From: Arabidopsis thaliana
Lineage: Eukaryota; Streptophyta; Magnoliopsida; Brassicales; Brassicaceae
Reading direction: 5' to 3'
Length of the DNA stretch: 64,000 nucleotides
Assembly: GCF_000001735.4 (NCBI RefSeq)
Contig: NC_003071.7
Location: forward strand, 13,881,151-13,945,150
Below the pieces are notes generated by a model that did not search any database, was not told the DNA's origin, and saw only the letters and a list, made by a program, of their open reading frames with translations. The position numbers and the translations under genes were made by a program. Below are positions 1 to 64,000 of the stretch, piece after piece; position 1 is the first letter of the stretch, and the number at the start of each line of letters is the position of its first letter.

Positions 1-3000
1 ACTTGGGCGAGCTTAATGATTCGCTGTCTTATGCCCTAGGAGCCGGTCCCTTATTTGATGTTTCAGAGGATTCTGATTATGTTCATACGCTTCTGGGTGA
101 GGATTGAGAAGTTTGTTGATGTTTTTACTCTCTTCATGCTGTTCTCTGTCTGTAGACTCTAGCTAGGGTAACTGTTTAATGCAAATTGCTTACCAAATCA
201 ACTTGTCTCAACTCTCAAGGCAAGAAAAGCCTATATAGCCTGCACGACTTATTATCTTAAAAGTAGACTTGAAGCTTGTACATCCAGATATTGTTCTGCC
301 TTTAAGTAGTATAATACTAGAAAAAGACAGATAAGTTGACTATTTGAGTTTTAATAAATGCTGGATGAATGTATACTCATCAGATGCTTCTTTTAAAATT
401 TCAGCCAAAGCAATAGACGAATATGCCAGTCTCAGATCAAAGGCAGTTGAGTCAAATGAGATGGTGGACATTGATCCCAGGCTAGAGGCGATTGTTGAAA
501 GAATGCTTGGAAAGTATGCAATGCTTATACATTTAATGCTCTTGTTTTCATAGTGCTTCAATTCTTCTTACATGGTTTTCCTTCTGCAGATGCATCAGTG
601 ATGGGAAGTATCAACAAGCCATGGGCATTGCGATAGAATGCCGGAGATTGGATAAGTTGGAAGAAGCTATCATTAAGAGCGATAATGTTCAGGGAACTTT
701 ATCATATTGCATCAATGTTTCTCATTCCTTTGTCAACCGCAGAGAGTACAGACATGAGGTGAGACTGATGTTCTTAGACAATAGTTAAGTAGAAAGGTGT
801 TCTAATTCTATCGACTGATTAGAACTGTATAGTTTTGCCTCATCTGGAAGATAATGTGACCATTTAGTTTCTATGTTGCATCTTCCATTACCATGCCTGC
901 AAACATGTATGCTAGCATCCTCTATGTCCTAAGCTGTAGCCAAAAGTCCTGTTTCAGTTTTCGTGATACCTATCTGAGATGTGTCAAGGCCTGAATTAAA
1001 AAAATCTCCCTTTTCTAGGTCTTTTAGTCTAGGCTGTTTAGTTTAGTCTTTATTTAAAAAAGGTGATGACATACTTGTCTACTCTTTCAGGTGCTTAGTT
1101 TACTTGTAAAAGTCTACCAGAAGCTGCCCTCTCCTGATTATTTGAGCATTTGTCAATGCCTCATGTTTTTGGATGAACCGCAAGGTGTTGCAAGCATATT
1201 GGAGAAGCTTCTTCGCTCAGAGAACAAGGATGATGCTTTATTGGCATTGCAAATTGCATTTGATCTTGTAGAGAACGAGCACCAGGCCTTTCTCTTGAGT
1301 GTTAGAGATCGCCTTCCAGCTCCCAAAACACGTGCTGTAGAAGCAACTCAGGCTGTTGAAACAACTATTGCTCCTAATGAGAACCCTTCGGGAGATGTTC
1401 AGATGGCAGATGAAACTCCAGCTCAGACAATTGTGCATGAGACGGATCCAGTTGATGCTACATATGCTGAGAGGTTAACAAAGATTAAGGGAATTTTATC
1501 TGGAGAGACATCTATTCAGCTGACACTGCAGTTTCTTTACAGCCACAACAAGTAAGTTACTGTTGCAGTTTTGATATCTTCAAGGGATATTTTTTCTTCT
1601 AAAAATCGTTTATTCCAGGAAGTAATCATTTGCTCCATTGATAATTTTGTCTTTCTGTAGATCGGACCTGCTGATACTGAAGACAATCAAACAGTCTGTA
1701 GAGATGCGGAACAGTGTATGCCACAGTGCTACAATATATGCTAATGCCATTATGCATGCTGGAACTACAGTGGACACTTTCCTTAGAGAGAATTTGGTAA
1801 ATTATTTACTTTCACTCAAATATTTCTGTATGTTTGAGTTTAACTGTCTGTGTGGCTTAGTGTATTTAACTTTCTTTCATCATTCTTTTTTTTTAATGCC
1901 AGGATTGGCTAAGCAGGGCAACCAATTGGGCTAAGTTCAGTGCTACCGCGGGATTAGGTGTTATTCACAGAGGTCACCTGCAACAGGGTAGGTCATTGAT
2001 GGCTCCATACTTGCCTCAGGGAGGAGCAGGTGGTGGTGGGAGTCCTTATTCCGAAGGAGGTGCTTTATATGCTCTTGGCCTTATTCATGCTAACCATGGC
2101 GAGGGAATCAAGCAATTTCTACGTGATAGCCTACGCAGCACTAATGTTGAGGTGATTAATTAATATCTTACTTCAATATAGTCTCTCATATTCCCTGGCA
2201 GCCTAATTAATACTTATTGGAAAAATATGGATGCAGGTCATTCAACATGGAGCTTGTTTAGGTCTTGGCTTGTCAGCTCTCGGGACAGCTGATGAAGAGA
2301 TATATGATGATGTCAAAAGCGTGCTTTATACTGACAGTGCAGTTGCTGGTGAAGCTGCTGGCATCAGCATGGGTTTATTATTGGTTGGAACTGCTACTGA
2401 AAAGGCAAGTGAGATGCTCGCTTATGCTCATGAGACACAACATGAGAAGATAATAAGGTAATGTACAGTAAGGATATTTTTGGTTAAGAGGGGTGCATTT
2501 TGTCTTGCTTTAGTATTTCACTAATCAACATCCGGAATGCGTTTTTAGGGGATTGGCTCTAGGAATAGCTCTTACAGTATATGGTAGAGAAGAAGGAGCA
2601 GATACCTTGATTGAGCAGATGACGAGAGATCAGGATCCAATCATTCGTTATGGTGGCATGTACGCATTGGCATTGGCTTACAGTGGAACCGCAAACAACA
2701 AGGCAATTCGACAATTGCTGCACTTTGCTGTATCTGATGTCAGTGATGATGTTAGGAGGACTGCCGTTCTGGCACTTGGATTTGTCTTGTACTCTGATCC
2801 AGAGCAGGTCAGTTTCTGATGCTCCTTTTCTGTGACCACTGACTTCCATTTCTTTAGCGCTTCCAGTACTTTTGTGAGCGCTTACATTCCCTAACGGTTT
2901 ACAATGTTTTTTTTTCTAAATTGTAGACTCCCCGTATTGTATCACTGCTTTCTGAGTCATACAATCCACATGTTCGCTATGGTGCGGCTCTTGCAGTGGG

Positions 3001-4314
3001 TATTTCTTGTGCAGGCACTGGCCTCAGCGAAGCGATATCCTTGTTGGAGCCACTTACATCAGATGTTGTTGACTTTGTTCGTCAAGGTGCTTTGATTGCA
3101 ATGGCCATGGTGATGGTTCAAATTAGCGAAGCTAGCGATTCTCGTGTTGGAGTATTTAGGTTAGTATAAATCTGGTTTCTTCAGCATTGGGAGGTAGAGA
3201 ATATCTTGGTAGACTGAGATTTTTCTATGTTTTGTAGGCGCCAACTTGAGAAGATTATACTTGACAAGCACGAAGATACAATGAGCAAGATGGGAGCGAT
3301 TCTGGCCTCTGGTATCCTTGATGCTGGTGGTAGGAACGTTACTATAAGACTGCTCTCTAAGACCAAACATGACAAAGTCACTGCTGTTATCGGCCTTGCA
3401 GTCTTCAGCCAGTTTTGGTATTGGTACCCACTGATCTATTTCATTAGTTTGGCCTTCTCACCAACCGCTTTCATCGGTTTGAACTATGACCTTAAGGTCC
3501 CAAAGTTTGAGTTCATGTCACATGCAAAACCGTCTTTATTTGAGTACCCAAAACCCACCACGGTTCCTACAGCCAATACCGCCGTTAAACTTCCAACCGC
3601 TGTTCTCTCAACTTCAGTTAAAGCCAAAGCTAGGGCTAAGAAAGAAGCAGAGCAAAAAGCTATTGCTGAGAAAACATCTGGCCCTGAAAAGCCTGTCAAT
3701 GAAAGTGGATCTGGAAAAGGAAAAGCATCAACTGAGAAGGAAGGAGACTCTATGCAGGTAATGTTGTCATTTCTAGCCTCTTCTAATAGCTTCTGTTATT
3801 GATTACCTGATTAGTCCTTTAATCGCTAGAATTCTAAGGTTTATTCTGTTTTACAATCACACACGTTAGACATTTTGAATTTCAAAGTTGGTGAATTCTA
3901 AAGGAATGTTTAATCTGGGTGTTTATTGTGTGTTTGGACCATCTGTGATTTGATAGTCTTGTCTCCACGAACTGTCAGGTCGATAGCCCAGCAGCGGTCG
4001 AGAAGAAAGCACCTGAGCCTGAGCCAGCGTTTGAGATTTTAGTGAACCCAGCTCGAGTAGTCCCAGCTCAAGAGAAATACATAAAGTTACTTGATGACAG
4101 CAGATATGTACCAGTGAAGCTAGCACCGTCAGGTTTCGTTCTTCTCAAAGACTTGCGTGAACACGAGCCAGAGGTTCTCTCTCTGACCGACGCACCAACT
4201 TCAACAGCTTCTCCTGCAACTGGTACAGCAGCGGCTGCACAAGGAACCCCGGCCTCAGCTATGGCCGTAGATGATGAGCCACAACCTCCACAAGCCTTTG
4301 AATACGCTTCATGA
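1..4314 (+). CDS. RPN2A: 26S proteasome regulatory subunit RPN2 (PSMD1), 5'-truncated by the window
   Basis: Large non-ATPase scaffold subunit of the 19S proteasome base. The gene enters the window mid-CDS. Exons I read: about 1-92, 405-513, 590-758, 1091-1551, 1661-1796, 1903-2151, 2237-2457, 2549-2807, 2927-3159, 3238-3757 and 3979-4314, all with GT/AG borders and matching phase. The middle exons encode the Gly/Ala-rich proteasome/cyclosome (PC) repeats, seen in [20 protein letters not shown] and [16 protein letters not shown], which form the toroid of RPN1/RPN2. Exon 10 holds a Lys/Ala/Glu-rich charged stretch ([18 protein letters not shown]). The C-terminal exon has the conserved block ending near [20 protein letters not shown], then an Ala/Thr/Pro-rich tail that in yeast and human RPN2 binds the ubiquitin receptor RPN13. 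Arabidopsis has two RPN2 genes; assignment to the A copy rests on the neighbours. The stop is TGA at 4312-4314. No damage is visible. Confidence 0.96.
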
Positions 4315-5675
4315 TTTTATTTCATTTAAAATTAGTGGGAATTTGTTGTTGGTTTTATTGGTTTCTGTTGAAAGACAAAAGGCAGAGAGAAAAACAGATC
4401 TTTGAACTTTGAGATAACTGCTTCTTGTCATTTGCAACTGGTTTCATGTTCAACTACGATCTTGTATTAGGTACTTCTCTTTTTAAGTATTATCTAAATA
4501 ATTAAGTGTCGTTTTATGTCTTTTAGTGGTACTGGTATATCTGATTTCTTCTACAACAAGATAGTAATAAACTACATTTTCTAAGTATTATCTAAATCCT
4601 TTTTAACCTCTATGTTTATATCCAAACACTTTGCTTAGGTTTGTTAACTTCTATAGTCATAATTGAAAAGTCTCTAGGGTCTTTGTTTTTCCTATTTTCT
4701 TTGTCAAAAGTGTATAGGGTCTTTTAAAACATTTGAGGTTTTACAAGTCTTACGTGTTTCATTATGTAATAGCACTAACCATTTATATATACATTTTTGC
4801 AGTCACTTTGTGAAATAAATCCTGGAGTTGAGATTTATTTACAGTCGCTACCACTGGCATTTAATAATTGTTTTTGATAATTAGAAAGAAAATCTTCTAA
4901 TTAAATATTTGACATTTAACAATCTTCCCAAAATCTTTCTACCTTAACTACACAATTAATTACTAAAATAAAACTTCCAAAATATTTAATATCATTTAAT
5001 TACTACAAAATTATCATTTTTGATATTGCTTTTCGACATGATTATAATCATCAAGCCGCATAGATATTTGATAGCATTTAATTACTACAAAATTACAAAA
5101 TATTTAGACAATAATTCATAAACATATCATAAATAAGATCAACATTAATAAAATAAATGAGTTTTTTTTACAGGACGAGTTGGCGGGACGGGTTTGGCAG
5201 GACGTTACTTAATAACAATTGTAAACTATAAAATAAAACATTTTATAGATAGATACAATTTGCAAACTTTTATAATATTTATTTAAAAAATAAATTGTTC
5301 CCGCGGTACACCGCGGGTTAAAATTTATTCTCTATTATTTTGATATCCTTTATAATATTAGGACAAGTGGAATGTGTCATTTTATATGACATACACATGG
5401 TGATGGTGTCATACATAAATTTAAGTTAAAGATAAGAAAATAAAAGGATAGGAAAACACGATAACTTTATGGTTTTCCTTTCTATATCCACTAATTTGAC
5501 TTACTAAAGTCATAGTACTTCTATTTAAAACAAGTTGTTGAAAACAAATTATAGATTCACATGAATCACATCCCCACCAAGTAGAAGAATGATCTTTTAA
5601 TTTTCTGTAAAATCACTTATCTTTTTGTATCTTATCTTCACAAAGTAGTACCACTTTCGTTTCTCCATAATCAAA
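4315..5675. other. AT-rich intergenic region with a Helitron-like end
   Basis: RPN2 3' UTR followed by AT-rich DNA with no credible ORF. About 5170-5345 carries a repeat that recurs inverted near 25.5 kb and is listed separately. The last ~150 bp is the promoter and leader of the GT47 gene. Confidence 0.7.
5170..5345 (+). mobile_element. Helitron-like repeat end with GC-rich palindrome (copy 1)
   Basis: A GC-rich hairpin, CCCGCGGTACACCGCGGG (about 5301-5318), stands out in AT-rich sequence. Upstream lie a run of GGGACGGG-type motifs (5170-5203) and the string ACTTAATAACAATTGTAAAC. The same order of blocks recurs on the other strand at about 25520-25800, so this is a dispersed repeat. A short GC palindrome near one end fits a Helitron 3' terminus (ATREP/HelitronY-like), but I cannot place a clear CTRR end, so the class is tentative. 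Confidence 0.5.
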
Positions 5676-7082
5676 ATGGACAAATTCAATCCAAAAAAGG
5701 AAAAGACTGTGAAGAAACGAGCTCTAAAGGTTTTGACTGAAATCTCACCAACACCTTTGTTCTCCATGCTCTTTCTGCTTCACATCAGTCAAATTGCAAC
5801 CTATCTCTCTCTTTCCGACAAAGAAACCCTAAATATCACTGTGAAAACTAAACAAGGTGGAACAGATACTTGTGCCGGAAGATACGTGTATATGCACAAT
5901 CTTCCAAGCAGATTCAACGAAGATCTGATCAAGAGCTGTGAGGCATACATCGAATTACGAAACAAATGTAAGTACCTTATTAACTCTGGCTTCGGTCCAC
6001 GTATCTTGGAGGAAGATCATAACCATACCACTCGAGTCTTAACCATCGAGACCGGTTCTTGGTACTACACAAACCAATTCATGCTTGAGGTTATCTTCCG
6101 AGAGAAAATGAGACACTACGAGTGTTTGACCAACGATTCTTCCCTTTCTTCCGTGGTTTTCGTCCCGTTTTATGCTGGATTCGATGTGAGACGCTTTTGG
6201 GGATACAACGTTAAGCTGAGAGACGAACTTGGTGAAGATCTAGCTCAATGGCTTAGGGAGAGACCAGAGTGGAGGAAAATGTATGGACGAGATCATTTCT
6301 TTGTCACGGGACGGGTTGGTAGAGATTTCAGGAGGGTTACAGATCAAGATTCGGATTGGGGAAACAAACTGATGCGGTTGCCTGAATTCGAGAACATAAC
6401 TATGTTATCCATTGAGACAAATTCTAGGAGTAACGAGTTTGCGGTTCCTTATCCAACTTATTTCCATCCAAAGAGCCGAACCGAGGTTAAGAGATGGCAG
6501 AGGCAAGTGACGATGATGCAGAGACGATACTTGTTCTCGTTTGTCGGAGCTAATCGGCCAAAAATGGAGGAATCTATTAGAGGTGAGATTATAAGACAGT
6601 GCCTTGCATCACAAGGAAGATGCAAATTTCTTGATTGTGACACATCGAGTAAAGACTGTAGTGATCCGGTTAAGGTAGTGGAAGTTTTTCAAGATTCGGT
6701 TTTCTGTTTACAACCACCAGGAGATACACCTACTCGGAGATCAACATTTGATTCGATTTTAGCCGGTTGTATACCGGTTTTCTTTAGCGTTGATTCGGTC
6801 TATAACCAGTACAAGTGGTATTTTCCAAAAGATCGTACCAAGTACTCGGTTTACATCGCGGAGGAAGGTGTGAAAAAGGGGAAGGTTAGTATTGAGAAGT
6901 TATTGGCTAATGTTAGTGAAGAGAAGATTTCAAGGATGAGAAATGAGGTTGAGAAGATTATACCAAAGATAATTTATACAAAACCGGGGGAGGTTGGACC
7001 GGAAAAGATTGAAGATGCATTTGAAATTGCAGTGGCTAGGGTGCTTGAGAGAGTGTCATTGTTCAAGATGACACGGATCTAG
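5676..7082 (+). CDS. GT13: GT47 exostosin-family glycosyltransferase, first of a tandem pair
   Basis: Intronless, 468 aa. A short basic N-terminus (MDKFNPKKEKTVKKR) precedes one hydrophobic segment at about residues 25-47, giving a Golgi type II membrane protein. The lumenal domain begins at TDTCAGRYVYMHNLPSRFN and carries GT47 hallmarks: the Tyr/Trp/Asp-rich block FVPFYAGFDVRRFWGY, GRDHFFVTGRVGRDFRR, YPTYFHPKS, and the nucleotide-sugar region FCLQPPGDTPTRRSTFDSIL followed by AGCIPVFF. This is the MUR3/XLT2 xyloglucan galactosyltransferase clade; in that clade the reaction adds galactose to xyloglucan side chains, but the acceptor of this member cannot be read from sequence. It is closely related to the next gene at 8485-10020, on the same strand with 1.4 kb between. 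The start is the first ATG, just before the membrane segment. Confidence 0.93.
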   Translation: MDKFNPKKEKTVKKRALKVLTEISPTPLFSMLFLLHISQIATYLSLSDKETLNITVKTKQGGTDTCAGRYVYMHNLPSRFNEDLIKSCEAYIELRNKCKYLINSGFGPRILEEDHNHTTRVLTIETGSWYYTNQFMLEVIFREKMRHYECLTNDSSLSSVVFVPFYAGFDVRRFWGYNVKLRDELGEDLAQWLRERPEWRKMYGRDHFFVTGRVGRDFRRVTDQDSDWGNKLMRLPEFENITMLSIETNSRSNEFAVPYPTYFHPKSRTEVKRWQRQVTMMQRRYLFSFVGANRPKMEESIRGEIIRQCLASQGRCKFLDCDTSSKDCSDPVKVVEVFQDSVFCLQPPGDTPTRRSTFDSILAGCIPVFFSVDSVYNQYKWYFPKDRTKYSVYIAEEGVKKGKVSIEKLLANVSEEKISRMRNEVEKIIPKIIYTKPGEVGPEKIEDAFEIAVARVLERVSLFKMTRI

Positions 7083-8484
7083 CAACTACATAACTATATT
7101 AAGGGGGGGGAAATATAACTTAGAAGTATTATAGATATTTTTTGGGGTACTAATTTGGCAAAGCAAAGTATCAAAGGATTATGCCAAGTATTATAGTTTA
7201 GTAATGATTTATGGTATTGAAAATTCGTTTCTTTACACAACAATTATTGAAATTATAGAGTATGAACAATGAATCATCGTAATTCTTTACACAACAATTA
7301 TTGAAAATTCGTTTCTTTACACAACAATTATTAATTTAAACGATTAGTTTTCAACTTTTTATGTACTAATTAAGATTAGAGGCTTTTCAGTTTTCATTAC
7401 GATTTCAATCATAGTTGAGTCTGGTAGATGATCTTTAGGATATTATTCCAAGTCGTTTTTTTTGGTTGGTTTCATCTTGAAACATAAAGTTTCTATATTA
7501 ATATTTTGATGTAATCGATGTTGTTCGGAAACGATTATGTTTAAAGAAACAAAAATCAACATGAAAATTTTGACTTGCAGTCGAATAACGCTTAGATCCC
7601 AATATGTTATAGTAATCTAGTAATCGTTTAAACCAAGTTAAACCATGTATTCCACATTTTTTTTAAAATTAACCTTCTCTATATCGAACCCTGTTAAATA
7701 ATTACACTTTCGCTAAGAGAATTCGCGTCAGCTAATTGTGGTAAAACAATTGACAAGATACTGGAAATCTTTGTCAGAACCAAAATTCTCTCATTAATAG
7801 ATAGAAAAGCTTAACTTACCTAATCAGAATATTAAGAGGAAATTTATGTTTCTTACCAAAATAAATTCAGGAAGGTAGCTTGTATTATTCACATGTACCG
7901 AAAAAGGTTAATATTGATTTATAGATTTTTTTTTTGTTATTTATATAAATCTTCCAAGAAAGGAAAAGAATATTCTTACCGTCCATATAATAGACAAATG
8001 GTTTCACAAGACAAAAGATCTAAAATGGTCATAACCTAAATTGTTTATTTTCTTCCCCTCTAAACATATCATGAAAATCAGTTTACACTACTTTTGGATT
8101 TGCAATCTCTTAGAACACAAAGAAATTGCCCTATATTCTAGAATATTTTAGTAAATATATATAATTATTAAGTTTCCTGGTATTCATATTATTTTCCAAT
8201 TAAATTCTGTGGAATACAGTTGGGAAAGAGTTGAGATCTCTTCTTGACATATGGGAATCATCTTTGCGTGTCCATGATAGAAACTTTATAAAATCAGAGA
8301 GAAGTTTTTAGAATATAATCCATTGAATTAAATTCATAATAAATGGTCAAATATCTATTACTTCATTTGGAAAATGCAATTAAAGCGCCATTAAAAAGAA
8401 TAAAATACAATTATTCTTCTCCTTAAGATTACATTTATTAATTTTAGATCTCAAAAAGTAATACCAATGTTTTCTCACAAGTAA
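7083..8484. other. Intergenic region between the GT47 pair
   Basis: AT-rich DNA with no convincing ORF. It contains a short repeat cluster at 7213-7335, listed separately, and the promoter of the second GT47 gene. Confidence 0.7.
7213..7335. repeat. Short direct-repeat cluster
   Basis: The string TCTTTACACAACAATTATT occurs three times within about 120 bp, twice preceded by GAAAATTCGTT. It lies in the 3' flank of the first GT47 gene and looks like local slippage duplication. Confidence 0.75.
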
Positions 8485-10020
8485 ATGAAGATGATGAAAC
8501 CAGTTCCAAAGCTTTGGGTTGTCATCTCAAGTGCCTTTGTGTTCTGTCTTTTAGTTCTGTTTCAAATCAATAAATCAGATTTGATCGAAGCAAATCTCCA
8601 AATCACTCATCAAGTTAACAACTTCCTCATCTCCTTCGTTGCTTCTTCAAATAATCAAATCCTAAATCACACCAAACATGCGAATGAGAGTGATGGAATC
8701 AGAGCGAAACAGCTTGAGGAAGAAGAAACGGATACTTGCGCCGGAAGATACATCTACATGTACAATCTTCCAAGCACATTCAACGACGACATCATCAAAG
8801 AATGTCGTCCACTCATCAAATGGTTCGATATGTGTCCATTCATGGTCAATTCCGGGCTCGGTCCACAGATTTTGGTCTCCGATAAAACCACAGCTCGAGT
8901 CTTAACCGTGAAAACCGGTTCTTGGTACTCAACGAACCAATTCTTGCTTTCGGTTATCTTCCGAGAGAGGATGAAACACTACGAGTGTTTGACCAACAAC
9001 TCTTCTCTAGCCTCAGCGATCTATGTCCCATACTACGCAGGATTTGATGTGAGCCGTCACCTCTGGGGATACAACGTGACGGTTAGAGACGAATTGGCGA
9101 TAAAGCTGGCACAATGGCTGAGAGAGAGACCTGAATGGGGGAAGATGTACGGCCGAGATCACTTCTTTGTGACCGGACGGATTGGTTGGGATTTCAGGAG
9201 GTTTCACGATGAAGATTCAGATTGGGGAAGCAAACTGATGCTATTACCTGAATTCTCGAATCTGACAATGTTAGGTATCGAAACGACTGCTTGGGCTAAC
9301 GAATTTGCGATTCCTTATCCTACTTATTTCCATCCAAAGAGCTTAACAGAGATTTGGAGATGGCAGAAGAAAGTGAAGAGTGTGAAGAGGAAGTATTTGT
9401 TTTCGTTTGTTGGAGGTCCAAGACCTAAATTGGATGGATCTATTAGGGGAGAGATTATAAAGCAGTGCCTTGCATCTCACGGTAAATGCAACTTTCTTAA
9501 CTGCTTTGTTAATGACTGCGATAATCCGGTTAAGATAATGAAGGTGTTTGAAAATTCTGTCTTCTGTTTACAACCTTCGGGAGATTCGTACACTCGGAGA
9601 TCGATATTCGATTCGATTCTGGCGGGTTGTATACCGGTTTTCTTCAGCCCAGGTTCGGGTTACAACCAATATATTTGGTATTTTCCAAAGGATTATACCA
9701 AGTACTCGGTTTACATACCAGAGAATGAAATGAGAAATGGAACGGTTAGTCTCAAGAATATTTTGGGTATGATCGCTAAGGAGAGGATTTTGAGGATGAG
9801 AAAAGAGGTTGTGAAGATTATACCAAAAATCATATATAATAAACCAGGGTTTGGACCGGAGAAGATTGAAGATGCGTTTGACATTGCAGTGGATAGGATG
9901 CTTGAGAGGGTAGCAATGGTTAAGAGGATGATGGAAGAAGGGAAAGATGTTCAAAGTCAGTATTATTCACAGACAAAGGATTTGAAAAAACTTGAGATTA
10001 TACATGAAAAAACTGCTTAA
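8485..10020 (+). CDS. GT12: GT47 exostosin-family glycosyltransferase, second of a tandem pair
   Basis: Intronless, 511 aa, type II membrane protein. The membrane anchor is about residues 10-28 (LWVVISSAFVFCLLVLFQI), followed by a longer stem than its neighbour. The catalytic region starts at TDTCAGRYIYMYNLPS (about residue 86) and has VPYYAGFDVSRHLWGYNV, GRDHFFVTGRIGWDFRR, YPTYFHPKS, FCLQPSGDSYTRRSIFDSIL and AGCIPVFF, matching the upstream gene block for block. A Lys/Glu-rich C-terminal tail of about 30 residues (MMEEGKDVQSQYYSQTKDLK) is absent from the first copy. Same MUR3/XLT2-like clade; Golgi xyloglucan or related galactosyl transfer is inferred from family. The two genes are a tandem duplication. 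I see no lost key motif in either. Confidence 0.94.
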   Translation: MKMMKPVPKLWVVISSAFVFCLLVLFQINKSDLIEANLQITHQVNNFLISFVASSNNQILNHTKHANESDGIRAKQLEEEETDTCAGRYIYMYNLPSTFNDDIIKECRPLIKWFDMCPFMVNSGLGPQILVSDKTTARVLTVKTGSWYSTNQFLLSVIFRERMKHYECLTNNSSLASAIYVPYYAGFDVSRHLWGYNVTVRDELAIKLAQWLRERPEWGKMYGRDHFFVTGRIGWDFRRFHDEDSDWGSKLMLLPEFSNLTMLGIETTAWANEFAIPYPTYFHPKSLTEIWRWQKKVKSVKRKYLFSFVGGPRPKLDGSIRGEIIKQCLASHGKCNFLNCFVNDCDNPVKIMKVFENSVFCLQPSGDSYTRRSIFDSILAGCIPVFFSPGSGYNQYIWYFPKDYTKYSVYIPENEMRNGTVSLKNILGMIAKERILRMRKEVVKIIPKIIYNKPGFGPEKIEDAFDIAVDRMLERVAMVKRMMEEGKDVQSQYYSQTKDLKKLEIIHEKTA

Positions 10021-10989
10021 GCCTTAAGACATTGTTAATGAATGCACATTCAGTATTTATAGCATGTTGAATCACATTTCAGATACATTTTGGAATTGTA
10101 AGTAAATCAATCGATTTTGTTTTACAAGGATGCATAAATTACAAATTTCTCTCTTTCTCGTTCCTTAAGATGTGGAGCAACCAAAAACTATATGAATATG
10201 ATCTCTCGAAAGAAACTTAATTTCGAATACTATATAATAAATGGATTTTGATGTATGAATGAGAATGTTTTGAAACTATGACAAGAGAATTTGACTTTTC
10301 GTTATCAAGAATTTGGATGGCTAAATTAGATATGGAAGTTAACATACACATAAAAAGTTAGCTGAATGTTAAACTGTAGTCTATTCGAAATATGAAGTTT
10401 AAAGTAGAATGTGAATGGTAAATGTTAAAGTTAAATTAAGATACATAATAATTGGTTCAAACTTGAGATAACCAGGACGAAATAATTGGTTTGGTACAAA
10501 GTACAAAACAACTTTGGTTAAAGGAATCATACTTTCCACGAGGAATCGCCAGTTCGCCACCAGTTGGCCGGATCGAACGGTGCCTACTGCTTAACCCGGT
10601 CTTTAGATAATACCCACCTGTTAAGTCATTCGGGTCATCTCTGACCCGGAAGTTTCTAATCTCTCTCTCTTTCCTAAAGTAACAAACTTTAAATTTTCTG
10701 CAAAATCGAACAACGAATCATCAGCCCGAGAAGCTTCTTCAATCCTGTAAATTTTTCATTCTACGTACCAATCTCTCATTTCCCAGATTCGTTTCTTGCT
10801 TCCATTGCTCTTCCTTTGTACCAATCATCATCTCCAGGTGATCGGTTTATTAAAAATTAGGGTTTTTGATTGTTCTAATCCGATCTCTCGGTTCCTTTAA
10901 GATTGATGATGAATTTCGAAGCGTGATATGAAAAGATCTGAAGACTTGATGTCAGAACTTGCGTTGCGTGGGTTCCGAGATAATTGTTG
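10021..10989. other. Intergenic DNA and 5' UTR of the VPS38 gene
   Basis: The 3' flank of the GT47 gene is followed from about 10540 by a less AT-rich stretch containing CCGGTC- and CCCGGA-type motifs and CT-rich sequence typical of an Arabidopsis core promoter and leader. Short ATGs in the leader (near 10907 and 10928) are upstream ORFs of unknown relevance. Confidence 0.55.
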
Positions 10990-13145
10990 ATGGAAAGAGT
11001 ATCAGAGCGAAGTTTGTCAGAAAATTTGAGAAGAAGCGATCGAGAAGATGGGAAGATTATAGAATGGGAAGAATTCGACCATGAGCTTACGAGGTTATGG
11101 AGTCTTTCTTCTGCTATGAAATTAGCCACAGAGAGGAAACAAATCCTGCAACCGAAACTTGAGTCTCTTATTCAGGTTTTTCTCTTACTCATGTGTTTTC
11201 TTTTGGGCATGTCTGAATTTGATTCATTTCTGAGTGTAAAGCATAGATTTTTATTAGTGGCATTGTCTTAAGGGTGGATGAAGATAGCTAGAAGAAGAAA
11301 CTCTATTCAAAGAAAATTTATGCTTTCTTATTGTGTTGGTTAGGAATGTGTTGTTTAGTCTTATTATTCTTGCTTATCTCTTACTTTATCTACTCGATGA
11401 GCTTTAATTGATTAGCCCGCGGATTAGCGGGCGGCAAAATTTCGGGCAGGTTAGTACTGAATCATTGAGACGCACTAATGAACTTGAAGAAATGCGTCAG
11501 AGGCTTGAAGCAAGAAAATTGTTGGTGGACAAGACATCAGTTGCTTGCAAAGTTACTGAGCAGGATGTTAAAAAGAAAGAGGAGAATCTTAGTACAGAAG
11601 TGAGGTCTTTGCTAGTAGGCGGAACAACTCTTTCGATCGCTAAAAGCAAATTGCAGGTATTACCTCATTCAGTGCAGAATTATCTTATTAGGAAGCAAGG
11701 TGCATCAGTTTTGCATATCCTGGTGTTTGGCTATTTCAAATTAGTTGTTTCCCCATGTTCTCTTGGCCTCTTCTTTGGCAGGAGTACAGTTTATTTTACG
11801 ACTTACTTTTTCTTCTTCTAACTGTATTTTAGTTCTAGTATGAATTATTTGATAGCTGTTTCTTTAAAGAAGGAAAGCTAATTTTCTTCAGTATATTCTC
11901 CATTCTATGAACAATTTGTGAATGATTGAATCATAGATACACTGTTTTAACTTATTTTTCTCTTTTCATAGGAATCAAACTGCCAACTAGAAGGAGAAAG
12001 TGGTTATGCACATTTAAAGATTGTAACGAATAAGCTGAGAAAGAGGCAGCAGTTCATGGTATCTCAAGTTTCATTTATCTATCCCTTGAAGATTGAAGCT
12101 GGACCTTCACAAGACCAAGAACTGGAATCATTTCCTGGTGGCAGTAGATTAGGTCAGTTAAGTCTAAAATCTTATAAGAATTAAGAATGTAGCCTTTGAT
12201 GAGAACGAGACCTAACTCCTTAACATCTTTCAGTGCATGCCTTTATCTTTACTTCATTCAGTCTGATATTGATATCAGGACTAACTTTGCCTTTGTTGTC
12301 GTAAGTGTTTACAGAAAGTTTTTAATTGCAGCATCTACCTTCTTGACATGTTTATATCTATGGCTTTTGTAGGAACTAAGCCTCTGAGTCAAGGATCTGT
12401 GAGAATTCTGGGGTTGCCTTTTAGTATGGCCCCGTTTACAAAGATGAGCTTCTTCACCGACAAGAAAGAAGTTCAGAAGTCTGCAACTGCCCTAGGATAT
12501 GTAGCCCATGTATGTTCCGTCCTCTTTTTCCTTACTGATTTATGCATTAAAACTTGCTTTATACTTCCATATCTATTGTGCGGCCTTAAATCTCTTGGCT
12601 TGGATTTCAGGAATCACTGCTAATGAATTCAAACAAACGAATTTTGTTTGGTTTAAATTCTTGATAGAAAGTATTAATGGCTTCCTGCTTGGCTTTTGCA
12701 GGCCGTGTCACTAATAGCTCCTTACTTGAGAGTGCCAATTCGTTATCCTTTGTGCCTGGGGGGTTCCAAAACATACATTCGAGACTATGCACCTTACATT
12801 GAGCCTTCACCATCAGACATGTCTCCGATTACCACGCTTTCCCAAAATATTAACTTTGTAGAGTTTCCTCTGTTTCTGGATGGTCAAGATACAACACGAG
12901 CTGCCTATGCTGTCTTCTTACTAAACAAGGTTAGTTAGAGATTTTTTTTGGTTTTGCTCTTCTCCCTGATACTTGAAACAGTAGCTTGCCTCTCCTCTCA
13001 TCTAATCATAGTCATCGTATCACAGAACATCGAGCAACTCTTGAACTTTGTGGGGGAAAATAGTCTAGGACCACGTCAGGTTCTAGCAAACCTGAAGGAG
13101 CTAATTCGAATCATCCAATCTCCAGATTATATCGATTATTTATGA
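10990..13145 (+). CDS. VPS38: VPS38/UVRAG-like subunit of the class III PI3-kinase complex II
   Basis: Six exons read as 10990-11175, 11450-11656, 11972-12152, 12373-12509, 12702-12929 and 13026-13145, giving about 352 aa with phases that agree. The N-terminal half is charged and coiled-coil-like ([18 protein letters not shown], then a heptad-rich stretch to SKLQ). The C-terminal half has the UVRAG/ATG14 BARA-like region: [55 protein letters not shown], and the end [20 protein letters not shown]. In yeast and animals VPS38/UVRAG pairs with VPS34, VPS15 and ATG6/Beclin to make PI3P on endosomes. The protein is short next to human UVRAG and has no visible C2 domain. The ATG at 10990 is the first in frame with exon 1. 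Confidence 0.88.
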
Positions 13146-13817
13146 CGATGATGATGATGACGACGAAAATAATGACGATGATGAAGATATCAATCCATTC
13201 CTTCTCACACATCTTCCAGAGTTCCAGTGTCTCTTCTTGTTTATTGAATCATCTCAAGTCAGACACTTTGTGGAGGTAAAAAAGTACAAATAATTGATTT
13301 TGTTAGAGAAATTTTAGACATGGAAATTCTCTTTAGGATGAGACTCCTCCTCTCTAGATGTGATGTTTTTGGTTTGGAGAGACCGACGATAAACGAAAGC
13401 TTAGTCTATTATACAGTTCTTTCTTAAGTTCTAACAGCTGTATTAGTTTTTTTGTTTCCCTTTATCTTTTTGTGCTAGTTGTACCATTTGAAATATGTTT
13501 GAATTTGTAACAATGAGCCTGTTGTTGAGTCAGTACAATTTTCAACGTACTGTTGGAATACGAAACGTGTGAACTGTGGAGTGATGATGATTCAAAGGCG
13601 AGAAAACAAAAGACCACCACCAAGGGTAAAATGGGAAACTCAATAAGTAAAAATGGACCAATAGGAGTGTTTGACGAGGATTGTACTTTAATGTTCGTTC
13701 AAAGCTCTTTTAACTTTTCCCATCATCTCTTTCTCACCTCCTCCTCTCTCTTTCTCTCTCTTTCTCTCTCTGAACCCAGAAGAAACCTCAAAAAAAAAAA
13801 GGTTTCTCAAAACAACA
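13146..13817. other. VPS38 3' UTR and SUMO5 promoter
   Basis: Starts with a GATGAT/GACGAC simple repeat just after the VPS38 stop (13144-13190). It ends with a CT-rich tract at about 13736-13772 and an A10 run just before the SUMO5 start, a common Arabidopsis leader arrangement. No further gene is seen. Confidence 0.6.
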
Positions 13818-14249
13818 ATGGTGAGTTCCACAGACACAATCTCTGCTTCATTTGTATCAAAGAAGTCTCGATCTCCTGAAACATCACCCCATATGAAAGT
13901 CACTCTCAAGGTCAAGAACCAACAGGGAGCAGAGGATTTGTATAAAATTGGAACTCATGCACATCTAAAGAAACTAATGAGTGCTTACTGTACGAAGAGA
14001 AACTTAGATTACAGTTCTGTCCGATTCGTCTACAATGGTAGAGAAATCAAAGCTCGACAGACTCCTGCTCAGGTCTCTCTCATCTTTAGTTTCTTCTGAT
14101 TTTTGTTTATATTATTATGTATCTACAACAACACTGTTGGTCACTGTTAACTTTCATTTACTTTTTTGTTCCAACAGCTGCACATGGAAGAAGAAGATGA
14201 GATCTGTATGGTCATGGAACTTGGTGGTGGCGGTCCTTACACTCCTTGA
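13818..14249 (+). CDS. SUMO5: Small ubiquitin-like modifier SUMO5
   Basis: Two exons, 13818-14072 and 14178-14249, joined at CAG|CTG, give 108 aa. The beta-grasp core reads [20 protein letters not shown], then [37 protein letters not shown] and [17 protein letters not shown], aligning throughout with canonical SUMO. The C-terminus is GGGG followed by PYTP, so a SUMO protease must remove a short tail to expose the di-Gly used for isopeptide bonding to target lysines. The N-terminus is a flexible Ser/Thr/Lys-rich extension. The sequence is diverged from the SUMO1/2 type (LYKI in place of FFRI), typical of the non-canonical Brassicaceae SUMOs. A separate 3' processing or activity class cannot be judged from sequence. 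Confidence 0.93.
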
Positions 14250-14687
14250 GATCTCGCCGGAGTTTCTTCAAAATTTTCCCGATTTGTTCGCGGGATAAAC
14301 AGATTAGGCTTTCTAAAGAACTTTAGTTATTTTTCTTAATTACTCTTTTAGTTTCAATGTTGCATCTTAAGTCTCTCTTAACGTTGTTGTTAATTCGTAC
14401 TAATATTTTCCAAGGAAATTAGTTAATGTTTTTCTCTCGGTAATTGGTAAATAATCTGAGAACCGGAATATCGAGAAAGCGTCCACCGGTTCACAGAGTT
14501 AACCGGGAAATAATCGGAATTGATATTACCTTCCTGTAAATAACCAATTTTCTGTGGTAAAGAGTTTACTATCTTAAGATTTCATGTTAAGATTTCATTC
14601 CAAACAGAGTTTATTATCTTCTTGTTTTTTTTTTTGGTCTAATAGAGTTTATTATCTTCTTCGCTGCAACAAAACATTTATGTGAAA
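14250..14687. other. SUMO5 3' UTR and PAP13 promoter
   Basis: AT-rich DNA containing two near copies of GAGTTTATTATCTTCTT about 40 bp apart (14607-14661). No ORF of note. Confidence 0.6.
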
Positions 14688-17053
14688 ATGGTGGTAAAAT
14701 ATACAATGTCGATGTCCTTTTTCGTCATTTTCGCTTCTACTGTTACTATCATCGTTCATGGTTTCCCATCGACACTCGACGGTCCGCTTAACCCCGTTAC
14801 TGCTCCACTCGACCCGAATCTTAACCCGATTGCATTCGACTTACCAGAATCCGACCCGAGTTTCGTAAAACCCATTTCGGAGTTTCTTCTTCCCGAACAG
14901 ATCTCTGTCTCTCTCTCTTACAGCTTTGACTCCGTCTGGATTTCTTGGGTCACAGGTCTCTATTTGTCTCTTCAACTTTCTTTACCTTTCGGAAAAAACA
15001 ATTTTTTTTACTACAAAAGTCTTGAAATATTATTAAATTCTCAAAATTGGACTTATTTATGTTTACAAAAATGTGGAATGTGTGATTAGTTTATCTTGAA
15101 AGTACATAAAGGTTTAATCTTTTTGAGCCAAGAGCTGGATCTACTTAAGAAGCTTCATCAAGATTTTTGCTTAAATATTCATCCTTTAAGTTAACTATTT
15201 GCATTTGTCTGAACTCTGAAGCATGGTTGTTGTATTATATACTACAGGGGAATACCAAATTGGTGAAAAAGATTCTGCACCTCTGGATCCTAATTGTGTG
15301 CAAAGCATAGTTCAATACCGTGAATTCGATGTTCGTCGTACTAGGAAGCAAAATGCAACAGGCCATTCTATTGTTTATAACCAACAGTATTCTTCTGAGA
15401 ATGGTTTCATGAACTATACTTCAGGCATCATTCACCATGTTCAACTCACAGGTCTTAAACCAAACACATTGTACCGATACCAATGCGGAGACCCGTCTTT
15501 ATCAGCAATGAGCAAAGAGTATTACTTCAGGACAATGCCTAAGTCTACATCAGAGAATTATCCACACAGAATCGTTGTGGCTGGAGATTTGGGTCTTACT
15601 TACAACACATCAACTGTTTTGGGGCATATTCTGTCTAACCATCCAGATCTTGTGGTTTTACTTGGAGGATTCAGCTACGCTGATACTTATCTTGCGAATA
15701 AGACTAAACTAGATTGTAGTTCTTGTCATTGTGACCAAAATGGAACTAGTTCTGATTGTGGTTCTTGTTATTCTAGTGGAGAAACTTATCAGCCTCGCTG
15801 GGATTATTGGGGAAGGTAAAAGAAGATTCTTCTCTAGTGATTGTGAATCCTTTGATGGTTTTAAACACTAAATTATTGGGGGCTTTGTCTTTGATGACAG
15901 GTTCATGGAGCCACTCACGGCTAATGTTCCAACCATGATGGTAGCAGGGGAGCACGAGATTGAGCCGCAGACCGAGAATAATCTGACATTCGCTGCATAC
16001 AGTTCAAGATTCGCATTCCCTTCAAACGAAAGCGGTTCTTTCTCACCATTATACTATTCTTTCAACGCGGGAGGAGCTCATTTCATAGTGCTCAATTCAT
16101 ACACACTTTATGATAACTCATGTATAGTTTCTCCAGGTTTTGATTTTCTCTCTTTAGGTTTAAATTTCATTGAAATGTGTTTCTGATTTTCTTAATTCCC
16201 TGTTTCTTCAACAGCTGATCAGTATATTTGGCTTGAAAGTGACCTGATCAAAATAAACAGATCAGAAACTCCATGGGTGGTTGCAACTTGGAGTCTTCCT
16301 TGGTACAGCACATTCAAAGGGCATTACAGAGAAGCTGAATCAATGAGGATTCACCTTGAAGACTTGCTCTATAACTACCGAGTCGATATCGTCTTCAATA
16401 GTCATGTATGTGTGTTGTTCTGTTAAAGTATTCCTTTGCTTTTGGGAAATATCTTCTTTTACGCTAATTTCCCACAAAACCTGAACTAGGTTGATGCATA
16501 TGAGAGATCAAACAGAGTCTACAACTACACGTTAGACCAATGTGGCCCGGTTTATATAACAACCGGTGCAGGAGGAGCTGGGAAGCTGGAGACTCAGCAT
16601 GTAGACGACCCAGGAAATATTCCAGATCCTTCTCAGAACTACTCGTGCAGATCCAGCGGCTTGAACTCCACGTTGGAGCCTGTAAAAGATGAGACTTGTC
16701 CGGTTAAGCAGCCGGAGTATAGCGCATACAGAGAAAGCAGCTTCGGTTTCGGTATACTAGAAGTAAGTTAGATCTCTCTCTATTCTTTATCGCTTGATGT
16801 TCAAGTAACCTACTAAGAATAGTTCTTGGGCATAAGCATCATGGATCAAACTCAGAACCGGTCCGTTGTTTTCTCAGATTGTACCAATTTAAAATTGCTT
16901 AAAACGAAGTGTTTTTTTTTACGTTGGCCTTTTCAGGTGAAGAATGAGACGCATGCATTGTGGAGCTGGAACCGGAATCAAGACCTGTACTATCTCGCCG
17001 CCGACGTAATACATATTGTACGTCAGCCTGAAATGTGCTCGGTTTGCAACTAA
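14688..17053 (+). CDS. PAP13: Purple acid phosphatase-like protein with degenerate metal site
   Basis: Six exons: 14688-14955, 15248-15815, 15901-16136, 16215-16405, 16490-16762 and 16937-17053, about 550 aa. The N-terminus (TMSMSFFVIFASTVTIIVHG) is a signal peptide, so the protein should be secreted or vacuolar. The fold is clearly that of a plant high-molecular-weight purple acid phosphatase: a fibronectin-like N-domain, then a metallophosphoesterase domain with AGDLG, ADTYL, RWDYWGRF, GEHEIE, PWYSTFKGHYREAE and AYERSNRVYNY. Most of the seven Fe/Zn ligands are changed. GDXXY reads GGFSY (Asp lost, Tyr kept, ~229-233). GNHE reads GEHE (Asn lost, ~296). ATWHAPWY reads ATWSLPWY (His lost, ~384). 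GHXH reads SHVD (second His lost, ~421-423). GDXG keeps its Asp. Phosphatase activity is therefore doubtful. All exons are open and spliceable, so it is not an ordinary pseudogene. The start at 14688 is the first in-frame ATG before the signal peptide. Confidence 0.93.
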
Positions 17054-17280
17054 ACCAAGTAGTTATACCGGTAGATTTTATAACGTTCTACAGTTTACGT
17101 AGCCATTATCTATAAGCTGAACGTAAAAACACTTAACTTTTCAAACAAGGCAAAATGCTAAACTTAAGTCAAGAGAGTTCACCAGCACAATGTGTGAAGA
17201 ACGTTAAACCTATCTTGTTCTATTAACCTAAATTATAGAAAGAGAAAAAAAAAAAAAAAAGATATCCAGCCTCCGTGTTC

Positions 17281-20200
17281 TCAGATTCGTTCGTAAAATA
17301 AGATATAGGCTTCAGAACGGAGAACTTCTTCCAAAGAAGCCGGTCGAACCTGAGAATCGCTTGCGTGATACCATATGGATGAGTTTGGTTCTTTAGTATC
17401 AGAGTCTCTCCTCTCCTTGTGGCCTCCTCTAATGTAAGAAACATAATGACCTCGACTCATTGCCCCTAAATGTTCCACTAACCCGGCCAACCTGTAAACC
17501 GGCTCGTCTTCTTCGGAGCACCTAGAGAGCGAGAGAAATTAACGATTAGTGGATTTTATGATGGTTTCTGACCAAATGTGGTAACATTAAAAGAAAAGAT
17601 TATGTATATAGAGAAAATGGGCATACCTAGTGTCCATGTATTTGCTAAGATCGATGAACTCTTGGAAATCAACATGGCCACTTAGCTTGCTTACCCTGCC
17701 TCGAGCATCTTGGCTGAACCTTTTGAGATGTATGGTCAAGACAGGTGGTGCCTTGTTTATAAGTACCTTTTTCCTAGCATCTCTTTTTACTATCACTTCT
17801 TCAGAATCTACTGCCAAGTCTTCCCAATTTTCACATTCATTGTCACTGGCTGGTTGAGAACTGATGGTTTCTCCACCGAGGAGAGGTGTTTCAGTAACAG
17901 AAGTAATTGGAGCTTGCTTTGTATTTTCCTCTCCCACAAATCCATCATCTATTGCGCTTTCCTCTTCCTTGCAGTTTGGCAATTTTGTGATCGGAGGAGC
18001 AGCTTTGTAACCGTTTTCGAGATCTATACAGGATTGATTTAGTGAACTGTCTCTACACTCATCAAAAGCCGAACTAGCTCCATTTTCATTCACCCATCTG
18101 TTGCTCAATCCTTCTTTAGTTCTTCTCTTTTCTCTCAACCGCTGAAGTTTTAGGTTCTTCGAACAATTCTCACAATGCCAAGCATTGTCTTCTGACAAAA
18201 TCTCATGCTTCGTGAACTGAGCCAAACACCTATCTACAGACACTGGTGAATCCGATTCATCAAGAACTGCAGGATCAGAGTCGCTGCTTACAGCCACAAA
18301 ACCAGCTTCAGAAACTTTAGCTTTAGATGGTGGTCCAAAAACAGGTCTTTCAGATGTCCCACGATCATCGAATATTCTGTTAGTAAACTCAACATAATCT
18401 ATGTTTCGTTCATTGTCACCGCTCATGAATGAAGAAAAAGTTTCACCCTTACCTGCCCTAACTGTTTTATCATTACCGCTGACAGCCATAAAACCTGCTT
18501 CAGAAACTTCAGATTTAGATAGCGGTCGAAAGAAAGGTCTTTCGGATATCTCAGGCTCATCAAAAAAACTGCTAAAGTCAACATAATCTATGTTTTGTTC
18601 ATGGTCACTGCTTACGAATGACGAGGAAGCTTCACCCTTACCTGCACTAACTGTTTTATCATCACTGCAGTCAGCCTTAAAACCAGCTTCAGAAACTTCA
18701 GATTTAGATAGCGGTCGAAAGAAAGGTCTTTCGGATATCTCAGGCTCGTCAAAAAAACTGCTAAAGTCAACATAATCTATGTTTTGTTCATGGTCACTAC
18801 TTATGAATGACGAGGAAGCTTCACCCTTACCTGCACTAACTGTTTTATCATCACTGCAGTCAGCCTTAAAACCAGCTTCATAAACTTCAGATTTAGATAG
18901 TGGTCTAAAAACAGGTCCTTCGCGTATCTCAGGCTCATCAAGAAAACTGCTAAAGTCAAAATAGTCTTTTTTTGGTTCATGGTCACCGCTCACGAATGAC
19001 GAGGAAGCTTCTGCAACCATATAATCATCATAGAATAAGTGATCTTTATAAGGCATATACAGAACCTGAGAATCTGCAACCATCAAGGCAAGCTCTTCAT
19101 CAGCCCCCTGATTTGCAGATGAAGAACTTTGCTCTAAATCAGGACAACCGCAAACTTGAGCCTCATCTATCACTGCTGAAATCCCACTTGCAGATGTTTC
19201 TTCATTAGACTGCGTAGCTCGTACATCTTCTTTATCTGGTACAGTTTTTCCAGTTCGATCATTATCATGCATCAGCGTTTCTGTGCTACCTACCAAAATC
19301 TGATTAACTCCTTTAGCCTCGGTTGATGGGGCAGTATCACTAACATCGCTTAGCAAAACCAAATCGGTTTCATTGTCAGAGGTTTCTGGTCTAAGAAAAT
19401 TCGACCAAAAGTCATCATGTTCGGACCATAAGTTATCCTGTTCCGTATCAGTATCTATTGTGATTTCAGAGACCTGCTTTGAATCTTGTGATCCGATGGA
19501 AAGAGTGGAACTGTGGAATTGTGATCCGATGCAGGTTTAGCGGACACAACTTCTGAATCTTTGCTGACTGCCCCATTCTTAAGGACCTCCTTTGCCTGAG
19601 AAAGGATTTGTTGCTTTTTAGGAGGAAGTTTCATGGACGGAACGGGTAAAGAGAGATCCATAAAGGGTTCATACACTTTTGAGAAATGTCCGCATTCTAA
19701 ACAAGAAACAGTGCTCGATATTTCACCTCCAAATACAGAATCTATGAGAGTAGGTTTCTGATATGTAGAACTGTCATTACTATCAGAAACACCAAGCTTC
19801 TTCCTCAGGCTCGATTCTTCAATGCTCAAACCATCCAACAAACATCTTAGCAACTCATGACTGTCATGCTGCTGATATCCCCTAAATTGGGGAGCCTGAG
19901 AACAGACAGAAAAGAAAAGGTCTCTTGGATTTATCTCATTCCTAAAAACGCTTGCCTCTGAATTTGATTCAGCAAATAGTTCCTTCAGGGAAGAAACGAG
20001 AGGCCCGCTAACAGATAGATCCTCTTTCAAGAAGTGCTCACGTAATTGATCCAAAGAGAGAAGGTTCTGCATTACAGAATTAAAGAAACATGTGTTCCCA
20101 AGGTTAACTAAACCTCTTACAGCATAACCATCTCTTGCTTCTATACCACCATAGATACTTCCTGAACATGAAAATTCAGTTTCAAATGAAGCAGAGTACG

Positions 20201-20759
20201 TGTTTGGAGATCTTTCTCTAATCAATTTCACAACTTCCAGCAACAAATCTTTTTTCTCACCATTCTCTTCATTATCAAAAGGGAGAAGTGATTGGCATGA
20301 GAAACACCACCTTAACTGAGGATTTTTACATTGAATCACCAAACGGTGACGCGTCAACCTGTTATGCCCCATAACATGACTCTGAGCCTCAGTCGGCAAA
20401 CCAACATCTCCACAAACATAATAGCCACATTCCAAACAAAGCCAAATAGCATTTCTAGCACAATTCTGGTCAGAGGAAGAATACCAGTCTCTCCTGTTAC
20501 TAGCACCCCATCTACTTCCTCTCTTCACGTGAACTCTTTCATTGCATTCTCCACACTTGATTTGTTGATAAGATTTGATAATTTTCAACAACTTATCCAA
20601 ATCAACATATTTATCAAAATGGACACAAGATCTTTTTTCTGTCATTGTCACAGCAAACTCCTCAGTTACTTCCACGCTTTGCTCAGATTGCTTCTCGGAG
20701 ACCGTTGCAGCAAACCTCATATATGGAGGCTTTTGACCCTTCTTTAATCTCTTTCCCAT
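17281..20759 (-). CDS. UBP1: Ubiquitin-specific protease UBP1 (USP16/45-like)
   Basis: Read on the minus strand as exons 20759-19474, 19390-17627 and 17521-17281, about 1,096 aa. The 83-nt intron at 19473-19391 (CAG|GTCTCT...CTTAG|ACC) is needed because the first frame meets a stop just inside it. Domains: a ZnF-UBP at about residues 45-160 ([43 protein letters not shown]); the USP Cys box [18 protein letters not shown] with catalytic Cys about 224; a second Cys-X2-Cys pair (SCLECGHF); and the His box [17 protein letters not shown] in the last exon, followed by [11 protein letters not shown] at the C-terminus. Between the Cys and His boxes is a very long acidic Ser-rich insertion containing a 63-residue tandem repeat, listed separately. 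Cleaves ubiquitin from conjugates. A 5' UTR intron is likely between about 21290 and 20767. Confidence 0.93.
18262..19020 (-). repeat. 189-bp (63-residue) tandem repeat inside UBP1
   Basis: Four in-frame units, period 189 bp, lie in the catalytic-domain insertion of UBP1. Each unit reads roughly [37 protein letters not shown], then [10 protein letters not shown]. The two central units are nearly identical and the outer ones more diverged, as expected from recent unequal exchange in the middle. The repeat is acidic and Ser-rich and probably disordered. Copy number may vary between accessions. Confidence 0.9.
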
Positions 20760-22121
20760 TCGTTACTAATTATAAATATACCAAACTTTCAAAGCCAGAC
20801 AAAGGAGACTGCGTAAAGACACCATTATACAGAAAGATGTTAGCTTCATCCGAATAATCAAATCACAGCTTAGCAAATAAATAATGAAGCATTAGACGAA
20901 ACAAACAGAGAAGGAGTAACAATCAACTTGTACATTAATGAAAATCAAACAAACCCCAGGATTCTTTTAGCACACACATTGCAAAAAGGTTCCAACTTTT
21001 TACCTTACAATACTTAGTATGTAAAAACTACCCAACAAAAATCCGAAATTCAAAGAGTCAAAATCTTCCAGTGGTCTAAACAACTAAAAAGTTGGGATTT
21101 TTATACTAAATACTAGTAGTCAACTAAACCTTAAACGCAAAAAACAGATGCTTTTTTAAATAAAAGTTGTAAAAAAGCAGAGTCCATATGTTTTACCCTT
21201 AAACCCACAAAGCAGAAGAAGAATCAAAGAGAATAATATTAAACGTGAGAAGGATGGAAGACGAAACGAAGTCCAAGAGATTAGAAACTAACCTAATCTA
21301 GGGATTTGTGAGAGATACGAGCACAAAGAAGGTTTTGTCACAACTCACAAAGTTCGTTTTTTTTTCTTTACTTTTTTTTGCCAACGTTGTCGAGAGTAAC
21401 AGAGTCGAGAGAGACTATATATATTCAGTATCTTACTCGGACAAAGAGAGAGGGAGACGAAGAGAACCCAAGTCACAAGGGTAAAGGAAACAAAATAAAA
21501 AATTACCCACAAATAATTTTCTTTTTTAATCGTCTTTTACCAATAATAATAATAATAATATAAAATGAAAAAATTCGTTTTTAAATAAAAGAAAAGAAAT
21601 ATTTAAAGGTCAACTACTCAACTGGGAATATAGATAGTTTTGTAACTTAATTATAGAAGTAGACCATGTACTATTTATAATTATATAAAAAAAAAGTTTG
21701 AGTAAGCAAAAAGGAAAATAAAATCTGAGTAGATAAAATCAGGAAAAAAGGCAAAATAAAATAAAATAGAGTTAATACATTTATCTAATTTTACACTACA
21801 CAAAACTAAAAAGAACTAACTTTGATTGACATTTTAAGAATCAATTTTGGATCGACATTTAGTTGTTATTAGCTAACATAGATCTTATATATGTACTGTT
21901 GGAAGTTGGAACTAATAACAATAATTACATTTGTGAAAGAAAGTCTTGTTGGAATTGGATAACTAAGGAACCTCCAAAACAATTAACTTTATTTAGCAAA
22001 CGCAACCAACTATTTTTATAAAGCATCAACGCAAAATTAGAAATTAGAAATCTATAAGAAAGTAATAAATAATCAAAAGTAAGTGTAAATCCATTTAGTT
22101 TACTTTGTTCGTTTTGAAAAT
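20760..22121. other. Intergenic: UBP1 5' UTR and promoter, RALF-like promoter
   Basis: The first ~650 bp is the UBP1 leader, probably with an intron. Purine-rich DNA follows at 21440-21600, including an (AAT)n run near 21542-21560, then AT-rich sequence without coding signal. Confidence 0.6.
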
Positions 22122-22337
22122 ATGGCGATGTTGAAGGCAATATCGGTTTTATGTGTCGCTCTACTGATTATTTTTGTTGTTAAGGCGGATACAATCAACA
22201 GGGAGCAAGTTATATCATATGAGTCAATGCGTGTGAATCATGCATGGGGATGTTCTCAAAAATATCCTCAGTTTTGCCAGAAAACTAGGGCAAATCCATA
22301 TACGAAGCCACCCCCAAAAAACAGTGAAGCTTCATAG
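22122..22337 (+). CDS. RALF-like secreted peptide, short of the second Cys pair
   Basis: Single exon, 71 aa. The signal peptide is AISVLCVALLIIFVVKADT. The mature peptide keeps the RALF receptor-binding signature (VISYESMRVN, compare YISY) and the first cysteine pair (GCSQKYPQFC), then the RANPY motif. It stops before the RGC...RC segment that carries the second disulfide in canonical RALFs, ending instead in TKPPPKNSEAS. No RRXL-type S1P cleavage site is visible, so it would be released by signal peptidase alone. RALFs signal through FERONIA-type receptor kinases to change apoplastic pH. I recall this gene as At2g32785. Its neighbour at 23766 is a diverged tandem copy. Confidence 0.8.
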   Translation: MAMLKAISVLCVALLIIFVVKADTINREQVISYESMRVNHAWGCSQKYPQFCQKTRANPYTKPPPKNSEAS

Positions 22338-23765
22338 GGGTTGGAATTTTTGTGATATGAAAACACGATTCGGAGTCATATATATCAAAAAATCTCAAAA
22401 AAGAAATCAACAAAACGTATTATGGAGAACAAGAGGGCGGCAAATGTATTCTTTTTTTTGGTAATGGGAAAATGTATTCTTTTATATGGATTAAGATATA
22501 TTTATTTATGATTATTATATATATTCATATATATATATATATATTCCTATTTTATCCTTTCATAGATAAATTGCAATTTATATGATAATAAAGTGTAATC
22601 TTTCTCTACAATCGTTGATGAAAACGATCATATCAATCAATCTATATTTTAATGGTTATATATACACAATTATGTGTTTCTAGTTTCTTTTGTCTAGAAC
22701 ATGTATCATACGGATTTAAATGTGAATGCTGATATCGACGACATTAGCACAAACTACTTAAGTTGATGAGAAAGTGACTTTCCTAATGTAGTTATTATGT
22801 TATACGTAAGAAAATTAATACCGTCTATGTGTAATTTTATTTTATATATATGGATATGAACTTCATGTTTTGAATAAATTATCGTTTCAGCTAAAATAAA
22901 GTTATATAAAGAATGTAAAAATCATAAATCATAACTAGTTCTTAAAACGAATATTATAGTAGAGTAGGAATTTCGGTTTTGTATGTTTGTTAGAAACTTG
23001 ATTATAACAGCTTTCATGTACGTATCTTTTTTTCCGATTAAGATACGTTTATAGCTTTTGCCCCCAAAAAAAAGATACGTTTATAGCTTTCAAAGCATTA
23101 AATGGTGAAGGTGGCTGGTTCGATTCTATCTGGCTACATTTTGTACCCACTTAATTTTTTGGCTGGGTCCGCCACTACCAAACTGCTTACTGATTTTTCA
23201 AGGCGGCCGACTGGCCGTAAATCCATCGACTAATATTCATTTCATATTTACGAAGAAGAAACCAGATAATTGAACGAGTTAAGAAAACTAATCAAAACTT
23301 GGTTCAAAAAAAAAAAAAAAAACTAATCAAAACATAATTTGCCTGTAATTTGCAGTTTATTGTTTTTGTACCATTCAGAAAAACAAAAGTATAAATCTGT
23401 CTTTTTGTTTTGTTAATTGATTCAGTTTTGTTGAACTGTTTATCCAGTATATTGTTGCAAACTTGCAATGATAACAAAATCTTTAAAACTTTCGATATCT
23501 CTTTAGACGTGAAACTAAATTCTAATCACTTTAGGAGTAAAATAGTAAAATAACAATATCCATATTTTAGATAGATACTCCAAATCTACATGCCAAAAAA
23601 AGGAAAGAAACATAACAATATTGTCTCCCATCTTGAATATTATTTAAAGGTTTGATAATCCCTTCATGTTTCTCCACAACAAAAAAAACAAAAAAGCTAA
23701 TCTTTCTACAGATAAATTCAAGCTTTTTTCCTTCGTTCATTCAAAAAAAAAAGAAAGAAAAAGAT
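22338..23765. other. Intergenic region between the two RALF-like genes
   Basis: AT-rich with an (AT)n run near 22530-22545. A 19-bp direct repeat, AAGATACGTTTATAGCTTT, occurs at about 23040 and 23074. Just downstream (about 23110-23140) is a box GGTTCGATTCT resembling a tRNA or SINE B box, with no convincing A box. At 23288-23335 the string AACTAATCAAAAC flanks a poly-A run. These look like small decayed insertions. Confidence 0.45.
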
Positions 23766-23960
23766 ATGGGTATCTCTAAGAAATCAACAAAGGCTATAAT
23801 AATATATATGGCTCTTATTATGGTGTTCTTCACATTTGCAACACTCAAGACCAATGCGGAAGATGTGATAAGCTACGAAGTTCTCTTACAAGATCATGCA
23901 TGGGGATGTAGTCCAAAGTTTCCTAGATTATCATGTCTCAAACAAAAGGCCAATCCCTAG
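23766..23960 (+). CDS. RALF-like secreted peptide, shortest form
   Basis: Single exon, 64 aa, starting at the ATG in GATATGGGT after an A-rich leader. A Lys-rich n-region (MGISKKSTK) and hydrophobic core (IIIYMALIMVFFTFATL) form a signal peptide. The mature part is only about 33 residues: EDVISYEVLLQDHAWGCSPK, then FPRLSCLKQKANP and stop. It shares VISY, DHAWGCS/NHAWGCS and the AN-P motif with the gene at 22122, and again lacks the second Cys pair. The ISY core that contacts the LLG/FERONIA complex in structural work on RALFs is kept. I recall it as At2g32788. The fact that both copies end at the same place argues that the short form is inherited and not independent truncation. Confidence 0.75.
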   Translation: MGISKKSTKAIIIYMALIMVFFTFATLKTNAEDVISYEVLLQDHAWGCSPKFPRLSCLKQKANP

Positions 23961-24498
23961 ATTCATCAAAGTCGTGAGTCTCATCTGAACTGCAATATAT
24001 ATTTTATTTTTTCTGTTTCGTTTATAATGTTATTTATCGAATATTTATTATATTGTACCCTCATTTTTAAATTAAATTTATGGTGTTTATATGTGATCAT
24101 TCATTTGTATATATGTATATATGTGTCTATGTACATGATTTATTACTATATAAAGTAAAACGTATCACCGAGTTACAACTTGTACGTAATGTAGTATTTG
24201 ATAAACGACTAAGAAATCATTTTCAATGTCCTTCAAAAAACACTCATATATCTAAATTTTCTGCGGTTAATAATATTTGAATTGGTTACTGTAAAAGTAA
24301 AAAAAAAAAAAAAAAAACAGAAGCACACAAACAATTTTTAACAAGGTTTAGCAGCTGCTGACGTCTTGAATACAAAGACAACTATTGTATTCAATCTCTC
24401 GGTAGTAAACGACCTTACACGACACTAAACTGACGAAACAAAACAGAAGTCATATAGTTTAATCGCAATAGACATCAAAAAAACTTGAGAACAACTAA
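23961..24498. other. Intergenic, convergent 3' flanks
   Basis: 3' flanks of the RALF-like gene and of the E2-fold gene, with an A-run at about 24298-24317. No coding signal. Confidence 0.6.
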
Positions 24499-25121
24499 TC
24501 ATCCCTTTGCATACTTCAAAGTCCATTCTCGCGCAACTTTCTCGTAAGCTTTCCGGTCTTTCTGGTACAGTCTCGCGGCATGATTGCTAACCAATAACGG
24601 TTCAACCGGGTTCGATAAAATCGAACATATAGAGAGCAACACCAAGTTAATGGTCAAGGCTGATGACCATCGTGATCCCAATATATCAACAAAGATTTCT
24701 CCAATTTCGCTTATATTAGGATGAAAAATCTGGATCCAAAAACATAAAACGAAATTTTTAACCGGGAACCAAACATTTCCGAAAGACTAAATTAAACCGG
24801 ATTTCTAATTTTGGTTACCTTAGTCTTGAATGTGATTTTGGGTGGTTCATAAGGATATTTGGGTGGGATGTGAACAGAGACGGTGAAGACTCCTTTTTCG
24901 TAAGGGCAACCCACCGGGCCGTTAACGGTGGCTTCCCACCGGAAAATATTTTCCGGCGAAGGTAACCACGATCTCACATGGATCTTCAGAACGTCATCTT
25001 TTTCTTGAAATTCTTTCCACAATCTGTTCTCCGCTGATTTTGAGACGGTGTCTGGAGATACTTTACCGGAGTTCCTCGACGTAAAGAATTTACGAACTTT
25101 GAAGTTTTGGAAACACATCAT
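24499..25121 (-). CDS. E2 ubiquitin-conjugating-fold protein lacking the catalytic Cys
   Basis: Two exons on the minus strand, 25121-24819 and 24729-24499, joined in phase to give 177 aa. The UBC fold is complete: RLWKEFQEKDD, RWEATVNGPVGCPYEKGVF, VHIPPKYPYEPPKITFKTK, then HPN, LDIL-like VDIL, SSALTINLVLLSICSIL and ARLYQKDRKAYEKVAREWT, with spacing as in the UBC8/UbcH5 class. In that class the active site reads HPNI--NGSICLDIL. Here it reads HPNISEIGEIFVDIL, with Phe at about residue 114 in place of Cys. A thioester with ubiquitin cannot form at that position, so this is a UEV-like or non-catalytic E2. An unusual ~30-residue N-terminal extension (MMCFQNFKVRKFFTSRNSGK) precedes the fold. Both exons are fully open. 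A GA microsatellite (about 25147-25168) sits in the leader. Confidence 0.9.
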
Positions 25122-25519
25122 TTTTTTATTCTCCTCTATGTATTATGAGAGAGAGAGAGAGAGAGACTATGCTTTTCTTAGATTATAGTTAAGCTCATAT
25201 TTATATTTTTCTTGAGTATTTCTTTTATTTACTTATACGACATAAATTACATATAATGCTTTGTCGAATCATTGACAAGAACTTTAAAGAGTTTATAGAA
25301 AACAATGATGTATACGGTGAATGTTAGTATTTACATATATGGTGGAATCTAGCTAGAATTTGATATTCAGGAACTCTTTTATATTTTGACGTCAAAATTT
25401 CGTGCATTTTGATTGGTTAAGACTTAAGTATAAAGGAGTCAAGACTTTCTTCTTATTTCTCTACTTCTTATCATCTTTTTTTGTTTTGTTTTAAGTGCTT
25501 TAATTTATAAACTGTTAGT

Positions 25520-25800
25520 AGATTTTAACCCGCGGTATACCGCGGGACGATTTATTTTTTAAAAGTAATATATATTAAAACTTGCAAATTTTATTTTTAT
25601 AAAATATTTATATTTTACAGTTTATAATTGTTATTAAGTAACGGTATACCACGAATTCATGAAATAATTGTTAAAAAACTGAAGTTTTAACCCCTATTAA
25701 AACAGCATATTAATAATATTTTAAAATTTTATAAATATTGATTCAAATACATCCACCATATAACCCAATTCCAAAATAGAACTCGTTCTGTAATTTTTTT
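25520..25800 (-). mobile_element. Helitron-like repeat end with GC-rich palindrome (copy 2)
   Basis: On the minus strand this copy has, in the same order as 5170-5345, a TTACAG-ACGAGTT block (~25780), CGTTACTTAATAACAATTATA (~25630-25650) and the palindrome CCCGCGGTATACCGCGGG (~25530-25547) followed by TTAAAAT. The match between two distant sites on opposite strands marks a repeat family. The internal sequence has drifted, so the copy is old. Helitron-like assignment is by the terminal hairpin only. Confidence 0.5.
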
Positions 25801-27240
25801 TACCGTCACGTGATTTTTTTAAAAAATAGTAATTTTTTAACATTTAAGAATAATTTTTTATATAAAAAAGTTTTGCAAATTGTATCATTCTCTAATACAT
25901 TTATATCTATAGTTTAATTTTATATATAGTAACATTATACATACCACATAACATTTTTGGTTTTATATAATTTTTTCTAAATTAGGATGATTTGATATGT
26001 TTAATATTAGTGGTCTTAAAAAATAATAAATTAAAGATTTAACCCGTATTGAAACGGTGGATTAATTATATTTTATTTTTTTATTAATGTTGATTCAAAA
26101 ACCCGTCCCTCCAAATCCGTCTTGCCAAAAAGCTATTTATTTTGTTAATATTAATTTTATTAATGATATGACTCTGAATTAGAATCTAAACATTTTAGCT
26201 AATAACATAGGAGTGCACCATATTTAATTTATAGGAGAATGTACCATATGACCCGAATGCACTTTTATCCAAATCCACCAAAAAAGTCTTGCAAAAATAC
26301 TATAGAGATAAGAAACGATAGTCGGTTTTGATAGGTATAAGATTAGCAAATATATTAGTTAGCTTAAATTAGTTAAAGAATACAAATTGAAAAGGTATAT
26401 TACACTTTATTCGAATATAGTATCAAAACTTATATAACACAGAGATTTGATAATTTTTTAATTGATGAATACTTTTTTTGTGCTAATTTTTATGTGATTA
26501 AGATTTAATTGATTTTGTATATAAAATATTAAATTGACTTATTTGTTTATAATTTGGTAACAGATAGATATTTGAATATTCAATATATTTTGCTTCAGTT
26601 TAAGAAATCTTTGATGACCCGTCTTTAGATCCAATAAGCCCTATAATCTAGATATTAACCTGCAGTATATATTTTAGTTAAACTAAATTTTTTTATTGTA
26701 AAGATGATTTAAAAATATTTGATATTATTTTATTTGATTTTAAATGTATAGTAAACTGTGAGTTGTATATGTTTTGTTGATATTATCTATATTGTTTAGT
26801 GTTTAAGATTATACACTTGTAGTTTGATTGTTAATTTACGAGTTTCACCTGTAGTATACCATTTTGTATTAATATCGATCTAAACATGCAATTCTATGAT
26901 TTCCAACTTGTATTAAAAATTGAATCACATCTAATATGTTATTAATTATTGTAATATATAAGATTATAAATTTTCAATATAATATGTATGAAATTGAATA
27001 TAAATATTTCAAATTATGACCTGTTACTCAGTAGAAAGTTTTCTTAAATCTATTTTTTACCCGTTATAATATTTTTTTATGTATTGAACAGTTTATATTT
27101 GTTTTTAAAAATTCAAATTATGGCATATGGGAAAAAACTCTAATTATTCTTTTATAATGATGATATTATTTTTCCGCAAAAATAAAATCATATAAAGATG
27201 AGAAGTGAACTATAATAATTAATAAAAAAATAATATGATA

Positions 27241-27432
27241 ATTTAGATATCAAATATAATTTGTTGATTTTAATTGGTTACTTTTTTGGAAATTAATAAT
27301 GTATTTCGTTTTTCTAATTAAATTAAATTAATTAAAATTTAGATATCAAATCTTATATGTTGATTTTGATTGGTTATTATTTTTGGAAATTAATAATGTA
27401 TTTCGTTTTTTAATTAAATTTAATTAATTAAA
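27241..27432. repeat. Two-unit tandem duplication of about 96 bp
   Basis: The unit starts ATTTAGATATCAAAT and ends near TAATTAAATTAATTAAA. The two units differ at scattered positions but both keep GGAAATTAATAATGTATTTC. It lies in the AT-rich block between the E2-fold gene and AP4.3A, with no sign of transcription. Confidence 0.85.
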
Positions 27433-28195
27433 TGAGTATTTGACTTTTTAATCCTTAAAGAGATAAATTAATTTACTCTTTAAAATTTTATTTCTAATGG
27501 CATACCTATGTAATTACTTACAAAAATTAAGGTTACATTTAAAATGTACTTCCCAAATAATATAGTAGGATTATTAACCTCATACTACAATTTTTACCCA
27601 AGATTACATCAGAACTAAATAAATCTAACCTAGAAAAATTCTTACATGTCTAAAATCCAAAGTCTAATTGACTAAAAATCATGTGTTCAAATCATATAGT
27701 GTTAAAGTTTTAGAGTATATTAGCAGAAAAAAGAGAGAGTTAGAGGCAATCGAATGGTTGGTAAAGTAATTTAATGTTAGCCACAACTTGAGCGACGCTT
27801 TTGTCAATGCATTGCGAAATTAAGTTAAAAAAGCATGTGAAATCATCAACACGTTTTCATCTATAAGTGAACACAAAATAGAAACCTTGAAATGACACTT
27901 TACTATTAAAATCTGATTAATCAATGTGATTATGATATACGTATATAGTGATCTTAAAAAGAGAGAAAGAAGTATAACAAAAGCTGTATATATGTATATT
28001 TATGACCTAGCTTTGGTCCTTTGGAAGTAATTTGGTTATAGGATGTCTAAAAATTAAATGTCATTGGTAATATTGTCAGACCAATTATTGTTATCATGTA
28101 GTCATTTTTGAGTTACGGCCAAAATATGAAATTATAGAAAGTAGTCTTCATTCCACTAATAGCCGAGAGAGCTGGTTTGATTATGTAACTTCTAA

Positions 28196-29962
28196 GAGCA
28201 TCTCCAACGGTGTAAAAATGGAGCTTTCTTCACGGTTTCTCTTATTAAAAGTTGGAAAAAATAAATCAGAATGATTAATTTTTGAGAGAGCTGTCTCTCT
28301 TGACAGAGATTTTGGAAGGTAAGAGAGACGATGACGTATCACGTTTTTAGACGAGACTATGGCGATGGAGAGTGAATTTTGCCTTTTTGGAATTCCCACG
28401 ACTCTCTGTATCTTTCTTTAGGCGAGACTATGGCGATAAAGATTGAATTTTGCTTCGACAATTGAGGGTGAAATTAACGGCAAATTCAAAATTTCGGTTT
28501 CTGACAAGTCGTTCCGCTGGATTCGTCAGCTTCTCACCATCGGCGAAGCGAGGTTCACCTAATCGGAGATTTGCGACTCCCAGTTGGAGAGTAATCGTTG
28601 AGGAGAGGCAACGAGTGACACGAGCATATCACTTCTCTCGCCATTCTTCGTACCCATCGCAAGCTAGGTCTCGTCACTAAGCTCATGAGTGCCGCTCAGG
28701 CTGCTATGGAACAGGTTAGTCAACCTTTAAACTTCGTATTTGTTTGCATTCAATAAGCCTAATCATTGGATCAATATATAGATTTGGATGATATGTTCTT
28801 CTTAGAAGCGATTCTTACTAAAAGTTGAAGCTTTTTATATCAACTTTTGGGATCTTATTCTGTTATTGAATAGTGGTAATTGCTTCTTCTTTTGACTGGA
28901 AATTGAAGCAACTAAAGCTCTGTAGATTGTATAAAGAATTTAAGTTTTGTATCCGATTGTTTTATGGTTTGGACTGACGGAGACAATTAGTTTCTGATAG
29001 TTGTGATGGGCTTCTAGTGTGAAGTTTCTTGTTTGCTACTTGAGGAAGAATAGATATAGCTAGAGAAGCTATTTTAACAAAGCGTTGTGAGATAGGAAGA
29101 TGATTAAGCTCATGTTTAGTAATGCCCCAATATGTTTTGAATCCTGAAAATCTCGCCAATAACAGGAAGATCTTGTTTAGTAAGCTTCTTTCAAATGAAT
29201 CCTCCCTGTTACAAAGAATCCTTTTGATTAATCCACTTAGCTACATGGATTCTATTATTATCATACTCATAATTTGATTATTCATGTTACTTTAACGTTA
29301 TGAAACATTGTTGATAACAATATAATTAGCATTGATGAATGGATGATGACCTAAATATAAGAGTATGACTATCATGTGATGAAGTTTGATAGAAAGGTAG
29401 TTTTTGTTTGATTCTAAATCATGATCTACGTTGTGGAATCAAAACCCTCAAAACGTTATGGTGATTTCTTCTTGCATATGGGTGTCCTGACTGTCATTTT
29501 TGATCTTTGACTTCTTCTTTTTTTTTTTCCATTGCACAGCTTAAAGGTATGATAAACGACATGGATCGTGTCCAACTGGAATGAGGACTCTTGTGTGTTA
29601 CACCTATCGTCAATGCCCAACTGATATGTTGTGTCTTATAATCATAAATTTACTTTGATCCAAACACTTTTGAGAAGCTGTCTTCAAGTGGTCAAAAGGT
29701 AGCAACTCTTTTTTCTTGTGTAATTGTAATCATCTGTGTTATGAAGTATTGCCATTTTTGAATTGAGTATGGAACTTCTCATGTTTAAGAAACCAAGCTT
29801 TATTTTCAAAAGAAACATTCTTAAGAACTCCTCATGTATTCAACCATTGGAGAAGGTTTTTCTTAAAACAGTATCATGGGCTCTCTAACATTGGATAATC
29901 TAAAATTTATTAGAAAAAAATTGGTGAGAGCCACTCATTGGCTCTTACCATTGGAGATGCTC
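28196..29962. mobile_element. Non-autonomous PIF/Harbinger-like element with host-gene-like insert
   Basis: Terminal inverted repeats match for about 16 bp: GAGCATCTCCAACGGT at the left end and, on the other strand, GAGCATCTCCAATGGT at the right. Each end is flanked by TAA, the 3-bp target duplication typical of PIF/Harbinger elements. Length is 1,767 bp. There is no transposase ORF. The interior (about 28450-28715 and 29540-29585) is richer in GC and codon-like, with GT/AG-style borders (ACAG|GTTAGT near 28714 and a pyrimidine tract ending CACAG at about 29540). Read across that gap it suggests TKLMSAAQAAMEQ followed by LKGMINDMDR. This looks like a captured piece of a spliced host gene, a Pack-type element. 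I do not recognise the donor. Confidence 0.7.
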
Positions 29963-32900
29963 TAACGTTTCACATTACATAAAAATGTCGAAGACGTGTC
30001 TCGAATCAATGACGCGTTAACTTTTAAAACAATTTTGACGTGATCCAGTTGATGGTTATTAATTATTTTACCAAAATTTGTTTTGTTTTGAAACACCAAT
30101 ATAATATTATATTAAAATTAACTTGCGGTTACAACAACAACACTAATCCGGAAGCTCTTCACCAAAGAATTTACTTGTCGAATATTTGAAATAGAAACAC
30201 AATTGAAAAAGAATGTTTGAAAGCGATAAGATAGAAGTTTAAAATCAATGATGACAACCAGAAGCTCCTCGAAAAGTACTTCGAAAGTGATCAGTTTGAA
30301 GTCGATCAATCCTCGGTCTTGTAATAGATCCGAGAGTGATGCTTGTTCTTTTGCCATTGAAGGCGGGCGAACAACAGTAGCTCTTGATGCCTCTACGGTT
30401 GAGATTTTTGAAACACTCGACATAGGAGAAGAGTGATGAGAACGGCCTCTCTTTCAATGAGGATGAGGAATTTGGTCTGTCCAAAAACATTTTCTCTTAC
30501 TTTCCTTAAGGTAACGCACTAGTGGGATTAGGATATCCGATATTGTATGACAATTGAAGACCACTATGGTTTAAAGTGGGCCGCAGTTTATAAATAGAAT
30601 CCAGTCAGAGCCCAATATGACTGTCAAAAGAAATCATCTTTCATCGAAGCAAACTATAAAGTCTATAACCCCACTTTGACACTTTCCCTACTACACACAT
30701 TCATAAACCATTTGCCTATTTGAATGTTTTTTTCGCTACAATTTTTCTGAATACAAAACAGCATTCTTAAAGTCAATATTTATATTGGTTTTTTTCTTTT
30801 ATATTGAAAAATGTGAGCTTCAGTCACGGTAAAGCCAATTTTAGTTGCAAGTAGGTGTAAGTTTTCTTTATCGTTTGTAATATATCATTGCGGAACAATT
30901 ATAAATGTTGTTAACTTTTAATCTTTTATATATCAAATTAGTAATATTGTTATGTACGTATGTGAACAATATACACTCATATTTGGCAAAAGCATATAAT
31001 TGATAGTAGTTGATATATATTATGAAGAAAAAGACTTATAAAAAATTAATCAATCACTTTACCAAAAAAAAACAATTTATAGCAAAGCAAAAATCATATC
31101 GTTTGATGAATAATATATAATTAAATAAAGTACTAAGACATCTTCATGTACCATATTTTCAAACTTCTTGTACTATCAGAATTGTCTGTCTCTTAAGTTT
31201 CATCACCTAATTAATTTTCTTACGAAGTCTTGGTTTTTTGGTGAAGGAAGACTAATTAAGTTTCTCAGGTATGTTTGTTTGAGAATTATTGATCACATTT
31301 ATACATTATTCTCTGATGTTTTTATAAAGTGAATTTCCTACAAATTTGGATCTTTAGTATATGACCAAACCACGAAACTATATGTATAATGTATACGACT
31401 ACTTTAACCTTTTTAAAAATTTCCTACACATCGTGTCTTTTCACTTGATGTCATTATTAAAACTAAAAAAAACTGAATATATAAAATTAATATATTTGCT
31501 TCGATTTTTACTAGACTGATTTTCCCGAAAACTAGTTACACATGTAAAACTGAATCAAATATCTTTAGACAATGTCTTTAAAAATTCAGAATGGCTTACC
31601 AACCCATTTTAGTTTACTGATAGATTTTTGTTTGCTCGGTTTGGATAGATTAGTTCAGCATTTTGTTCGTTTGTTTTACAAGATCTGATCTAGATTCAAT
31701 ATAAACCTCGTAAGCTTGATATACATATATTCTCATCTTGATAAAATACTATAAAGAAATGATGGAAAAAAATAGATACATATGTCAAGATAAGAATCTG
31801 ATGGGTGAGTTATACTTAATAGTTACTAAGGAGTATATATGATGAGTGGCTACAAAATGATTGAAAAATTAGCATCTTTAATTAATTCATTTAAAGAAGC
31901 TTATAAAAATGTAGTTGAAATAATTGGCCAAAAAGGTCATACTTATTCGGATCAAAGCATGAGTGAGTAGCAGTTGGAACAATTACACTAAGAGATTCCC
32001 AAACCATAATCTTCTCGTGGGCTTTGAAAATGAAAGCAAACAAAAAAAATTGATGAACAAAATAAGGTAGGCCAACGACATCACCCAACCTCTCCTGCTA
32101 GTCCATTTATTGTAAAATAAATAAATAAAATGAAGCTATAGATATACAACGTTTACAAACCAACTTTATATATATATATATATATAATCTACTTTAACAA
32201 AAGAAAACTATATATAAGTATATAATTTTGAAAGTAATTAATATGAAATTTTGAATCTTCTAATCACCAATCTCCTCCCTATATCAATTACTTATCTTTT
32301 GAAGTAGCAATCTTATCTTTATAAGCTCTCTTTTCTTTAATGAATTGCCACCTTATCTTTTTGCATTTATGGTGGCATTATGTCCGTTGAATCCTTTAAA
32401 GTTTTTCAATTTCCAACTGTTCAAATATTGACTTCTCCAGATACAAAACAATTGACAATTCGAAGAAAATAACCAATATAATTCTAAAATAGATAAATTA
32501 AATACGTAAAATATAAATCTTCATTTTTTTTGGGTGAGACAAAATAGAAATCTTTCACTGAAACTCTTGTAAATAGACACTGATCACGCCATTTGTTGCG
32601 GCCACCAAAACTTTCATTTCCTTTTAATTAGAGGCTAGGTGGCAGTATTTAGAAAGAAAAAAAAAACCTCATATGTTATGTATAAATTGGTACAAATTTT
32701 TTTAAATTGTTTATATTCAGATACAGTAGTAATCAACTTTTAAATCAGTGGATATGGGAATGCAACTATCAACTTTTTGATGCGGCTGTTTATTAATTGC
32801 GTCCAAGTCCAATATAGAAAGAGCAAAGTGTGCTCTACCAATTTATAATTTCTTAACTTCTAAATCTGTTATTTATAGTTTAATTTATATCCAAAGAATT

Positions 32901-35156
32901 CCACACACCATTCTATGATTGAATATTTTCATTAAGATAGAAATTGCTTACCCACTGGTTTTACATGTCCAAAATGCTAGAAACTGTAAACAGTAAGTTA
33001 TATAGTACATATGTTGGATAAACACTAAATTATCTATGCAAAGCTTACTATATATCATTGGAGAGTAATTTAGGACAAAAGTAATTGAAGTTGGATCTTA
33101 ATGCAGTCCCTGCTTCTAAAGAAATAGAAACTGTTGACTTTGGGTCTTTTCATTTTCATAAAGTGTTGATCATTTAAGAGACACGAACTCGACATGAGTG
33201 ATTGGGAGGTATAATCACATGTGTTTTGATGTCATAAATCAAGATTATATATAGATGAAACGTTTATGGTGGGGCGGATTTGATTGATAATCCATTAATC
33301 CCTCATAATATTGGGGTATAATCAAAACGTATAATCATAATTACTTTGCTTACCATTTTCTATTTTCATATCAACATCTTACTCATGTTTGTCCTCCACT
33401 TTCCTCCACTCAACTCAAGTTCCCTTTGAGTTACGTTCGTACATCTGTTTTTTTTTTTTCTTACTTTGGTTAATTAACGTTACAAACCCATATAGCAGTA
33501 AAACTTTGCGGTAAATATTAAAATTATATACATATTATTTTATATTGCCATCTTTTTTAGACAGTAAAGTTAGTAAGACGTTTAAACTCATGAACTGAAT
33601 TGATCTAATATTTATTTTTATTTTTATTTTTTTGAGCAAAAGTTGGGGTAAAGTTATTTGGTCTTAATTCTTCATTAAAAATCTTACCAGAATCAAGTAA
33701 TACTTCTGAACTACCTGATTGCTGGGAAGAAAACTACTTGACTTACGAAATCTATTTGCTGAATGATATGTTCACCAAAAGATTAGTCAAGGTCCTAATA
33801 CTTGTAATCAACTTAAAACAACACAGTGAGTTTTAAAACCAGTGTTTATAATGGAGATTCGTTAACTAATTAGTTAAAAAATATAAAGAAGTCAGGATTC
33901 CAAACGCTACTAGAATATTATTCGCAATTGATGATTTTATTATCATTAATATTATCGAATTCAAACCAGCATATAAAACAGACTCCAAAATAGTCTGAAC
34001 TTTTTTATAAAAAATAAAATTTTTTTAATAAAAACAAGTAGTCTCTAGAAAAATACAAAAGTATATAGTCTAATGTCTACATTCCTCTGCGTATATATGT
34101 GAAAATATAATCTAATCTAAAGTCATCTCAATCAAGATCGGTCTTGAAGACTCAATGGCAAAATAAGGCACCGGCGAATCTTCAAAACATCCGAAAACTA
34201 AAACTAATGAAGCGATCTCAAGAACTATATCACTATATGAATATAACAGTTGGACCCGCCACAAATGACAAATATCATCAAAGTTTAAATTCAGTTTATA
34301 TTTGAGAAAGCCTATTTATACTAGTTAAATGATGTTGTGACATGTTTTAGTTCTCGGACCTAAAAAGTATCTGAATTTAGTACTCCACTAACAAAAAGCT
34401 CCAGGAATATGATATCATTGCCTTGTTGGTTACTTGATTCATACAATTAAAAACGCAACGAAGAATGTCGACATGTCGTTATTGTTTGTTGCCATTTTTT
34501 TGGGTTAAATGGTTGATCATTCATGTTATTAGTTTCTCAATTGCTCAAATTTTATATTCTCGTGAAAGGCATGGACCAAAACTTTTTGCCCTTACTTCTT
34601 ACTGATAGGTTAATAAAGCACATTCAAACTATGAATATAACCGATAAGATGAAAGAAAAATACAACCTATAAAACATTTAAACTAGCGCGTAATTATTTT
34701 CAAATGCATTACACGTCCTTGATCAAAAAGTAAAAAGTTATTCAAATTTAGAATTTAATTTAGGAAGAAAAAAAAGAAGAAAAATAGAAGATGACAAAGT
34801 TTCGACCGCGTCAATGTTCTTCCCGACGACACGCTTCGAAAGTCTTCTTCGTTCTCATTTTTTCCATACGTAAATAAATACATTTATTTCAATTTACATA
34901 TATAGTTTCTAAGTAAAATCATTTTCGCGAAATCAATGGTTTTTTTTTAAAAAATTTATCGTTGAAAAATCAATTAGAACTAAGAATAAAACAAAAGGAA
35001 AATAACTTTATACCAAAAAATGAAGAATCATGGGCCATGACACATCACCATAAATGACCAAACCCGATTAAGGGGTTTGCTATATTCAAACAAAGCGAAC
35101 CTAATCTTGTTGAAATTAATGCCTCCAATCTTCAAATTATACAAACACTTTTAAAG
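29963..35156. other. Long AT-rich intergenic region upstream of AP4.3A
   Basis: About 5 kb. Apart from a possible small ORF at 30118-30423 (minus) I see only AT-rich DNA with simple repeats, for example (TA)n near 32168-32187. Around 31900-32090 the sequence is less AT-rich but no reading frame is convincing. The last few hundred bases are the AP4.3A promoter and leader. Confidence 0.55.
30118..30423 (-). CDS. Possible small protein gene, unrecognised
   Basis: A 101-residue minus-strand frame starting MSSVSKISTVEASRATVVRP, then SMAKEQASLSDLLQDRGL and a hydrophobic Phe/Leu-rich end. The first ~55 residues have coding-like composition, more GC than the surroundings. The later part runs into AT-rich sequence that reads like an intron, so a splice donor may follow FEELLVV. 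An overlapping frame at 30245-30490 starts further upstream and is less coding-like. I do not recognise a family. It could be a real short gene between the E2-fold gene and AP4.3A, or a gene fragment. Confidence 0.3.
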   Translation of the reverse strand: MSSVSKISTVEASRATVVRPPSMAKEQASLSDLLQDRGLIDFKLITFEVLFEELLVVIIDFKLLSYRFQTFFFNCVSISNIRQVNSLVKSFRISVVVVTAS

Positions 35157-35327
35157 ATGATAAAATCACATATATTTCTAGAAAGAAGACACACTATAAA
35201 TAAAAACATCCTTGCTGGCAAAAATCCATCATTCAATTTTGGTCGGTCAAATAGATCGTCACAAAATGTTATAAAGCATTATCACATCTTTAAATTCATT
35301 CACATTTCGATATCTTTACACATTCAC

Positions 35328-37883
35328 ATGGCGCCAATGGCTATGGATCATCTCTGTTTCGTACTACCGACAGAATCCGGCGAGTTAAAGCCACCGGTGA
35401 TGGTCGAGGAGACCACAGAAGAAGAAGAGGAGAAGAAGAGTCGTGATTGTGGACGTCAAGTTGTGAGTTTAATCGGAGATTTATTCCGGCGATTACACGG
35501 CTCTAAGTTGGTGAAGAGCTTGAATCTCTGTAGTATCAACGAGAGTAAAGATTCGATTTCAATGGAGATCAATAAATCATTCACTGACATGGAAGGTGTT
35601 CAGCTTTCCAGCAAAGTCGGTTGCGAGAATCCAAGAATCTTTGGATACTCTGAGCTTTATATCGGAACTAATGGTTTCAGCGACGAACTGATCCTCGGAA
35701 GCGGCGGTTTCGGCCGCGTTTACAAGGCGTTGTTACCGAGCGACGGAACCACCGTGGCTGTTAAATGCTTGGCGGAGAAGAAAGGAGAACAATTCGAGAA
35801 AACTTTCGCGGCGGAGCTTGTTGCGGTGGCTCAGCTCCGCCATCGAAATCTTGTGAAGTTAAGAGGTTGGTGTCTACACGAAGACGAGTTGCTTCTTGTT
35901 TACGATTACATGCCTAACCGGAGCTTAGATCGTGTGCTTTTCCGACGACCGGAAGTTAACTCCGATTTTAAACCGTTGGATTGGGATCGGAGGGGTAAAA
36001 TCGTCAAAGGACTCGCCGCCGCGTTGTTCTACCTCCACGAGCAGTTAGAGACTCAGATCATTCACAGAGATGTGAAGACGAGTAACGTTATGTTGGATTC
36101 TGAGTTTAACGCTAAACTCGGAGATTTTGGTTTAGCTCGGTGGTTAGAACACAAGATTGATGAAACAGAGCATGATTCGAGTTACGACTCTGTTTCTTCC
36201 TTCCGTAACCACCAGTTCCGAGTCGCGGATTCGACTCGGATCGGTGGGACTATCGGGTACTTACCACCGGAGAGTTTCCGGAAAAAAACCGTTGCCACCG
36301 CTAAAACAGATGTTTTCAGCTTTGGTGTTGTGGTTTTAGAGGTTGTCTCCGGTAGACGAGCCGTTGATCTTTCGTTCTCGGAAGATAAAATCATTTTACT
36401 TGATTGGGTTCGGAGATTATCCGATAACCGGAAATTACTCGACGCCGGGGATTCTCGGTTAGCAAAAGGATCTTATGATCTCTCTGATATGAAGAGAATG
36501 ATTCATCTTGCTCTGCTCTGTTCTTTAAACAATCCAACGCATCGTCCCAACATGAAATGGGTTATCGGAGCACTTTCCGGCGAGTTTTCCGGTAACTTAC
36601 CGGCGTTACCTTCGTTTAAGAGCCATCCTCTTTATATTCCTTTATCTTCTTTAAAATCAACCTCAACTTCGGCGACTACGACTACTACAAGAACAACGAT
36701 GACCACCACCACCTCCACAACTAGCTTCAATGCGTCGTCGGAGTCAACGCCGTCATCAAATTACGTTACTGCCCTTGAGGATTCTATTTACCAGACGGCG
36801 GAGACTGGAGAAAATCCGTACTTTAATTACAACAGCCGGAGAGTGATGTCATCAAAGTCTTTCGTATTGGACACGCCAAGAGAGATTTCATACAACGACC
36901 TTGTTTTAGCCACTGATAATTTCTCTGATGCACGTCGCGTTGCTGAGGTTGATTTTGGTACGGCTTATTATGGTTTACTAAATGGAGACCAACATATTGT
37001 GGTGAAACGTCTCGGTATGACTAAATGTCCGGCGCTTGTTACCCGGTTCTCCACTGAACTACTTAACCTAGGCCGGCTTCGACACCGTAACCTAGTAATG
37101 CTCCGTGGTTGGTGCACCGAACACGGAGAAATGCTTGTAGTGTACGATTATTCCGCGAATCGTAAGCTAAGTCATCTTCTTTTCCATAATCATATACCTG
37201 GAAACTCTGTTTTGCGATGGAAAAGTCGGTACAACGTGATCAAATCGCTTGCTTGCGCTGTACGTTATCTCCACGAGGAATGGGACGAACAAGTCATTCA
37301 CCGAAACATTACTTCTTCAACTATATTTCTTGATAGAGATATGAATCCGCGGCTTTGCGGATTCGCATTGGCAGAGTTTTTGTCTAGAAACGACAAGGCT
37401 CATCAAGCTGCAAAAAAGAAAGGATCTGCTCAAGGGATTTTTGGTTATATGGCACCAGAATACATGGAATCCGGCGAGGCTACAACCATGGCGGATGTAT
37501 ACAGCTTTGGCGTGGTAGTGCTCGAGATGGTTACGGGGCAGCCAGCAGTGGATTACAAGAGGAAAAAAGAAGATGCTCTTATGGTGTTGCGAATCCGCGA
37601 AGTAGTTGGTAACCGAAAAAAACTCTTGGAGGAGATTGCAGATATTCATTTGGATGATGAATACGAGAATCGAGAATTGGCAAGGCTATTACGGTTAGGG
37701 TTAGTTTGCACGAGAACCGATCCGAAGTTAAGGCCTAGCATTAGCCAAGTGGTGAGTATATTGGATGGAAGCGAGAGGTTCTTCGAAGAGGAAGGAGGAA
37801 AGGAAGGTGACGTTAGCCGCAAGCAAATGTATGATTCGTCTATGTTGATGATTAGACAAATGCAAGCGCTTGGGATCCATTGA
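35328..37883 (+). CDS. AP4.3A: Cytoplasmic tandem kinase-pseudokinase of the lectin-receptor-kinase clade
   Basis: Intronless, 851 aa from the ATG at 35328 (GGCGCC follows). The frame is open upstream to 35157, but that extension is AT-rich leader-like sequence. No signal peptide, lectin domain or membrane segment is present, although the kinase resembles L-type lectin receptor kinases (LecRK-S.2 by my recall). Kinase 1 (~120-420) looks active: GSGGFGRVYK, VAVKCL (Lys146), HRDVKTSN (Asp248), GDFGLAR (Asp267), GTIGYLPPES. A Ser/Thr-rich linker (~440-475) follows. Kinase 2 (~530-815) keeps VVKRL (Lys560), RHRNLVMLRGWC and GYMAPEY, but the glycine loop reads AEVDFGTAYYG, HRD is HRN (Asn660) and DFG is CGF, so it is a predicted pseudokinase. 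The N-terminus is acidic (EETTEEEEEKK). Role unknown; tandem kinase proteins of other plants act in immunity. Confidence 0.92.
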   Translation: MAPMAMDHLCFVLPTESGELKPPVMVEETTEEEEEKKSRDCGRQVVSLIGDLFRRLHGSKLVKSLNLCSINESKDSISMEINKSFTDMEGVQLSSKVGCENPRIFGYSELYIGTNGFSDELILGSGGFGRVYKALLPSDGTTVAVKCLAEKKGEQFEKTFAAELVAVAQLRHRNLVKLRGWCLHEDELLLVYDYMPNRSLDRVLFRRPEVNSDFKPLDWDRRGKIVKGLAAALFYLHEQLETQIIHRDVKTSNVMLDSEFNAKLGDFGLARWLEHKIDETEHDSSYDSVSSFRNHQFRVADSTRIGGTIGYLPPESFRKKTVATAKTDVFSFGVVVLEVVSGRRAVDLSFSEDKIILLDWVRRLSDNRKLLDAGDSRLAKGSYDLSDMKRMIHLALLCSLNNPTHRPNMKWVIGALSGEFSGNLPALPSFKSHPLYIPLSSLKSTSTSATTTTTRTTMTTTTSTTSFNASSESTPSSNYVTALEDSIYQTAETGENPYFNYNSRRVMSSKSFVLDTPREISYNDLVLATDNFSDARRVAEVDFGTAYYGLLNGDQHIVVKRLGMTKCPALVTRFSTELLNLGRLRHRNLVMLRGWCTEHGEMLVVYDYSANRKLSHLLFHNHIPGNSVLRWKSRYNVIKSLACAVRYLHEEWDEQVIHRNITSSTIFLDRDMNPRLCGFALAEFLSRNDKAHQAAKKKGSAQGIFGYMAPEYMESGEATTMADVYSFGVVVLEMVTGQPAVDYKRKKEDALMVLRIREVVGNRKKLLEEIADIHLDDEYENRELARLLRLGLVCTRTDPKLRPSISQVVSILDGSERFFEEEGGKEGDVSRKQMYDSSMLMIRQMQALGIH

Positions 37884-38259
37884 GTAATGATAAAGGAAAT
37901 ATTAGGAATGTTCATGTAATTTATCTTTGTTGATTATGTTATAAAGATTTTGGGTCTGTTAATTGGTTCCAGGTAAAGCAAGGATAAACATAAATATTAT
38001 TTGCATTTAAAACCACTGAGATCTAAATCATTACATACGGTAAGAAACCTTAGAGATGGTTTTGAGTCTGTTAATTGGTTCCAGGTAGAGTTTGGATACA
38101 CCAATGAACAAGAGCAAACACAATTGTTCAGAGTTCAGACTTTGAAATATAAAGGTCAAAGAAAGCTTGTGATGGGACATACACTTCTTTAATCAATATC
38201 AATGGTCTCTTGTTTCTTAGAGAAACAGCTGTTCATCGTTCTGAGCCGCTTCCTGGTGT
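37884..38259. other. Convergent 3' flanks of AP4.3A and BGAL9
   Basis: Contains a short direct repeat: GTCTGTTAATTGGTTCCAGG occurs at about 37955 and again near 38068, roughly 113 bp apart. No gene. Confidence 0.7.
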
Positions 38260-41200
38260 CTAAAAACTGAGGTCACTCATGTTTTGAGACGGGGAACATC
38301 GTGACATAACCGCTAAAGTCTTTAAAGTTCCGCTACATGGGTCACTGATAAAAGCAGTATTTGATACCTCGATGAAGCAGCTGTTGCGTCCTTTACAAGC
38401 CTGCAGAAGAGAGCAAAGAACTGTTCAGATAGTCCACAAAATTTATAGTACGCAATTGCTACGAACCTGTTTTAGAGCTATATGTCAACAATTTGCACCC
38501 AAAATATTTCTACTAGCTTGCTTAGGAAATTAAGATCATCATAAGTTCTACTTTGGATTATAATTGGAGTTATGTTTCCAGCACCGGTTTTTAGATTCCT
38601 TCGTATGATTGAATCAGTTGCCAGTGTTGCAGGCAATATAATTTTACCTCAGAGACGATTGATAATGAGTTGGATGCATGACATTTCCCGATAGAAAACC
38701 CGTCGCAGCTACCTCTTGGAGTCCCATAGCTAGCAAATTCTATGGAGGATATGACATGTCCATCTTCACAATGCAGATGCACTTCTGGTGCCACACTGTT
38801 TATCGACATTGTTCCGTTTATGTAATCTGGTGTGGACCATTTCCGCAGAGGTGGATAATGCGATTCCGAGACTTGACCGCACAGAATCCCAGCAGTAACT
38901 GTCTTAACCGATATCTTAAATGGGTTTCCCCCAGTCTCTTCAAAGAGCACAAGTAGATTACTTGACGGCTTTAACCACGAACGCGGTACATGGTACCTGT
39001 ACAATGATATTATGTCAGTACCATGGCATTCAATAGTCATTGCGGAGTTATTACATGCACATTACCTGGTTTGTGTAGGCTTTCCACAATTTGTTGTGCA
39101 CTTATCTGAATTGTAGGCTCCACGATAATCACAGGTTCTGTCACATCCATCCTTTTGGGAAATGATATTCCAATACCTTCCAATATGTTGTCCATTGACC
39201 CAAGCTTGCCCCCTTCCCATACTTTCCAGATTAAGAACAACAGGATCTGTTCCGGCCGGGGGGTCAAAGTATGTCTAATTCAATAAGGGGAAAAAAAATG
39301 AACAATGATCAGTAGATTAATGAGGGACGGTAATACGAAAACATCTTTGTTTTCGGAGAAACGAGAAAACAAAACGCCAACATGTTTCACAGATTTACCT
39401 TGTACCACATGAAGATCGAAGGTGAAGCATCGGTCTCCAAAGTACTCCACTCAGCTTTTTCATTGTGTTCAACAGTATATATTTTATCAGCCTCGCCCTT
39501 CAATCCCACCTATAACAAACGCCAAACATTCAATGCTTCCAAAATAATCTTCATATTTCAGATAAAGCGAGAGAAAGAAAAAAGAATCCACAACGTTCAA
39601 CTTTTTTTAAGACATATAATTTTAAACCATATGCACGCTAACTACACCTGATACGTCCATGACGATTTTGACAGGTCTAAATCTCCATTCTTGAATCCAG
39701 TAAGCTTAGCTTTGCCTCTAAAACCGGCTCCATCCTTCTCCAAGAAAGCACCATAATTCTGTGCCACAAAGTCGAAAGTGATCACAATTAGCTGTAAGAA
39801 AAAAGATAAAAAGAGAAATTAGGTAGTAGATATTAACCTGTAAACCAACTGTTTGAGTCAACAGAAGTAAATCATTGTTTCCCTGTATAAATCGTACAGG
39901 CTGCACTGCCTTCACCCAGTGACCAACAATACTGCCTTTACTTCCATTCAGCAGGAGGAAAAAGTTAGCACAAGATGGGAGAAAACAATTTATAAAGCGT
40001 TGCACTTTATGAAAGCTATAACCCTCATGTATAGTTAGACACAGCGAATCACAAGAGACGGCATACCCAACCACGAACAGACACAATACAGGAGCAGTGC
40101 ATTTGTACAATTGCAGACATGCATAAAAAGCAGGAGTGAGTGTTGTAAATTACCTGCGAGTTGTTTGTTAACAAACACACGTAACACATCCCTCATGCTA
40201 TCAATCGACACTGTTGAGTTAGGTCCATTTTTCTTCCAGAACGAGATATCATCTTCAGATACGCTTATTCTACATTTGGTTGACAAAGAAGCAAAAAGCC
40301 ATTACATACAACAAACAACTTCCGGTAATTCAGTCAAATTATGATGTAAAAGCATCTTGAATATCTATCTTGTAGGAATTCTTTCCCTTCAATGGTTGAT
40401 GTTAGTTAGATCATGAAATAGACAACTCCGCATCTACCTTGTCTTATGCCACAGGTAATCAGACCGGTCTTTTGTAACATTCAAATGCTCCAATAATCCT
40501 TGGAAAGTGAAATTGTTTTCACCCCATATGCCAATAGGTTCTTTCAGAGCCATCCATGATTTTGAGATATAAGAAACATTATCCTGCCTCACGACTTTTT
40601 GCAGTATAGACATACTACCTAAAGATGGCCTTGCAGACTCAACCGTTTTAACAGAAGTTTGTGCTCCTACCTGCTCAAGAACAGACAAAAACGATAATGT
40701 CAGGAATCATCTTGGGGGCGAACTACTATCTGAAGCAATTAAAAAAGCCAATTTCCTGATTAAGAGAGAAATGTCAAGTTCACAGAGGACGATATTTGAG
40801 GCTGGGGCAGTTTCAAAAATGAAACAATAGAAACAGAACTAGTCCAACAGTGACAGTTTTTTTAAAAATCCAGTCACAAAGAACCATATCAGTAATGTGC
40901 TAAAGGAATTTTCAGACCACTGGACTAAATTTAAGAAAGACAAACTGTCAACAAAAACCATTCCAGAATTTCACAAGCAATTACCAGTCAAAAGAATTTA
41001 GAATACCGGTAGAAATGGAAATCAAACCTTGGCAGTGTTGAAGGCCACATGTCGACAGTCTGGCAATATACTCACTGACCAAGGTGGTAAAGTATATGAC
41101 TGGCCATTAAATTTCACATGTGCAGATTTATGCTCATCAATGTTTGCGAGAAATGCAGCGCACACCTTTCCTCCAGTCTCACCATCTCCATGATAAATGT

Positions 41201-44175
41201 GTGCCTGAAATTTGCGTTATTTACAAATAAGAATCTGGAATCTTAAGCATGTATAATATAAAACCTCATCTTCATTCTGAAAGGTAATCAAATAACAGGC
41301 CCGTATTTTGTTCAGTAGATAAATCACATTTATACGTACATTTAAAAGAAGCACCCAATAGATGGCAATGAAGACTATCCTTATAGTAGAACTAAGTGAA
41401 AATCTTGACAGGTAAAGCAGAGTAAGAATCAAACCGGCAGGAAATCTATCTAACAGCACTAGTTTATTATACCTAGATAAGAAGAGTGAGTTCTACTAAT
41501 GTCACTATATGCAACTAGCATTTGAGAGTAGGATAACACCTCCTGCTTTGATCCCAATTTTCTATATTGAGGTGCATCCGCCGCGACAAGAGCAGGTTCA
41601 CAAAGTTTTATGGCAGCATGAAGGTCCTTTAGATGCCCCCATTTTGGCTCGCTCCTCAGACCTTAGTATATGACAAACAAAATTTCATTAGAAAACTAAG
41701 TAACTAAATTTTTCTTAGCAATCTGCTCTCCTGCTAGCCTTAGCTTGCACCCACCATATTCATCAAGAGGAGCATCATAATCATAGCTTGTAATGTAGAA
41801 AGGACCACCAGAAGTTCGACCAAAGTTTGTTCCACCAAAATACTGCAACCATAAAACAGACGCATCAATATATGCAACGCAAACAGATTGAAAGCGTTAT
41901 CATAGGCATTCAATAATCAAGTTGAGTAAAAACAATTCCCGCAAGTTGTGTAGATTATCTCCTACATCGTTTGCCTTTTGAGGGTTCTACGGGAGGGACG
42001 TAAAGTAAATACTATGGCTTAGTAAAACCTAGTTTCTCAACTCAAGCAAAAAACCTATGGAACTAGTCATTGTTGTTTCTGAATATCATTTGAAATCAGC
42101 TGCAAATAAATATGAAACAGGAAGATGATGATGCAAATGAACTACGGCAGGAAAAAGTGGACAAGAAAAATAGAAAACAATCTAGTCTGTAACTATTGTA
42201 CCATATAATAATTTTGAAAGCTTCCTCCACGCTGATAAAATCTTGCAACTGCAAATGCAAGATCTTCAGCAGGTCGGTGAGGCAAACTTCCACCCCACTT
42301 CGTGTACCTTCAAAAAGTCAGCCTAACATACTCATTTAATCCAAATACCAATTAACATAACAGTTAAGGCCAACTGGTACATTGGCCTTGAAATAAAAAC
42401 TTCACCAAAACACTTATTTGATAAGAGCAAAGCTTTGTCAGAAGACTGCATGACAAAAACATACCATCCATCCCAATCCTCTGTCCAAAGTACTGGCTTC
42501 GTCCGCGAATTTGGTTTAAAACCATCACAATAGTATCCATTGCATGCATCAATCTGAGATAAAAAGAGATTAATAGGCGTCACAAGGATGGTTTTCAAAA
42601 ACAAGGAATCTTTCATTATGAATTGAAAGATAAAACCCCTTTTATATTCCAAAGAAAATCAATGAAACAAATGGTTTACAAGTCATTATCAATGATTGCA
42701 GGTCGGTAAATACTGAGTATCTCAATCTTATTTTAGGCACCCAAAGAAAATCGTTGTAAAAATCATCAGCCTGGTGAACAAGATCAGCAACAAATAAAAA
42801 CAGAGACATCTTAATGCACAAAAATCAAGTTAGCAACATTACAATATTCTCTGGAGCGTCCGTTTGTTTGCACATAACCCACGGAACTCCAGCACCAAGC
42901 CCTAGAGCCATGCTAGCTGCCCATTTGACGTAATCCTTTCCCTTCTGCCCGTAAGATTTTTCAACATCCCCATATTCATTCTCGATCTGTGTAAGAAAAT
43001 ATTTCAGTCGACGGTGCATTCTCATTCAACAAGCTGCATTAATTTAACAACATTCAATTAAGAGGGCTGGTCAGCCCATGACAAGTCCTGTCAGCGAACA
43101 AAGAATGCCGGAGACTGTCACCACATACGTATAATCACACCTTTATAGAAAGACTAATAAAAGAAAGAAAGCTCACTGATTTGGATATAAAGTTCAAAAC
43201 ATATAACATTTTCATATGACCTGCAGCATGATTATGGGACCTCCTTGCCAACAGAAGAGCTTTGCTTCTCGCATCAAATCCACAATCTTTGTTACAAACT
43301 TTTGCATCTCTTTCTGGAAAATAGCAAACACAAAGATATGATAGTCTGTCCGATGATAACAACGCTAAAACAGAATTTAATAAGTACAATAACAAAGAAA
43401 ATGTGAAATGAGCATTCAATTAAAAAAAAGTACCTTAAAAGGTTCATTATCTGTTCGAAACTCAATGCCAGGAATATCCCGCAGCCACACTGGGAACCCC
43501 CTAACAAAGAATTGGAGCAAAAAGAATAAAGAGAAAGCTGAATAAAAAAGAAGACTAAGAGACACCAATGGTTGCAAAAAAAGAAAATACCCAAAGTTCC
43601 ACTCAGCACAAACATAAGGACCTATCCGTAGATGGAGATAAAGACCACTTGATCCAATAAGCTTCACAAATTTGACAAGGTCATATCTTCCTTCAAAGTT
43701 ATACTGAACAAAGCCATAGAAGATAAACATCAAAATTTCCAATTTTAACTAAATCAAGACAGGACAAAGAGGAAATTTGGCTAACCTGACCCTTTACAGG
43801 CTCGTGCCCATTCCAAAACACATAAGTTTGAACCACATCAGCTCCACCTTCTTTACTCTTTGCGATGAGATCAGACCACATCTGAATAACCAATTAACAA
43901 TGCCAATTCTTCTATCAGCATTTCATCAAAAAATCAAAAATTGTTGAGCTAAGGTCGGTGAAAGAGATTGTTACCTCAGGAGTGGCTCGAGGGTAGTGAA
44001 TTCCAGCTGAGACGAGCATGCGCCTCTTGCCGGCGATGATTAAAGCCCGGTGATCGTAGCTCACATTGAACGGTTTAAAGTAACTTCCCGACAGAATCGG
44101 AAAGTACACAAGTAAAGCGATGATCAGTGACAGTATCCGCCATTGAAGCGAAAAAGTTCGAATTGACTCTGCCAT
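38260..44175 (-). CDS. BGAL9: Beta-galactosidase, GH35, with C-terminal galactose-binding lectin domain
   Basis: Many-exon gene on the minus strand. Exon 1 (44175-43975) gives [20 protein letters not shown], a signal peptide, then [20 protein letters not shown] and [12 protein letters not shown], the start of the GH35 domain. Later exons encode [39 protein letters not shown], the acid/base Glu in [19 protein letters not shown], the nucleophile region [11 protein letters not shown], and [20 protein letters not shown]. The second-last exons encode a SUEL/galactose-binding lectin domain ([20 protein letters not shown], then [13 protein letters not shown]), and the last ends [16 protein letters not shown] ... 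MSDLSF with stop at 38262-38260. Secreted enzyme removing terminal beta-galactose from cell-wall polymers. All catalytic residues I can see are kept. Length and order fit a full plant BGAL with the lectin tail. Confidence 0.94.
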
Positions 44176-44634
44176 TGAAGTAAAAGCTCATCAAAGTCCA
44201 CAGATTTTCCTTTTAGCGTGTATCTCGAACTCGAAGACGATACCCATATCTATTTCTACTAAATGTTAAAATATCCCCAAACGTTTATAAAAGTGCAACA
44301 TAGCCCAAAAATAAAATTAAACTTAACAACAGCAAATAATAAATTAATTTCACAGCTGTAACTTGAGAATAACGCAATTAATGAAGCAACAACAAGATCT
44401 ATGTGTGTATCCTTATTGCAATATCCTGGTCAGATTATGATTTTGTTTTGGATAAAGTTTCCTTGGCTCAAAAGTAAACTTCCTTCTATTTCCTTTTCTC
44501 TAAAGTTTCTAGTACGTTCTATATAATATCCAATACCTCTCTAACTTCCTATTTTGTGATATCCAAAGTTCTGATTTTTTAACCCTAACGATCAACACTT
44601 GAAGAAGAAGAAGAAGAAGAAGAAGAAGAAGAAG
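44176..44634. promoter_or_regulatory. Bidirectional promoter between BGAL9 and the TFIIS-N-like gene
   Basis: 459 bp separates two divergent start codons, so both genes share this stretch. It ends with a pure (GAA)11 run at 44601-44634 abutting the ATG of the rightward gene. Confidence 0.65.
44601..44634 (+). repeat. (GAA)n microsatellite directly before a start codon
   Basis: Eleven GAA units end immediately before ATGGTG. The repeat is in frame with the gene, so a non-AUG start (TTG at 44599) would add a poly-Lys stretch. I take the ATG at 44635 as the start. Confidence 0.9.
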
Positions 44635-45636
44635 ATGGTGATGAAGATTGCGATAGCAACAGAGAGAACAGATCTTCCTCGTTTGGTATCTACTGCAATT
44701 AGAGCTTCTAATTCGCAGAATGCTTCTGATGTTGAACGTTGCTTTGATGTTCTTCGATACTTGAAGGGTTTGAATCTCTCTGTCAAAAATCTTTCCCATT
44801 CCAAAGTGATACTTCCCTTGGAGAGTCTGAGAGATCACGAAAACCCTAAGATACGAACGGAAGCTCACGTCTTGTTCACTTCATGGATGAAGACTTTTTA
44901 CTCCAGCGGACAAAACTCTTCTTCTACTTGCAACAAACCTAATCCCCTGAAACTGAAGAAAGTTGTTAAAGCGTGTTCGGAGTTGAAGAAGAAGAACGAA
45001 GAGCAACTATCTCATGGTTTTGCGGTACTTAAGGCTAAGAAAGAGACTGTTTTTTTGGGGATGAAGAAGAACGAAGATGAGAGATCTAGGGTTCATGAAA
45101 CCAGAGAGATGAAACAAATTGGTGATTCCAAGTCTTTTGCATTGATGAGGACTATCGAGAAGAAGAAGCAATCGGCCTCACCAATTCAAGGTTCTAAAAA
45201 CCCTAGATCCGGGGCGGGTGAAACGGGAGTGATTAAGAAAATTTTGAGGAAGCCTGACTTTTGCTGCAAGTCTGTTCCATCAAGGCCTCCTCTCAACATG
45301 AAGAAGCATCAACCGGTGAAAGCATTTGAAAACCCTAAAACTTGTCTTGTGTTGAAGAAGAACTCACCGGAGATGTTGGAGCTATTCGAGATGGCCAAGA
45401 AGTCAGCAGATGTTGCCAATGCCAAGGGATTTCTCGCAGCTAAAGAAGAGGCATCAATATGCGTCGACATACTCGCTTTACTCATGAAATTTTCCATCAT
45501 CTCAACGGCTATTGAAACAAGACGGATCATGGAAAAGCTTGAGCGTCTCACAAAGCACAAAGATAGAAAGATATGCAATGCTGCATTAGCACTTCTCCAC
45601 CATTGGAGGCAGACCATTAGAAATCAACAACAATGA
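44635..45636 (+). CDS. Protein with two TFIIS N-terminal (LW)-like helical domains
   Basis: Intronless, 333 aa. Residues ~10-85 (DLPRLVSTAIRASNSQN, then CFDVLRYLKGLNLSVKNL, ILPLESLRDHENPKIRTEAH, VLFTSWMKTFY) match the TFIIS N-terminal/LW four-helix domain found in TFIIS, MED26 and elongin A. A long basic low-complexity middle follows, rich in Lys (ELKKKNEEQ, AKKETVFLGMKKNED). The C-terminus (~250-333: CVDILALLMKFSIISTAIE, RRIMEKLERLTKHKDRKICN, ALALLHHWRQTI) has the same helix and hydrophobic pattern, so it looks like a second copy of the domain. A nuclear transcription-linked role is likely from the family but no partner can be named. It lacks the TFIIS central domain and zinc ribbon, so it is not TFIIS itself. 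Confidence 0.8.
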   Translation: MVMKIAIATERTDLPRLVSTAIRASNSQNASDVERCFDVLRYLKGLNLSVKNLSHSKVILPLESLRDHENPKIRTEAHVLFTSWMKTFYSSGQNSSSTCNKPNPLKLKKVVKACSELKKKNEEQLSHGFAVLKAKKETVFLGMKKNEDERSRVHETREMKQIGDSKSFALMRTIEKKKQSASPIQGSKNPRSGAGETGVIKKILRKPDFCCKSVPSRPPLNMKKHQPVKAFENPKTCLVLKKNSPEMLELFEMAKKSADVANAKGFLAAKEEASICVDILALLMKFSIISTAIETRRIMEKLERLTKHKDRKICNAALALLHHWRQTIRNQQQ

Positions 45637-46603
45637 GTAGTGTCATCAGAGAATCTGCGGAAGACAAGGGATGGAAATTAGTAGGATCGTGACTTGAAAG
45701 TTTTGGTTTTCTATTCGTTTAGTAAACTAGAGTAGAGTAGCATGCCACTTAAATTCCATTACTTAGAAGCAAACAATGTTATGAGTTAATGAGTTGTGAA
45801 TATATTATATAAGGATTTTCATAATCTCTCGGTGTGTTGTTTCAAGTGGAATGTGTGTTTTTCTTTTGTTTATGCAAATTCATGAAAATGGAGTTTGATT
45901 TGAACGACATGACAAGCAACTATATTATGGAAATGAATTCTTGTGCATAATGGAGCTCTTCTCTCTTGTGTTCCATCGTTATTTATCATCATCATAAAGC
46001 AGAGTAAAACAGAGAAGACAAGATAAAACGAACTTGAAGCCTAAGCAACACAAAGATGAAAGTCTTTACTTAGTAGCAAACTGAAACTGATACACTTTTG
46101 ATATATTCTGGTAACATGTTTGTGGTTAATACAATAGGGATTAACATCTGGTTTGTAGTTTGGTTTTGATATAACTTTACCTTTTTTGGGATTTACAAAA
46201 GAAACTAAAACCAAATAAAATCATTTGGTCTGGTAGATATTCAATGATGAAACACAAAACATAGAATTTATCCTAATGGTTTTATACGAACCATTTATCT
46301 TAATGAACGATTCTATCGCCACTGCTTTCTAGTTCAACAAATTCTTCCTCTTCGTCGTCTGGACAAATAATATGACTTGCATGTGAAGGCATTGTTCCAT
46401 AAACCAATAGACTTATGAATCTCTTTACAAAAAGATCACTGGTGCTTTATAGGAAGAAGTAAGATAATACTTTCCAATTCACAGAGTAATTTGGTTGCAA
46501 AGTTCCAGCAAAACTGTTATTCTGATATATTGAGTATCGAAAAACTTTATGCAAGGGACTTTCATATATAGAGTAAATTTACAAAATGAGTAACACAAAA
46601 TAA
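45637..46603. other. Convergent 3' flanks, no gene seen
   Basis: About 970 bp between the stop of the TFIIS-N-like gene and the stop of PHT1;5. The sequence is AT-rich, and I see no frame or RNA signature worth calling. Confidence 0.6.
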
Positions 46604-48507
46604 TCAAACCGGGACTTTTCTACCGGAATTTGCCACAGTCATCTCCACCACCGTATCTCCGCCGCTTTGTTCCTCATCTTCTCTCGAAATCTCTTCCAAA
46701 GACTTCCCTTTAGACTCCGGAACCAACAGAGTAAAAACAATCCCCAAGAAATTAACACAAGCAAGCATCAACAACGAATTCCTAACACCAATCCCAGGAG
46801 GATAACCAGCATCAGTCTTCTCCGAATCCGAACTCTGCGCCGCGTAAAGAAACCCAAACGCTCCAACAATCGCTCCCGCCTTACCACTCGCCGCCGATAT
46901 CCCATGACAAGTCGATCTCAACCTCGCCGGAAATATCTCAGCAGGAACAACAAACGTCGTCGCATTAGGTCCAAAATTAGCGAAGAACATAGTCAACGAA
47001 TACATAATCAAAAAACCAATTCGATTCTCTCTATGTCTCCAATGATCATAAGGAATCGCTAAAGCGAACATAAAGATCGTCATGAAGATAAATCCCATCA
47101 ACTGGATGAAGAATCGACCGAGTATATCGATGAATGCGACGGTGAACCAGTAACCAGGGACGGTGCCGCAGAGAGCGATTAGGGTTTGAGCTTTTGAGAC
47201 GGTGAAGACTTCGTGGATTGCGTTCATTGTTTCGGCGGCGGGAATCCATCCGATTGCTGTGTAGATGTCTTTTTGGAAGAGGTTGCTGCTGTAATAGGCG
47301 ATGTCTAGGAGGAACCATGTGGTGGTTGTGCCGAGAAGGTGGAGACCGTGACGGCGAGCGAATTCTCTGGTGAATAAACCGAAGGTGAAATTAGGGTTTG
47401 ATGAATTTGAATTTGATTGTGCTTCTTCTTCTGCAATTAGATCCACTTGAAGCACCTGTTGTGTAAATAATAATTACTTTTACACTAATCATCATGGTTT
47501 AGTATGATGATTTAGTATATGATGAAATTAAGTATTAGTTAAGGAACGTGTACCTTAGACATATCGGAGGCGGCTTGTTTGGTATTCCGAGCTACAAGAG
47601 CGGTATACCGAGCAGTTTCCGGCATTTTCATCCGCCAATAATAAGTAAGTAAAGCTGGGATAGCTCCAAACATGAGCACAATCCGCCACACGTAATCCGC
47701 TTGAGGAACAGTGGAGCCAACAGGATCAACCTCGTAGGTGGGCGCTTTGAAGGCATGGTCAAATGTACTCGAGACGATGAGAGACACGATTCCTCCGGCT
47801 AAGATTCCGAAGCCTTGCATAGCGAAGACGGCTGCTATGAAGGCGCCACGTGTTTTCTTGTTGGCGTATTCCGACATGATGGTGGCTGAGAGAGGGTAGT
47901 CGCCGCCTATGCCGAAACCGAGCCAGAACCGGAAGAAACAAAGTGTGGCCATTACTCCGTTAGCTGAGTGACCAAATGATAGACCAGACCCGAGAGAACA
48001 TAGTACCATGAGCATCAAGGTAATACCTATGTGTATTCCAATAATTTTCATTATATACCATTAGTTAATTTAGCCACTAAATACTATAATTAATAGTTCT
48101 AGTATTACCAATGGATCAAATACTTTGAATTAATCTAGATAGATCATTTTAAACGTAAAACTACTAAAACATATGTTAAGGCCAAGAAATTAGCAAAGGT
48201 TACCGTAAACTTTCTTGCGGCCGAGCTTGTCACCGAGCCAACCGAAGAAGAGCTGGCCTGCTAAGGTACCGCAGAAGGCCACACCATTAACAGCGGCAGC
48301 AACATTAGGAGGGAGCGTTCCAGGCTTCTTGGAGCTATCAACGTGGTAGTATATGCGGCCTAGGAGCTTCGTGACGAGGGAGATGCTAAATAGATCGTAA
48401 GCATCAGTGAAAAAACCCATACCCGCGATTACAATCGCTGTGAAATGGTACATCTGCGTTTTGGCTGCGTCCAAAGCGTTCAACACTTCTTTTCCTTTTT
48501 TCGCCAT
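46604..48507 (-). CDS. PHT1;5: High-affinity phosphate transporter PHT1;5
   Basis: Three exons on the minus strand (48507-48204, 48026-47554, 47455-46604) give 542 aa, the usual PHT1 length. Major facilitator superfamily H+/phosphate symporter with 12 membrane helices. Visible hallmarks: the N-terminus [46 protein letters not shown], the PHT1 signature [16 protein letters not shown], the large central loop (after [16 protein letters not shown]), and [19 protein letters not shown] in the second half. The C-terminal tail is hydrophilic ([15 protein letters not shown], then [15 protein letters not shown]). Located in the plasma membrane; PHT1;5 is known for moving phosphate between source and sink organs. 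A GNATATNC (P1BS) match lies about 575 bp upstream of the ATG and fits control by PHR1. No damage seen. Confidence 0.97.
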
Positions 48508-49080
48508 GTTTTTCTCTGTTGTTCAGTCACCTGAGAGAAAATCTTGATACAACAATTTTTGATCACATAGGCTAGTATTTTATAAATGTAATTATTATAT
48601 AGTCAAGATATTGTGAACATGCATGTGACAGTGAGTGCAGTTATCTATGTAAAATTAAATGCAGTTTATAAGCGATTTGTCAAAGGTTGTCTTTTTTGAA
48701 AGAGTCAAGGAAAAGTATGTGTGAGGCCAAGAACCAACGATCCCCTTTTGAAACGTGAGGAATCAATCTAACTTTTTTTTTCTAACGTTAGGAATCAATC
48801 TAACTTTATTAAGCTTGGTTTTGGTTTCTATCTTAAACTAATCAATTTACTACAATTTAATAAAAAATATTTAGTTTATTCTTAAACCAACCAGTTTACA
48901 CTTAACTATAGAGTTACTGTTTTATAACATATAGTTCACTGAAAAAAAAGGATGTATAGAAGAAATATGTACACATAACACATGCATGAGGTGGAAACTT
49001 TGAACTGTTGAAACGCTGAAGTGGAACTAAAGTCTTCAGAGAACTCTAGAAACGAAAAGTACATTTAAAAGAATCTATAA

Positions 49081-49088
49081 GAATATAC
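49081..49088. promoter_or_regulatory. P1BS-like site (GAATATAC) upstream of PHT1;5
   Basis: Matches GNATATNC, the imperfect palindrome bound by PHR1-type MYB factors in phosphate-starvation promoters. It is 574-581 bp upstream of the PHT1;5 start codon on the divergent side. One 8-bp match in AT-rich DNA is weak alone; the downstream gene makes it plausible. Confidence 0.45.
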
Positions 49089-49430
49089 CTTACAAAAATA
49101 TATTTTCCAATGACTTTGTAGTGTCATTAAATATACAACGTAAAACTTTTATGAATACTACACCTCTTGCTGAGGTCGATTGCTTCTCTCACTTACCCTC
49201 TGGATTTCAATTTAACAATTTTAAGATATGGGAAAACGAGAGGATATATATATTAATTTTCTCTAGAATTTTGTATGACGGACTTGAATCAATAGTAGCA
49301 GTAGTAACTTAAATTTAACTCACACAACATTGCATTCCTCACCTAATGTCTAATGAACAATTTTCAATCAAATTAAATTGTAACAACTCAATGGATGAAT
49401 TTTTGTAACTCATATAGATTTTTGTCTATG

Positions 49431-49650
49431 TGCTGAGTATATTGGATGGTAGGCTCTTCGAAGAGGAAGGAGGAAAGGAAGGTGACGTTAGCCGCAAGCA
49501 AATGTATGATTCGTCTATGTTGATGATTAGACAAATGCAAGCGCTCGGACAAGAATTCATTGAGTAATCTTAAAGGAAATATTAGGAATGTTCATAGAAT
49601 TTATCTTTGTTGATTATGTTAAAACTTAAAGAGATTTTCGGTTCTATTAA
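49431..49650 (+). pseudogene. Duplicated 3' fragment of AP4.3A
   Basis: Matches AP4.3A from about codon 807 through its stop and ~70 bp of 3' UTR (37750-37945), including EEEGGKEGDVSRKQMYDSSM and MLMIRQMQAL. Identity is high over about 200 bp. The fragment ends ALGQEFIE before a stop, where AP4.3A ends ALGIH, so the two copies differ by a small indel at the C-terminus. There is no start codon, promoter or kinase domain left. Confidence 0.92.
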
Positions 49651-49972
49651 GAATTCTTGGATGAAATTCATCTAAACCACAATTTCATTCATATGACAAA
49701 CTAATTTGTCATCAAAAAATGTTTTTCCCCCTTTTATTGCTTAAGGCATATCTAGAGAAAGAGTAGTCACACATAATTTATTTTTTAATTAAAAAAAAAT
49801 TATAAACAAATAAATAAATAATCTCAGGAAAAGCATAGAATACATAAAAATTTAAGACAACAATTAGTGACTTTACATAAAAACACAAATTAATAAAATA
49901 TAATCTTTCACATTTTAATAGACTGATAATTAGGTATATGAATATATTCAAGCTACACGACGTATAAATACA

Positions 49973-50033
49973 TGAATCTTTGTAGTATCAACGAAAGTAA
50001 ATTAAAGATTAAATTTCAATGGAGATTAATAAT
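49973..50033 (+). pseudogene. Duplicated 5' fragment of AP4.3A overlapping the RALFL16 end
   Basis: About 60 bp matching AP4.3A codons ~65-84 (35521-35578): TGAATCT-TGTAGTATCAACGA, then ATTTCAATGGAGAT-AATAA, with a small insertion in this copy. It is in the same orientation as the 49431 fragment but lies after it, although it comes from the other end of the gene, so the duplication was rearranged. It is antisense to RALFL16. Confidence 0.85.
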
Positions 50034-50303
50034 GGGACTTTCATCGTCATCGACATTGAAGGATTCAGTATAACGAGCAGCATCACGAGCACACCTGGTA
50101 ATTTTTTCACAACCTCTATGGTAATGGTTAACTGGTTGTTTGACACATGAATTGGGGTTTTTATAGCCACATGCCGGAATTCGGTCTCCTTTAATAGATC
50201 CGTACCCTAATGTTCTTGCTTCTCCACTTCCACAAAACAAAAACATTACAAGCATCATTGTAGCAAATAGAAAAACAATAGGACTCTTCTCGTATGCAAC
50301 CAT
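50016..50303 (-). CDS. RALFL16: RALF-like peptide, clade with four cysteines and no YISY
   Basis: Single exon, 95 aa. The signal peptide is FLFATMMLVMFLFCGSGEA. The mature peptide is ARTLGYGSIKGDRIPACGYK, then NPNSCVKQPVNHYHRGCEKI and TRCARD, with all four RALF cysteines (C-C...C-C) and the RGC...RC end. It lacks an RRXL site and the YISY motif, as in the short RALF clade expressed in pollen and reproductive tissue. A 21-residue tail (AARYTESFNVDDDESPIINL) follows the last Cys, longer than most RALFs. Its last codons and stop lie in antisense AP4.3A-derived sequence (49973-50033). I recall this as At2g32835. Confidence 0.87.
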   Translation of the reverse strand: MVAYEKSPIVFLFATMMLVMFLFCGSGEARTLGYGSIKGDRIPACGYKNPNSCVKQPVNHYHRGCEKITRCARDAARYTESFNVDDDESPIINLH

Positions 50304-51950
50304 ATTTTTTTTTGTTAATTTTCTTCTTAACTATTTTTGGGTTTAATTTGCTACAAGAATTAGTGAGTAATTATTGTATACATTGTTTCAGAAATTTATA
50401 ATGAGACAAGAGTTGGTTAATAAAGTTATGTTGTTACATATGCCAGGGAATAATACATATTCATGGAGTTCATTTGTCATAAACATCTCTTTTTTTTGGG
50501 TTTGTTTTTTTAACTGTGATATTTCAAACAGATAAATCAAATTTTGGAAGGTTTGTCAATATGCCACTATGCCAGCAATGTTTTTTGTTACATAACAAAG
50601 TGTAACTAAAGACTTTTGGTATTTGTGTATTTTAAACGGTGAAAACTTGAAAAACAAAACTACAACATCTTAATCTTAAAGGTCAGTAAGCATTAATCTT
50701 CAAATTAGAAAAGAGTGAGTTGGAAAACAAGAACAAATTAAGCTTGTGGATGGGTCATGTTCGTCGTACTATATGGCCTCTTGTTTCATCCTAAAATCAT
50801 ATTTCGTTCGAAAAAATATATTTTAAAACAAAATTTGAGTAATTGATCTTATATGTAATAAAAATTGTCTACAAATATTAGAAAAATATTGTCCATAATA
50901 ATTTGTATACTTCAAATTAATTTGTCCAGTTACTAGTTACCATTGTCTGCCTGAAAACAAAAATTGTCACCCTAGAATTTCTATAACATTTAGCTAGACA
51001 TCTTGCCTAAAGGACTTCCGATTAACATTACTTAACATAAAACTTGATAAAGCTTCAGTTCCATGTCAGAAAAGTAGGAACGGTGGTGGTACAGCGGTGG
51101 AAGGTTGTGTGCTGCGGAGAAGCTTTACATTTGGACATAGAAGGAGGCTTTGGGGGATGTTTTCTTCGTCGTTGAGAGAGTGAGATCGACGTAGAACCAT
51201 CGGCACAAGCTCCGGCTGAAAAGAAACAAGAGATGAGATGAGGAGAGAATGAATACTATGTTGGAGAGGAATAGAAGAGGAAGAGAAAGCCTCTCAATTT
51301 TTTGCTTATTTAGAGAGATGAAAAGAAAGAAGAAGATGTTAGCCACTATGGCATACTAGCTAGAAAAGACTTTGGGCAATATGGCATTTTCAGAACTACA
51401 GTGATGATAATATGGCTTCACTGTTGATAAAATCTTGTTTTAATGTCCATAGGAGTATTTGTGTCTTAGGAAGTCTTAGATTATGTAGTGATTTTAAGAG
51501 TTTTTGTGACATTTCGTATCATTTGGGAGTTGGAAACAAATAAGATAAAAGAAAATTCAAACACATGACTAAATGTGTTCGTGCTTCCAAGGATGGTCGA
51601 TCAATCTCTGAAATTATGATCGTCCGACCACATGATGATCGATCCAGCGTTCAAAACATGGTCGACCCACCATGACCGAATACTATATTGAAAATTTTAC
51701 TTGTCCAAGAACTACTAGGTGTTCTTGAAAAAAAAAAAAGATAAGAGCTATATAAGTTAACCATCTCAGAAAATCTTGAGATTGTTGATTAGTTTAGAAT
51801 CATCTAATACGAGTGTATGACGAAAATTCAGAGAAAATCTTTCTTATATTACACACAGACATAAGACATAACTCTGGCTCTAAGATAATTTATGTCATTT
51901 CTAAATCAACTGCAAGTATATTCACACCGAAGTCCCTAACTTTAAAATCA
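50304..51950. other. Intergenic, possible old transposon remnant
   Basis: No gene seen. Motifs such as CAATATGCCACTATGCC (~50556) and GGCAATATGGCATTTT (~51374) resemble Mutator-like element ends, but I cannot pair them as inverted repeats. At 51590-51680 there are several GGTCGA/GATCGTCC motifs in both orientations. A 73-residue minus frame at 51125-51346 is low-complexity and not called. Confidence 0.45.
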
Positions 51951-53686
51951 TTACTCGTTCCTGCATTGCTCTCCAAAGGGTGGCAGAAGAAGAGCCAATC
52001 TTGCCTTGTACCTCGCGATTCTCTTTAACCGTTCTTCTCTCAATCTGCAAACAAAACAAACCACACAATTTTGTTCAAAACAAAAAATATTCAATCTTCA
52101 ACCATCGAACTTAGCTTTGATGATATGTTGTGGGACTCACCGAGCGCGGACCTTCTTAGCTCGGTCTATATGTCTTTTCAAAAGATCAGATTCTGACAAA
52201 TGTTTCACAGATTCCTCGTCCTGAAGCTCATCAAGAGAGTTGAAGTAAATAATCAAACTTAGCTTTACCCTTCACAATTACCATTTTAGAAAGAAATCAG
52301 AGAAACACGAAACCTCTTTGTCTTCTTCGCAAATTGCTTCTTCAACTAAATCTTTTGGCAAACTTGTCTCCGTCTTGTCCACAGGTAAAGGCTTTGGCAA
52401 ACATGTCATCATATCAATTCGCTGCGGCTGTAAACAACGTCATTAATCTTCCAAAGATATCAAGAATAGATATACAAAAATCCAAGTGTTGCATTATACT
52501 ACAAAGCAGAAATAAGAAATGGATACGAACCTTAATTCCCTCATGAGCACCATTTCTCAACCAAGATCGACACAGCGAGTATAAAGAAGCTCCCTCGGTT
52601 ATTCTAACCTGCAGAACAAATAAAAAGTATTTAAAATTCCTCAAATGGCGAAGCAAGCGGTTTCGAACGATAATGCAAAACCAAAAAACAAGGATAAAAC
52701 TATACCTTTCTTTTTCTAACGAGGACCAGAGCATCATCCCGGCTCCTAAACACCATGGAAACGAAACAGAGACATTATTAAGTTTCTAGAGTAGTTTCTA
52801 ATTAACAAAGCATAATGGCAAAGAAGATAAAGTACCTGGCCTTCTTATGCCCACTGTTGTCTAGAATTGAAGTTGGAGAAGGAGTAGCCTAACAATCAAA
52901 AATCCAAAATTTACAAAATGTAACCTCACACAAATATCTAACAGAAGTTTCAACCTTTCCTAATTCATTAGAGATTGCTATTCGAATTCTACAATCACCA
53001 AAGCAAATAATCTTCACTTCAACATACACATTTTCACTAACTAGCACAAGCTACAAAAAAAACACTTGACAAAACTATGGAATTAAACAAAAAGATTCAA
53101 ACTTGTTTTGGTAACGAAAACGATAACTAACCCGAGGTTGCAAAAAATGAGGAACTCCTTTCATATGACCGGAACCAAGTTGAGGAGATTGTTGATTCTG
53201 AGGATGTGCAGCTCTCATGAACTGATTCATTGGATCCAAATTCGACACGAATTGGCCATGGTGGTATCCGTAAACTGGCCCTCGAGGAGTATACCCACCT
53301 GGACTAGGACTACCAACTGGATCAGCGACGGAATTGGAATTCTGTCTAACGGGTCGGGTCGGAAACCCTCGACCCGAAGAACCAAACGGGTATATCAGAC
53401 TAGACGGGTCTGGGTGAGGAGGCTGATGAGGCGAATTAGTAACGGAATTCGAACGCCTAATCGGTAAAGGGTTAGTGTAGATATTTTGATGAGGATGATG
53501 ACGATGAAGCGGAGCTATGGCTCTGTACGACGAAGCTGGTGTTTGAGGTTGAGGTTGAGACGACGGCGTTATGACTGTGTTAGGTTGTGTCACCGGAGAT
53601 TCAGATGCGGTGACGATTGGAGTCGATACTGCTACAGAGACGGAAGGATTTGGATTTGGATTGGGATTGGGATCGGGAGTAGACAT
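51951..53686 (-). CDS. Proline-rich LIN37-like protein (putative MuvB/DREAM subunit)
   Basis: Seven exons on the minus strand: 53686-53132, 52888-52836, 52745-52706, 52608-52531, 52427-52314, 52220-52141 and 52044-51951. Total 1,014 nt, 337 aa, all phases agreeing. The N-terminal half is Pro/Ser/Asn-rich and disordered (MSTPDPNPNPNPNP, QPPHPDPSSLIYPFGSSG). The C-terminal half is conserved-looking: RDDALVLVRKRKVRITEGAS, LYSLCRSWLRNGAHEG, MTCLPKPLP, then a charged helix LLKRHIDRAKKVRARLREER and YKARLALLLPP. The block with LY--CR-W-RN followed by LP-P-P and a basic helix is the pattern of LIN37, a core MuvB subunit of the DREAM cell-cycle repressor. I make this match from memory of human LIN37. 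Commonly labelled just proline-rich protein. Confidence 0.72.
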
Positions 53687-54297
53687 TGTTCCGGCGGATT
53701 TTGATTTCTGAGAAATTTGGGGAAAATCAAGTTAAAGACAACGATTCAAAATTTGGTAGCTTTTTCTTTGATTTTCAGGACACGAACTCTTTTTAAGTTC
53801 CTTCTAACTAACTAAACTAGGGCTCGGTATTTAATGTTTTGGTTCGGTTTTTTACTTTTTTCTACTCGGGTCCGGTTCAATGTGAGATTTACATTAACGA
53901 AAATTAATCCAGGATTTTAAAATGCTGATTTAGTTACGGCTGAAATCTTTTTGGGTAACATTTAAACCATAATGCAGCCATCGTATGGTTGGGTTCGGTA
54001 TTAAATGTGACCTTAGTTCTAAGTTTCACAGAAAGAAGTGTAAGCTGTCTGAATCTTGAATTATTTATTTTTCCAATAATAATCCATAAGCTGAGATATC
54101 TGGCCACAGCTCAGAGAATGTGTAAAGTTTAAGACTCTACATAAAACATAATGGATATGGGTGGGGTATATTTAGCAGCAGCACAAAAACAGGGGATGAT
54201 CATCATCTACAAAAAGATTCAAGATTCTGTAATGGCAGCAACATGAAGCTGTTGTTGTTGCATGAGGAAGAAATAGCAATGCGCATCTGAGTGAGTT
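53687..54297. other. LIN37-like gene promoter and 3' flank of the AAK1-type kinase
   Basis: Tandem-arranged minus-strand genes with about 610 bp between. Repeated GGTTCGGT-type motifs occur at 53823-53880 and 53988-54000. No extra gene. Confidence 0.6.
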
Positions 54298-56827
54298 TTA
54301 GAAGCCGGCCCATCCAGCAGGTTGAGCTGTTTTCTGGTTTTCTCTCATCTTTGAGTTCCCATATCTCTGTGAAGTGCTGTTTCCAGAGCCCATAGATCTT
54401 TGTGTTCCAGATGCAGAAGTAGCAGCTGCAGACGTTGCAGCGGCTCTAAAGGATTCTGTCTCGAAACCCCATGGCTCAAAACCTTGAGTACCTGCAGCAG
54501 AAGCTGGTTTACTTCTGGTTCTCACAGACTGATTAATCGTATTATTGTTACCCTTTGATGCAGATTCCATCACGGGTTTCGCTTCATCACTAAAAGGTTG
54601 CCATGAATTTGTATCAGAGCTGCCAGTTGACCAGTTAGATCTGTCCTGTTGAAGTTCCCACATTGTTCCTTCCATCTTATCTCTCTGTTTCATCAAGAAC
54701 ATTAGAATTCTAAGATATACATTGATGAAGACTTTTGTATGGGTGTCTAAGCTTAGATGAACAAGAACCAAGAATAATACCGATGGAGTTGATGACATGG
54801 AATGCATCCCTGGAGAGGGTTGATTTTGTGAAGAGTCTCTGCTCGGTGACGGTGAGGCACTTTTAGAGGCAAGTGTTTGTTTGAGATCCTGCAACTCTTG
54901 CCTTTGCGATCTGCAGATAGCAGAAAGCTTTTCAAACTTAGCAGTTATTTCTGCCTTCTCTGATTTTGTTTGCTTCAACTCGTCTTTTAACCTCTGTATC
55001 TCAGCTTCCAATGCCTCTTCTTTGCCAGGTTTATTACCATTATCGAACTTTGTGGTATCAAAGTCAGCAACAAACGAGTTGAAGGCATCATCCTTGGACA
55101 CTCTTGTCATGTTATTGGCTGCAGCAGGAGTTGTATTCTTCTGAGAAATCGTAGTTTCAAGATCTTTATTTCTTTGAATACCACGAGCCTCTCCTCTCAC
55201 AGGACTTGGTTTTTTGGGTTGATGACTATCCACACGAACTCTTTCAGATTTAGATGTGTTACTGTTTGGTTCATCAAATTTAGGCATGTTTTTGTTATCT
55301 TCTGATACAACTGAGGTTTTAGCATGCTGAGTCGCCCAAAAGGCACCGAGCGGTCCTCCACTATCTGATTCTCCAGAAGATGGTGGCGGCGGTGGCGGAC
55401 TTCTACGAGGTGCTGGAGAAGGTTTAGTTGCTGATTTTGATGAGCCTGTCAAAATTCATAAGGATCAAAAGAAATCACATCTTTCTTTGAGAAGCTATCC
55501 AAAATAGGTTTTATTCACTATACCATCATGGACTCCAGTAGATTGCATTTCAGGTGGTCGATCCGGTAATGATTTCTGTAAATTAGCAGGAAGCTGCTCA
55601 TTGACACGAAACCAAATCTGTAGATGGACATGTTGTTAGAGACATTTTACATTTCCTCAACTGAGAAGAAACAATGAGTAAAAATTGACTTTTAACCTGT
55701 GTAATATCTGGTCGTTCATCGGGTGAAGCTTGGAGCATTTCTTTGATGAGATCCGTAATAAATACACTGTATTTAGGCGATTCTGGAATACGATAATTCC
55801 CGTTTAAGATTTGCAGCTTTGATTCTCCATCAAATGCATTCTTGAAATAGCATATCCGAAACAAGAGACATCCAAGAGCCTATTTTTTTTTAAAAACAAA
55901 CCTTTACTTTCAAGTTTCAACCAAATAGATTAGCAATCTGGAGAGATTGAAAAAGTGTCATCACATACCCATATATCGACCTTCTCGCTTATCATCTCCC
56001 TTCGAAAGAGATCCCACATCTATTGCCAATAAAGACATAAATCAAACATTTTTTCACCACTTTTAAAACTCTTATAATCTGCATAGGTGCATATCCAGTC
56101 AAACCTCAGGAGCTCTATATGTTGGTGTTGTGTATTTTCTAATATTATCTTCTTCAATTCCCATCTCTTCTGCTCTTTCAAAAATCTTGTGATTTGTCGA
56201 AACGCTTCCAAAATCACACAATTTCCATTGTCCATCTGAGCTCAATAGAAGATTCTCAGCCTTCAAGTCTCTGTCACGATTAGCAACACCAATACAGTAT
56301 CAATTCACATCGCTTGCTAATGTAAAAACGAAACGAAATCTAATAATACAACATGTATACCTGTGAGCAATGCGTGGGGATTGACAATGCATTGCAAAGA
56401 CAGCATTACACACATCTCTAAAAATCGTAAGAGCTTGTTTCTCTTCAAAGTAACCAGCACCTCTATTCTCAAGCACATCCACAAGAGATTTACCACAAAA
56501 ATCCATAGCCAAAAGAGCTTCTTTTTTATTCCTCCCCATATCCAAGATACCATGTGCGTAGAGCGTGACAACATTTGGATGTCCCTTGAGGGATTTCAGA
56601 ACCGAGATCTCTTTCATTACGAGTTCAAGTGACTCCTCGTCATTGCATATCATGTGCTTCAAAGCATATTGCTTTGACGCGTGATTTACATCTTGAGCTA
56701 AGTAAACACTGGAGAAACCTCCTTCCGCAATGACATTTCTAACTTGAACTTTCAGATTTCCTATCTCGAGAAATCGACCTTCGAGACCCGCAGGTTCTTT
56801 TTGAGCAAAAGGTTTAAACTTCCACAT
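54298..56827 (-). CDS. AAK1/GAK/NAK-family Ser/Thr kinase with coiled-coil tail
   Basis: Multi-exon minus-strand gene. The kinase domain starts near residue 20 (RFLEIGNLKVQVRNVIAEGG) and includes GGFSSVYLAQDV, YALKHMICND, AHRDLKAENLLL, KLCDFGS, TPTYRAPEMWD, VDIWALGCLLFRICYFKNAF and ASPDERPDI. All catalytic residues are kept. The YALKHM, LKGHPNVVTLY and CDFGS style is that of Ark1/Prk1/AAK1 kinases, which phosphorylate clathrin adaptor mu subunits in endocytosis. The second half is Ser/Pro-rich with a PPPPPP run, a coiled coil (LEAEIQRLKDELKQTKSEKA, then LQDLKQTLASKS), and ends QKTAQPAGWAGF. The 5' UTR probably has an intron with its leader exon around 57478-57600. A role in vesicle traffic is inferred from family. 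Confidence 0.88.
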
Positions 56828-59082
56828 GTTTGAATCAGTGGAAGTAATAAGAATGCTGCATAAACATAAAATCTGTTACAAAACCAAACAAACTTCGGAG
56901 AACAAGATATCATGATCAATAGGAGATGCCAAGATCCTAATGAGATATTCAAATACACAGAACAAAAACAAAGATAATGATAAGCACCTAATCTGCTACA
57001 CAATTGCTCAGTTAAGAAACCAATCAAACAGATCTATTCTTATATGACCAATAAAGGGAGCTAAAAGCTGAATCCTTGATCAGAGAAACCAGATCAACAC
57101 ACAATAAAAACATAAGAACCTAAGGAGAGACTATTGAAGAGTCTTATAACTCGAACTAGATCCGATTAAGAATCTGGCGACTATGGTCAGATATGGTATC
57201 AAAGTACAAGACGTTATCATCAACCAAAAACTTCCATGTAAAGCTACAGAATTCAGCTCAAACTCACTTCACACTATACCTACAATCAGATTCTCCTCCA
57301 CAAAGTTTTTACAAGAGAAGAACACTAGCGAGTCCAACGATTAACAGCTCCGATGAACACAAAATCTAAAGATTCCCAGATAGATAATCGAGATCTTAAC
57401 CCACAAAGCTCGGGAGAAACAGAGAATCGGCAGATCAATCAAATCCAATCGAAAGAGACAATAAAAATTATACCTTTGCAAAAACCCAGATGCTGAGGAG
57501 TGCCAATCCAATGAGTAAAAGAATATATTTACCCTAAGAATCGAAATCACAGTAGCTGCATTAAGATCTGCGTTCACTTTTGCGTATAAAGGAAACAACT
57601 TTAAAAGGGGTGATTTTGAGAGAGAGATGATGAAGAAGAAGAAAGCGGCAAATCCGGGAATAGAAAGGAAAGTGAGATAAGAACATTTTGGTTATGGTTT
57701 TGTATAATAAGCCGTAAAATTAAGACGTGAACCTGAACGTGGACCGTGACCCTCCCAATACCTATTTTTATTTGATTATTTCACATTTGTTGACGCATTT
57801 GTACATTTTATCATAAAGTTTGTATTTTAAACGTTATGAGATACATTTAGGTAATTTCTGTTGCAAATATAGAGATGATTTTACAATTTTACACTTGTTG
57901 ATTTGCTCTAATTCTAGAATGCATGTTCTTATCAGAATTGGCTACAATCAAATCGCGACATGTGGGTTCTTGAACTTAATAAAAAGCACTGAAAAATGAT
58001 TAGAGAATTCGGTTCTCGGAAGGAGACTTGAGGGACATTTACCGGTTTACTCAAAGCTATAACACAAGGTTTTTCTTCCAAAAAAAAAGCTTGAACTTAT
58101 TGTAACTTTAGATTATCGATGGCTTGAGCACATTATTGATCATCACCAAAGGGACCGGTGTCGAAACTTTCACAGATCTACAACACCACTTCACCAAAAC
58201 CAAAACAAAATAAACCCTAGACAAGATACAGGAGACGAACGGTGAAACCCTAGACATAAGCCAGCCAACCACTGCTGTAGAAACCGACGTACGGATGCTG
58301 GACACAAGCGGACATAGGGGTAATGTTATTGGATTGGATTTCAGAATGTCATTCCTTAAAGAACCTATCTTAAGAGAAATGTTGTGCATCAAGGATTTGC
58401 ATTCAGCATTAAGATTGACTATGTTCAACAATTCTTCTCTGAATTTTATATGAAAACAGCTTCTAAAAAAACTAAACTGGCGCTATCTATTCCCATGAAA
58501 ATGATATTAACAAGCCCATGTCTTCTTAGAACTCAGTTTTTATTTTTTGTTGGGTCTTTGGACTATTTTGGGATTAATGTGAAGTTGATGTAAACTTTGA
58601 CGAAATTGTTTTAAATGAATGTAGTATCGTGGATATTCACCAGGAATGCCGCTTTGTCTCTTATTGTTGTGTTAATAAGTAGAAAATGAGGTGAGTAAAG
58701 GAAATATATGAAAATGATGGATATATGCTAGTAAAGACGATTGGAATATTATAATATTTAAAGTTTTGAGCAAGGTATTAGAATACTTTTTTTTTTATTA
58801 AAGTCATTAAAATGCACTTCGTGCTTTGTTATGGACAATGACGCTTGACGAATTCAGAAATATAAAGGAAGTAAATGTTCATAATATTATAAACTTTTTT
58901 TAACTAATCCTATAACTAAACTAAAGATGCCCCGCAAAATATGAGTGCAACACAAGGAAATCACAAATTCCCTTTCACATAACACACACTTGAAGCTTCT
59001 TTCCTATAAATAGAATGGATTGGAAATGGAAGAAGCATAAAAAAAAAAAAAACTAATAAAATTCACAAGAAAAAACACTCAT
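56828..59082. other. Kinase 5' UTR and intergenic DNA upstream of BGLU33
   Basis: 56828-57600 is the kinase leader and likely UTR intron. 58020-58330 is a GC-richer island (AAACCCTAGACA appears twice) with no clean frame; it may be a decayed gene or element fragment. The BGLU33 promoter follows, with an A-run just before the leader at about 59041. Confidence 0.5.
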
Positions 59083-62000
59083 ATGGCTACAGCTACTCTC
59101 ACTCTTTTCCTAGGGCTCTTAGCCTTAACTAGTACCATACTTAGCTTCAACGCCGATGCTAGGCCTCAACCAAGTGATGAGGATCTTGGTACCATCATTG
59201 GACCTCATCAAACTAGCTTCGATGACGAGATAGGCATCGTGATTGGACCACATGCGACCGTAGATGACGAAGACATTGACATGGACATGGGCACCACCGT
59301 TGGACCGCAGACCAACCTAAATGATGATGATTTGGGCACCATCATTGGACCCGAGTTTGAGATCCACAAGCAAGATTTCCCCGCAGATTTCATATTTGGA
59401 ACATCTGTTTCCGCATATCAGGTCAACATACATATAAACACATTATAACATTGATGATATATAGAAGATCAGTCTTATCATTTTCAAATTGGTTTGACTT
59501 TTAGGTTGAAGGTGCTAAAAAGGGTTCTGGGAGAGGCTTGACCTCATGGGACGAATTTACACACATGTTTCCTGGTATAAATTACCAAGTGATTATGAAT
59601 TGTATTTTATTTTACCAAAAGCTTTTCTTAAAAGAAAATGTATCACCAATATTGTGGCATCTTTCAGAGAAGGTTCAACAAAATGGCGATGGAGATGAGG
59701 GAGTCGACTTCTATACCCGTTACAAGGTACGTCATTATTTATTATGGGTGTATATGATTTCATATATAGTAAATGATAGTCTTTTTTTTATCCTATAATT
59801 AAATTGAAACGATTGGGCGGGATGTGACGTTATAGGATGATATAAAATTAATGAAGGAGTTGAACACGAATGGCTTCAGATTTTCAATCTCATGGACCAG
59901 GATCTTGCCTTGTAAGTCAATCTCATTGTCCTTACAGTTAATTTACCAGACCACACATATTATCTCTAACTTAAATCTATATTGCAATGACGTAATGATT
60001 CTTTTTACTTTTATAACTCATGAAAATTTATATATAATTTGCAGATGGAACTATTAAAAAAGGTGTAAACGAGGAGGGGGTGAAGTTCTACAACGATCTT
60101 ATAAATGAACTTTTAGCTAATGGTTAAACATCTTATAACTTAATGTCTCTTATATTATTCAATCTTAATTGTTATTTCCAACTTGTGTATATTATACCAG
60201 CTTTTGTTTTTAATCGTTTGTAATACTAATTGCCAGGAATTCAGCCTTCGGTTACTCTCTTTCACTGGGAATCTCCACTTGCTCTAGAAATGGAGTACGG
60301 AGGTTTCCTAAACGAAAGGATAGTGTAAGTAATTTTGTTGATAAAAACTTCTCAAGATTTCTTCTTCTAGTATAATTAAGAAAACTATTCAACTATCTGA
60401 TTTTCTTAAATAATTTTTTTGTCGCTAACAAATTAATGTAGAGAGGATTTCCGTGAGTTTGCAAACTTTTGCTTCAAGGAATTTGGAGATAGGGTGAAGA
60501 ATTGGGCGACGTTTAACGAGCCATCGGTATACAGCGTTGCTGGTTACTCGAAAGGTAAGAAAGCACCAGGACGGTGCTCTAAATGGCAAGCCCCAAAATG
60601 TCCCACAGGAGATTCATCCGAGGAGCCATACATAGTTGCTCACAACCAAATTCTTGCTCATCTTGCTGCTGTTGATGAATTCCGAAACTGTAAAAAGGTC
60701 GGTGCTTATATACTAACTAATTTCCACATATATTATAAAGCTTAAATCATAAATCCTATACATATCTGAATTACAAAAATAGTATGCCATACATACATTA
60801 TTCATTTAATAATTTCTTTACTATGTTACAATATAGTGCCAAGAGGGTGGAGGGAAAATTGGGATAGTGTTGGTATCTCACTGGTTCGAGCCTAAAGATC
60901 CAAATTCGAGTGAAGACGTCAAAGCAGCTAGACGATCCCTCGAGTACCAACTCGGCTGGTGATTTTTTCTTCCTTCTTTTAACTATTTTTCCTTTGGGAT
61001 CGATCTTAGTATGTATCCATGATTAATTAAAATAATGTTTAAATTGATCATACATAAGATGTGACATTCTTGCTTTCTGAACTACAAATGGGCAGGTTTC
61101 TTCGCCCTCTCACATATGGACAGTATCCAGCGGAAATGTTAGAAGATGTAAACATCCGACTGCGTGAATTTACACCAGAAGAATCTGAGAAACTAAGAAA
61201 ATCTTTGGATTTCGTCGGATTAAATTACTATGGAGCATTCTTCTCTACCCCTCTCGCCAAAGTCAATTCATCGCAGCTTAATTATGAGACCGACTTACGT
61301 GTAAACTGGACAGGTACTATAACCTTGACCGTTTTCAAGAAATTTCTTTCAAAATGAAACAATATCATTTTAACATTAATTTCTATGAAAAGTAATGGTT
61401 TGCTTTACTTCTTTTTGGTTCTTTGCAGATAGTCAAAACAATTCACCACATCTCAAGGTACTCTTTAACAATCCTCCTAAAACACTTGACATATATTTTA
61501 ATACTCTTTAAAAAAATGTTAAGCTGCAAAATTAGAAAACGGAGATTTTATTTTAAAAACATTTCTATATCTATTAACAAACAAAAATCGTCAACTTTGT
61601 CAACTAAATTCAAATGAGTATCCTTTTTTTCCTGCTAATTCAAGTTATTACTAATAACCTAAGTCTTCCTGATTTGCAGACAACTTCAATGGGTATAGTG
61701 ATATATCCAGCGGGTTTGAAGAATATCTTGAAACATATCAAAGACGAATACATGGACCCAGAGATTTACATTATGGAGAATGGTAATGAATGAACTATAT
61801 CATATACATATGTGTGTGAATGAGTAATTAGTATGATGATTAGAATGTTTTTGGTAAGTTATACTAATTTCTATAAATTGTAGGGATGGACGAGATCGAC
61901 TATGGGACCAAAAACATAACGGAAGCTACTAACGATTACGGGAGGAAAGAGTTCATCAAGAGTCACATCTTAATCATGGGTAAATCCATCAGGTATAATA

Positions 62001-62446
62001 TACTTAACTATATATTTCTACTAAAAATACTTATATATAGCAAATAACATACAAATATCTTAGGCCATTATCATCTCACATTTCTAAGCGACTTTGTCAG
62101 AATGATAAGTCGTATCATGTAGTTATGTAATGGATGGTTTGCACTTTGCAGGATGGACAAAGTGAGGCTGAAGGGTTACTACATATGGTCGTTAATGGAC
62201 AACTTCGAGTGGGATAAAGGTTATAAAGTCAGGTTCGGGCTCTATTACGTCGATTATAATGACAACATGAAACGTTATATAAGGTCATCTGGAAAATGGC
62301 TAAGTGAGTTTCTTGATTCCAAAGAGACTCTCCATAAATGCTATTTCGAGGGCCATCGTGAGAAAGGATATGCACCCAAGTTGTTCGACGTTGAGTATCT
62401 GGAACCTGAGAACTCGCAGCTAAGTTACAGGAGCGATTTTATGTGA
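59083..62446 (+). CDS. BGLU33: GH1 beta-glucosidase with a repeated acidic N-terminal segment
   Basis: Many exons (about 13, usual for plant GH1), start ATG at 59083, stop TGA at 62444-62446. The signal peptide is [18 protein letters not shown] novel ~80-residue segment with four DD--G-IIGP-type repeats follows, then the GH1 barrel from [19 protein letters not shown]. Seen in order: [33 protein letters not shown], the acid/base Glu in [29 protein letters not shown], the nucleophile in [11 protein letters not shown], and [20 protein letters not shown]. Both catalytic Glu are present. Two departures from the usual family motifs: HWDLPQAL reads HWESPLAL, and (V/I)TENG reads IMENG. Predicted secreted or ER-body type enzyme hydrolysing beta-glucosides; the substrate is unknown. 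All exon borders I checked are GT/AG. Confidence 0.92.
59160..59370 (+). repeat. Four imperfect repeats in the BGLU33 N-terminus
   Basis: Between the signal peptide and the GH1 domain: [48 protein letters not shown] and [17 protein letters not shown]. The unit is about 15-20 residues, with an acidic start and an IGP core. At DNA level the units share CATCATTGGACC and GATGA motifs. Confidence 0.85.
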
Positions 62447-63817
62447 AGAAATGGTGAAAGTATGATATGATCACTAATCTACTCTTTTATAGTAGAGTCA
62501 ATCCTCAGCTAACCATATCGTTTATAATAAGAAGAATAAAAGCTGAGATGGTCATATCTATGTTTTAAAATATATATATGTTTCTGTGTTTTGTGAGTGT
62601 TTGTATGCACATACTAATAATGAATAAAACTACGATCGAATGTTTGTTTTTAAACTATGTAAAGCCTCACACATCCTCTTTTGTTTGTTCTTTTCTCCTA
62701 TATATATACATATAATTAAAGTAAACAATTAAAGCTTTAAATTTGTCGACGATGTCTTAGAATAATGAGGAGAAATGTGTCGTCTATATAAAATCTATAG
62801 TCTATTTTTGTTTATGCGTTGGTTACCAAATAAGTGATGTAAAACAACAATAATAACTATCACTTATTTGAACGCATGACGGTCGTACAATAAGTAATGT
62901 CATATTTTCTACGGTTAGCGTCATTTATCTTATATCAACTTTTATTCAAAGTGATATGAGACGCTGTTTTTTTTTTTGGGGTCAGCTTTTAAGCTATGTT
63001 AAAGCATTGATGCAAAATACTTATCTTCTAGTAGTCCGATCGACGTAACTTAAGGGGATAGATTCCTACATAAGATAGGTAGGTGCGAGTTATATCAGGA
63101 ACCATATGCCTAATGCCTCGACATATATCTTCAAAAACCACTCTAAATCACAAAAATTTAATTCCCATATTATCGAGAATCTAACAGCAATATATAGCGG
63201 ACTATAAAAAAAGAGATATGCTTAACAGTTAATAATAAATATGCAATGCATATGTGAATCATAGTTTTCTTGGTCAACCTCTAAACTTGTATTAAATGTA
63301 AGGTTTGAAAATATAAACCGAAATTACAAAACCTACAAAAATGAAACTACAAATGTGGACAACATGCCAAAGAGTCGGCCTTAGAAATGTGTGAATGATA
63401 TATATCTTAAATAAATAAAAACTATGAGAAATAATGTTTATAAAGATGCAAACATATATATATGTTTTATAATCTCTTTCATATGTTATATTTTTTAAGA
63501 GTCGGAATAAAATATTTAACACACACATAGATATATCGTTGTTATTACAAACAAGAAAGGTAGTACTTATAGACAAGCATGCATTCTTCTCCATAAGAGA
63601 ATTTGCAGCAACGGATTCGGTTGAACGTTATTGTAACATTCAATACAATCAACCGATTCGATCCGTCGCTTATTTTATTATTTTGTATAAACATGCATGT
63701 TTGTATCATTCACTGATATCTAAACACACATCACAATATGGCAGAATATATAACTGGTAGATAGGTTCAACATGAGCTATTCATTCTTCTGGTCTTGATC
63801 GAATCCATTAATGCGCA
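62447..63817. other. Intergenic between BGLU33 and the MATH gene
   Basis: Convergent 3' flanks. The motif AATAAGTGATGT/ATCACTTATT at about 62829-62872 forms a loose inverted repeat. No gene. Confidence 0.6.
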
Positions 63818-64000
63818 TCAGAGATACTCAGTAGTGGATACAATTGAGATCTCAACACCGATATATATCTGATCGTTCACTAGAAATCCCCTCGAAGATT
63901 TGTGGAGTTCCTCCAGCGGCAAAAACTTGGGACGTCCCCATAAGGAATCCATTTGATTAACAGGGTTATAAGGAAACCAATATCTACACTCTTTATCAAA
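63818..64000 (-). CDS. MATH/TRAF-domain protein, C-terminal part only
   Basis: Read on the minus strand from the window edge: DKECRYWFPYNPVNQMDSLW, then GRPKFLPLEELHKSSRGFLV and NDQIYIGVEISIVSTTEYL, stop at 63820-63818. The order W-G--KF-PL--L---S-GFLVND---I--E- is the end of a plant MATH domain, where the last strands carry GFLVND. The gene continues beyond the window and its N-terminus is not seen. Brassicaceae have many such short MATH-only proteins in clusters; this would be At2g32870 by position. The reading stays open to the window edge. Confidence 0.8.
   Translation of the reverse strand, partial: FDKECRYWFPYNPVNQMDSLWGRPKFLPLEELHKSSRGFLVNDQIYIGVEISIVSTTEYL

Follow-up and report, generated by a model that had tools for sequence, protein, structure and literature searches.

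Arabidopsis thaliana carries on chromosome 2 a gene that appears to encode two protein kinases in one chain, the second of them degenerate, and the question it raises is whether this is a tandem kinase protein (TKP) like those of cereals and, if so, what such a protein could do. The pseudokinase half of the cereal tandem kinases, which are resistance genes, is poorly understood, and At2g32800, as we name the gene below, is of interest as apparently the single tandem kinase-pseudokinase of Arabidopsis. The initial annotation of the locus had proposed an independent example of the cereal design, possibly an immune receptor or decoy.

Gene identity and coding frame

The window (the whole stretch of DNA that was analysed, 64 kb) contains one uninterrupted open frame in which translation and Pfam place two kinase domains (Table 1), the Pfam Pkinase family matching the protein in two stretches (E 6.1e-70). 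We take this frame to be At2g32800 (LecRK-S.2, AP4.3A), a name based on the chromosome position. The name agrees with published dual-kinase descriptions and with a phosphopeptide of AT2G32800.1 that is present in the translated protein. The frame runs in-frame upstream to an ATG at 35157, and because this ATG sits 5' of the TATA-like site, the ATG at 35328 is predicted to be the likelier start.

Exon-like frames on the minus strand (38591-40688) lie tail to tail with At2g32800 and look like beta-galactosidase exons, which we take to be those of BGAL9 (At2g32810). Farther away, two similar adjacent frames on the same strand (5676-7082 and 8485-10020) are presumably exostosin-type glycosyltransferases, and a minus-strand frame (46604-47455) presumably represents part of a phosphate transporter. 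Rfam at the gathering threshold and ARAGORN returned zero matches over the 64-kb window.

Table 1 Features of the At2g32800 locus in window coordinates
Feature	Position	Strand	Details
Coding frame of At2g32800 / LecRK-S.2 / AP4.3A, intronless	35328..37883	+	851 aa + stop; Chr2 13916478-13919033
TATA-box-like TATAAAT	35195..35201	+	133 bases 5' of ATG 35328; predicted from sequence
N-terminal region, residues 1-102	35328..35633	+	No Pfam domain; no strongly hydrophobic stretch in first 60 residues
Kinase 1, ~residues 103-420	35634..36587	+	GSGGFG, K146, E163, HRD 246-248, K250, N253, DFG 266-268
Kinase 1 activation segment, DFG to PPE, residues 266-315	36123..36272	+	50 residues; motif measurement
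Linker between kinases, ~residues 421-517	36588..36878	+	Ser/Thr-rich stretch; translation; no Pfam domain
Kinase 2 (pseudokinase), ~residues 518-814	36879..37769	+	20/71 family-conserved columns lost
beta3 Lys560 of kinase 2, retained	37005..37007	+	Alignment
Thr565 of kinase 2, phosphorylated in published peptide	37020..37022	+	Peptide of PMC3380553 (accessible text) mapped to translation
HRN (658-660) replacing HRD, kinase 2	37299..37307	+	Alignment
GFA (678-680) replacing DFG, kinase 2	37359..37367	+	Alignment

A complete kinase followed by a pseudokinase

We compared both domains with 30 paralogues of the lectin receptor kinase (LecRK) clade at the 71 columns that are at least 90% conserved among them, omitting the clade member L014 for its long branch. 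Kinase 1 keeps 64 of these columns and has lost 0/13 of the nucleotide/catalytic ones, so far as sequence can tell a catalytically complete kinase of RD type. Its K146 and D248 (HRD) were located where the initial annotation had given them, while the DFG Asp, annotated as residue 267, is D266, and 267 is Phe. The kinase 1 activation segment is also the unaligned stretch in the BAK1 sequence match of the PDB comparison; the equivalent segment measures 34 residues in kinase 2 and 29-32 in 26/30 paralogues, the motif being unmatched in the other four.

Kinase 2 keeps 51/71 conserved columns, and its losses fall on 9/13 nucleotide/catalytic columns versus 11/58 others (Fisher p 0.0008, the 13 columns having been picked after the table had been seen). 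Lost, in kinase 1 numbering, are G124, G126, V131, A144, D248, K250, N253, D266 and G268, and the four retained are G129, K146, E163 and F267. The broken glycine loop that had been annotated corresponds to G124 -> A539 and G126 -> V541, and HRN for HRD, likewise annotated, is recovered by the alignment, with D248 -> N660 and D266 -> G678 at the catalytic Asp positions. The reading of CGF for DFG needs correction: the triplet in register is G678-F679-A680, with C677 aligned to the Gly preceding DFG, so that the DFG Asp is replaced by Gly. Further catalytic-loop losses, absent from the annotated list, are K250 -> T662 and N253 -> T665. Retained residues include K560, at its annotated position, E577, the APE motif (709-711), D723 and R802; we take K560 and E577 to be the beta3 Lys and the alphaC Glu. 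Judged by these residues, kinase 2 is a pseudokinase, with most fold residues kept and most catalytic ones lost.

The accessible text of a nitrogen resupply study on Arabidopsis seedlings (PMC3380553) prints the phosphopeptide LG(oxM)(pT)KCPALVTR for AT2G32800.1, in a row whose two condition marks are both blank. Mapped to the translation, the phosphorylated residue is T565, five residues past the beta3 Lys of kinase 2.

Missing receptor parts

A hydropathy scan found no membrane segment in the protein: the best 19-residue value is 1.52 (residues 322-340, inside kinase 1), versus at least 2.2 in 29/30 paralogues, which bears out the annotated lack of a membrane helix. Within the first 60 residues the best value is 0.55. 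Pfam gave kinase twice and zero non-kinase families above its cut-off, in keeping with the annotated lack of a lectin domain.

The one paralogue without a membrane segment, L063 (C3:17222126-17222971), is itself a single-kinase, LecRK-like protein of 366 residues; its glycine loop is altered, the alphaC Glu is missing and DFG reads DYG. From its position it is perhaps LecRK-S.3 (At3g46760), the second ambiguous gene of PMC5322546.

A protein stripped of receptor parts could serve general receptor-kinase signalling, in development or under abiotic stress, as a scaffold or adaptor that can do without its kinase activity. Besides the missing parts, the accessible texts of the nitrogen resupply study (PMC3380553) and of an integration paper on stress and root transcripts that lists At2g32800 (PMC1896000) are consistent with such a role. 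However, a pure scaffold would need none of the nucleotide/catalytic columns and kinase 1 keeps 13/13, and we consider this explanation rather doubtful.

Origin of the two kinases within the LecRK clade

The paralogue set consisted of the best 30 loci per kinase search of the genome, and only the best candidates were scored. Among these, the best-scoring match of kinase 1 is 50% identical to it and that of kinase 2 is 40% identical, shorter fragments reach 55% identity to kinase 1, and identity between the two kinases themselves is 36-37%. In a 43-row tree, no branch of which set the outgroup apart from all other rows, both kinases grouped within a 33-row clade of LecRK kinases at 100/99 support, as the annotated resemblance to lectin receptor kinases would predict. 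We take the 33 rows to be LecRKs from their positions and sizes. Among PDB sequence matches, the lectin-family kinase 6cth is the best of kinase 2 and the third of kinase 1, behind two BAK1 entries.

The annotation had also called for a phylogeny of each domain separately, asking whether they come from one duplication or two sources. Both domains belong among LecRK kinases, and their sister kinship depended on the rows included. After removal of L014, L018, L020, L032, L035 and L037, the 37-row tree did not make them sisters, and constraining them together cost 0.16 log units (p-AU 0.5). When five further rows, all outgroup (L023, L027, L031, L034 and L038), were removed, they became sisters at 85/71, on long branches. 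Residues private to both kinases are identical at 4/19 positions, or 5/27 under the rule used for the control; since the control pair of L019 and kinase 2 likewise shares 5 private residues (66 pairs examined), these are no evidence of sister kinship. Among prokaryote genome contigs, 7 stretches fit a search pattern and 0 were relatives.

No end branch among the 43 rows is longer than that of kinase 2 (1.35; kinase 1: 0.73), as might be expected if the fusion were decaying and kinase 2 were a passenger on its way out. The frame of kinase 2 is nevertheless open throughout, the conserved columns it retains and the clustering of its losses in catalytic ones argue against general decay, and the accessible texts of PMC3380553 and PMC5322546 report a kinase 2 peptide and two-kinase relatives in other species, respectively, which makes decay very improbable.

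Published record of the architecture

The kinase-pseudokinase architecture of At2g32800 is already known and not new. As far as the accessible parts of the papers go, "dual protein kinase domains" have been in print for it since 2007 (PMC1867859, PMC1896000). A 2014 paper (PMC4112214) names just one other Arabidopsis protein with two kinases, At1g11300; this was a misannotation and has since been split (PMC5889549), so At2g32800 would be the sole remaining member of that set. According to a figure legend, two-kinase L-type LecRKs occur in every species of PMC5322546 but papaya; this survey counts At2g32800 as one of two ambiguous genes. A spruce clone has been annotated with the locus At2g32800 (PMC3433439). 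In print, the gene spans 2559 bp for wheat TraesCS5D02G166400 and 2526 bp for bean Phvul.008G139200 (PMC5751106); both lengths are multiples of three near the 2556 bp of At2g32800, which suggests intronless orthologues, the orthology being that of those papers' annotation.

In the accessible text of Klymiuk 2018 (PMC6170490), the TKP family is polyphyletic: WTK1 arose by fusion (WAK x RLCK_8), and clade 6 (L-LPK) arose from an ancient duplication presumed to precede the monocot-eudicot split. We infer that At2g32800 belongs to clade 6, although the available main text does not name it. Its name is likewise absent from the available text of a Populus survey (PMC5007699), whose two-kinase case is a G-type fusion. 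Searching the open-access literature by locus and alias, we found no functional study of At2g32800 in the texts accessible to us.

Links to immunity and stress

The accessible text of a bean paper (PMC5751106) cites other work in which flg22 and strains carrying effectors induced At2g32800, and it names a bean homologue as the single candidate in a QTL interval. AP4.3A stands among the aphid-specific upregulated genes of PMC3607608; because the name appears only once in the available text, it would not be among the Pseudomonas-specific genes. LecRK-S.2 is among the upregulated transcripts of virus-treated cowpea (PMC10455494), and a wheat S.2 gene, one among many, is in a Septoria QTL table. 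By contrast, the sesame S.2 candidate showed high expression at no time point in the text available, and W-box cores were not enriched in the 1-kb promoter of At2g32800 (2 versus a background mean of 1.9). An immune role of At2g32800 is thus circumstantial, drawn from expression and QTL listings with negatives against it.

These listings bear on a wheat-type immune sensor, in which the pseudokinase would be an effector decoy and effector binding would allow activation of a helper NLR by kinase 1. The architecture is shared with the TKP family, and the wheat tandem kinases Sr62 and RWT4/WTK3 depend on an NLR (accessible text of PMC12830362); the biotic-stress reports from bean, cowpea and aphids also speak for such a sensor. 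However, no tie between At2g32800 and an NLR and no resistance genetics were found in the portions of the literature available, kinase 1 is RD while WTK1 KinI is non-RD, two-kinase LecRKs are spread over many plants rather than one lineage (PMC5322546), and neither the promoter nor the sesame candidate points to immunity. We therefore regard such a sensor as unlikely. Of the annotated proposal of an independent immune tandem kinase, the separate origin fits the polyphyletic TKPs of Klymiuk 2018, whereas the receptor or decoy role is unsupported by the W-boxes, the sesame expression and the RD kinase 1.

A proposed cis-regulated kinase

The explanation that we favour, giving it about an even chance, is that At2g32800 is an expressed tandem kinase in which an active, soluble RD kinase is regulated in cis by its own pseudokinase, in general stress or pattern-triggered signalling. 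Kinase 1 would be the active partner, as its residues predict; by analogy with the JAK pseudokinase, kinase 2 would hold and regulate it; and possible switches are phosphorylation near Thr565, the linker and the long activation segment of kinase 1. The protein would then act in general signalling and not as a race-specific receptor. Consistent with this are the two kinases in one frame, the concentration of kinase 2 losses on nucleotide/catalytic columns, the placement in the LecRK clade and, as far as the accessible sources go, the kinase 2 phosphopeptide, the two-kinase LecRKs elsewhere and the L-LPK clade of TKPs. The wheat-type decoy and NLR reading is less likely than a cis-regulated RD kinase. 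AlphaFold, run on the full protein alone and with a two-row alignment of kinase 2 and kinase 1, gave mean pLDDT of 32.3 and 36.5, too poor for an interdomain model.

A bolder version, which we hold only tentatively and think probably wrong as a whole, is that the sole genuine Arabidopsis tandem kinase is an old, conserved, cis-regulated kinase-pseudokinase switch, a plant parallel to JAKs that is separate from the cereal resistance proteins and could serve as a simple genetic model for how they work. Since Arabidopsis seems to have one such protein, as the available parts of two papers combined indicate, a single knockout with domain swaps could reveal the role of the pseudokinase half.

Comparison with known systems

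At2g32800 adds no new kind of system. With TKPs such as WTK1/Yr15 and RPG1 it shares a tandem kinase and pseudokinase with no further domain and no membrane segment, and a pseudokinase half that has lost the glycine loop and both catalytic Asp positions (for At2g32800, on sequence only). It differs in that both of its domains are of LecRK type and kinase 1 is RD, whereas WTK1, in the text accessible to us, is a fusion of WAK and RLCK_8 kinases whose KinI is non-RD; and a disease-resistance role has been shown for some TKPs, while the reports for At2g32800 are circumstantial. Arabidopsis L-type lectin receptor kinases resemble it in their kinase domains, at the identities given above, but At2g32800 has two kinases and lacks the lectin domain and membrane segment. 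In animal Janus kinases (JAKs) the domain order is reversed, with the pseudokinase first. Kinship with JAKs stops at the kinase fold, and the likeness would therefore be convergent. What At2g32800 and JAKs have in common is a kinase and a pseudokinase on one chain, an analogy that the accessible text of PMC6170490 draws for TKPs.
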